In this document: one piece after another, positions 1-32,222 of the stretch | How positions within the stretch are numbered: position 1 is the first letter of the stretch | How the letters are laid out: the number at the start of each line of letters is the position of its first letter | Assembly: GCA_002719815.1 (NCBI GenBank) | Contig: PBET01000016.1 | Coordinates: 16,514 to 48,735, forward strand | DNA from: Methanobacteriota archaeon | GTDB taxonomy: Archaea > Thermoplasmatota > Poseidoniia > Poseidoniales > Poseidoniaceae | Direction: 5' to 3' | DNA length: 32,222 nt | Notes under the pieces: generated by a model | Databases searched by the model: none | What the model was told of the DNA's origin: nothing | Seen by the model: only the letters and a program-made list of their open reading frames with translations | Program-made: the position numbers and the translations under genes

Positions 1-13
1 AGGAGTTGATGGA

Positions 14-805
14 ATGACCAAACTTCTTGAAATCAAAGGACTTTCGTTTCAATATGGGGCGCATGAAGTTCTGAAAAATTTGGAACTTGAGGTCTTTGAA
101 AATGAACTCGTTTGTGTTTTAGGTGTAAATGGGGCTGGAAAATCCACCCTGCTAAAATGCATTAACAGGATTTTACCATCAACATCAGTTAAACTCGAAC
201 TTGATTCAATGAGTTTGAGTGAATTAGATCAAGTTGAGTTATCAAAACTCGTCTCTTATGTCCCGCAGTCTGTTAAATCTGGATTCTCAATCGATGTTTT
301 TGATGTTGTCATGTTGGGTCGAAGACCGTTCATCAATTGGACGATCAGCGAATACGACCGAGAGATTGTAAGCAGAACGCTTCGATACTTTGGTTTAGAA
401 GAATTTGCATTCCGCAAATTCAACATGCTTTCAGGGGGAGAACGTCAACGTGTGATTATTGCAAAAGCCATTGCGCAACAACCCCGTCTGTTCTTGCTCG
501 ATGAACCAACCAGCGATTTGGATTTGAACAATCAAATTCAAGTAATGAAGAAAATAAAGTCGCTCGTTTCAGATAAGGAGAACCCACGATCTGCACTTTT
601 AGCAATTCATGACATTAACATCGCATCACGATTTGCAGATCGTATCGTTCTGTTATCCAACGGTGAAATTGTGGCCAATGGAGCTCCTATGGATGTTTTA
701 ACTCCAGAAAATATCGCAAAAGTATTCAGAGTATCATCAGAGGTTTACATCCCTGCTTTGGGGCCAATTCAAATTATAATTAAAGATGAAATAATACAAG
801 AATAA
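14..805 (+). CDS. ABC transporter ATP-binding protein, siderophore/cobalamin (FecE/BtuD-like) type
   Basis: This is a 263-residue cytoplasmic ATPase expected to power import of an iron-siderophore, haem or cobalamin through a membrane permease. Visible motifs are the Walker A GVNGAGKST near residue 38, a Q-loop (YVPQS), the signature LSGGERQRV, Walker B LFLLDEPT and the H-loop in AIHDIN. The sequence VMLGRRPFINW after the Q-loop is typical of the FecE/BtuD subfamily. A Shine-Dalgarno AGGAG lies at bases 1-5, just ahead of the ATG. The permease and binding protein are not in the window and probably lie to the left. A HugZ-like gene follows after a short gap on the same strand, which supports an iron or haem role. 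The family is clear; the substrate is inferred. Confidence 0.9.
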   Translation: MTKLLEIKGLSFQYGAHEVLKNLELEVFENELVCVLGVNGAGKSTLLKCINRILPSTSVKLELDSMSLSELDQVELSKLVSYVPQSVKSGFSIDVFDVVMLGRRPFINWTISEYDREIVSRTLRYFGLEEFAFRKFNMLSGGERQRVIIAKAIAQQPRLFLLDEPTSDLDLNNQIQVMKKIKSLVSDKENPRSALLAIHDINIASRFADRIVLLSNGEIVANGAPMDVLTPENIAKVFRVSSEVYIPALGPIQIIIKDEIIQE

Positions 806-818
806 GAGCGTGAGTAGA

Positions 819-1652
819 ATGACAGAACACCAAGAGAAAAAGAAATTTACAAAGCATGCATCTCCGACAGCAGACGGTTCAACAAGACCAGAATTACTGT
901 ATGATCGAAATGTGGCGAGGCCGACCCACGCTGAAGATGCAAGAACACTAACTGAAAAAATGGATGTGGCGACGTTATGTACAATTTCTGAGAAATCAGA
1001 AGGCCATCCCTATGGTTCCTTTGTAACCTATGCGATGCATGAAGGTAGCCCAATATTCCTCTTAAGTCAATTAGCGGAACATACAAAAAACCTCAATGCT
1101 AATGGAAAAGCGTCTTTATTGATTGCAGAAACAGGTACAGGTAATCCGCTTGCATTGAGTAGAGTCACATTGGTAGGTGAATGCCTTGAAGTCTCAAAGG
1201 AAGAGCGAGAGTCAGTCAAGAATTCGTTTTTACAAGCTCATGAAAGCGCCAGTGTTTACGCTGATTGGGAAGACTTTTCCTTTTTCAAATTAGATGTGCA
1301 ATCTGTCCGTTACATTGGTGGTTTTGGGAGGATGTCTTGGGTGAATCAATCAAAGTGGAACACTGCAGAGCCAGACCCGATGTTTGACTACTCTGATGAC
1401 ATCATAACACACATGAACGAAGATCATGCTGATGCCCTTTTGCTGTATTGTAAAACAATGAGCAAAGCCACAGATGCTTCCGATGCAGTCATGACGCACA
1501 TCGACCGCTACGGATTTGAGATGATGGCAACGGTCGATTCAGAAAAAAAACCAATTCGTCTAGCATTTGAATCGGATGTAACAGACTCCGACCAAGCAAG
1601 AATTGAACTGGTTCGCATGGTCAAAAAGGCTCGAAAAATGTTGAGCGATTGA
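819..1652 (+). CDS. HugZ-like haem utilisation protein (pyridoxamine oxidase-like split barrel plus DUF2470)
   Basis: The N-terminal part (about residues 35-180) resembles the FMN-binding split-barrel fold of pyridoxamine-phosphate-oxidase-like proteins. It includes ATLCTIS, a GHPYGSFVTY segment and a conserved HTKNLNAN stretch. The C-terminal part begins MFDYSDDIITHMNEDHADAL, which is typical of DUF2470. This arrangement is known from HugZ/HutZ proteins, which bind or degrade haem and release iron. The gene follows a siderophore/haem-type ATPase by 13 bases, so co-transcription and a role in haem iron acquisition are likely. An in-frame GTG at 810 is an alternative start; the ATG at 819 is preferred because a GTGAG sequence sits just upstream. 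The 3' end stops one base from the oppositely oriented rfbB. Haem-degrading activity itself is inferred. Confidence 0.8.
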   Translation: MTEHQEKKKFTKHASPTADGSTRPELLYDRNVARPTHAEDARTLTEKMDVATLCTISEKSEGHPYGSFVTYAMHEGSPIFLLSQLAEHTKNLNANGKASLLIAETGTGNPLALSRVTLVGECLEVSKEERESVKNSFLQAHESASVYADWEDFSFFKLDVQSVRYIGGFGRMSWVNQSKWNTAEPDPMFDYSDDIITHMNEDHADALLLYCKTMSKATDASDAVMTHIDRYGFEMMATVDSEKKPIRLAFESDVTDSDQARIELVRMVKKARKMLSD

Positions 1653-1653
1653 G

Positions 1654-2697
1654 TCATTTAGCCAGATTGCCGTATTGTGTGTGAATGTATTCCTTGTATT
1701 GACCAGATGTTATCGAATCGGTCCACGCTGTGTTGAGACGATACCATTCTATGGTTTCTGACAAGCCTGTAGCCCAATCGATTTCCGGCTTCCATCCTAG
1801 CACGCTGTTGGCCTTCTCATATCCCATCGCATATCTTCGATCATGACCAGGTCGATCGCTGACATGCTTAATCAATGACTCATCTGCATGTATTTGAGAA
1901 AGAATGTTTCGAACGATGGTAATGTTCTCTTGTTCGTTGTTTGCTCCAAAATTAAACACCTCTCCAGTCTCAATTCTTCCAACAAATAATGCGAGCATAG
2001 TGCATAGAATTCCATTCGCGTGGTCTTCGACATGAATCCAATCACGAACCTGTTTTCCGTCTCCGTAAAGGGGTAGCTTCCTGTTGTTAAGCGCATTAAG
2101 GGTCATCAAGGGAATGAGCTTCTCTGGGAACTGACGTGGTCCGTAATTGTTGGAGCATCTCGTTATGACTGCGGACACTTTGTGTGTATTAACAAATGAC
2201 TGAACGAGCATATCAGATCCAGCTTTGGATGCTGCATATGGGTTCTGTGGGTTAAGAGGCGTATTTTCCGTGAAAGGGTCGTCATTCGGCCCCAAGGAAC
2301 CGTATACTTCGTCGGTTGAAACGTGAACAAAGTGAATATTTTGTCCTTGCTGGTTGCATGCAAGAACGCTTTCAAGAAGTACACGTGTCCCATCAATGTT
2401 GGTTTCTATGAACGGTTGCACAGAGTTGATTGAGCGATCAACATGGCTTTCAGCTGCAAGGTGGAGGATGACATCGATTTGCTTGTCGTTGAGTATGTTG
2501 TGGATGAGTTCATGATCGTTGATTGAACCATGAACAAACGTGTAGCGCTCGTCCTCAACATCATTGAGATTTTCTGGATGCCCTGAATATGTCAAAGCAT
2601 CAATGTTGACAACTATTTCGACGCCAGGGATTGACAACGCTTTGCGTACGACATGATTTCCAATGAAACCACAACCTCCTGTAACAAGGATTCGCAT
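1654..2697 (-). CDS. rfbB: dTDP-glucose 4,6-dehydratase
   Basis: This short-chain dehydrogenase/reductase converts dTDP-glucose to dTDP-4-dehydro-6-deoxyglucose. It shows the NAD-binding GGCGFIGNH near the N-terminus, HLAAESHVDRSI, the catalytic STDEVYG triad region (Thr-Asp-Glu), the YAASKAG Tyr/Lys pair, and NNYGPRQFPEKLIP, all characteristic of RmlB/RfbB. The length of about 347 residues is normal for the family. A GTG three codons upstream (2706) is possible, but the ATG at 2697 fits better: it lies just after the stop codon of rfbA and is preceded by GGTGA. The two genes are therefore translationally close and form one operon on the minus strand. RmlC and RmlD are not in the window, so the product probably goes to the aminotransferase encoded at 4217-5359. 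Confidence 0.93.
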   Translation of the reverse strand: MRILVTGGCGFIGNHVVRKALSIPGVEIVVNIDALTYSGHPENLNDVEDERYTFVHGSINDHELIHNILNDKQIDVILHLAAESHVDRSINSVQPFIETNIDGTRVLLESVLACNQQGQNIHFVHVSTDEVYGSLGPNDDPFTENTPLNPQNPYAASKAGSDMLVQSFVNTHKVSAVITRCSNNYGPRQFPEKLIPLMTLNALNNRKLPLYGDGKQVRDWIHVEDHANGILCTMLALFVGRIETGEVFNFGANNEQENITIVRNILSQIHADESLIKHVSDRPGHDRRYAMGYEKANSVLGWKPEIDWATGLSETIEWYRLNTAWTDSITSGQYKEYIHTQYGNLAK

Positions 2698-2698
2698 T

Positions 2699-3478
2699 CT
2701 ATTCACTCACCGCTGGAAGCCATGGGCCTAAATTCCATTTTCGCATGAGGACGGATGTTTCAAGCAACGCATCAAGCGTTCCGCAATCGGCCCAATGAGA
2801 ATCAAAATGACATCCTTTTGCTAGATTCTTTTGCATAAATAATCTGTTAATATCCGTAATTTCCAATTCTCCGCGATTAGAATATCCCGTAGTTTCAAGG
2901 ATTTCATCAATCATATCGTAGACTCTTGGAGTATACATATACAGCCCAGTTATGGCAAGATTTGAATCCGATGCCTTGGGTTTTTCTTCCATGTTGACGA
3001 TTCTACCGTTCCCATCAATCCATGCTATTCCAAAGGAACCTGGATCATTTACTGGTTTCAAAAATAAGTAACAATCATGGGTATCATCTTCGAGAAATTC
3101 ATTTGCATGCGATTTCATGGATTGTTCGAATACATTATCGCCAAGTATCACTGCAACATTTCGTAATCCTACGAATCCTTTTGTTAATCGTAGTGCTTCC
3201 GCAATCCCACCGGCTTGTTCTTGGTATGCGTAACGGATGTCTAAGCCAAACCTGTGCCCATCGCCTAGCAGAGCAAAAAATGAATTGCCAGAATAGCCTC
3301 CGAGTACAATCATAATTTCTTTGATACCCATTCGGGCCAACGTTGCCACTGATTTGCAAATCATCGGTTCGTCGTACACTGGCAAAAGATGTTTGTTCGT
3401 TGACGTTGTAAGTGGCATTAAGCGTGTGCCCCAACCTCCTGCCAGAACGACGCCACAAATGTCTCTCGACTTTGGCAT
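2699..3478 (-). CDS. rfbA: Glucose-1-phosphate thymidylyltransferase (RmlA/RfbA family)
   Basis: The enzyme joins dTTP and glucose-1-phosphate to make dTDP-glucose, the first step of deoxysugar synthesis. The nucleotide-binding motif LAGGWGTRLMPLT and the substrate-contacting NKHLLPVYDEPMI are at the N-terminus, and VILGDNVF supplies the metal-binding Asp. GLYMYTPRVYDM and the GELEITDINR segment are also typical of the family. The length of 259 residues is slightly short of bacterial RmlA (about 290) and matches the shorter archaeal and bacterial nucleotidyltransferases of this group. It precedes rfbB in the same operon. Its promoter region is shared divergently with an unknown membrane protein gene and contains a perfect inverted repeat at 3502-3517. 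A related uridylyl or other NDP-sugar specificity cannot be excluded. Confidence 0.88.
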   Translation of the reverse strand: MPKSRDICGVVLAGGWGTRLMPLTTSTNKHLLPVYDEPMICKSVATLARMGIKEIMIVLGGYSGNSFFALLGDGHRFGLDIRYAYQEQAGGIAEALRLTKGFVGLRNVAVILGDNVFEQSMKSHANEFLEDDTHDCYLFLKPVNDPGSFGIAWIDGNGRIVNMEEKPKASDSNLAITGLYMYTPRVYDMIDEILETTGYSNRGELEITDINRLFMQKNLAKGCHFDSHWADCGTLDALLETSVLMRKWNLGPWLPAVSE

Positions 3479-3501
3479 GATTGTTCCAATAGTCTTACAT
3501 T

Positions 3502-3517
3502 TTTAGGTTTACCTAAA
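3502..3517. promoter_or_regulatory. Inverted repeat in divergent promoter (candidate repressor operator)
   Basis: TTTAGGT-TT-ACCTAAA is a perfect 7-base inverted repeat with a 2-base spacer. It lies in the 68-base gap between rfbA (minus strand) and the membrane protein gene (plus strand). An AT-rich TTTAAG/CTTAAA sequence at about 3517-3523 could serve as a TATA element for either direction, so a bound protein would block transcription. The core TTAGG-N4-CCTAA is shared with the site at 9225-9238 and recalls half-sites recognised by DtxR/IdeR-family metalloregulators. Regulator identity is inferred. Confidence 0.5.
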
Positions 3518-3546
3518 TTTAAGTAGAAACGCCTAGTGGAGGTAAT

Positions 3547-4254
3547 GTGGGAACAAAGAATAGATTCCAACTTTCCTCGGTGCTTAACAAGAATTTTGTC
3601 ATCGATTTGGTTGAGCACATCTCTCCTTTCTTGATGTTCATTCTATTATTCGCTCCACATGTATCCTATGTCGCACCAATTGTAATGGTAATGATACTCG
3701 CCTACCGAAATATTTTGAGAGAAAGTAGGATTTTACATAACAGCCGTTTTTGGTTCCTTGGGTTTGTGCTGTACTGTCTCGCAATTGCGATCAATGTTAA
3801 CGAAAGCGTGAGCAATGGACTGATTATGTTGACGATATGTTTCATGGTGGTCCTGCTCTCAGAATCAAATCAGTTACCAGCAACAACACTTTATTCGAAC
3901 ATGATGATAGGTTTGGTAATAACGCATGAAATACTGCTTTGTCTGTTTACAGAGTTTAGCATTGGGAGTCTTCTGATTCTCCTCGTTCTTGGGATTTTGT
4001 TGAATTATGTTAGGTTAGAAACTGACTCGCAAACGATGGGAGTTCTGTTTGGTTGTTTCGTTGGCGTTCATGCTGTGGGTTGGACACTTTCAGGAGATCC
4101 ATTTGTTAACACAGCATTTGAAATCGACGAAATAGTTCGAAATTGGATTAAATTCATCAGCGCACCTATATTGGGTGTATTGGTGTTTTATGGAACCAAA
4201 TTCACTCTTGAGTTATTCAATCAAGTGGAAGATAAAGTGTTTGAAGAATCTTAA
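3547..4254 (+). CDS. Unrecognised multi-pass membrane protein
   Basis: I do not recognise this 235-residue protein. It is very hydrophobic, with about six or seven probable membrane segments (around residues 27-50, 68-86, 90-106, 117-135, 137-152, 162-180 and 198-218). Charged loops such as YRNILRESRIL lie between them. The start is a GTG preceded by GGAGG at 3539-3543, a strong ribosome-binding sequence at unusually short spacing. Its 3' end overlaps the end of the convergent aminotransferase gene by 38 bases. Its position inside a dTDP-sugar gene group suggests a role in glycan assembly or export, such as a polymerase- or flippase-like function, but nothing in the sequence shows this. Divergent transcription from rfbA suggests shared regulation. 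Confidence 0.65.
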   Translation: MGTKNRFQLSSVLNKNFVIDLVEHISPFLMFILLFAPHVSYVAPIVMVMILAYRNILRESRILHNSRFWFLGFVLYCLAIAINVNESVSNGLIMLTICFMVVLLSESNQLPATTLYSNMMIGLVITHEILLCLFTEFSIGSLLILLVLGILLNYVRLETDSQTMGVLFGCFVGVHAVGWTLSGDPFVNTAFEIDEIVRNWIKFISAPILGVLVFYGTKFTLELFNQVEDKVFEES

Positions 4255-5359
4255 CAATGTACTCAATATCATCTTCATTCATTGAAAGGTGTAGAGGTAA
4301 TCGAATGAGTGATGAAGCCGTTTTGGATGTTATTGGTAGACTCTCAGGAGTGTACCCCAGTTCTTTCCCAACAGGCGATTCATGAAGAGGCACGTAGTGG
4401 ATTACTGCTTGGATTTGGTTTTCATTCAAATGAAGCCGTAACCGGTCAGCCTCCTGAGAGTTACTTAGAATGATTGCAAACATGTGAGCATTATGCTCAC
4501 AACCAGCAGGCTCTCGTAGGATGCGTAAAATCCCCCGTTCCTCCATTGGTTTGAGTAAACGTTCATAGTAATTCCAGAGTTTTAATCTACGGGATAAATT
4601 TTCATTCACTTGTTCAAGTTGAGCGCAAAGAAAAGCTGCTTGCAGTTCACTCGGATAGAAGGACGATCCTACCACTTGCCAGTTGTACTTATCGACAAGG
4701 CCTTTGAAAAATGCACTGCGATTTGTTCCCCGTTCCCAGACCATCTCTGCTTTTTCAACATCATCCCGATTGTTAATGATAAGACAACCTCCGAGGCCTG
4801 AATGTATGTTTTTTGTTTGGTGGAAGGAAATAGTTCCAAATCGAGTGTGTGTGCCAAGGGACTTGCCGTTCCACTTCGCACCCAATCCCTGTGCAGCATC
4901 CTCAATGCAGACGAGATTGTGCATTTCGCAGATTTCATTGATTCGAGCGTAATCATTTCCAAATCCCGCGTAGTCAACAGCCACAATCCCTTTTGTGTTC
5001 TGGTTAATTTTTCTTTCAAGATCGTTCAAATCTAACAACATGGTGTTTTCATCAACCTCGCAAAATACTGGTGTGGCGCCAGTTCGCATAATTGACGAGG
5101 CACTGGTCACAAAGGTGTAAGATGGTACGAGAACCTCGTCACCGGGGCCAAATCCTGCTAATAGAGCAGCCATTTCCAATGCTCCAGTGCAGCTATGCGT
5201 GAGAAGAACTCTCTCAGCCCCGAGAATTTTTTCTAACATCTCTTGAACACGTTTTGTGAATGCACCGTTACCCGAGAACTCTTGTGAAGCGAATACTTCA
5301 TTGACGTAGTCCTTTTCGTTGCCAGTAAGGAATGGGATGTTAAACTTGACACTGCGCAC
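4217..5359 (-). CDS. DegT/DnrJ/EryC1-family sugar aminotransferase (WecE/FdtB-like)
   Basis: This is a PLP-dependent transaminase expected to aminate C4 (or C3) of dTDP-4-dehydro-6-deoxyglucose. The N-terminal KFNIPFLTGNEKDYV, the LTHSCTGALEMAALL cofactor-phosphate region, EDAAQGLGAKWNG, and the internal-aldimine lysine in SFHQTKNIHSG resemble WecE-type enzymes, which form dTDP-Fuc4N. An in-frame TTG at 5380 would add seven residues that look foreign to the family. The GTG at 5359 gives a start close to the usual domain edge. The gene is on the same strand as rfbAB but is separated from them by the convergent membrane protein. Together they could supply an amino-deoxyhexose donor. The exact stereochemistry of the product (Qui4N, Fuc4N or a 3-amino sugar) cannot be told from sequence. 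Confidence 0.85.
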   Translation of the reverse strand: MRSVKFNIPFLTGNEKDYVNEVFASQEFSGNGAFTKRVQEMLEKILGAERVLLTHSCTGALEMAALLAGFGPGDEVLVPSYTFVTSASSIMRTGATPVFCEVDENTMLLDLNDLERKINQNTKGIVAVDYAGFGNDYARINEICEMHNLVCIEDAAQGLGAKWNGKSLGTHTRFGTISFHQTKNIHSGLGGCLIINNRDDVEKAEMVWERGTNRSAFFKGLVDKYNWQVVGSSFYPSELQAAFLCAQLEQVNENLSRRLKLWNYYERLLKPMEERGILRILREPAGCEHNAHMFAIILSNSQEADRLRLHLNENQIQAVIHYVPLHESPVGKELGYTPESLPITSKTASSLIRLPLHLSMNEDDIEYIVKILQTLYLPLD

Positions 5360-5406
5360 ATAATGACGTATGATGCACAATTATTGATTGTTTTGAGGGC
5401 AAAAAG

Positions 5407-6597
5407 ATGGATGTTTCAGGGAAGAAGTTGATGATATTAGGAGCGGGGCATCATCAAGTCCCACTCATACGAACAGCAATCAATCTTGGTCTTGAAACGC
5501 ACGTATGCTCTATTGCAGGAGACTATCCAGGAATTGCAATAGCACCTAATTTTCATGAGGTAGACATCTCGAAGCCTCAAGCAGTACTTCAAATTGCACG
5601 AACGATAAGTCCTGACGGGATCCTAACAACAGCGACCGATGTATGTTTGGAAAGTATCGGTCTTGTTGTCGATGAATTGAATCTTCCAGGATCAGGTTAT
5701 GAAACAAGTTCTTCATGCCTGAATAAGGTGCTCATGAAGCGAAAACTACTGCAATCAGGTGTGCCTACTGCCCACTATAGGGTCGTTAATGATGTGAAGA
5801 GTGCAATTGATTTTTTCAACAATCAAAATGGACCATGCGTCATCAAACCTGCTGACTCTTCAGGTTCTCGTGGTGTTAACAAAATCGCTGACGTGGAAGA
5901 TGTTCAGCATGCATTTCAATCTGCGCTAAACTTCAGCAAAAGCGGCACTGTGTTGGTTGAAGAGTGGCTTGAGGGTGAAGAATTTGGTGCTCAAGCAGTT
6001 GTTGAAGGCGAACAATGCAAACTTCTCATACTCCATAGCGATGTTACCACTGCACCTCCTCGTCGTATTCCCCTTGGACATGGATGCCCACATCCAAATG
6101 AAGCAGAATTGATTGAAGTTGTTCGCAAAATAGTCGTCGATGCGATCGCATCCCTCGATATCAAAAACACCATCTCAAATGTTGATTTCATACTAACAGA
6201 AAACGGTCCAAAAATTATAGAATTGACATGCAGGATGGGTGGTACAAGGTTGCCAGAGGTCTGTGGCACATATTGGGGGGTTGACTTTTACGCGTTAGCG
6301 ATTCATTTGGCACTTGGTCAAAGAACACAATTATCTCCAACCCCGCTAGGTAAACCAAACGCGGCCCATAATTTGATTTTAGATCGAGAGGGAACAGTGA
6401 TGAGCATGGGTCAAATAAGTGAGGAATATAATCATGAAATTTACTTCAGAAAAGGCGATTGCATACGTCTAAATTCTGCACAACAAGCAGAATTAGGGTA
6501 TATTCAATTGACCGGAGATGGTTCATTATCCGTTATTCAAGAATTGGTTAACGAAGCAAATCGATTTACAGACAGCGTTCAACTCCTGGAGGATTAG
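5407..6597 (+). CDS. ATP-grasp domain carboxylate-amine ligase
   Basis: A 396-residue ATP-grasp enzyme. An N-terminal Rossmann-like domain (KLMILGAGHHQVPLIRTA) is followed by the grasp domain, with CVIKPADSSGSRGV (ATP-phosphate loop), VLVEEWLEGEEFGAQAVV, and metal ligands in NVDFILTENGPKIIELTCRMGG. Enzymes of this fold form amide or peptide bonds by way of an acyl-phosphate. The overall shape resembles PurK/CarB-like and amino-acid ligases, but the substrate cannot be assigned. GAGGG at 5395-5399 is a plausible ribosome-binding site. A WbqC gene begins one base after the stop, so the two are co-translated. With the adjacent sugar aminotransferase, a likely role is attaching an amino acid or other acid to the sugar amine. 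That role is inferred. Confidence 0.82.
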   Translation: MDVSGKKLMILGAGHHQVPLIRTAINLGLETHVCSIAGDYPGIAIAPNFHEVDISKPQAVLQIARTISPDGILTTATDVCLESIGLVVDELNLPGSGYETSSSCLNKVLMKRKLLQSGVPTAHYRVVNDVKSAIDFFNNQNGPCVIKPADSSGSRGVNKIADVEDVQHAFQSALNFSKSGTVLVEEWLEGEEFGAQAVVEGEQCKLLILHSDVTTAPPRRIPLGHGCPHPNEAELIEVVRKIVVDAIASLDIKNTISNVDFILTENGPKIIELTCRMGGTRLPEVCGTYWGVDFYALAIHLALGQRTQLSPTPLGKPNAAHNLILDREGTVMSMGQISEEYNHEIYFRKGDCIRLNSAQQAELGYIQLTGDGSLSVIQELVNEANRFTDSVQLLED

Positions 6598-6598
6598 T

Positions 6599-7276
6599 AT
6601 GACCATTGTGGCGATCTCTCAATCGAATTATCTTCCATGGAAAGGATATTTCCAACTCATTTCAAGTGCGGACATCTTCGTATTCTATGATACAGTTGAT
6701 TTCACCAAGCGAGATTGGCGCAGCAGGAACAAAATCATTGGTCCAAAAGGATTCCAATGGATGACGATTCCCGTTGGATCAAACCGTGGAAAATCCATTG
6801 ATGAGGTGCAACTACCTATGGGAGAATGGCGCAACAACCATCTAGAAACAATAAGGAGGAATTACGCAAAGGCTCCATTCATAAACGATGTATTGAACAT
6901 CATCACCCCTGCTTACCATGACCATTCCATCAAAACACTGTCGGATTTCAACCAATCACTCATTCAACGGATATGTGAATACCTAGGTATTGAGACCGTA
7001 TTTCGAAATTCTTCGGAATTCCATCTAAAGGATGACCGAGTGGATAGATTGATTTCGATTTGTGAACAACTTGACGCAACAATCTATTTGAGTGCGCCTG
7101 CAGCAAAAGAGTACATTACAAATGAATTTGATCATATCGATATCGGACTTCAATGGATGGAATATGGCCCATATGAGCCATATGAACAAAACGTCGATTC
7201 TTTTTCCGATTATGTATCAATTCTTGACACAATTGCAGCCTTAGGGCCGGGAACCCGCAAAAATATTCTACTCTGA
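6599..7276 (+). CDS. WbqC family protein
   Basis: The N-terminus IVAISQSNYLPWKGYFQLI, followed by SSADIFVFYDTVDFTKRDW and RSRNKIIGPKG, is the hallmark of the WbqC family, found in O-antigen and surface-glycan loci. Length is 225 residues. The reading frame extends 27 codons further upstream, inside the ATP-grasp gene. The ATG at 6599 is chosen because GGAGG lies at 6588-6592 and the family motif begins right after it. The biochemical role of the family is not firmly established; proposals centre on acyl or aminoacyl modification of sugars. Here it is coupled to an ATP-grasp ligase and faces a sugar aminotransferase, which agrees with such a role. The stop overlaps the stop of the convergent glycosyltransferase by 9 bases. 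Confidence 0.88.
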   Translation: MTIVAISQSNYLPWKGYFQLISSADIFVFYDTVDFTKRDWRSRNKIIGPKGFQWMTIPVGSNRGKSIDEVQLPMGEWRNNHLETIRRNYAKAPFINDVLNIITPAYHDHSIKTLSDFNQSLIQRICEYLGIETVFRNSSEFHLKDDRVDRLISICEQLDATIYLSAPAAKEYITNEFDHIDIGLQWMEYGPYEPYEQNVDSFSDYVSILDTIAALGPGTRKNILL

Positions 7277-8224
7277 ATCCTTACTTTCGAAGGTTGAATC
7301 CTGAATAATATAGTTAGGCACTCCACGTGATTCAATATAGATTCGACCGATATATTCCCCAAGAATTCCAAGGAAAAGTAGGTTCAGTCCTCCGAAGAAA
7401 GAGGTCACAAACACAATTGACGTCCATCCTGGAGCAACTCGATCCTGAAGTATATAGTTCACGATAGAATATCCAGCAATGGCGATTGAAAAAAGTCCAA
7501 ACATGATGCCAAGAATAATGGCAAGACGAATCGGTTTGATGGAGTATGTCATTATTCGATCGCTGGCAAGTTTGAGGGATTTTTTGAATGTGTATCCTGT
7601 ACTCCCTGCTGTCCTTGCCTCACGTTCGAGATCAACAGTACTGTATGGTACTCGTAGAGAATAGAGCATTGAAAATGGTGTACCAGTATGTTCCTTGACA
7701 TCGCAAATCTGCTTGACAACACCTTGCCTCATTACCCTGAATGCTCCGAGATGAGGATCGACCTTGAATGGAACCAGAAGATTGGATGTAGCAGCAAACA
7801 TCCGACTAAACAGACGTTTCCTTAACGTATCAGCACGTCGGGTTCGTCGAGCGATTGCCAATGATGTTCCATCCTCCAACATTCGCTCCACGAGAAGGGG
7901 GATATGCTCTGGGCGATCTTGAAGATCTGAATCCATTACGGCGACAAGATCTGCGCTCGTTGAGCGCAATCCGGCTAGGATTGCCCGATGCTGGCCAAAA
8001 TTTCCTGCGAGTTTGATTACTTCTACTCCGTCATATTTTTCCCTCATACGCAATGCAAGGTTGTAGGATTCGTCCACTGACCCATCATCAATCATAATTA
8101 ATCGGACGGCCTTGAACGTATTTTCTAACGTGCTGAAAACCGTTTCACATAGCTTTTCTACAACCTCTTCATCGTTGTAAAGGGGAACCACGATATCTAG
8201 TTTTAACATACTCTTTTTCGTCAT
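7268..8224 (-). CDS. Family 2 glycosyltransferase, DPM1/GtrB/ArnC-like, with C-terminal membrane anchor
   Basis: This 318-residue enzyme probably transfers a sugar from a nucleotide donor to a polyprenyl phosphate at the inner face of the membrane. Visible features are the N-terminal VPLYNDEEVVEKL, IDDGSVDES, the metal-binding DSDLQDRPEHIP, and the acceptor-region GAFRVMRQGV. Two hydrophobic helices lie near residues 232-255 and 267-290, as in GtrB-type proteins. GGAG at about nine bases upstream supports the ATG at 8224. The gene follows the flippase-like gene by 37 bases on the same strand, a common pairing in glycan assembly. It overlaps wbqC tail to tail. The donor sugar could be the amino-deoxyhexose made by the neighbouring enzymes, but this is inferred. 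Confidence 0.88.
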   Translation of the reverse strand: MTKKSMLKLDIVVPLYNDEEVVEKLCETVFSTLENTFKAVRLIMIDDGSVDESYNLALRMREKYDGVEVIKLAGNFGQHRAILAGLRSTSADLVAVMDSDLQDRPEHIPLLVERMLEDGTSLAIARRTRRADTLRKRLFSRMFAATSNLLVPFKVDPHLGAFRVMRQGVVKQICDVKEHTGTPFSMLYSLRVPYSTVDLEREARTAGSTGYTFKKSLKLASDRIMTYSIKPIRLAIILGIMFGLFSIAIAGYSIVNYILQDRVAPGWTSIVFVTSFFGGLNLLFLGILGEYIGRIYIESRGVPNYIIQDSTFESKDSE

Positions 8225-8261
8225 TCATACCACTCCATATCACCAAATTGTCATCTTTAAT

Positions 8262-9191
8262 TCACTCGTTTTCGAGGCTGTTCGCTGTTAGTAAATCCGA
8301 CTGAATAAAGATACCAGGGACTCCAGAGAGGATAACTGACATAGAAAGGGCTAACCCAGAAATTAAGCAGACGCTCTCATCGACGTTTAGGAGCGCTCCA
8401 GTGCCGACATAACTGGCTTCGCGCACCCCGATTCCCCCTACTGAAATAGGGAGAGTAGAGAACAAAGCAATCGCAGGTGTGACCAAGGCGATCATAAAAG
8501 CAGCATCCAATCCAGCTAGATCGTAAGCCACGATTACAGGGACGGATAGGGATACAATCTGAAACAAAACAGATAATCCAAACGCTCCCATGAGCATCTT
8601 GTAGTTGGCATACGTGCGAATATAGGTAAGTGTTCTATTGAATAATGCATTTTCATCCGTTGAATTAAGAACGAATTTCGAAAGCAAATAGAGAATACAG
8701 CCACTGACGAAGACAGCAGTTAACCAATGCCAAGGTAATGAAAAGGGTACGTCGAAAATGAAGACACAAACGGTCAAGAAAACAAGGCTGAAAAGTCCTA
8801 AAACCCTCTCCGTCGCAGCAACAAGAAACGATTCTGCTCGACTTGTTCTTGTTACAATTTTCATATGTTCAATTCTGAGTAAATCTCCTCCTATAGCAGA
8901 GGGCAGAAATATCGAACCATATGCAGACAAGGCGTATCCTTTGGTAGCATCAACAAGTGAAAGGTTTGCAATAGGACTGAAAGCAAGACTTGATCGCAAG
9001 CCTCCAAAGAATGGGCGTAGAACTGAAACGATTCCTATAGCTAGAAACGTCCCTATGCTTAGAGATGATGCTAGATAGGTTAAATCAGATATGTTGAGGA
9101 AATAGAACAATGCAACGAACGAAAGGAGTGGAAGTACCAAGACAATTGCAGTCCTGGTTCTCGCTTTCTCTGCATCAAACATAGTTCTCAT
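8262..9191 (-). CDS. Flippase-like membrane protein (lysylphosphatidylglycerol synthase TM domain / UPF0104 family)
   Basis: A 309-residue protein made almost entirely of membrane helices, with about eight segments. Family marks include RPFFGGLRSSLAFSPIANLSLVDATKGYALSAYG split across a loop, LPSAIGGDLLRIEHMK, and STLPISVGGIGVREASYVG near the C-terminus. These GG- and R-containing loops are typical of the AglD/MprF-N-terminal family of membrane proteins linked to lipid-bound substrate transfer. The gene is first in a two-gene minus-strand unit with the GT2 gene, so the pair may make and move a lipid-linked sugar. A second ATG (9182) is possible. Its promoter is shared divergently with the PhnD gene and holds an inverted repeat at 9225-9238. 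The transported molecule is unknown. Confidence 0.82.
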   Translation of the reverse strand: MRTMFDAEKARTRTAIVLVLPLLSFVALFYFLNISDLTYLASSLSIGTFLAIGIVSVLRPFFGGLRSSLAFSPIANLSLVDATKGYALSAYGSIFLPSAIGGDLLRIEHMKIVTRTSRAESFLVAATERVLGLFSLVFLTVCVFIFDVPFSLPWHWLTAVFVSGCILYLLSKFVLNSTDENALFNRTLTYIRTYANYKMLMGAFGLSVLFQIVSLSVPVIVAYDLAGLDAAFMIALVTPAIALFSTLPISVGGIGVREASYVGTGALLNVDESVCLISGLALSMSVILSGVPGIFIQSDLLTANSLENE

Positions 9192-9211
9192 TTAGACCGA
9201 CGAGCATGGAC

Positions 9212-9218
9212 TATATTT
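9212..9218 (+). promoter_or_regulatory. TATA-like box for the phosphonate-type transporter operon
   Basis: TATATTT sits 32-38 bases upstream of the ATG at 9250. A start of transcription about 25 bases downstream would fall near 9240 and leave a leader of about 10 bases. The inverted repeat at 9225-9238 lies between this box and the expected start site, a position suited to repression. Placement follows the general archaeal promoter layout and is inferred. Confidence 0.4.
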
Positions 9219-9224
9219 GTTTTT

Positions 9225-9238
9225 TTAGGGTGCCCTAA
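9225..9238. promoter_or_regulatory. Inverted repeat TTAGGG-TG-CCCTAA (candidate operator)
   Basis: This is a perfect 6-base inverted repeat with a 2-base spacer, in the 58-base divergent gap between the flippase-like gene and the PhnD gene. It shares the pattern TTAGG-N4-CCTAA with the repeat at 3502-3517. It lies just downstream of a TATA-like box, where a repressor would block initiation. The same regulator may therefore act at both promoters. No regulator gene is visible in the window. Confidence 0.5.
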
Positions 9239-9249
9239 CATTCATAACC

Positions 9250-11400
9250 ATGCTCTGTTTGGCCCGACGCATGAAGAAAGGTAGAAACACTGGAAATGCA
9301 TACAAAGCAATTGCTATGGTTACATTCATGTTGATGTTTTCATTCTCCGGTTGTATCGGAGAAGATTCCGACAAAACCAATGGCGCAACTGACATAAATG
9401 ACCAAGGACAAATTGATTCATTGGTTGTTGCATTCGAAGTAAAGGATACTTACACCAACATCGATGATAACCCGCAGAAATTTGCAGATTATCTTGAGGA
9501 GAAATTAGATGCTCCTGTAACCCTCTATCCAGTCGACGGCGAAGGGGCAGCCATTGAAGCATTGCGCTTCGGACATGCTGACCTAGCATTCATGGATGGT
9601 GGCTCGGCATGGATTGGCTGGCAACAATATGATCTGGCAGTACTTGCCTCAGAAACCAAACCAGACGGACGTCATTGGTATGGCGCTCGTGCCGTTGTTC
9701 GAGCAGGAAGCGATATTGCAGAAGCCCACCTTGATGACGATGTTTACACCGACCCATTCGCAACTTTCCAAGGCAAGACCCCTTGCCATACAGGATGGTT
9801 GAAATCTGCAGGAATGTTGTTGCCTATGGGCTATCTCATCGGTAACGGGTATGCCAATGTCATTGGCGACCCAAACACTGTAGAATCAATGCGAAATACG
9901 ATTTATGCATTCTTCAACGAAGACGCATCGATTCCAGAAGTAGGAGACACATACTACAGTTACAAAGGCGCTCTACGTTGTCTGTCAGAGGAACGAGGAG
10001 ACATAGCATTCGTCGCTGACACCACGCTTGATTACTACTGCGTTGATCGAGTCGAGAGCAATTCATGGTGTTTGGATGAATCCGAATACGTGGAACTACC
10101 GCTTTTCGGACGTGCTCCTGGTCACCCTGTAATGTACAATCCAGCAACAATGAGCGATGAAAAAGCAAGCATCGTCAAGAAAGTACTTATCGAGATGGAA
10201 GACGATGAGGTAGGGCAAGAGATTCTTGAAGACATTATCAACTCACCACAAGGCATCGTTGATGTAGGAACTACTGAAGACCACCTTGGGACCTACTCCG
10301 CCGCCATCCGAAACATCCCAGGCATACAAGCCTACTATGGTGGGAAATATGGTGTCGACACTGCAGTCTCTCCAACAAAGAACCCGATTATCATCGCATA
10401 TGAAGTCCGAGACACCTACGAAAACATCGATGCAAACCCACAACTTCTCGCAGATCGACTCGCTAAGAAACTCAATGTAAGTGTTGAGTTGTATGATGTT
10501 TCTTCAGAAGGAGCCATCATTGAAGCGCTTCGTTTCGGTCATGCAGATATCGGCTTTATGGACGGCGGTGCTGCATGGGTTGGCTGGAAGGAATACGGTT
10601 TGCAAGCACTTGCTGCAGATTTGAAACCAGACGGACGCTCATGGTACGGTGCGCAAGCATACGTCCGAGCTGACAGCGACATGGCACAAGCCTTCCTCGA
10701 CGACGATGATTCAACTGATCCGTTCGCATTGTTTGAGGGTAAAACTTCGTGTCATACTGGGTGGTTAAAATCTGCAGGTATGTTGTTGCCGATGGGTTAC
10801 CTCATCGGTAATGGTTATGCGGAGGTTGTTGGTGATCCGAACGATGTTGCCTCCCTAAGAGATACAATCTACAATTTCTTCAATGAAGATGCATCGATTC
10901 CAGACTCTGGTGACTTCTATTACAGCTATGAAGGCGCACTACGATGTCTCTCTGAAGACCGTGGTGATATCGCATTCATCGCAGATACGACATACGACTA
11001 CAATTGTGTTCAGAAGCAACGCAACTGGTGCTTAGAAAATGAAGACGGCTCCTCAGGATACGTTGCACTTCCATTGTTCGGAAAGGCTCCAAGTCACCCA
11101 ATCATGTACAATCCAGATACAATGGACATGTACACTAGAGCTGCGATTCTTACTGCACTCATGGATATGAATGGTGAAGAATGGATCGACGAAGGATCTG
11201 GTTACTGCTACAACTCACTGACTCGCGACGTTGACAACGAGATTCCACAAAACATGTGTGGCGACTCAATTCTCGATGAAGTCCTCAACACAGGTGGCCT
11301 CGTTGCAGTCAATACGCAAGAGCACATGGGTAGTTACTCTGATTCGATTTCAAATGTCCCAGGAATTGCAGCATACTTCGATGGAAAATACGATATCTGA
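9250..11400 (+). CDS. phnD: Lipoprotein with two tandem PhnD-like substrate-binding domains
   Basis: This extracytoplasmic binding protein is for a phosphonate/phosphate-type importer. A basic N-terminus and hydrophobic stretch end in the lipobox FSGC (Cys35 from the first ATG), followed by an acidic linker. Domain 1 covers about residues 57-375 and domain 2 about 379-716. They are clear duplicates: GFMDGGAAWVGW and AFMDGGSAWIGW, KPDGRHWYGA and KPDGRSWYGA, and CHTGWLKSAGMLLPMGYLIG appears in both. The matching positions are 966 bases apart. Each half keeps several cysteines, and domain 2 has an extra Cys-containing insert near residues 655-680. Usual PhnD proteins have one domain of about 300-340 residues. 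An ATG at 9271 gives a more typical signal peptide and may be the true start. One ATPase and one permease gene follow. The ligand is unproven. Confidence 0.9.
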   Translation: MLCLARRMKKGRNTGNAYKAIAMVTFMLMFSFSGCIGEDSDKTNGATDINDQGQIDSLVVAFEVKDTYTNIDDNPQKFADYLEEKLDAPVTLYPVDGEGAAIEALRFGHADLAFMDGGSAWIGWQQYDLAVLASETKPDGRHWYGARAVVRAGSDIAEAHLDDDVYTDPFATFQGKTPCHTGWLKSAGMLLPMGYLIGNGYANVIGDPNTVESMRNTIYAFFNEDASIPEVGDTYYSYKGALRCLSEERGDIAFVADTTLDYYCVDRVESNSWCLDESEYVELPLFGRAPGHPVMYNPATMSDEKASIVKKVLIEMEDDEVGQEILEDIINSPQGIVDVGTTEDHLGTYSAAIRNIPGIQAYYGGKYGVDTAVSPTKNPIIIAYEVRDTYENIDANPQLLADRLAKKLNVSVELYDVSSEGAIIEALRFGHADIGFMDGGAAWVGWKEYGLQALAADLKPDGRSWYGAQAYVRADSDMAQAFLDDDDSTDPFALFEGKTSCHTGWLKSAGMLLPMGYLIGNGYAEVVGDPNDVASLRDTIYNFFNEDASIPDSGDFYYSYEGALRCLSEDRGDIAFIADTTYDYNCVQKQRNWCLENEDGSSGYVALPLFGKAPSHPIMYNPDTMDMYTRAAILTALMDMNGEEWIDEGSGYCYNSLTRDVDNEIPQNMCGDSILDEVLNTGGLVAVNTQEHMGSYSDSISNVPGIAAYFDGKYDI

Positions 11401-11453
11401 TATCGTTTGCCTACAAACAGGTGAGAGTCCTGAATGGGCTTAGGGTGGTTGAT

Positions 11454-12131
11454 GTGGATGAGGACGATGCTGTTGGAGGCTATGACCTCTCAATAGGATA
11501 CGAACGCGATGCCGTCCTGCTAGAAGACATCAACATGTCACTAAAACCCGGTGAAATCGTTGCGGTCAATGGAGCCTCTGGAATTGGTAAAACAACGCTC
11601 TTGCGAACCTTTGCCGGCCTTCTTAATCCCCTTGAAGGCAAAGTTAGTATTTTTGGAAAGACAAAAGCAGACCGCGGAGAAGTGGGCTACATACCGCAAC
11701 GTTTGGGATTGATACGACATGCGAGCGTTCATCACAACGTAATGATGGGTGCAAAAGCAGGCCACACCTCTGCATGGTTTCCGTTTTCGAAGGTATGTAA
11801 GCATCACACGCTTGAGGCTATCGATTCTGTGGGATTAATGCACAAACTCCGAACCCCGATCCGAAAACTTTCCGGAGGACAGCAACGTCGTGTTGCTGTC
11901 GCAAGAACACTTGCCCAGAAACCTCGATTGATATTAGCGGATGAATTCTTATCTGAACTTGACGAAGAAACCCTGAGCATGGTGATGCAAAAGGTTCTGG
12001 ATTATGTCAAAGAGAATAATGCAATCATGATTCTCGTCGAGCACGATTTTGAACGAGCAATGCAGATGGCAGATCGTTTGTTTACGGCCGTCGATGGCAA
12101 ACTGGTTGAAATCGGAGCAAATGGGGCGTGA
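11454..12131 (+). CDS. phnC: Phosphonate/phosphate-type ABC transporter ATPase
   Basis: The motor subunit of the importer, located on the cytoplasmic face. Walker A is GASGIGKTT, the Q-loop region is VGYIPQRLGLI, the signature is LSGGQQRRV, Walker B ends in LILADE, and the H-loop is LVEHD. The residue after the Walker B Glu is Phe (DEFLSELD), where most ABC ATPases have Pro. The D-loop is otherwise recognisable. The open frame reaches back to a GTG at 11421, but a GTG at 11454 is preceded by GGTGG at 11443-11447 with good spacing; the true start is uncertain. The gene lies 53 bases after the PhnD gene, and its end overlaps the permease gene by 11 bases, so all three form one operon. Confidence 0.85.
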   Translation: MDEDDAVGGYDLSIGYERDAVLLEDINMSLKPGEIVAVNGASGIGKTTLLRTFAGLLNPLEGKVSIFGKTKADRGEVGYIPQRLGLIRHASVHHNVMMGAKAGHTSAWFPFSKVCKHHTLEAIDSVGLMHKLRTPIRKLSGGQQRRVAVARTLAQKPRLILADEFLSELDEETLSMVMQKVLDYVKENNAIMILVEHDFERAMQMADRLFTAVDGKLVEIGANGA

Positions 12132-13095
12132 TACATTGTCAAAGTTGCCCACAAGCGTTGAGTTGGAAGAGAAAACCAACCATCTGCAGAATGCATGGTT
12201 CCAATGGCGTTATCCCATGATTTTATTCTCATTGTTTGTTTTTGCAATAGGCGTTACACACTCAACAATCGAAGGGAATTGGCAGAAATTGTTTGAAAGC
12301 CCAAAAAACATTGTTACCTTCTTTAGCGAGTCATTATGGCCACCGGATTGGTCTGTTATTGAGCCTCAGGCATACCCCGTTTGCGAGGAGCCAAAATATC
12401 TCGATTTTACTTGCTCTACAGCGTGGATAGGAGTTCTTGAAACCTTGAAAATAGCTTTTGTTGCAACGATATTTGGGATGGTCATATCGTATCCCCTCGC
12501 AATACTTGCTGCTGAAAATCTTAGCCCAGGTTGGATTTCATACCCTGCACGAACCTTCCTTGCAGCTTTTCGAAGTCTTCCGAGTATCCTATGGGCGATA
12601 TTGTTCGTAATCATGGTCGGTTTAGGTCCGATGGCGGGTATTTTGGCCATGACCCTATACACCGTTGGTTACCTTGGAAAATTGCAGTATGAGGCAATCG
12701 AAGGTGTCGCAAAACCACAACTTGACGCATCCCGGGCCATGGGACATGGTTGGTTTGAGCGCTCGTTCGGCGTTGTCCTTCCAGAATCCGCAAACAATCT
12801 TATCTCGCAAGCTATTTTCATGTTTGAATATAATTTCAGACATGGAACAGTCATTGGGATTGTCGGCGCTGGAGGAATTGGATATTACATCAATTTGTAC
12901 CTGAAATTCTTGCAATATGACAAGGTGTTTGCCTATGTAATCATAATTTTCATTGTTGTAATACTCCTTGATCTATTGTCGAAGTTAGTACGTTCGTTTT
13001 TCAAAGACGACAAGCAACAAAACAGACCCCCATGGTGGACCGGCCTGTTTTTACCAGCAGGATGGACAAAAAACTTACTGAGAAAAGAAGATTAG
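12121..13095 (+). CDS. phnE: Phosphonate/phosphate-type ABC transporter permease
   Basis: The membrane channel subunit, about 324 residues. Hydrophobic helices appear near residues 31-47, 112-135, 148-195, 250-270 and 280-300. The cytoplasmic coupling loop with the EAA-type pattern is seen in YEAIEGVAKPQLDASRAMG, followed by VVLPES and IGIVGAGGIGYYI, which match PhnE-family permeases. The frame is open upstream to 12049, deep inside phnC. The ATG at 12121 is preferred because GGAG lies just ahead and the start overlaps the phnC stop in the usual coupled way. A single permease gene implies a homodimeric channel serving the double-domain binding protein. The stop codon overlaps that of the convergent small gene at 13092. 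No phosphonate-degrading genes are near, so phosphate, phosphite or an ester are alternative cargoes. Confidence 0.88.
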   Translation: MGRDTLSKLPTSVELEEKTNHLQNAWFQWRYPMILFSLFVFAIGVTHSTIEGNWQKLFESPKNIVTFFSESLWPPDWSVIEPQAYPVCEEPKYLDFTCSTAWIGVLETLKIAFVATIFGMVISYPLAILAAENLSPGWISYPARTFLAAFRSLPSILWAILFVIMVGLGPMAGILAMTLYTVGYLGKLQYEAIEGVAKPQLDASRAMGHGWFERSFGVVLPESANNLISQAIFMFEYNFRHGTVIGIVGAGGIGYYINLYLKFLQYDKVFAYVIIIFIVVILLDLLSKLVRSFFKDDKQQNRPPWWTGLFLPAGWTKNLLRKED

Positions 13096-13343
13096 TCCGC
13101 AGCGATGTGTAGTGCGCCATTCTTGTAGAATACTTGAATGCGTTGAGGAACCTTCCGAGTTAATGCAGCCACAGCTTCGTAAATGGCTTCCTCTTCTACA
13201 TAGAACTGCTTCGCAGCCTTTTGCGTTGACCAAGGTTCGACATGGAAGTTGTTTTCTACCAACCAATCAAGGAGTCCTGCTTCAAAATCGGTTAAATCAG
13301 TAGAGTTATCCTCTGCCATGTTGAGAGGATATCGTCCCTCCAT
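13092..13343 (-). CDS. Small conserved-looking protein of unknown function, possible winged helix
   Basis: I do not recognise this protein of 83 residues (or 75 from the internal ATG at 13319, which begins MAEDNSTDL). The pattern of helix-forming segments (TDFEAGLLDWLVENN, STQKAAKQF, EEEAIYEAVAALTRKV) followed by a strand pair (RIQVFYKNGALHI) would fit a small winged helix-turn-helix fold, but this is only a reading of the residue pattern. It follows gpsA on the same strand after a 15-base gap, so it is probably co-transcribed. It overlaps the phnE stop by 4 bases. Codon use looks like that of the neighbouring genes, which supports a real gene despite its size. Confidence 0.6.
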   Translation of the reverse strand: MEGRYPLNMAEDNSTDLTDFEAGLLDWLVENNFHVEPWSTQKAAKQFYVEEEAIYEAVAALTRKVPQRIQVFYKNGALHIAAD

Positions 13344-13358
13344 ATGAGGAAATCGGCC

Positions 13359-14354
13359 TTATCCTAAGAGGACCATGCGTCGACAACACTCTTCTGCTTC
13401 GATATCTCCATCGAGCAATGTATTGAGTGCTTTTGTAAAGGGAATATCGATGCCTTGGTCGATGGCTCGATCGCGGAACATTCTCGCAGCACGTACACCT
13501 TCTGCAACCATGGTCATCTCTTCAAGCGCCTCTTCCAAGGTCTTTCCAGTACCGAGTTTTTCGCCCATGGTTCGATTGCGTCCAAAGGGGGAGGTCGAGG
13601 TCACGTAAAGATCGCCAAGGCCTGCTGGGCCGAAGGCAACTTCTGCTCGCGCACCTAACAGCGGTAAGAGAATGCATCCTTCTTTGAAACCTGCACTGAA
13701 AATCGCCGCTTTGAGATTATCTCCGCCGAGCGTCCCGATGGTCTTCAATCCATCAACAAGCCCACAAGCAAGTGCAACCACGTTCTTGAACGCACCCCAC
13801 AATTCAGCACCTTCTGGATCTGAAGCAGCATGGAGGAGTAGCGTCGGTGTTGACAGTGTTTGAGCAAGACGCTCAGCAACGGAGATGTCTTCGGATGCAA
13901 CCAAGGCTGTTGTCATGACGCCGCCAGCTGCTTCGGGTGCAATTGTTGGTCCAGTAAGAACAGCCAATGGGTTGGAACAATCCGCATTCCGAAGCGCCTC
14001 GTGAATGGCTTGTGAAATTAAGCGTTTACCAGGAGCAAGACCTTTTGCTAAATCCAAGAGGACATGACCAGGACGAAGATAGGGAATGATGTCATCGACA
14101 ACATTCAATATGACCGATGATGGAATTGCTAAGACCACAATTTCGACACCATCGAGTGCTTCCTCAAGGTGCATGGTCGCTTCCAAACCTTCAACCGATT
14201 GTTGAGGCAGATATTTTCGATTAATGCCATCCATTGTAATCGATTCGTAGACTTCTTGCTCAATTGTCCATCCTTTGACATGATGGCCTTCAAGGAGCCA
14301 CAGACGTGCAATCGCTGTCCCCCAATTTCCCAATCCCAACACTGCGATATGTGC
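13359..14354 (-). CDS. gpsA: NAD(P)-dependent glycerol-3-phosphate dehydrogenase
   Basis: The enzyme reduces dihydroxyacetone phosphate to sn-glycerol-3-phosphate, the backbone of bacterial-type phospholipids. Motifs seen are the N-terminal dinucleotide loop IAVLGLGNWGTAIARLW, VVLAIPSSV, LTGPTIAPEAAGG, the catalytic Lys in AFKNVVALACGLVDG, GGDNLKAAIF, and AGLGDLYVTSTSPFGRNR. All are hallmarks of GpsA. The ATG at 14354 gives about 331 residues, the usual length; an upstream start at 14393 would add 13 residues with no family resemblance. In archaea the expected lipid enzyme is glycerol-1-phosphate dehydrogenase, so GpsA here matters for membrane chemistry or glycerol metabolism. An aquaporin gene lies 11 kb away. 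The gene probably shares a transcript with the small gene at 13092. Confidence 0.93.
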   Translation of the reverse strand, partial: AHIAVLGLGNWGTAIARLWLLEGHHVKGWTIEQEVYESITMDGINRKYLPQQSVEGLEATMHLEEALDGVEIVVLAIPSSVILNVVDDIIPYLRPGHVLLDLAKGLAPGKRLISQAIHEALRNADCSNPLAVLTGPTIAPEAAGGVMTTALVASEDISVAERLAQTLSTPTLLLHAASDPEGAELWGAFKNVVALACGLVDGLKTIGTLGGDNLKAAIFSAGFKEGCILLPLLGARAEVAFGPAGLGDLYVTSTSPFGRNRTMGEKLGTGKTLEEALEEMTMVAEGVRAARMFRDRAIDQGIDIPFTKALNTLLDGDIEAEECCRRMVLLG

Positions 14355-14447
14355 CATGACAAGGGACTTCGAACTCTTTGTCCTTATGTGCATTCCCTAT
14401 AGGATGGACAAAAACCAACAATTTGTGATGGAAAATGAATCACCGAA

Positions 14448-15602
14448 TCAGAACAGATCATCATCGTCTTCTTCATCAAAGGAGAACATGTCTTCATCTT
14501 CTTCCTTTTTCTTTTTGGAAGGCGCCTTTTTCTTAGGTTTCTCTTTCTCCTCTTTGACCGGTTCTGGCTTTGCCTCCTCAGCAGGCTCCTCTTCTTGGGT
14601 GCCTTGTGTGCGAAGTTTGGCCATTTCCTCTTCTTTGCGACGAAGATCTTCAACGCTGGTACCCGTTTGAGCAGCAAGTGCTCGTCGACGGTCTTCTCGT
14701 GCTTTGCGTTCAAGTTGCTTGTGCTTGGCTTTGTCGATGTTCTGCAACATGTACATTGCATCGTGCTCCAACAATGGAGAGTCTGAGATGAGTGTGATGT
14801 CCAACCATCCACCATCTTCAACAATGAATTCAGCCAATGGTTCAAAATTCAAATCGGACTTCTTGATTTGCGTGTAATGCATGGCGTTGCCAGTACGATG
14901 TTCAACACCCGAAAAGTGGCAGTAGAATTCCTTTGTTCCAATTGATTCGCGAACCATGTCAAACAATTCACCATAGTCTTCGGACGTCTTCATTCGGCCA
15001 TGGCCACGAGCGTGAATGTGAGCAATGTTGAGAACTGGAATGGTTCCCTCGACGTGATTCACCACTTCGATGACCTCTTCGAGGCTTCCCCACAATTCCT
15101 GTCGTCCAGAGGTTTCGACACCGACCTTGGATGGCGTGCCGTTCTTGATCCATGGAAAAACGGGGAATTCATCCTCATCATCATGCCAAATCTCGTGGAC
15201 ACGATCAACGATGCTCGAGAAGATGTTGGCAACTTGCTCATTTGCAACAGTGCCTCTGCCAAATTCGCCGTAGTGGCCAGTATGGAGGGTGATGTGGCGT
15301 GCATTAATTGTTCGAGCAGCTTGGAGTGTTGCTTCGATTTTCGCCAGTGAACGACCACGTTCGACACGATTGCCCAGTAGTTCAGAATAGTATGGGCCAT
15401 GAATGTTCATTTCAAAATCCGCTTTGTTAGCGAGAACACCTGCTTGCCAGTACTGCTCAAAGTGCTGCGGCTGAATCAATCGCACGGTTTGTGCTTCCAT
15501 CGTCTCAAGTCCGAGAGCGATAATATCGTCCATTCCTTCGACGATCGTTCGCCCTTTACAGGACAAAGGTACGCCAGCAGGACCAAGTTTCACACCCATC
15601 AT
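14448..15602 (-). CDS. Endonuclease IV-like TIM-barrel protein with long charged C-terminal tail
   Basis: The first ~285 residues form an AP-endonuclease-2/xylose-isomerase-type TIM barrel. Probable zinc ligands are in NIHGPYY, LHTGHYGEF, VGVETSG, AHIHARGHGRM and CHFSGVEHR, which broadly follow the His/Glu/His pattern of Nfo. The family nicks DNA at abasic sites during base-excision repair. The last ~100 residues are different: a helical Arg/Lys/Glu-rich segment (KHKQLERKAREDRRRAL), then a Lys-Pro-Glu tract, and an end dominated by Asp and Glu with two Phe. Such a tail is unusual for Nfo and may bind a partner, as acidic or PIP-like ends do, though no PIP box is seen. The ATG at 15602 follows GGGGGTGG. 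The gene is divergent from ribB. Activity is inferred. Confidence 0.8.
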   Translation of the reverse strand: MMGVKLGPAGVPLSCKGRTIVEGMDDIIALGLETMEAQTVRLIQPQHFEQYWQAGVLANKADFEMNIHGPYYSELLGNRVERGRSLAKIEATLQAARTINARHITLHTGHYGEFGRGTVANEQVANIFSSIVDRVHEIWHDDEDEFPVFPWIKNGTPSKVGVETSGRQELWGSLEEVIEVVNHVEGTIPVLNIAHIHARGHGRMKTSEDYGELFDMVRESIGTKEFYCHFSGVEHRTGNAMHYTQIKKSDLNFEPLAEFIVEDGGWLDITLISDSPLLEHDAMYMLQNIDKAKHKQLERKAREDRRRALAAQTGTSVEDLRRKEEEMAKLRTQGTQEEEPAEEAKPEPVKEEKEKPKKKAPSKKKKEEDEDMFSFDEEDDDDLF

Positions 15603-15673
15603 TCCACCCCCGCGAATACAAGCCAAGCAGTTCCCTACATTAACCCCTTTCCGTCAATCGTTTGCCGGATATC

Positions 15674-15690
15674 TGTACACATTGTACAAT
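15674..15690. promoter_or_regulatory. Inverted repeat upstream of the riboflavin operon
   Basis: TGTAC-ACATT-GTACA is a perfect 5-base inverted repeat, and the overlapping ATTGTACAAT (15681-15690) is itself a 10-base palindrome. It lies 37 to 53 bases before the ribB ATG, in the divergent gap with the endonuclease IV-like gene. A GGATATC sequence at about 15668-15674 could be the TATA element for ribB. A site for an archaeal riboflavin regulator such as RbkR is possible, but I cannot match it to a known consensus. Confidence 0.4.
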
Positions 15691-15726
15691 ACGACGGTTC
15701 ATGAAGGTGAAACGAAACGATTGCAT

Positions 15727-16461
15727 ATGTCGGAAATAATTGAGGCAGCAATCAACGCCTTCCGTCAAGGAAAGCCTGTTTGTCTCTTTGATTCGGATAA
15801 ACGAGAAGGTGAGACAGATCTTCTGTTCCCAGCTTCTTATGCAGAACCATCGACCATGCGTCAACTCCGCCAGGATTGTGGTGGGCTTCTCTTTTTAGCG
15901 ATTGGACATGATGTTGGCGAAGCGTTCGGTTTGCCTTTCTTGCAGGATTTGCATACGCACGATGCACTCACCAAGGAATATCCTGTTTTGGCTGAATTGA
16001 AAACCAATGATCTGCGCTACGATTCTCGTTCTGCATTTACGCTTTCACTCAACCATCGAGAGACATACACGGGCATTACCGACCACGATCGAGCCTTAAC
16101 AACACGCAGATTTGCAGAGTTGACAGAGATTGTCTTTGAAGAGGGTCTTTCCGAGGCAGAAGCACAACGACGAATGGGTGCAGAATTCCGTACACCAGGG
16201 CACATTCCTGTTTGCCGTGAGTCGCAAGGAGGCCTGCTGACGCGCCAGGGTCATACCGAACTTGCAGTAGGCATCGCCCGACTTGCTGGCCTAACACCCG
16301 TTGTAATCGGAGCAGAAATGTTGCAGCCTGATGGCGATGGAGCACTGTCTGTCGACAATGCTCGTCGTTGGGCACAGGAACGCGGAATTCCATTCTTGGA
16401 AGGTGCAGAAGTCGTTGAGGCATTGCATGGGCAATCTCAAGAACATGAATCGTCTGCTTGA
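15727..16461 (+). CDS. ribB: 3,4-dihydroxy-2-butanone 4-phosphate synthase
   Basis: The enzyme turns ribulose-5-phosphate into the four-carbon unit that lumazine synthase uses. The N-terminal part shows the acidic active-site loop FDSDKREGETDLLFPA, in the archaeal style (the bacterial form is usually DxERENEGD). LRQDCGGLLFLAI, NHRETYTGITDHDRALTTRR and FRTPGHIPVCR also match RibB. About 244 residues, slightly longer than the bacterial single-domain enzyme. No GTP cyclohydrolase II domain is fused. The ATG at 15727 starts where the domain does. A GGTGA at 15706-15710 is too far away to be ideal, and an in-frame TTG at 15721 is a possible alternative. It is the first gene of a four-gene riboflavin/FAD operon, preceded by an inverted repeat. 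Confidence 0.92.
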   Translation: MSEIIEAAINAFRQGKPVCLFDSDKREGETDLLFPASYAEPSTMRQLRQDCGGLLFLAIGHDVGEAFGLPFLQDLHTHDALTKEYPVLAELKTNDLRYDSRSAFTLSLNHRETYTGITDHDRALTTRRFAELTEIVFEEGLSEAEAQRRMGAEFRTPGHIPVCRESQGGLLTRQGHTELAVGIARLAGLTPVVIGAEMLQPDGDGALSVDNARRWAQERGIPFLEGAEVVEALHGQSQEHESSA

Positions 16462-16475
16462 CTTGGGTGAGCACG

Positions 16476-16916
16476 ATGAAGAAGGTCATGGCAGTAGGCG
16501 TTTTTGACCTCCTACATGCTGGTCATCTTCACTATTTGGAACAGGCAAAAGCGCTTGGTGACCACCTTACTGTCGTTGTTGCACATGATGATACTGTTCG
16601 AAAGCGAAAGCACGAGCCCGTAACAAATCAAGATCTCCGCCGTCGAATGGTCGAAGGCCTCAAGCCCGTTGATGTCGCTTGCATCGGCAATCCACCCGAA
16701 GTCCCCATCTTCGATATTCTTCCAGAAATTCAGCCATCGGTTATCGCTCTAGGCTATGACCAAGAACACGCTGAAGATCGTATTCGGTCAGCTTTGGAAG
16801 AACGCGGATATTCTTCGATTGACGTTGTGCGTGTTGAAGGCCTAAGTGACGACTTGGATGGTACTCGAAAGATCATTGCTCGAATTGTTGAGCGGGCGAA
16901 AGGGGGTGAATTTTGA
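16476..16916 (+). CDS. ribL: Archaeal FAD synthetase (RibL-type nucleotidyltransferase)
   Basis: A small nucleotidyltransferase of about 146 residues that, in archaea, adenylates FMN to FAD. The cytidylyltransferase-like signature is GVFDLLHAGHLHYLEQAK, with the HxGH ATP site, and KRKHEPVTNQDLRR and ALGYDQEH follow as expected. Glycerol-3-phosphate cytidylyltransferase shares this fold, but the operon with ribB, riboflavin synthase and ribH makes RibL the better call. The ATG at 16476 is preceded by GGGTGA (16465-16470), an ideal archaeal ribosome-binding site; a TTG at 16458 in the same frame is less likely. The stop TGA overlaps the next ATG by one base. Riboflavin kinase, needed to make FMN, is not in the window. 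Confidence 0.88.
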   Translation: MKKVMAVGVFDLLHAGHLHYLEQAKALGDHLTVVVAHDDTVRKRKHEPVTNQDLRRRMVEGLKPVDVACIGNPPEVPIFDILPEIQPSVIALGYDQEHAEDRIRSALEERGYSSIDVVRVEGLSDDLDGTRKIIARIVERAKGGEF

Positions 16917-17521
16917 TGTTCACTGGGATTGTTCAAGGGAAGGGTGTAATCGTTTCTATAGAAAATGGAAACGAGATTACAACCCTGCAAATCCAAGTAC
17001 CATCAACGGATGGACTAATGATTGGTGCAAGCGTTTCAATCGATGGTGTTTGTTTGACAGCAACCGAGTTTTCAGAGAACATTGTCACTTTCGACGTCAT
17101 TCCTGAAACCCTCGAGAAAACCACACTTGGGCAACTTGAAACAGGATCTAAAGTCAATGTCGAACGTTCCTTACGCTATGGAGACGAAGTTGGCGGCCAC
17201 CTTCTATCCGGTCACATCATTGGACGAGGTCTTGTCAAGAAGGCAGAAATTGTTGGCGATGGCGCCCAATACACCATTCTCGCTCCACCAGATGTCCGCA
17301 AATACATTGCAAGAAAAGGATACATCGGTATCGATGGAATTTCATTAACAATCGGCGATGTTCATGACGATAGCTTTGATTTGCACCTTATTCCAGAAAC
17401 ACTACGATTGACCACCATTGGCGACAAGCAGGTCGGTGATGCAGTCAATCTTGAGATTGATTCCACAACAATGATGATAGTTGAAACCGTTGAGAGAATG
17501 ATGAAGGAGGAACAACCATGA
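16916..17521 (+). CDS. ribE: Riboflavin synthase, bacterial-type alpha chain
   Basis: This enzyme dismutates two lumazines to riboflavin. It begins FTGIVQGKG, the universal start of the bacterial/fungal enzyme, and consists of two similar lumazine-binding domains (about residues 1-90 and 95-195). Supporting motifs are SIDGVCLTATEF in the first half, GIDGISLTIGDV in the second, GGHLLSGHIIG, and DVIPETLEKTTLG paired with HLIPETLRLTTIG. Length is 201 residues, normal for the trimeric bacterial type. Many archaea use an unrelated pentameric RibC derived from lumazine synthase, so this is a bacterial-type component in an otherwise archaeal pathway. GGGGGTGA lies six bases before the ATG. The start overlaps the ribL stop and the stop overlaps the ribH start. 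Confidence 0.93.
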   Translation: MFTGIVQGKGVIVSIENGNEITTLQIQVPSTDGLMIGASVSIDGVCLTATEFSENIVTFDVIPETLEKTTLGQLETGSKVNVERSLRYGDEVGGHLLSGHIIGRGLVKKAEIVGDGAQYTILAPPDVRKYIARKGYIGIDGISLTIGDVHDDSFDLHLIPETLRLTTIGDKQVGDAVNLEIDSTTMMIVETVERMMKEEQP

Positions 17522-17919
17522 CAAATATTGCAGCAGTATGTGCGACCTACCATTTGGAAGAAATCGAACGAATGATGACAATTGCAACATCGCAAGCCGA
17601 AGATTTAGGATACAACATTGTCGAAATTGTTCGTGTACCTGGATGCATGGAGATTCCACTCGCTCTTGACCGAATCCTTGCTGATGAGGACATTGAAGGA
17701 GCATTTTGTCTCGGTATCATCGAGAAGGGCGAAACCGATCATGGACTTGTTATGGGTCAAGGTGTTGTCAAAACGATTCTTGAACTGCAATTGGTTCACA
17801 ACAAACCAATCGGTTTGGGTATCATCGGACCAGGTGCACTTCCAGAACATGTTGGACCACGCATAGGCCCTCATGCAACGGCAGCAGTCGATGCATTGCG
17901 ACCATTTTTAGACGACTGA
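17518..17919 (+). CDS. ribH: 6,7-dimethyl-8-ribityllumazine synthase
   Basis: The enzyme condenses the RibB product with the ribitylamino-pyrimidine to form lumazine. At 133 residues it has the compact archaeal length. Visible are IAAVCATYHLEEIERM at the substrate-binding strand, VPGCMEIPLALDRIL, FCLGIIEKGETDHGLVMG, containing the catalytic His, and KPIGLGIIGPG. The ATG overlaps the riboflavin synthase stop by four bases (ATGA) and follows an AGGAGG sequence in that gene, so it is translationally coupled. It ends the ribB-ribL-ribE-ribH operon. Its last 12 bases overlap the convergent membrane protein gene. The C-terminal end AALRPFLDD-type is short but complete. Confidence 0.93.
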   Translation: MTNIAAVCATYHLEEIERMMTIATSQAEDLGYNIVEIVRVPGCMEIPLALDRILADEDIEGAFCLGIIEKGETDHGLVMGQGVVKTILELQLVHNKPIGLGIIGPGALPEHVGPRIGPHATAAVDALRPFLDD

Positions 17920-18441
17920 TTGTCGACGTTTCTTGTAAAACACATAGCTCCAAATAGCGATGATGATTGCTAAATTTGTGAACCAAATCCAGGGCGTGCT
18001 CCATCGATATCCATCGAAATGAATGTCACTAAACGGCGCAAGGAATGGTGTTGGAAAGAACTTCGCAGTATGCGTTGGAATGTCGTTGATGATGTGGATA
18101 AACCATGGAATCCAAAGCCATATCGCCGCATCTCTTGCAGTGAGTGAGTTGTTGGTGAACAATCGCTGGGACACGCCTCGTTTCTCAAAGAAAATCCACG
18201 TAAACAGGAAGCCGATGGTTGCCCAAACCAGACTGTGCGTGACTTGGTATGCTTCCCAAGCATACCAACCGAAGTCTGCGGTCACTGTATCATCGGTTAT
18301 TTCGGGTCGCTCATCCAATATGAAGGAATTTGGAATGAAGACCAAAAGATCAGGAAGGACACCCATGAGTCCAGCAACCCAGAACTTTGTCCGGCCATTC
18401 GTAGCACCGGAACCCATCAGCCAATGGGAGAGGACATCCAT
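17908..18441 (-). CDS. Membrane-bound metal-dependent hydrolase-like protein (YdjM/DUF457-type)
   Basis: A 177-residue protein with about four membrane helices (around residues 20-38, 72-88, 108-122 and 150-168). Histidines lie at MDVLSHWLMG, QVTHSLVW and WFIHIINDIPTHT, and an Asp in GVLPDLLVF. This scattered His/Asp pattern within helices is typical of the YdjM/DUF457 group annotated as membrane-bound, metal-dependent hydrolases. Their natural substrates are mostly unknown. The C-terminus is basic (YKKRRQS). The gene stands alone on the minus strand, overlaps ribH tail to tail and is divergent from a methyltransferase gene. Assignment rests on the His pattern and general resemblance, so moderate confidence only. 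Confidence 0.68.
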   Translation of the reverse strand: MDVLSHWLMGSGATNGRTKFWVAGLMGVLPDLLVFIPNSFILDERPEITDDTVTADFGWYAWEAYQVTHSLVWATIGFLFTWIFFEKRGVSQRLFTNNSLTARDAAIWLWIPWFIHIINDIPTHTAKFFPTPFLAPFSDIHFDGYRWSTPWIWFTNLAIIIAIWSYVFYKKRRQSVV

Positions 18442-18460
18442 ATTCTGAGGAAAGGTCGGC

Positions 18461-18470
18461 CAAAAATAAA
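18461..18470 (+). promoter_or_regulatory. TATA-like element upstream of the methyltransferase gene
   Basis: The AT-rich run CAAAAATAAA is preceded by GGTCGGC, which could act as a BRE-type element. It is about 40 bases before the ATG at 18508, so transcription would begin near 18490 and leave a leader of around 15-20 bases. It stands in the 66-base divergent gap with the hydrolase-like gene. The call is from base composition and position only. Confidence 0.3.
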
Positions 18471-18507
18471 ATGTAGCATTGGCTCACCATGACGTATTGG
18501 GTTCGAC

Positions 18508-19152
18508 ATGCTGTACGAGGAGGCGAGATTCATCGGCAAGGTCATGCATGCACTTGACCCGAACGATGTCTTCCCTCTCCTGAATCTTGGAAGTTCGAGC
18601 GATGAACTTGCAAAACAACGTCAACCGTGGATTGACGAATACATCTTTCGCAAAGCAAGAGCATTGAATCATAAGGTTGTCAACGTTGACTTGAAGGCAA
18701 ATCCTGGTGTTGACATCGTCGGAGATGTCACCGATCCAGCATTCCTTGAAGAATTGAAAACAATGGGTTTCAAATCCATCATTTGCTCAAACATGCTTGA
18801 GCATGTTCCTACAGAAAGCGTTGAACGTATCTGCGAATCATTGCAACAAATTATTCCAAAGAATGGTTACTTGTTCATTTCAGGACCGTACAAATTCCCC
18901 TATCATCCCGATCCAATCGACACGATGTTTCGTCCAAACGTCGAAGAATTTGCCGAATACTTTTCCAATGCAACATTGATTGAAGGTGCAATCATAACGA
19001 GCAACGATCATCGAAAACCGATTGAATTGGTCAAGAATGTTGCCCGAATTTTCATGCCGTTTTACAAACCAAAAGAATGGATGTTCTTTCCGCGACAGTT
19101 TCCCTGGCTGTTTCGGAATTACAGTGCGACATGTCTTGTTTTGCAAACATAA
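18508..19152 (+). CDS. Class I SAM-dependent methyltransferase-like protein
   Basis: A 214-residue protein with the general shape of a Rossmann-fold methyltransferase. LLNLGSSSDEL is a divergent motif I, VVNVDLKANPGVDIVGDV gives the acidic end of strand 2 and the following Asp, IICSNMLEHVPTESVERIC is a clear motif of strand 4 and helix, and LFISGPYKFPYHPDPIDTMFRP is a typical post-strand segment of small-molecule or lipid methyltransferases. Motif I lacks the usual GxGxG (it reads NLGSSS), so activity is uncertain. The ATG at 18508 has no strong ribosome-binding site, and the transcript may be nearly leaderless. The trxB gene follows after about 95 bases. The substrate is unknown. Confidence 0.75.
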   Translation: MLYEEARFIGKVMHALDPNDVFPLLNLGSSSDELAKQRQPWIDEYIFRKARALNHKVVNVDLKANPGVDIVGDVTDPAFLEELKTMGFKSIICSNMLEHVPTESVERICESLQQIIPKNGYLFISGPYKFPYHPDPIDTMFRPNVEEFAEYFSNATLIEGAIITSNDHRKPIELVKNVARIFMPFYKPKEWMFFPRQFPWLFRNYSATCLVLQT

Positions 19153-19247
19153 GCGTCTCATTTGTCCAATATTTGGATCGAAAATTCTTGAGAAACGAGA
19201 GGGATAATGTTCAAGTCCGTCGGGGTGTTGGTCGAAGAGTGAGTCAA

Positions 19248-20177
19248 ATGTCGGATGTTCACAATGTCATCATTATTGGTTCAGGGCCTGCTGGATATAC
19301 CGCTGGTTTGTACGCAGCTCGAGCGATGCTTGAACCGCTCATGTTCGCTGGATACATGTCGGGTGGCCAGTTGATGTTAACCAGTGATATCGAGAATTTC
19401 CCAGGTTATCCTGAAGGGATCGGTGGTCCTGAAATGATGATGCAACTACGTGAACAAGCTGAGCGTTTCGGCTTGAAGGTTGAAGATAAGAACGTCGAGA
19501 GTGTTGATACAACTTCTCGCCCGTTCAAGGTTACCGTTGAAGGTGAAGATTTCTTTGCGCACTCACTGATTGTTTGTACAGGTGCAGAATCGATTTGGTT
19601 GGATGCACCTGGAGAAGCTGAGCAAAAAGGTCGAGGCATTTCCACCTGTGCAACGTGTGATGGGGCATTCTTCCGAGAAGAAGAGGTTCTCGTTATTGGC
19701 GGAGGCGATTCAGCATGTGAAGAAGCAACATTCCTCACGCGTTTTGCTTCAAAGGTGACACTTGTTCATCGACGTGATGTGTTCCGTGCTTCGACCATCA
19801 TGTACGAACGAGCAGCAAATCATCCAAAGATCGAGATCAAGACCTTCCGTCAAGTCAAGTCTTGGTTGAGTGATGAGAAAGGACTCACAGGGGCTGTTCT
19901 TGAAGATCCACGCGATGGTTCGACCGAAGAAATTGCTGCTACAGGGGCGTTTATCGCAATTGGTCACAAGCCGATTACAAGTTTCCTTGGAGGCCAAGTC
20001 GAAACCGATGAGAACGGCTACATCATTCACAAGCACCATACCATGACCTCAGTCGACGGAGTCTTTGCTGCTGGCGATGTTGTTGATACGCGATACAAGC
20101 AAGCCATTACGGCTGCTGGGATGGGTTGCCAAGCAGCCATCGATGCTGAGAAGTGGCTTGAAGAAAACGTTCATTGA
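19248..20177 (+). CDS. trxB: Thioredoxin-disulfide reductase
   Basis: A 309-residue NADPH-dependent flavoprotein that reduces thioredoxin. It begins HNVIIIGSGPAGYTAGLYAAR (FAD loop), contains the redox-active CATC in ISTCATCDGAFFR, then the NADPH loop VIGGGDSACEEATFL, and closes with GVFAAGDVVDTRYKQAITAAGMG, all as in low-molecular-weight bacterial TrxB. The frame is open upstream to 19077 inside the methyltransferase gene; the ATG at 19248 marks the domain start and is chosen. No thioredoxin gene is adjacent. The E1-like/rhodanese gene starts 40 bases downstream on the same strand, so a shared transcript and a link to sulfur-relay chemistry are plausible. Confidence 0.93.
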   Translation: MSDVHNVIIIGSGPAGYTAGLYAARAMLEPLMFAGYMSGGQLMLTSDIENFPGYPEGIGGPEMMMQLREQAERFGLKVEDKNVESVDTTSRPFKVTVEGEDFFAHSLIVCTGAESIWLDAPGEAEQKGRGISTCATCDGAFFREEEVLVIGGGDSACEEATFLTRFASKVTLVHRRDVFRASTIMYERAANHPKIEIKTFRQVKSWLSDEKGLTGAVLEDPRDGSTEEIAATGAFIAIGHKPITSFLGGQVETDENGYIIHKHHTMTSVDGVFAAGDVVDTRYKQAITAAGMGCQAAIDAEKWLEENVH

Positions 20178-20217
20178 GCAACGATGTCTATTTGACAGGG
20201 CATCGATACGCCTTGGT

Positions 20218-21372
20218 ATGGTCGATATGGAACGGCATGCCCGTCATCTTGTCCTTCCACAAGTTGGAATTGAAGGGCAAGAGAAGTTGGCTAATGCCAA
20301 GGTGTTGGTTGTTGGAGCAGGAGGTTTAGCAAGTCCAGTGCTGCTTTATCTCGCCGCGGCTGGAATTGGTACGATCGGTATCATCGATGATGATCGTGTC
20401 GATATTTCCAATCTTCAACGGCAAGTTCTTCATCGAACAGCAGATGTTGGTCGATTGAAAGTTGATTCTGCAAAAGAGCAACTTCTTGCCCTTGACCCAA
20501 ATCTAACAATTATCGAGCAAAAGCAACGGCTTATTCCTAGTAATGCTCTTGAGACGTTCACTGGATGGGACATTGTTGTTGACGGAACAGATAACATTCC
20601 AACTCGATATCTCATTGATGATGCATGCCATTTGTTATCGATTCCGTGGGTCTATGGGTCAATTCACCGATTTGAGGGGCAAGTCTCGTTCTTTTCTTCA
20701 AAAGAACATCGACGCTATCGCGATTTGTTTCCAGAGGCACCACCTACATCAGCCCTACAAAACTGTGCAGAAGCTGGTGTCTTTGGAGTGCTTCCTGGTG
20801 TTGTGGGGAGTCTTCAAGCAACAGAAGTCATCAAACACATTGTCGGCATGGGTTCGAGCCTTATCGGACGCCTTCTCATCTACGATGCTGAATCGATGAC
20901 GATGCAAACGTTGCAATTTGGTGAACTTGATTCGAAACCTGAAATCAATGATTTATCGCTTGCACAGCAGTTGTTCGATGACCCAACCTATTGCACACCA
21001 CGACCTCAGCAAGTTCAAGAAGACCAAGCCACAGGCGAATCTATGATGCAATCGATTACAGTGGTTGAGTTGAAAACAAAGCAACAACAGGGTTGGAATC
21101 CATTCATCATCGATGTTCGTAGCGATGAAGAACTTGAGCAAGCACGACTCAATGCATTTGATTTGCATGTCATTCACGATGTGGTTGGTTCCGCTGTCAA
21201 TGAAGTACCTCAAGACCGAGATCTTGTGGTCCTTTGTCGTAGTGGAATGCGCTCCCAAATGGCGATTATGATGTTGAATCGGTCCGGAATTGATTCAAGT
21301 CGGATGTACAACCTCACCGGTGGCCTCATGGCATGGGCGCAAATCGCTCCAGAAGACATCATTCAAGGCTGA
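20218..21372 (+). CDS. ThiF/MoeB-family E1-like adenylyltransferase fused to rhodanese (MOCS3/Uba4/MoeZ-like)
   Basis: The N-terminal domain (about residues 1-250) adenylates the C-terminus of a ubiquitin-like sulfur carrier. It shows VLVVGAGGLASPVLLYLAAAG, DRVDISNLQRQVLH, and the candidate catalytic Cys in LQNCAEAGVFGVLPG. A rhodanese domain follows (about residues 280-384), with FIIDVRSDEEL and the active-site loop LCRSGMRSQ. Such fusions serve tRNA thiolation and molybdopterin synthesis. The usual zinc-binding CxxC pairs of MoeB are missing: the equivalent of CYRCLF reads RYRDLF and no second pair is visible. The open frame extends to 20065 inside trxB; the ATG at 20218 fits the family start, and 20227 is an alternative. 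Small archaeal modifier proteins could be its partners. Confidence 0.88.
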   Translation: MVDMERHARHLVLPQVGIEGQEKLANAKVLVVGAGGLASPVLLYLAAAGIGTIGIIDDDRVDISNLQRQVLHRTADVGRLKVDSAKEQLLALDPNLTIIEQKQRLIPSNALETFTGWDIVVDGTDNIPTRYLIDDACHLLSIPWVYGSIHRFEGQVSFFSSKEHRRYRDLFPEAPPTSALQNCAEAGVFGVLPGVVGSLQATEVIKHIVGMGSSLIGRLLIYDAESMTMQTLQFGELDSKPEINDLSLAQQLFDDPTYCTPRPQQVQEDQATGESMMQSITVVELKTKQQQGWNPFIIDVRSDEELEQARLNAFDLHVIHDVVGSAVNEVPQDRDLVVLCRSGMRSQMAIMMLNRSGIDSSRMYNLTGGLMAWAQIAPEDIIQG

Positions 21373-21390
21373 TTTAAGGGTGAGGTTCAA

Positions 21391-21404
21391 AGGGCCGAAG
21401 CCCT
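21391..21404 (+). other. Short hairpin between the E1-like gene and the receiver-domain gene
   Basis: AGGGC-CGAA-GCCCT can form a 5-base-pair GC-rich stem with a 4-base loop, 19 bases after the E1-like stop and 19 bases before the next ATG. A pyrimidine-rich stretch (TTTCCTTCTGG) follows it. It could influence termination, RNA processing or access to the next start. No T-tract of the kind seen in archaeal terminators follows, so function is uncertain. Confidence 0.3.
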
Positions 21405-21422
21405 CGTTTCCTTCTGGTCATC

Positions 21423-22445
21423 ATGGGGAAGGTCATTGTTGCTGACGAGAACCAGGGTCGTCGCACCCTGCTCGCATCAACACTTGAACGAGAAGGATTT
21501 GATGTCACTCGTGCAGGAACGCTTCGCCAAGCGGAAGGGACCGCACTTGCGGTCATGCCTGAGGTCGTCCTTCTTGATGGGGAATGGAAATCAGGCGATG
21601 CCATCGATGCTGCACAACGATTGATGGGCGATCCTGAATTCGCATTCAAGTGCAGAATCGTCCTTCTATCCCGTTCGACAACACCCGATTTTATGCTCGT
21701 AGCAGCCAAAGCGGGGATTCACGAAGTTATCGGAAAACCTGTCGATATGAAGGTCCTTATCGATCAACTTTGGAAACACAGTCGCAAGCAGTTCGTTCCT
21801 CCGCCTGCTGATGTAACACTCGAAACAGGTGGAGGTTCATTCGATGTTGCAGTCATGGCCGGTGGAGGTGGATGGGCGCTTCCAATGCTCAAAGGACTTG
21901 TAGGTCCTGATCGAATCAATGAATCGTTCATCAATGAGATTCTTGTTCAAATGGGAGAAGAAGGAATGGAGGTTGACCTCGATCTCGAAGCAACGGATCT
22001 GTCCAATTTGTTACGTGTGGCCCTCAACCGATTGGTTCAATCGAGTGAAGGAGGGGATGCACAAGGACCTTCCTTTGAGGATCTCAAGAAAAAGAAATCA
22101 CTTGGTGATTTGAATGAGCAGTCATCGCCTATGTCAGTAGGTGGTATGGAATCCATTCTCGAGCAACAAGCTGCGAACATTGCCAATGAAGTTGAAGCAA
22201 AGATGGATTCAATTTTGGATGAAGTTCCAGATCAAATAGCACTTCTACCCGATGATGATTTAGAACGAATCGACCCACAAGTCCTTCGAATGACGCGATT
22301 GACGACAGAAATGGTCCACGAATTGATGTGGGATTTAGGACGCCCTGGCGCAGTTGCTGATACAACCCTGATGACACGCATTGAGGATGCAACCGAAATG
22401 TTGGGCGATGTTCTTTCATCTTTACCTGAACAAGAAGAGGAGTGA
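21423..22445 (+). CDS. Response-regulator receiver domain with unrecognised C-terminal region
   Basis: Residues 1-118 form a receiver domain: VIVADEN carries the acidic pair D8/E9, VVLLDGEW the phosphoacceptor D52, IVLLSRST the conserved Ser83, and EVIGKPVD the Lys105. All key residues of a phosphorylatable receiver are present. Residues 119-340 do not match an output domain I know. They contain a glycine-rich turn (MAGGGGWALPMLKGL), an acidic helical part, a Lys-rich linker (EDLKKKKSLGDL), and a long helical section rich in Glu, Asp and Met that could form a coiled coil. No histidine kinase is seen in the window. The gene overlaps the following TVP38 gene by four bases, suggesting a functional link to that membrane protein. 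Confidence 0.75.
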   Translation: MGKVIVADENQGRRTLLASTLEREGFDVTRAGTLRQAEGTALAVMPEVVLLDGEWKSGDAIDAAQRLMGDPEFAFKCRIVLLSRSTTPDFMLVAAKAGIHEVIGKPVDMKVLIDQLWKHSRKQFVPPPADVTLETGGGSFDVAVMAGGGGWALPMLKGLVGPDRINESFINEILVQMGEEGMEVDLDLEATDLSNLLRVALNRLVQSSEGGDAQGPSFEDLKKKKSLGDLNEQSSPMSVGGMESILEQQAANIANEVEAKMDSILDEVPDQIALLPDDDLERIDPQVLRMTRLTTEMVHELMWDLGRPGAVADTTLMTRIEDATEMLGDVLSSLPEQEEE

Positions 22446-23248
22446 TTGGTTTGAAGAAACTACCACGCCCATCTGTTTCTCAATTACCACGTCCTTCCGA
22501 ACTTCACCTCATCGATGGCCGTAAAAACCTCGAGCAGATGAAAGCACAGAAAGTTCGAGTCTACCAATGGAGGGCATTGTTTGGCCTTCTTGCCCTTGTG
22601 TTGTGCGCTGTAGCTGGATATTATTTGTTCCAAGATGCCGTCAACATCATCGATTGGTTCAAAGGGTTTGGAATATGGTCGCCTGTACTCTTCGCTGTGG
22701 CACTCTCACTAGCAATTGTTCTTCTCTTACCTACACCATTTGTCAAGGTTGGTGCAGGAGCGATTTTTCCATTCTGGATTGCAGTCGCAGTGAACTTTGT
22801 CGCCTCTATGGTTGGCGGATTGATCGCCTTCGTTCTTGGAAGATGGCTGTTTCGTGATTCAATTAAGGAGGCGATTGCAAACGATCAACGAATGGTCAAC
22901 ATCGAGTCTGCACTCGGGGAGGATGCGATGCGAATCTCAGTGCTTGTCCGTCTTTCACCCATTCTTCCTGATGAATGGCTTAATTACATCATGTCTGCAA
23001 CGCCCGTAACACTTCGCGTCTTTATGTTGTCCAACGTCTCGAGCATCATCTATTGCTTCATTTATGCGTATTATGGCCACGCATTGGGCTCGATTGCCTT
23101 GAGTCGCTCTGGGATGTCTGGTTTAACGCAGTCCAGTGGAGGACTTGCACTTCTCCTACTCGGAATTGTAGCGACCGTTATCGCAACGGTCATCGTTACA
23201 CGAACCTCAATCCGCGTTCTCAAAGAGGCGATTGGCGAAGAAGAATGA
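22442..23248 (+). CDS. TVP38/TMEM64 (DedA-like, SNARE-associated) family membrane protein
   Basis: A 268-residue membrane protein with about five or six hydrophobic segments. A positively charged N-terminal tail precedes the first helix (ALFGLLALVLCAVAGYYLF). The family core reads TPFVKVGAGAIFPFWIAVAVNFVASMVGGLIAFVLGRWLF, here broken across helices, and VLVRLSPILPDEWLNYIMSATPVTLRVFML matches the downstream conserved part. Proteins of this group are implicated in lipid transport and membrane homeostasis. The start GTG at 22442 overlaps the receiver gene stop and has GAGGA just upstream. An in-frame TTG at 22451 is a weaker alternative. Its coupling to a receiver-domain gene is unusual. Confidence 0.83.
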   Translation: MIGLKKLPRPSVSQLPRPSELHLIDGRKNLEQMKAQKVRVYQWRALFGLLALVLCAVAGYYLFQDAVNIIDWFKGFGIWSPVLFAVALSLAIVLLLPTPFVKVGAGAIFPFWIAVAVNFVASMVGGLIAFVLGRWLFRDSIKEAIANDQRMVNIESALGEDAMRISVLVRLSPILPDEWLNYIMSATPVTLRVFMLSNVSSIIYCFIYAYYGHALGSIALSRSGMSGLTQSSGGLALLLLGIVATVIATVIVTRTSIRVLKEAIGEEE

Positions 23249-23276
23249 GTCAATTCTGCTAATCTTCGAATCCATA

Positions 23277-23291
23277 GCCTTGAAACAAGGC
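23277..23291 (+). other. Hairpin between the TVP38 and E1 genes
   Basis: GCCTTG-AAA-CAAGGC forms a 6-base-pair stem with a 3-base loop in the 71-base gap, 28 bases after the TVP38 stop and 28 bases before the E1 start. It is followed by GTTCCTTCG and not by a long T-tract, so it may be an RNA-processing or regulatory element and not an archaeal terminator. Only the symmetry is directly seen. Confidence 0.3.
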
Positions 23292-23319
23292 GTTCCTTCG
23301 TCGATGCGGGGGCGGGGTC

Positions 23320-25905
23320 ATGTCACAAGGTGCACAACCGATTATTCATGGTGCAGAATGGATTCCTGATGAAGCATTAACGTTCACGCAACCGCTTCTC
23401 ATCGATGCTGCACGAGCCGAAGTGATGCGCTTTTTTACAGAACGACACGAAGGCCATGTTTTCCTTGCCGCAAACATTTGGGATCACCTTCACATCGATG
23501 GTCAGACATCCTTTGATGGTGCTTCATGGCATGCATTCAGCGAGCGATTTGTTGATGCCTTCCGTCGAGGATTTGAAGCTCAAAATGCGCATAAAATTGC
23601 AGCCATTCTTGAGCAAGAAGTCATGCCACGTCGCAGCATTGACGAACACCTTGAACGACGAATTACGCACCTCGTGATCGACCTTCGTCTCTGTCTTCGT
23701 CGACTTGCCCATTACATGTCCATTACCATGGAACAACGCATGGAATGGCAACGTTTGATGACGAGGACACGTGCGATGGATGCACACCTGAAAGAAGTGT
23801 TCTTTTCTGGAATGGAAACACCTGACGGTTCAAGATTTGGAGGTAAAGGATTCAGGTCGACATGGCAGGAAGGTGTTGTTGCTGTAGCAACTGCATTGAA
23901 GCGTGCTGAAGAGCCAAACAAAGCCCATAGGCCTGGCCATGGATACGATGGAGATTTGGTTGCACCGATGATTCGTGATGTAGGATTGGCTCTAGCAATG
24001 GGCGATACCGTTGTTGATGTCATGGCCGCACAGATGGGTAAAGCAGGTTCGAATCAAAACGGTGGTCATGATGGCGCAGGCGGTCGCGATCTTCACATTG
24101 GCGCGTGGCATGTTGGCGTTTTACCTCCAACAGCACCACTGCCAATTGCGAGTGCAACCATGACTGGGCTTGCTTTTGCAGGTTGGAAGCAATCCCTCGA
24201 TCGATTCCATATTGCATGCATCGGCGAAGGTGCTTCTTCTTCAGGAGAATACTGGGAATCGCTCAACCTTGCAGGAGCACGTGGATTACCAATTTGTTAC
24301 ATCCTTCAAAACAATCAGATTGCACTTGATACGCCTCCTGCTCATCAATCAGGGGTGGAATTGTGGGCTGACAAAGCCACAGCGATGGGCTTTCCTGGTT
24401 GGACCATCGATGGTTCGGACCCAGCAGCTTGGCATGCAAGCGTTGCTACGGCGCGTGAATTTGGTCTTGCTGGAGGTGGCCCGACAATGGTCCATGTTGA
24501 AACCATGCGTGGCTGTGGCCATGCCCATCATCATGATGATCTGTATCTTGGTTCTGAAACCGGTACACCGCCAGGCTATGTTGACCGAGAATTGCTCGAG
24601 TATTGGGCCGATAAAGATCCAATTCCCACACATCGTGAACTCTTGAAGACATTGGGCGTTACTGAGGACGATCTCGTGGCAATGGAATCCGAAGAACAAA
24701 CCCGTGTTGATGAAGCACGACAAACCGTTGAGGATATGGATTGGCCACATCCAGAAACAGTTACCAAAGGTGTGACCTCGCTTCATGATGCAAGAACGCA
24801 TAGCGACCATTTAGCAATGATTGGCTCAACTTCAGACAACCAATCGAACGCCTTGCTTCAACCTCTGAACTATGTTGAATCAGGAGGATGGACGTATGCT
24901 CGAGCCATTCAACAAGCAATGGTTGACATCGGTAATACCTATGGGGATGACTGTGTCTTCATCGGTGAAGATATGGAAGTAGCAGGTGCATTCGGAATGA
25001 ACATGGCATTGAAGAATGCAGGTCATCAAGAAAAGTTGGTCGATATGCCACTTTGTGAAGCGGTCATCGTCCATACAGGCGTTGGTGCTGCGTTGTCAGG
25101 AATGCGTCCAATGGTTGAGATTCAATTCGGTGGATTTGCGGCGCTCGGATTCAATGCTCTTGTCAACAATGCTGCCATGTTGCGATGGCGCTGGGGTGCT
25201 GATTGCCCGATGACCATTCGAATTCCTCTCGGAGCACGAACACGTTCGGGTCCATTCCATGCAAACATGATCGAATCGTGGTTTGCCAACGATCCAGGTT
25301 TGGTCGTTCTTGCACCAGGGACGCCTCAAGATGCCTACGATTTGTTGATCGAAGCAGCGCATCTCGATGATCCTGTTTTGTTCCTCGAACACATTGGACT
25401 CTACGGATTACGAGGTGGAAAGACAGGTTGGGGTCAGAACATCAACCAAAAGGTCGATACAACATCTGTTCATGCTTCCATAGAAGAAGGAAAACGTCAC
25501 TCGATTGGAAAGGCATCGGTTCTACGGCAAGGTGATGATCTTACACTCGTCACATGGGGTGCGATGATCCATATCGCTGCTGAAGCGGCTGAAGAATTAT
25601 CCAAGAATGGCATTGAAGTCGAAATCATCGACTTGCGTACACTCCTGCCGTTTGATGCAGAATCCTGTATTGCATCCGTGCAAAAAACGGGACGACTTGT
25701 CGTTTTGCAAGAAGGCCAATGGCATGGTGGCCTCGGTCATACCATCCAATCGCGTATTTTGGAATCAACATTTTACCAGCTAGAAGCACAACCTGTTGTC
25801 ATCGGTGCAATCGATACGCCAGTACCCTTCTCGCCTCCATTGGAAAACTACACCATTCCATCGGTTGAACACGTTGCAAGTGTTATTCAGAAGTTGATGC
25901 AATAG
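23320..25905 (+). CDS. Single-chain 2-oxoacid dehydrogenase E1 (alpha and beta subunits fused)
   Basis: An 861-residue thiamine-diphosphate enzyme that decarboxylates a 2-oxo acid and passes the acyl group to E2. After an N-terminal extension of about 120 residues comes the alpha-type part, with the ThDP motif starting IGEGASSSGEYWESLNLA (G302-E303-G304, GEG in place of the common GDG) and ending in LQNNQ (N331-N332). A linker of about 60 residues leads to the beta-type part (about 525-861), with VFIGEDMEVAGAFGMN, MPLCEAVIVHTGVGAAL, MRPMVEIQFGGFAAL and VVVLQEG-like C-terminal strands. The substrate (pyruvate or branched-chain) cannot be told. No E2 or E3 gene is adjacent. GGGGCGGGG precedes the ATG. 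The 3' end overlaps the aquaporin gene by 23 bases. Confidence 0.9.
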   Translation: MSQGAQPIIHGAEWIPDEALTFTQPLLIDAARAEVMRFFTERHEGHVFLAANIWDHLHIDGQTSFDGASWHAFSERFVDAFRRGFEAQNAHKIAAILEQEVMPRRSIDEHLERRITHLVIDLRLCLRRLAHYMSITMEQRMEWQRLMTRTRAMDAHLKEVFFSGMETPDGSRFGGKGFRSTWQEGVVAVATALKRAEEPNKAHRPGHGYDGDLVAPMIRDVGLALAMGDTVVDVMAAQMGKAGSNQNGGHDGAGGRDLHIGAWHVGVLPPTAPLPIASATMTGLAFAGWKQSLDRFHIACIGEGASSSGEYWESLNLAGARGLPICYILQNNQIALDTPPAHQSGVELWADKATAMGFPGWTIDGSDPAAWHASVATAREFGLAGGGPTMVHVETMRGCGHAHHHDDLYLGSETGTPPGYVDRELLEYWADKDPIPTHRELLKTLGVTEDDLVAMESEEQTRVDEARQTVEDMDWPHPETVTKGVTSLHDARTHSDHLAMIGSTSDNQSNALLQPLNYVESGGWTYARAIQQAMVDIGNTYGDDCVFIGEDMEVAGAFGMNMALKNAGHQEKLVDMPLCEAVIVHTGVGAALSGMRPMVEIQFGGFAALGFNALVNNAAMLRWRWGADCPMTIRIPLGARTRSGPFHANMIESWFANDPGLVVLAPGTPQDAYDLLIEAAHLDDPVLFLEHIGLYGLRGGKTGWGQNINQKVDTTSVHASIEEGKRHSIGKASVLRQGDDLTLVTWGAMIHIAAEAAEELSKNGIEVEIIDLRTLLPFDAESCIASVQKTGRLVVLQEGQWHGGLGHTIQSRILESTFYQLEAQPVVIGAIDTPVPFSPPLENYTIPSVEHVASVIQKLMQ

Positions 25906-26536
25906 CCTTCTCCACGAGAACGGCCAACAACGCTCCAATGATGGTGCAAATGAAGTAGACTGGTATGATTGCTACGTCGCCTGAGACTAAATTTGGTCCA
26001 AAGGTTCGTGCCGGATTCATACTCGCACCAGTGTAGACTCCGAAGAAGAACGCGAGGAGAGCAACAGTCGAACCAACGACAACTGCAATGGGTAACCACT
26101 GTTCAGTCTGACGAATAATCCACAAGATTGACGCCATCAGAAGGAATGTGATGAGAATCTCAATTCCGATCAAGTTGTACCACGATGTATTCTTTACCGT
26201 CGGTCCTGCTCCATTGAGAAGAACTCCCGCAACGAGCGCTCCTATCAGTTGGCCAAGTACGTGTGCAATCGTATCGTTTGAGGATAAATCTCCCCGATAC
26301 CAGAATGCAATCGAAACTGCAGGATTGATGTGCGCTCCACTCCAACGTCCGATTGCAAGGATGACGAGTGCGACAATGGCTCCAAATGCGATTGAGATTT
26401 CAAGTGATGATCGCTCCAAAGCAACGCTTCCACAACCTATGAAGACCATCGCGAAGGTGCCCATGGCTTCGATGCCACCTCGCTTCCACATCATTTCTTC
26501 CTTCATTGCTAAGAACATCATCTTTACCGCTGTCAT
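25883..26536 (-). CDS. Aquaporin (MIP family, AqpZ-like)
   Basis: A 217-residue channel with six expected membrane helices and two half-helices. Both NPA boxes are intact: SGAHINPAVSIAFW in the first half and GASMNPARTFGPNLVSGD in the second. The second motif reads NPART and not NPARD, which resembles water-selective channels more than glycerol facilitators such as GlpF. The first helix is in EAMGTFAMVFIGCGSVAL. The start is uncertain: the ATG at 26536 has no clear ribosome-binding site, and in-frame ATGs a few residues in are possible. The gene overlaps the E1 gene tail to tail and is divergent from a cation antiporter, which would fit osmotic or ionic homeostasis. Water versus glycerol transport is inferred. 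Confidence 0.9.
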   Translation of the reverse strand: MTAVKMMFLAMKEEMMWKRGGIEAMGTFAMVFIGCGSVALERSSLEISIAFGAIVALVILAIGRWSGAHINPAVSIAFWYRGDLSSNDTIAHVLGQLIGALVAGVLLNGAGPTVKNTSWYNLIGIEILITFLLMASILWIIRQTEQWLPIAVVVGSTVALLAFFFGVYTGASMNPARTFGPNLVSGDVAIIPVYFICTIIGALLAVLVEKAIASTSE

Positions 26537-26575
26537 AGGACAGAAGCATCAAGACCCATAACTCATGGGAAGGCT

Positions 26576-27679
26576 ATGGAGCAGAAGGATGAGTTGATGG
26601 GAATTCCCCAACTCATTCATTTTAATGCCATGCTGATTACAGGTGCATTGTTCCTTGCAATCGTCTTGATGAAGTACTTGGGACAATCAAATTCGATGTT
26701 TGTTGTGAGTTTCATCCTCCTTCTCTCGCTTGGTTTGTTGATCACAAGTGCTGATTTCTTTATCGAAGGTGCAAAGGGTCTTGCCCGTCGCGCAGGTATT
26801 GCAGAAATTGTCATCGGATTGACCATTGTTTCCATCGGTACGTCGCTTCCTGAGATTCTTGTTTCAGGTAGTGCTGCATATGAAGCCAGTCAAGGTAAAG
26901 CCGGTGCAGCTGATTTTGCCATTGGGAGCATTCTTGGGTCCGTACTTGTCCAGATCACGCTCATTCTCGGAATCGTTGTTATGACACGCTCTGTGAAGGT
27001 TCGTCCTTCATGGTTGAATCGAGATGGCGTCATCATGTTTCTCGCCGTTGTGCTCTTGTTGTTCTTCGTTTACACCGATAACGTTCTGCAGCGATGGGAA
27101 GGTGCGATTCTTGCAACGCTCTATGTCGTCTACATTGTATGGTTGTTGATGAAACGGGAAGCGATTCGCCAAGAAGAGGTTGAAGATGCAGGAACCTACG
27201 AAGTTCGTGGCTCGAATTGGAGTTCTGCAGCTTATTTGATCATGATTTTCTTTGGTCTCGGATTTGCTGTTTATGCTGCAAACATTTTGGTTGAACAAGC
27301 CTATGACTTGGCCATTCGCCTCAACGTACCTCATTCCGTTGTTGGTACGACCGTCTCAGGGATTGGAACTTCATTGCCCGAATTGACCATTGCTCTGATG
27401 GCTGCAAAGCGAAGTAAAGGGGTTGCAATTGGCACACTTATCGGTTCAAACATTACAGATCCTCTCCTCTCCATTGGAATTGCTTCAATGATTCACCCCT
27501 TGTCGATTTCCGATTCAGATGGCGGTTTGACCATGGAAATCATTGCGCCCGCAACCGTTCTGGGCGTCTTACTTGCACTCTTTTTTATGCGACGTACGTA
27601 TCGATTTGAGCGATGGGAGGGAACGTGTCTTGTCCTCTTCTATGCCATCTTCTTGGTTGTGTTGCAACTGAATCGATGA
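26576..27679 (+). CDS. Ca2+/cation antiporter (CaCA family, YrbG-like)
   Basis: A 367-residue membrane exchanger that swaps Na+ or H+ for Ca2+ or a related cation. The two inverted alpha-repeats are clear: VIGLTIVSIGTSLPEILVSG with GSILGSVLVQITLILG in the first half, and VVGTTVSGIGTSLPELTIAL with GTLIGSNITDPLLSIG in the second. The Glu in each GTSLPE is the ion-binding residue of the family. About ten or eleven membrane helices are expected. A central hydrophilic loop (KREAIRQEEVEDAGTYEVRGS) separates the halves. The ATG at 26576 follows GGGAAGG; an ATG at 26597 is an alternative. The gene is divergent from the aquaporin gene with a 39-base gap that contains a short CCCAT/ATGGG repeat. Confidence 0.92.
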   Translation: MEQKDELMGIPQLIHFNAMLITGALFLAIVLMKYLGQSNSMFVVSFILLLSLGLLITSADFFIEGAKGLARRAGIAEIVIGLTIVSIGTSLPEILVSGSAAYEASQGKAGAADFAIGSILGSVLVQITLILGIVVMTRSVKVRPSWLNRDGVIMFLAVVLLLFFVYTDNVLQRWEGAILATLYVVYIVWLLMKREAIRQEEVEDAGTYEVRGSNWSSAAYLIMIFFGLGFAVYAANILVEQAYDLAIRLNVPHSVVGTTVSGIGTSLPELTIALMAAKRSKGVAIGTLIGSNITDPLLSIGIASMIHPLSISDSDGGLTMEIIAPATVLGVLLALFFMRRTYRFERWEGTCLVLFYAIFLVVLQLNR

Positions 27680-27680
27680 G

Positions 27681-27695
27681 TTGATTCTGAATCAA
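27681..27695. promoter_or_regulatory. 15-base palindrome upstream of the acyl-CoA dehydrogenase gene
   Basis: TTGATTC-T-GAATCAA is a perfect inverted repeat with 7-base arms and a single central base. It begins two bases after the antiporter stop codon and ends 31 bases before the acyl-CoA dehydrogenase ATG. The one-base centre makes a protein-binding operator more likely than an RNA hairpin. It sits where the core promoter of the downstream gene should be, so it may control that gene. No matching site was noticed elsewhere in the window. Confidence 0.45.
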
Positions 27696-27726
27696 GACTT
27701 ATGTTTGTCCTCCATCTGGGAGCAAC

Positions 27727-28875
27727 ATGGTCGACTTCCAATTGGATGAAATGCAAGAGATGTTGCAAGAATTGGCTCGTGAGTTTGCCCGTGATGAAAT
27801 CCGCCCAAATGCTGAGCATTGGGATGAGGAATCCATTTATCCAAAGGAAACCATTCAACTTGCTCACGAAATGGGCCTTCTCAACCTCCACATTCCTGAA
27901 GCATATGGAGGGCCGGGTCTAGGATGCATGGAAGAAGTTCTCGTCAATGAAGAACTTGCATGGGGCGATCCTGGATTTGCGACTGCAGCCTATGCAACCG
28001 CTCTTGCCTGCGCTCCAATCATTACTGGAGCGACTGAAGAACAAAAGAACATCTGGTTACGTAAGGTTGCAGAAGAAGGCGCTCTTGCCTCGTATGCAGT
28101 CACTGAACCAGGCGCTGGTTCAGATGTCGCTGCAATTCAAACAACGGCAGTTCGTGATGGAGATGAATATGTTCTCAATGGGTCCAAGATGTGGATTACG
28201 GGCGCAGGATATGCTGATTTCTTCTTCGTCCTAGCAAAGACCGATCCTGATGCAGGCTATCGTGGGATGTCCGGATTCATCGTCGAATCCAATGCGAAGG
28301 GACTTTCACTTGGTAAGAAAGAAACCAACATGGGCCAACGATGCAGTGATACTCGAAGCATTACCTTCAACAACGTTCGAGTTCCTGCAAATCAATTGGT
28401 TGGTGAGAGTGAATCTGGTGGCTGGATGAACGCCATGAGTGCGTTTGACCTGAGTCGTCCCAACATTGCAGCCCATGCCACAGGGCTTTCCCGTGCAGCT
28501 TACGAACACGCACTTCAATACAGCAATGAGCGACAAACCTTCGGAAAACCATTGCATAAGCATCAGGCCATCCAATTCATGCTTGCTGACATGAAGACCA
28601 ACATTGAAGCAAGTCGAATGTTGACATGGAAATCAGCTGCAGAAGCAGATGCAGGCATCAAGAATACAGAGTCTGCAGCACATGCAAAGCGCTTTGCATC
28701 CGATGCTGCCATGAAGATTACAACCGATGCAGTTCAAGTCTACGGAGGCTATGGCTATTCAGAAGAATATCCGGTTGCACGACTGATGCGCGGTGCAAAG
28801 GTCATGCAAATCTATGAGGGAAGTAGCCAAGTTCAACGCATGATTATCGGCCGAGAAATTACCAAAGACCTCTGA
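27727..28875 (+). CDS. Acyl-CoA dehydrogenase
   Basis: A 382-residue FAD enzyme that introduces a trans-2 double bond into an acyl-CoA, as in fatty-acid or branched-chain amino-acid breakdown. Typical segments are FARDEIRPNAEHWDEES near the N-terminus, YAVTEPGAGSDVAAI, YVLNGSKMWITGAGYADFFFV, ERQTFGKPLHKHQAIQFMLAD, VYGGYGYSEEYPVARLMRGA, and the catalytic Glu in MQIYEGSSQVQRMIIGR. The length and Glu position fit short- or medium-chain or branched-chain members; chain-length specificity is not visible. GGGAG lies six bases ahead of the ATG. A palindrome at 27681-27695 may regulate it. The stop codon abuts the stop of the convergent gene with no gap. No electron-transfer flavoprotein gene is nearby. 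Confidence 0.93.
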   Translation: MVDFQLDEMQEMLQELAREFARDEIRPNAEHWDEESIYPKETIQLAHEMGLLNLHIPEAYGGPGLGCMEEVLVNEELAWGDPGFATAAYATALACAPIITGATEEQKNIWLRKVAEEGALASYAVTEPGAGSDVAAIQTTAVRDGDEYVLNGSKMWITGAGYADFFFVLAKTDPDAGYRGMSGFIVESNAKGLSLGKKETNMGQRCSDTRSITFNNVRVPANQLVGESESGGWMNAMSAFDLSRPNIAAHATGLSRAAYEHALQYSNERQTFGKPLHKHQAIQFMLADMKTNIEASRMLTWKSAAEADAGIKNTESAAHAKRFASDAAMKITTDAVQVYGGYGYSEEYPVARLMRGAKVMQIYEGSSQVQRMIIGREITKDL

Positions 28876-29520
28876 TCAACGATTTGCTCGTTCGTAGCGT
28901 TGAATGATATCATACTCGATGTCTTGCGCCCAATTATCTCTGCTTGCTTCGAGTTCAAGTGGCTGTTCTGTATCGCCAAAGAGGAATGAATTCTCAAAAA
29001 AGTCACAATATTCGAAATCCTCATCTTCATCAAAGTTTATGTCGACTTCTCCTTGTTCATACATTTCCTCGGTCACGACCATTTCATCTTGGAAGATGTG
29101 TATGTTGAGAAGGTCATCACGTGGACAAACAATAAATTGGGCTACGAGAGGTATGTCCATGGCCAATTTGATGTCATTGTGAAGGCTGAGAGCGAGAGAT
29201 GCAAGACGATCACCAATTGGAAGATGTTCCCGGTCTTCATGGATGTTGAGGCATAGTTTTGCTGTATAGCATCGTGTGTTCTCGGTATTGAAATCTCGCT
29301 TCCAGGCAGCCCCACGTACTTCGGTATCCCACGTCTTCTGAAAGAAGTTGCCAAGTGGGCTTGATGCAACGATTTCGTAATGTCGTCCAGAACGACCTCG
29401 TACTCGGACGGTAATGTCCTGTGCAGCATATGGATTCACCAATTCAATACCATCCATCTTACAAATATCCTGAAGGAATTTGATGGATTTCTTGTGCGGC
29501 GAATCAGTCAAAGCTCTCAA
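28876..29520 (-). CDS. Acidic protein of unknown function
   Basis: I do not recognise this 214-residue protein (about 193 residues if it starts at the ATG at 29457, MDGIELVNPY). It looks soluble, with no signal peptide or membrane segment. The C-terminal third is strongly acidic (a run of Asp and Glu around FDEDEDFEY), and the middle has alternating strand-like parts (DITVRVRGRSGRHYEIVAS, RCYTAKLCLNIHED, PLVAQFIVCPRDD). One can imagine a beta-rich core with an acidic tail, but no family or catalytic motif is evident. The codon pattern resembles that of the neighbours, which supports a real gene. It ends flush with the acyl-CoA dehydrogenase gene and is divergent from the MocA gene. Confidence 0.6.
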   Translation of the reverse strand: MRALTDSPHKKSIKFLQDICKMDGIELVNPYAAQDITVRVRGRSGRHYEIVASSPLGNFFQKTWDTEVRGAAWKRDFNTENTRCYTAKLCLNIHEDREHLPIGDRLASLALSLHNDIKLAMDIPLVAQFIVCPRDDLLNIHIFQDEMVVTEEMYEQGEVDINFDEDEDFEYCDFFENSFLFGDTEQPLELEASRDNWAQDIEYDIIQRYERANR

Positions 29521-29571
29521 CTCATTGTTCTTTTATCTCGACACTTTATGAACCGAAATCATCAACATCGC

Positions 29572-30174
29572 ATGACAAATCGTCGGTTTATGGGTGGCGT
29601 CGATGTCATTGTTCTGGCAGCAGGGCGCTCCTCTCGTCTTGGCCAGCCCAAAGCACTCGTCGATGTTGATGGCCGCCCATTGGTTTCCCATCTCATTCAA
29701 CGATTGCAACGCATCAACGATGTTGAAATCACCATTGTAACCAACAACGACATCTTGGCAGATGTCTATCTTGCATGTCCTGCAACCAACGTTGTATTGA
29801 ACCCCGATCCTGAAAAGGGACGGACTGGATCGATTCAATGCGGACTCTCGAGCATTTTAGAGAGAAAGGGACGTTTACCCAACCCCGTCCTCATCGTTCC
29901 TGTTGATCGCCCAGGCTGGAGCGTTGATATCGCGACGCGTCTGATCGCATCATCAGCCACATCTTCACCCGTTTGGGAGGGGCGTGGCGGCCATCCATTG
30001 CTTATTGCGGGTGATGATGTGAACACCGTGTACCTTGCTGATAGCAATGCACCCCTATCATCGCTCATCGAACGAGAAAAACTCGATGTTGACTTTCCAT
30101 TCCTTCATCTCAACATCGATACAGAGGCCGATTTAGCGGAACTCTTCCTCGCTGCAAAGGAAGATTGGTTCTAG
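29572..30174 (+). CDS. MocA/MobA-like nucleotidyltransferase
   Basis: A protein of about 200 residues of the molybdenum-cofactor nucleotidyltransferase group. The signature is VIVLAAGRSSRLGQPKALVDVDGRPLV, here broken as LAAGRSSRLG and the Lys in QPKAL. Other family parts are VTNNDILADV, GRTGSIQCGLSS and VLIVPVDRPGW with the metal-binding Asp, and GRGGHPLLI. MocA adds CMP to molybdopterin for xanthine-dehydrogenase-family enzymes. The XdhC gene 36 bases downstream supports that job. Three in-frame ATGs are candidates: 29548, 29572 and 29590. The domain begins at the last; a TTTTATC sequence near 29530 could be the TATA element, which argues against 29548. A sugar or polyol nucleotidyltransferase role is the main alternative. 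Confidence 0.82.
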   Translation: MTNRRFMGGVDVIVLAAGRSSRLGQPKALVDVDGRPLVSHLIQRLQRINDVEITIVTNNDILADVYLACPATNVVLNPDPEKGRTGSIQCGLSSILERKGRLPNPVLIVPVDRPGWSVDIATRLIASSATSSPVWEGRGGHPLLIAGDDVNTVYLADSNAPLSSLIEREKLDVDFPFLHLNIDTEADLAELFLAAKEDWF

Positions 30175-30210
30175 CGCAAATCGTATGTGTGGGGTCCTCG
30201 AGGCGCAACT

Positions 30211-31077
30211 ATGACGGCGAGAGTTCTGGCGTGGGTGTTGGAACAATTGCAACGTAACTCCCCCGTCGTTCTCGCGACCGTTGTTGGAGTGAAAGGGAGC
30301 GTACCTGGTAAGTCAGGGGCACGTTTGGCGATGAATCGATTCCATGATTGGGTCGGAACGGTGGGTGGAGCAGGCTTGGAACATCGAATTCTCAAGCGAT
30401 GCAAAGAATTGATTGGAGAACCAAAAGCCACTTCGGAAGTCCATACCTTTGGTCTTAACAAAGGGGCGAAGGGCTATGAAGTGCAACCACTCGACTCGCT
30501 TTGTGGTGGACAAGTCACCATATCGTTGGAGCTGATGTTACCGATGCCACACATTTTGTTGATGGGAGGCGGACATTGTTCAGAGGCTATCTCGAAATTG
30601 TTACCAAAAAAAGGTTGGAACTATTCGGTTCAAGATACAAGGGAAGCGTTCACAACTGCAGAACTCTACCCTGAAGCGATCGAACGACATCCTTCAACAG
30701 TAGCATCGTTCTTTGAGAATGAAACAGCAGAACTCCTCACACGTTTTTCAGATATTCTCTTGCTTGGTCACGATTATGCTGAAGACCTTGATCGCCTTCA
30801 GCGATTGTTGCAACTCGCTGAAACTGCGAATGTTTCGCTCGATGGTGAGGCATTTCCACGAATCGGTGCAATCGGAAGTCGGTCCAAATGGAAATCCTTC
30901 ACAGCGTCCTGCATCGACGTTGGGATTCAATCCACAACGCTCGACCAAGTGCGATGTCCAATCGGATTGAACATTGGTGCAGAATCGCCAGAAGAGATTG
31001 CCATCGCTGTTATTGCTGAAATTCTATCGATGCACAAAGATGCAGACGTTCATGCCCCCAATTGGCGAGACCAATGA
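30211..31077 (+). CDS. XdhC/CoxI family protein (molybdenum hydroxylase maturation)
   Basis: A 288-residue homologue of XdhC, which delivers and protects sulfurated molybdenum cofactor for xanthine dehydrogenase and relatives. The N-terminal XdhC_CoxI part reads VVLATVVGVKGSVPGKSGARLAMN, followed by VGTVGGAGLEHRIL and the conserved CGGQVTISLELML. The C-terminal Rossmann part starts HILLMGGGHCSEAISKLLPKKGW. The ATG at 30211 matches the family start; an in-frame ATG at 30187 is possible. It follows the MocA-like gene and precedes an Old Yellow Enzyme homologue by 9 bases, all on the plus strand. The molybdenum enzyme itself is not in the window and may lie to the right. Confidence 0.87.
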   Translation: MTARVLAWVLEQLQRNSPVVLATVVGVKGSVPGKSGARLAMNRFHDWVGTVGGAGLEHRILKRCKELIGEPKATSEVHTFGLNKGAKGYEVQPLDSLCGGQVTISLELMLPMPHILLMGGGHCSEAISKLLPKKGWNYSVQDTREAFTTAELYPEAIERHPSTVASFFENETAELLTRFSDILLLGHDYAEDLDRLQRLLQLAETANVSLDGEAFPRIGAIGSRSKWKSFTASCIDVGIQSTTLDQVRCPIGLNIGAESPEEIAIAVIAEILSMHKDADVHAPNWRDQ

Positions 31078-31086
31078 GGTCATCGT

Positions 31087-32169
31087 ATGGCTTCGATGGA
31101 TGAATCATGGACGATGCGGAATGGTTTGATGATTCCAAACCGCAGTGTTCTTGCTGCGATGACCAATAAACAGAGTCATGTTGATGGAACACTTTCTGAT
31201 GAAGAGATTGCTTTCCTAACTCGTCGAGCAGAAGGTGGCTTTGGCATCATAACAACCGCGGCATCGCACGTCCAAGAATCGGGCCAAGGATGGGAAGGTG
31301 AGTTTGGCGTATGGGGTGATCATCATCTGCCAGGATTAACCAATCTAGCTACGAAATTGAAGGCATTTGATGCACGTTCATTCGTTCAAATCTTCCATGG
31401 AGGAATGCGCGCACCTTCTTCGATTACGGGCCGGCAAGCCTCCTCTGCAAGTGTGAATTTCATTTCTGAAAGTGAGGGTTCTTCGAGACGTCTTTCCACA
31501 AGCGAAGTTGAAGAGACCATCTCGTGCTTTATCAAAGCAGCACAACGCTGTGAAGCAACAGGTTTTGATGGCGTTGAACTCCACGGGGCGCATGGTTATC
31601 TCATTGCGCAGTTCCTTGGTTCAAACACCAATCGACGTAGTGATGCGTTTGGGGGAGATGTCGAACAGCGCTGTACATTTCTTCTGCGTATCATTCGTGG
31701 TATTCGAGAGGTAGTTCGTGATAAATTTGCCATCATGGTCCGTCTTTCACCAGTTTCTGAAGAAATAGGAATCACCATGGAAGATACGAAGCAGATCATC
31801 GATTTGCTCCTCAAGGAGAAGATCGATGCACTTCACATCTCGTGCTGGGACGTCTTTGAGAAACAAGATAATCATCAAACCATTACGAAGGAACTTTGTT
31901 CCATCTATTCCCAATCCATTCCTATTGTATCTACGGGTTCGGTTTGGAGTGCAGAGGATGCTCAGTTTGTCCTCGATCAGGGGGCACAAGCAGTCGGCGT
32001 TGCCCGAGTTGCACTACCGCATCCCGATTGGGCTTCATTGGTCAAAGATTTGACCTACAATCCGAAGGCAGCCCCATTTACACCGCAAGAACTTCTTTCT
32101 GCGGATCTAAGTCCAACATTCGTTGATTACATGCGCCGATGGAGAGGATTTGTTACGGACGGTCGGTGA
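31087..32169 (+). CDS. Old Yellow Enzyme family NADH:flavin oxidoreductase
   Basis: A 360-residue FMN TIM-barrel enzyme that reduces activated double bonds (enones, unsaturated acyl-CoA or related compounds). The N-terminus RNGLMIPNRSVLAAMTNKQS is the flavin-binding start of the barrel. SFVQIFHGGMR and the substrate-binding VELHGAHGYLIAQFLGSNTNRRSDAFGG are classical, as are IMVRLSPVS, ISCWD and the phosphate-binding IVSTGSVWSAEDAQFVLDQG with AVGVARVAL. No iron-sulfur or second flavin domain is attached, so it is the short OYE type and not the 2,4-dienoyl-CoA reductase type. AGGT precedes the ATG. It follows XdhC closely, so it may belong to the same operon. The last 53 bases of the window hold no gene that I can support. 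Confidence 0.9.
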   Translation: MASMDESWTMRNGLMIPNRSVLAAMTNKQSHVDGTLSDEEIAFLTRRAEGGFGIITTAASHVQESGQGWEGEFGVWGDHHLPGLTNLATKLKAFDARSFVQIFHGGMRAPSSITGRQASSASVNFISESEGSSRRLSTSEVEETISCFIKAAQRCEATGFDGVELHGAHGYLIAQFLGSNTNRRSDAFGGDVEQRCTFLLRIIRGIREVVRDKFAIMVRLSPVSEEIGITMEDTKQIIDLLLKEKIDALHISCWDVFEKQDNHQTITKELCSIYSQSIPIVSTGSVWSAEDAQFVLDQGAQAVGVARVALPHPDWASLVKDLTYNPKAAPFTPQELLSADLSPTFVDYMRRWRGFVTDGR

Positions 32170-32222
32170 AGATAAGTTTGCGAAAGTGAACCAATTCGTA
32201 TACAGACTCGCGGATATCATCG

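Follow-up and report, generated by a model that had tools for sequence, protein, structure and literature searches.

A conserved Poseidoniaceae gene block for a putative aminoacylated amino-sugar and the predicted BshC-like fold of its WbqC protein

The window analysed here, a stretch of 32,222 nucleotides from a Poseidoniaceae archaeon, contains two potential ligases, an ATP-grasp protein and WbqC, encoded next to a DegT aminotransferase and genes for making a nucleotide sugar. This raises the question of what the block produces, and which of the two proteins would place an amino acid on the sugar amine. A sequence-only reading had suggested an N-acylated sugar on an archaeal surface glycan, with the ATP-grasp enzyme as the ligase and WbqC in the same or a later step. 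To address this we computed gene content, conservation, co-occurrence, predicted folds and the contexts of WbqC in E. coli; taken together, they support that interpretation in part.

Organization and conservation of the gene block

The named genes of the stretch are genuine open reading frames with family matches (Table 1). The rfbB and rfbA-like frames overlap by 8 bases, and the best NCBIfam match of the RfbA-like protein, the RmlA equivalog TIGR01207, stays below its cut-off (190.6 versus 360.65). We saw neither rmlC nor rmlD in the window's list of open reading frames, which agrees with the absence claimed earlier. The spacing of one base reported between the ATP-grasp gene and wbqC also proved exact, with the stop codon TAG (6595-6597) and the start codon ATG (6599-6601) separated by a single T. 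However, the aminotransferase gene, which had been described as facing this pair, is actually divergent from it, with the two genes back to back and their starts about 47 bases apart. Moreover, the cassette had been delimited as 5359-8224, which omits the aminotransferase: on the minus strand its translation probably begins with the GTG at 5359, where the orthologues in L023 and L026 have their initial methionine. The wbqC and GT2 genes converge, with an overlap of 9 bases. A plus-strand membrane gene that had been missed earlier also belongs to the block. Pfam and NCBIfam profiles gave no match to its product, a homologue of which occupies the same position in L019, L020, L021, L023 and L026, while short proteins are read at this position in L036 and L039.

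Table 1. Genes of the block, with positions in the window and principal family evidence
Feature	Position	Strand	Evidence
rfbB, dTDP-glucose 4,6-dehydratase	1654..2706	-	TIGR01181 422.8 bits, above cut-off 365.1
rfbA-like sugar-1-phosphate nucleotidylyltransferase	2699..3478	-	PF00483 162.5 bits
Membrane protein, no family match	3547..4254	+	constant cassette member
WecE-type DegT aminotransferase	4217..5359, open frame to 5380	-	WecE equivalog NF008687 462.8 bits, above cut-off 375
ATP-grasp ligase, 396 aa	5407..6597	+	PF01071/PF02655/PF13535
wbqC, 225 aa	6599..7276	+	PF08889 229.3 bits, above cut-off 21.3
GT2, ArnC/GtrB/PgfS type, polyprenyl-phosphate sugar transferase	7268..8224	-	phmmer to solved members
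PF03706 membrane protein, possible flippase	8262..9191	-	PF03706 73.2 bits, cut-off 33.4

Of 98 related genomes, 10 carry WbqC, and every one of them keeps this gene order (10/10); six of these have all eight genes, and in the remaining four the block is interrupted by contig ends. The ATP-grasp protein is likewise found in 10 of the 98, nine of them in common with WbqC, and both mismatches lie at contig ends. As the arrangement is maintained over four genera, it is conserved above chance. The archaeal locus L039 combines WbqC, the GT2 and a short membrane gene with neither DegT nor ATP-grasp adjoining, and the same genome carries DegT and ATP-grasp at another place without WbqC, indicating that the two halves of the cassette can part. 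A pattern search for WbqC in viral contigs gave no match.

The DegT protein passes the WecE equivalog model, fails the cut-off of the TIGR02379 subfamily (404 versus 434.85), and its closest solved chains, 6blg (E 8e-92) and 4piw (1e-90), are dTDP-4-amino-4,6-dideoxygalactose transaminases. The GT2 recovered sll0501 (5ekp, 5e-44) and ArnC (9bhc, 8e-37) over about 305 residues in phmmer searches, though its scores fall below the cut-offs for both ArnC (PRK10714, 135.4 bits versus 529) and PgfS (193.9 bits).

Predicted fold and genomic associations of WbqC

WbqC is termed functionally uncharacterized in a passage of PMC5532660, and a literature search on PF08889 found no paper. At the sequence level, comparisons with solved structures returned no credible match, and GNAT/FemAB profiles gave none. 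In a seven-sequence alignment, Q8, D31, R43, N44 and D210 are invariant. What is new here is that the confident AF2 model of WbqC (mean pLDDT 94.8) strongly matches a single solved structure, BshC: in Foldseek searches 4wbd was the sole match with E <= 0.001 (E 2.5e-4, prob 1.00), and VIA aligned 216 of the 225 residues to it with Z 14.8 and rmsd 3.0, the next entry scoring 7.4. The predicted shared fold thus spans nearly the entire WbqC chain. Class I synthetases, pantothenate synthetase and PPAT were considered as relatives and rejected, with Z <= 7.4, a range that the tool calls common.

BshC is described in part of PMC5372718 as the ligase coupling cysteine to GlcN-malate, and the title of its PDB entry names a complex with citrate and ADP. 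An amide between an amino acid and an amino-sugar is the very chemistry proposed for WbqC. The two nevertheless differ in length (about 540 aa in BshC against 225), act in different pathways and share no sequence-profile similarity. Comparisons of 58 WbqC and 13 BshC proteins with hhalign, using whole sequences and those cut to the Rossmann part in both local and global modes, yielded nothing significant (P 0.086 and 0.25), and none of the 58 WbqC proteins matched the BshC model PF10079 at E <= 1. Hence, the kinship of WbqC and BshC is one of fold only.

To place WbqC in its wider context we collected 74 loci, of which 12 were archaeal and two (L097, L102) were dropped on account of very short matches, leaving 60 bacterial loci that are not independent since many come from Aquimarina. 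A second sample comprised loci from 29 of the 31 genomes with WbqC among 394 (G150 and G132 were omitted, being already represented by L098 and L057; L194 coincides with L075). Control polysaccharide loci were the first-listed PF02397 matches from 40 of the 46 genomes having one, and 39 remained after L142 was removed because it contains WbqC. In this comparison a DegT gene lies within 5 kb of WbqC in 39/60 and 26/29 loci, versus 3/39 controls; 8/60 and 1/29 lack DegT inside 8 kb. The co-occurrence of WbqC with aminotransferases, which the sequence-only reading had named as a check, is therefore borne out in these bacterial loci and supports the suggested dTDP-4-amino-4,6-dideoxyhexose pathway, in which N-acylation would precede lipid loading. 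Among 80 WbqC-neighbour DegT proteins that were typed (79 of 96 bacterial matches, mostly one per locus and chosen by hand, plus that of the window), 57 are WecE-like at E <= 1e-100. An ArnC-like GT2 is found within 3 kb of WbqC in 33/60 loci. Bacterial WbqC clusters also contain a GNAT or NeuD/VioB acyltransferase.

The ATP-grasp protein behaves differently. Its family, as captured by the profile from the window, occurs near bacterial WbqC in 0/60 and 0/29 loci, so the pairing is peculiar to the cassette of these archaea. Clustering recovered an ATP-grasp of another type that this profile misses (representative L046:13172-14140), within 5 kb of WbqC in 4/60 and 2/29 loci. Homologues of the cassette protein in Bacteroidota directly adjoin DegT, with no adjacent WbqC, in L258 and L259 and rfbA in L257. 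A homologue in G098 (L105) lies beside rfbA/rfbB. Thus, the expected co-occurrence of the ATP-grasp family with sugar genes holds in some non-archaeal loci, but a general link to WbqC is not supported.

In E. coli, where 171 genomes had a DegT match, 60 of them among the matches listed, we viewed 10 regions. The O123/O186 region was reached by a third WbqC query, and its DegT in turn led to O121, whose wbqC was not reached by the two other WbqC queries. The gene order is DegT-WbqC-GNAT in O121 and DegT-WbqC-hyp-GNAT-MaoC in O123/O186, and no gene annotated as ATP-grasp is present within the stretches viewed of these regions. The table in PMC10609480 lists Qui4N with an N-acetylglycyl group for S. 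dysenteriae D7 and with N-[(S)-3-hydroxybutyryl]-D-alanyl for E. coli O123, and a passage of PMC3210612 likewise gives O121 a Qui4N aminoacyl group with glycine. WbqC is absent from the 7 other E. coli regions viewed with related aminotransferases, including O116 and O7, which bear simple N-acetyl groups according to a passage of PMC3210612 and, as Qui4NAc, a reference title, respectively. The O121/S. dysenteriae D7 and O123/O186 clusters share with the archaeal cassette rfbB, rfbA, a C4-type DegT and WbqC in a single block. They differ in that GNAT follows WbqC there, whereas ATP-grasp precedes it in the cassette, in having Wzx/Wzy polymer functions in place of the ArnC-like GT2 and PF03706 protein, and in that the cassette aminotransferase is of the WecE type. 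The WbqC of the window shares only 26-32% identity with its O123 and O121 counterparts, so its substrate may differ.

Proposed pathway and alternative readings

Both the predicted BshC fold and the E. coli contexts make WbqC itself, rather than the ATP-grasp protein, the better candidate for the amino-acid ligase, and not an accessory. On balance, we lean slightly towards the eight-gene block making a lipid-linked N-aminoacylated 4-amino-4,6-dideoxyhexose with WbqC as amino-acid ligase, a scheme in which we infer every reaction, as well as the ligase order, the amino acid, the flippase role and the acceptor. RfbA and RfbB would form dTDP-4-keto-6-deoxyglucose, and the WecE-type DegT would aminate C4, probably giving dTDP-Fuc4N. 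WbqC, as a small BshC-fold enzyme, would then couple the 4-amine of the dTDP-4-amino-4,6-dideoxyhexose with an amino acid, and the ATP-grasp ligase might add a second acyl group or amino acid, substituting for the bacterial GNAT or NeuD/VioB acyltransferase; alternatively, the order of the two ligases could be reversed. Transfer of the sugar to polyprenyl phosphate would fall to the ArnC/GtrB-like GT2, and the PF03706 and small membrane proteins may assist its crossing of the membrane. The ArnB-ArnA-ArnC-ArnE/F-ArnT pathway of lipid A 4-amino-arabinose offers a parallel, as it too combines a 4-aminated, N-acylated nucleotide sugar, an ArnC-like GT2, a membrane carrier and a GT-C type transferase. 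The cassette differs in its dTDP-6-deoxy sugar, ligases in place of a formyltransferase, archaeal membrane and probable protein acceptor.

It is less likely, though worth weighing, that the amino acid, or another acid, is put on the sugar amine by the ATP-grasp enzyme without help from WbqC, the latter performing another step, such as amino-acid capping or one on the lipid-linked sugar with the GT2. The model of the ATP-grasp protein (mean pLDDT 88.5) has the ATP-grasp fold, with VIA Z 36.4 to 4dim over 382 residues, and lies structurally close to the L-amino acid ligase 3vot (Z 32.7); its homologues beside DegT with no adjacent WbqC or beside rfbA/rfbB, the arrangement of L039 and the frequent ArnC-like neighbours of WbqC are all compatible with such a division of labor. 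However, the aminoacyl-Qui4N regions of E. coli have WbqC with no annotated ATP-grasp in the stretches viewed, the family lies near none of the bacterial WbqC genes of either sample, and the predicted fold of WbqC is itself that of an amino-acid:amino-sugar ligase.

A rather improbable variant has WbqC taking the amino acid from an activated donor, such as aminoacyl-tRNA or a carrier, without ATP activation of its own. The fold leaves the donor unsettled, and a passage of PMC7468200 offers a precedent in the FemAB-like VimA, proposed to place Ser or Gly on the amino-sugar linking proteins to A-LPS. This Wbp/Vim linking sugar of Porphyromonas/Tannerella resembles the proposed product, as there too an amino acid sits on the amine of an amino-sugar joined to protein; it differs in the GNAT/FemAB-like VimA, a uronic acid sugar and another linkage. 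Against this variant, WbqC matches no GNAT/FemAB profile and its sole strong structural match is to a ligase crystallized, by its entry title, with ADP. That the ligases serve a non-sugar substrate in the manner of PurD or dipeptide ligases, their position being due to chance or regulation, is highly improbable: the nearest solved relatives of the ATP-grasp protein carry the names phosphoribosylglycinamide synthetase or L-amino acid ligase, but it falls far short of the PurD equivalog TIGR00877 (55.9 bits versus 288), the ligase genes co-occur with sugar genes, and the bacterial link of WbqC to DegT is strong.

Candidate user and acceptor of the lipid-linked sugar

A PMT_2 gene, coding for a PMT-like protein (PF13231), is present in 9 of 11 cassette genomes versus 3 of 87 others, and in 9/9 cases it is divergent from a gene for a Fea1-like lipoprotein. 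This lipoprotein bears a serine-rich stalk (Ser/Thr/Asp), which is lacking in 7/7 homologues from PMT-less genomes, a contrast in which ancestry is confounded with PMT because two taxonomic families are compared. We accordingly consider the PMT-like transferase a candidate user of the lipid-linked sugar and the stalk of the neighboring lipoprotein its likely acceptor, which would narrow the earlier notion of a surface glycan to a polyprenyl-phosphate sugar serving a PMT-like protein glycosyltransferase.

More tentatively, PF08889 as a whole might represent widespread small BshC-fold ligases acting on nucleotide amino-sugar amines; in Poseidoniaceae, one working in tandem with ATP-grasp could build a dipeptide-like group on Fuc4N that the PMT-like enzyme transfers to serine-rich lipoprotein stalks, amounting to an archaeal O-glycosylation with a peptidyl-sugar. 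The fold link of WbqC combined with known O-antigen structures makes it a directly testable amino-acid:amino-sugar ligase, and, if this is true, N-aminoacyl sugars would become predictable from genomes. For marine Poseidoniales, a glycosylation route would likewise be laid out in concrete terms, starting with the sugar and ending with a candidate acceptor, and the patchy occurrence of the cassette could bear on recognition by viruses or grazers.

Gene content and conservation of the cassette

Open reading frames and family matches delineate eight genes in the cassette (see table), with the ATG of wbqC lying one base beyond the ATP-grasp stop codon. The window lies on contig C16 of an incomplete genome of 1.57 Mb, and the G+C fraction of its first 10 kb is 0.41–0.44, as against 0.46–0.49 in the remainder. 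A PhnD-like substrate-binding protein of 716 residues, apparently comprising two similar domains in tandem, is encoded next to the cassette.

WbqC was detected in 10 of 98 related genomes, all 10 of which share the same gene arrangement around it. All eight genes are present in six loci (the window, L019, L020, L021, L023 and L026), contig ends truncating the other four, and a further complete locus (L036) came from another collection. Profile searches likewise recovered the ATP-grasp protein in 10 of the 98 genomes, nine being common to both sets; in the mismatched genomes the contig stops just past WbqC (G006) or starts within the ATP-grasp gene (G019). The unit recognized in the sequence-only reading is real, and the general idea of that reading stands. 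The contig of L031 (CALDQY010000088.1), titled 'uncultured Rhodobiaceae bacterium', carries the Poseidoniaceae archaeal cassette and gene order, and is a mislabelled or mixed genome bin.

An exception is L039, where a short membrane protein, WbqC and a GT2 occur with no adjoining DegT, ATP-grasp, rfbAB or PF03706 gene. Elsewhere in the same genome (G098), one contig carries a WecE-like DegT adjoining a PMT-like gene. Another encodes the C-terminal portion of an ATP-grasp protein, followed by GT2, rfbA, rfbB and GtrA; no WbqC was found at either locus. Together these two segments look like a further version of the sugar cassette that lacks WbqC. Hence the sugar and WbqC/GT2 modules are separable.

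Locations of the cassette genes and associated features (L numbers are loci; L028 is a stretch of the window's own contig, C16; 1654-9191 is the interval spanned by the eight cassette genes together)
Feature	Location	Remark
rfbB	window 1654-9191	cassette
rfbA-like	window 1654-9191	cassette
Membrane protein	window 1654-9191	cassette
WecE-type DegT aminotransferase	window 1654-9191	cassette
ATP-grasp	window 1654-9191	cassette
wbqC	window 1654-9191	cassette
ArnC/GtrB-like GT2	window 1654-9191	cassette
PF03706 membrane protein	window 1654-9191	cassette
PhnD-like protein	window 9250-11400	
DegT/PMT-like pair	L103:12-3344	G098
ATP-grasp to GtrA segment	L105:13440-17007	G098
PRK12767-type ATP-grasp	L046:13172-14140	bacterial
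Cluster with both ligases	L258:7552-17298	Bacteroidota
PMT_2 (PF13231)	L028:8700-10358	~8 kb from cassette
PMT_2/Fea1-like pair	L028:8700-11952 (= C16:8700-11952)	outside window; also L104, L106, L039
Secreted acidic protein	L036:3089-4741	
Secreted acidic protein	L039:6012-7679	
Secreted acidic protein	L021:17029-17963	

WbqC as the candidate amino-acid ligase

The sequence-only reading proposed that the ATP-grasp enzyme could attach an amino acid or other acid to the sugar amine, with WbqC acting in the same or a later step. That assignment gives way here: of the two proteins, WbqC is the leading candidate for the amino-acid ligase. We compared 60 bacterial WbqC loci with 39 loci around the PF02397 initiating sugar transferase, drawn from 39 of the same genomes. 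A DegT gene lies within 5 kb in 39/60 against 3/39 (Fisher 6e-9; independent queries gave the same), and within 8 kb in 52/60 against 3/39. ArnC-like GT2 genes within 3 kb (33/60 versus 0/39) and NeuD/PglB/VioB-type acetyltransferases within 5 kb (37/60 versus 4/39) are similarly enriched. In a second sample, from a Pfam model search of 394 genomes of one order, 26 of 29 WbqC genes have DegT within 5 kb, with GT2 in the vicinity of just two and an acetyltransferase near five. WecE-like proteins constitute 57 of the 80 typed DegT proteins, that of the window included.

In E. coli O123/O186 the gene order is rfbB, rfbA, wzx, DegT, WbqC, hypothetical, GNAT, MaoC. That of O121, whose O-antigen we take to be identical to that of S. 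dysenteriae D7, is rfbB, rfbA, DegT, WbqC, GNAT, wzx. No WbqC is annotated in seven other E. coli regions with related DegT/VioA genes, including O7 (vioA, vioB), two O116-type regions, O49 and O39. A table in one review (PMC10609480) lists the Qui4N of O123 as N-[(S)-3-hydroxybutyryl]-D-alanyl and that of D7 as N-acetylglycyl, and a passage of another (PMC3210612) gives N-acetylglycyl for O121 and acetyl for O116. Being found in O121 and O123/O186, and not in O7 or O116, WbqC is present where an amino acid sits on the sugar amine and absent in the plain N-acetyl cases checked.

With 58 sequences as input, AF2 modelled WbqC confidently (pLDDT 94.8, pTM 0.92), and the model's sole Foldseek match at E <= 0.001 is the bacillithiol synthase BshC (PF10079; 4wbd; E 2.5e-4, probability 1.00). 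VIA superimposed the two with Z 14.8 and rmsd 3.0 over 216 residues (runner-up entry, 7.4). BshC couples cysteine to GlcN-malate, according to a passage in PMC5372718. Since profile comparison gave no confirmation of kinship between WbqC and BshC, we claim a common fold, as predicted by the model, and not family membership. Invariant residues in an alignment of seven archaeal, E. coli and other bacterial WbqC proteins include Q8, P13, G16, Y17, D25, D31, R43, N44, Y89 and D210.

The ATP-grasp ligase

The AF2 model of the ATP-grasp protein (pLDDT 88.5) lies closest to two structures: the Anaerococcus protein 4dim, whose entry bears the title phosphoribosylglycinamide synthetase, and 3vot, an L-amino acid ligase. 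Its family was found near none of the bacterial WbqC genes (0/60 and 0/29 loci), and a different, PRK12767-type ATP-grasp (carbamoyl phosphate synthase-like) near a few (4/60 and 2/29). The pairing with WbqC is characteristic of this archaeal cassette. Homologues at E <= 1e-40 occur in 7 of 395 Bacteroidota genomes. They immediately adjoin DegT in L258 and L259 and have one nearby in L261; the neighbour in L257, where the contig ends, is rfbA, and in L260 and L262 the neighbours are NeuD and GT2. None of these genes was seen at L263. From these neighbourhoods, the ATP-grasp protein is also tied to amino-sugar genes, without requiring WbqC. As each ligase is linked to an aminotransferase, the archaeal cassette suggests two acyl additions. 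In L258 the ATP-grasp/WecE-like DegT pair is followed ~8 kb further by a second DegT adjoining WbqC, placing both ligases in one cluster.

Probable lipid-linked sugar, PMT-like transferase and candidate acceptors

Because the cassette GT2 resembles GtrB and ArnC in sequence, its product would likely be a polyprenyl-phosphate sugar. PMT_2 is encoded in 12 of the 98 genomes: 9 of the 11 cassette holders (genomes with WbqC or ATP-grasp) versus 3 of the 87 others (Fisher 7e-9). A Fea1-like (PF07692) lipoprotein gene is adjacent to and divergent from PMT_2 in all nine genomes of the searched set in which the two genes occur together, and the same arrangement recurs in L104 and L039. No such lipoprotein was detected at E <= 1e-40 in the PMT_2 genomes G007 and G015 (of the 60). 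Where the N-terminus is complete, the lipoprotein bears a Ser/Thr/Asp stalk of roughly 70 residues after the lipobox. The stalk is absent from 7/7 sister-family homologues, whose genomes have no PMT_2 gene. We infer that the Fea1-like lipoprotein is a candidate acceptor. Secreted acidic proteins encoded near the cassette are possible further acceptors; those of L036 and L039 display repeated SSD stretches and Asp-rich repeats.

Follow-up and report, generated by a model that had tools for sequence, protein, structure and literature searches.

A predicted bilobal transferrin-type Fe(III) receptor lipoprotein and its PhnC/PhnE-type ABC importer in a Poseidoniales archaeon

The ferric-binding proteins of the FbpA family, also called 'bacterial transferrins', are single-lobed and serve binding-protein-dependent ABC importers for Fe(III). 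Animal transferrins (serum, ovo-, lacto- and melanotransferrin; PF00405) are bilobal and act as ligands for receptor endocytosis; in human numbering, Thr120 and Arg124 hold the carbonate, and C118 and C194 form a disulfide. The Fe(III) ligands of human transferrin are Asp63, Tyr95, Tyr188 and His249 together with carbonate (PMC9957567). In diatoms and green algae, phytotransferrin ISIP2a and Fea1 capture Fe(III) at the cell surface and are taken up by endocytosis. The PhnD/PtxB/AioX-type binding proteins of PhnCDE importers (PF12974) have a type 2 periplasmic-binding fold. A general link between transferrins and phosphonate-binding proteins is already published: according to the summary given in PMC7676907, McQuaid 2018 derived both ISIP2a and transferrin from phosphonate-binding periplasmic proteins. 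Full-text literature searches, largely confined to openly accessible papers, returned no description of a bilobal prokaryotic transferrin.

The window, i.e., the whole analysed stretch of 32,222 nucleotides from a Poseidoniales (Marine Group II) archaeon (contig PBET01000016.1, positions 16,514 to 48,735), contains a gene whose product is very probably a bilobal transferrin-type Fe(III)-binding lipoprotein serving as the receptor of an iron-regulated ABC importer with PhnC/PhnE-type parts. We infer metal binding, the role of carbonate, transport and repression from homology, conservation of the ligands, operon order, promoter boxes and gene neighbours. The features discussed below are, in window coordinates:

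2..805, plus strand: ABC ATPase of a linked FecCD-type system (ABC_tran 1.3e-26), continuing upstream of the window
810..1652, plus strand: HugZ-like protein (PNPOx fold and DUF2470 by Pfam), possible heme oxygenase; best NCBIfam match HugZ, 72 bits, below the cut-off of 240
3503..3516, no strand assigned: second IdeR/DtxR-type box in the window, exact match TTAGGTTTACCTAA
9212..9218, plus strand: TATA-like element (TATATTT), putative promoter, read from the sequence
9225..9238, no strand assigned: IdeR/DtxR-type operator box TTAGGGTGCCCTAA, exact match to the 14-bp consensus TTAGGNNNNCCTAA; immediately upstream of the start codon
9250..11400, plus strand: bilobal transferrin-like lipoprotein, 716 aa, alternative start at 9271 possible (Pfam, PDB matches, AlphaFold2 and Foldseek)
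9352..9354, plus strand: lipobox cysteine Cys35 (FSGC-IGED after a hydrophobic stretch)
9400..10365, plus strand: N lobe (alignment to ovotransferrin columns)
9595, 9679, 9961 and 10123, plus strand: predicted N-lobe Fe ligands D116, Y144, Y238 and H292, respectively (profile alignment); predicted anion site T181 and K185, Cys pair C179/C244 (profile alignment)
10366..11397, plus strand: C lobe (alignment to ovotransferrin columns; AlphaFold2 model with pLDDT 92.5)
10561, 10645, 10927 and 11095, plus strand: predicted C-lobe Fe ligands D438, Y466, Y560 and H616, respectively (profile alignment); predicted anion site T503 and K507, Cys pair C501/C566 (profile alignment)
11421..12131, plus strand: PhnC-like ABC ATPase (ABC_tran 2.5e-29); best NCBIfam match PhnC, 146 bits against a cut-off of 266
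12124..13095, plus strand (open reading frame readable from 12049): ABC permease of the PhnE family (BPD_transp_1 5.3e-21; TIGR01097 PhnE, 241 bits against a cut-off of 216.7)

Inspection of the 716-aa product revealed a signal peptide followed by a lipobox (FSGC, Cys35), which in the homologues reads LAGC or VAGC. Residues about 51-372 can be aligned from end to end with residues 373-716 (57% identity, E 6.6e-142), and the DNA of the two lobes is 69.5% identical over 627 columns (E 2.7e-73), with a near-identical block at about 9784-9850 and 10750-10816 and an offset of 322 codons (Cys179/Cys501). The architecture described in the first-pass annotation, i.e., two full-length PhnD-like domains in tandem on one lipid anchor, about 322 codons apart, with near-identical blocks in protein and DNA and with a single ATPase (11421-12131) and then a single permease downstream, is therefore confirmed. 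Chance and an assembly artefact as sources of the duplication were both ruled out, because bilobal genes are present on independent contigs of many genomes.

The assignment of this protein to PhnD alone had missed its relationship to transferrin. In Pfam, the whole protein matches both Phosphonate-bd (PF12974; 134 bits, 7.9e-39) and Transferrin (PF00405; 105 bits, 4.6e-30, above the curated cut-off of 20.3 bits), and so does each half. Matches to PF00405 above the cut-off were found in 44 of the 194 genomes of the phylum and in none of the 14 controls. A search of PDB with the single sequence gave only transferrin-family proteins among the matches listed. With a profile built on 12 lobes, each taken from a different genome, the best 60 matches listed among PDB sequences all belonged to the transferrin family, including melanotransferrin (E 4e-53) and ovotransferrin (E 1.4e-52); the same profile scored 113 and 80 bits on the ovotransferrin lobes, 57-58 bits on two bacterial proteins annotated as 'phosphonate' binding, and 24 bits on E. 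coli PhnD. The binding protein itself stays below the PhnD equivalog cut-off (TIGR03431; 58 vs 261 bits). No FbpA-family match to it was found in Pfam or NCBIfam, and no Fea1 match in Pfam. While it would resemble FbpA in its mode of work, ABC import of Fe(III), it differs from this family by its second lobe and by sequence; with ISIP2a and Fea1 it would share Fe(III) capture at the surface, whereas those proteins are eukaryotic and endocytic.

AlphaFold2 predicted a periplasmic-binding lobe for both halves, with pLDDT 92.5 and pTM 0.88 for the C lobe and pLDDT 83 and pTM 0.73 for the whole mature protein. When a single lobe was compared with known structures by Foldseek, the first 22 matches were transferrins (ovotransferrin N lobe, E 8e-15) and the next one was PtxB (2.7e-13); this phosphite-binding protein comes almost as near as transferrin, and the fold by itself cannot tell the two apart. 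For the whole protein, the best 50 PDB matches were all end-to-end alignments with transferrin-family chains, with TM of only about 0.3-0.4, so that the lobe arrangement of the model either differs from that of transferrin or is uncertain. In the fold comparison, a viral library produced only weak matches.

In an alignment to ovotransferrin, with D63, Y95, Y188, H249, T120, R124, C118 and C194 of the human numbering as reference columns, both lobes show the Asp/Tyr/Tyr/His ligands, the Thr of the carbonate site and a Cys pair equivalent to C118/C194, column for column, as in the animal proteins. In contrast, a profile alignment of E. coli PhnD has no equivalents of the Asp, Thr, Tyr188 and His. 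As the residues are the same in the two lobes, the earlier suggestion that the doubled domain gives one channel two ligand specificities is not supported. These columns are almost invariant across 175 canonical lobes (53 N lobes, 53 C lobes and 69 single lobes), the exceptions being Glu for Asp in three C lobes, a gap at His in one N lobe, Asn at Tyr188 in one single lobe, and Gly for Lys in another. The Lys in question occupies the position of Arg124 in 174 of the 175 lobes, the carbonate-site Thr being kept. A natural Lys at this position occurs in cod Tf1, and Arg124Lys in human transferrin makes iron release easier (PMC3125230), which would suit a receptor handing iron to a permease. Besides this replacement, the archaeal protein has fewer cysteines than the animal transferrins and is predicted to be a lipoprotein feeding an ABC importer. 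A protein annotated as phosphonate binding on a plasmid of Leisingera (L164:1408-2265), adjoining cytochrome c peroxidase, keeps the transferrin-site Tyr, Tyr and His and has Gly for Asp; roseobacter proteins of this kind may be intermediates or may bind another metal-related ligand.

The gene order receptor-ATPase-permease is kept in nearly all loci. The permease passes the PhnE equivalog cut-off, Phosphonate-bd outscores Transferrin (134 vs 105 bits), and Lys stands for Arg124; these points count against the transferrin reading. The first would fit the proposal of the first-pass annotation, an importer of phosphonate, phosphite or phosphate with a duplicated PhnD, as would the PF12974 matches of both lobes and the 'transport of phosphonates' described as core to Marine Group II (PMC6336850). 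Such a system is nevertheless very improbable, given that both pockets carry the Fe(III)-carbonate residues of transferrin, most of which are absent from E. coli PhnD, that the binding protein lies far under the PhnD cut-off, that none of 60 relatives yielded PhnJ and none of 40 a phosphonatase over the cut-off, and that IdeR/DtxR-type boxes and iron- and heme-related genes accompany the operon (see below). Moreover, all PF12974 matches in the 40 relatives coincide with the bilobal or single-lobed transferrin-like gene family, and hence the core phosphonate transport of Marine Group II is probably this operon, i.e., a misannotated iron system. What the predicted receptor shares with PhnD-type proteins is the fold, the PF12974 match and the type of its transporter partners.

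Several neighbours of the predicted transferrin-type operon are related to iron or heme. Upstream of the window and extending into it, the same contig encodes Fea1, a large secreted protein, Peripla_BP_2, FecCD, an ABC ATPase, and the HugZ-like PNPOx/DUF2470 protein; the Fea1 homologue ('low iron-inducible periplasmic protein', 1.8e-28) is located about 15 kb from the transferrin-like gene. A single-lobed relative encoded by a UBP7 bacterium comes immediately after genes for FecCD, ATPase, Peripla_BP_2, PNPOx and heme oxygenase. A search of 40 relatives for FeoB_C gave no match. The heme- or siderophore-type ABC genes linked in these two genomes could mean that the receptor binds an iron chelate or heme and not Fe(III)-carbonate; however, four protein ligands and an anion would saturate the coordination of Fe(III), as in transferrin, and the linked FecCD system has a Peripla_BP_2 binding protein of its own, which makes this the least probable of the alternatives weighed here. 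A haloarchaeal relative on plasmid 2 of Natronococcus occultus (L158:5893-6923) carries a disrupting frameshift, has Ser in place of the Asp ligand and Ala at both cysteines of the pair, and sits between an annotated 'metal-dependent transcriptional regulator' and an ATPase and permease.

The predicted mode of regulation is consistent with an iron system. The box before the transferrin-like gene is an exact match to the consensus TTAGGNNNNCCTAA proposed for IdeR/DtxR (PMC8464063). A box of the form TTAGGnnnnCCTAA, with four variable central bases, precedes 113 of the 125 homologous genes when one mismatch is allowed, and the first box is followed by a CTTTATAA-like element in relatives. Exact boxes number 121 across 80 loci (888 kb), almost all of them immediately before the transferrin-like gene, against a single occurrence of the reversed pattern. 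A near-complete Marine Group II genome of 2.06 Mb (G033) has only two exact boxes, both at the promoter of this gene, and another near-complete relative (G031) has one, at the same place; genome G002 has none, with a one-mismatch version upstream of the homologous gene. The genome under study (1.57 Mb) contains 8 exact boxes vs 9 for the reversed control, so only their placement and clustering are informative: six of the eight lie on this contig, which makes up 3% of the genome (binomial P 2.4e-8). They are found at 9225, at 3503 and, as a pair, before Fea1, the two others on this contig being close to a small intergenic region at C16:8433/8465, and the remaining two precede a complex I operon on another contig. 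A Fe_dep_repress match was obtained in 36 of 40 relatives and not in the assembly studied, which is 72% complete; the missing match also counts against the Fe(III) reading.

Mn sensors are among the regulators of the DtxR family, and boxes of the DtxR type can therefore be sites of Mn regulators as well. The many metals bound by transferrin (PMC9957567) would also agree with a transferrin-type receptor whose ligand is Mn, some other hard metal or another oxyanion-assisted metal, under an MntR-like DtxR-family regulator. Such a receptor is very improbable, as Asp/Tyr/Tyr/His with carbonate is the Fe(III) site of transferrin, as the linked genes are those for Fea1, FecCD and the HugZ-like protein, and as boxes also stand before the complex I operon, a class of IdeR target reported in Saccharopolyspora (PMC8464063). 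The latter two boxes are 19 bp apart, just upstream of the nuoA-like gene (L152:4684-4716, contig C19). The box at 3503-3516 lies between divergent genes, one for a nucleotidyltransferase (2699-3478, minus strand) and one for a 235-aa protein that has no Pfam match (3547-4254, plus strand). Two boxes 32 bp apart on the contig of the window (L139:8433-8478, C16) are followed by no clear gene besides small open reading frames of 34-60 aa; they may control a small protein or RNA.

For the Fe(III) importer favoured here, the following mechanism can be proposed. Cys35 would anchor the protein on the outer face of the cytoplasmic membrane, and each lobe would close around a single Fe(III) coordinated by Asp, two Tyr, His and a carbonate, the last bound through Thr and Lys. 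The Lys in place of the transferrin Arg would ease release of the iron, one lobe at a time would dock on the single PhnE-type permease, and the iron would be imported using ATP. A DtxR-family repressor on the TTAGGnnnnCCTAA boxes would switch the operon off in iron-replete cells. Two sites per anchor would increase capture of scarce iron; the earlier idea that the doubled domain serves the capture of a scarce nutrient is plausible.

The two-lobed form is not confined to this genome and is widespread in Poseidoniales, where single-lobed relatives coexist with it; many relatives are single-lobed. The archaeal N lobes cluster together in a maximum-likelihood tree (87/80), as do the C lobes (94/95), and the two clusters jointly make up a starred group (95/88) inside the single-lobed forms. 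A shared origin of archaeal and animal bilobality, with the ovotransferrin N or C lobe held with its archaeal namesake, was rejected by AU tests (p 0.0008 and 0.0007), which used one animal protein with partial lobes and long animal branches. By these phylogenetic criteria, and with the caveat of a single animal protein and long animal branches, the two-lobed form is of Poseidoniales origin, separate from the animal duplication. Some single lobes fall among the N or C lobes in the tree, which suggests that one lobe was later lost. The two lobes of the window protein (9400-11397) pair with each other (98) and not with the N and C lobes of relatives, suggesting gene conversion or exchange between the halves.

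Marine Group II are among the commonest archaea of the surface ocean. We see about even chances that they take up inorganic iron, as Fe(III)-carbonate, by a bilobal transferrin which evolved from a single-lobed prokaryotic form, separately from the animal protein, and that the single-lobed archaeal and bacterial forms are living relatives of the ancestors of eukaryotic transferrins. If so, iron uptake by Marine Group II would be sensitive to carbonate, as reported for diatom phytotransferrin, and, if carbonate is needed, ocean acidification would affect the archaeal iron supply, as reported for diatoms. The operon offers a testable prokaryotic counterpart of transferrin, and the one-lobed, two-lobed and lobe-degenerate forms in related genomes are a natural experiment on why transferrins are bilobal.

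The lobe-degenerate form is a second bilobal paralogue within family f2 (L022, L021, L023-L026, L123:8360-10477), in which nearly all C-lobe ligands are lost, as are Tyr188 and His249 of the N lobe in most copies. The box is absent from this paralogue, and most of its loci keep the ATPase and permease; loss of the ligands with retained partners implies that the transporter can carry something else, which counts against the Fe(III) reading. In L021-L025, a Fea1 gene adjoins this ligand-degenerate paralogue. In L123:5932-10477, two bilobal genes, one canonical and one ligand-degenerate, stand in tandem and are followed by one ATPase and one permease.
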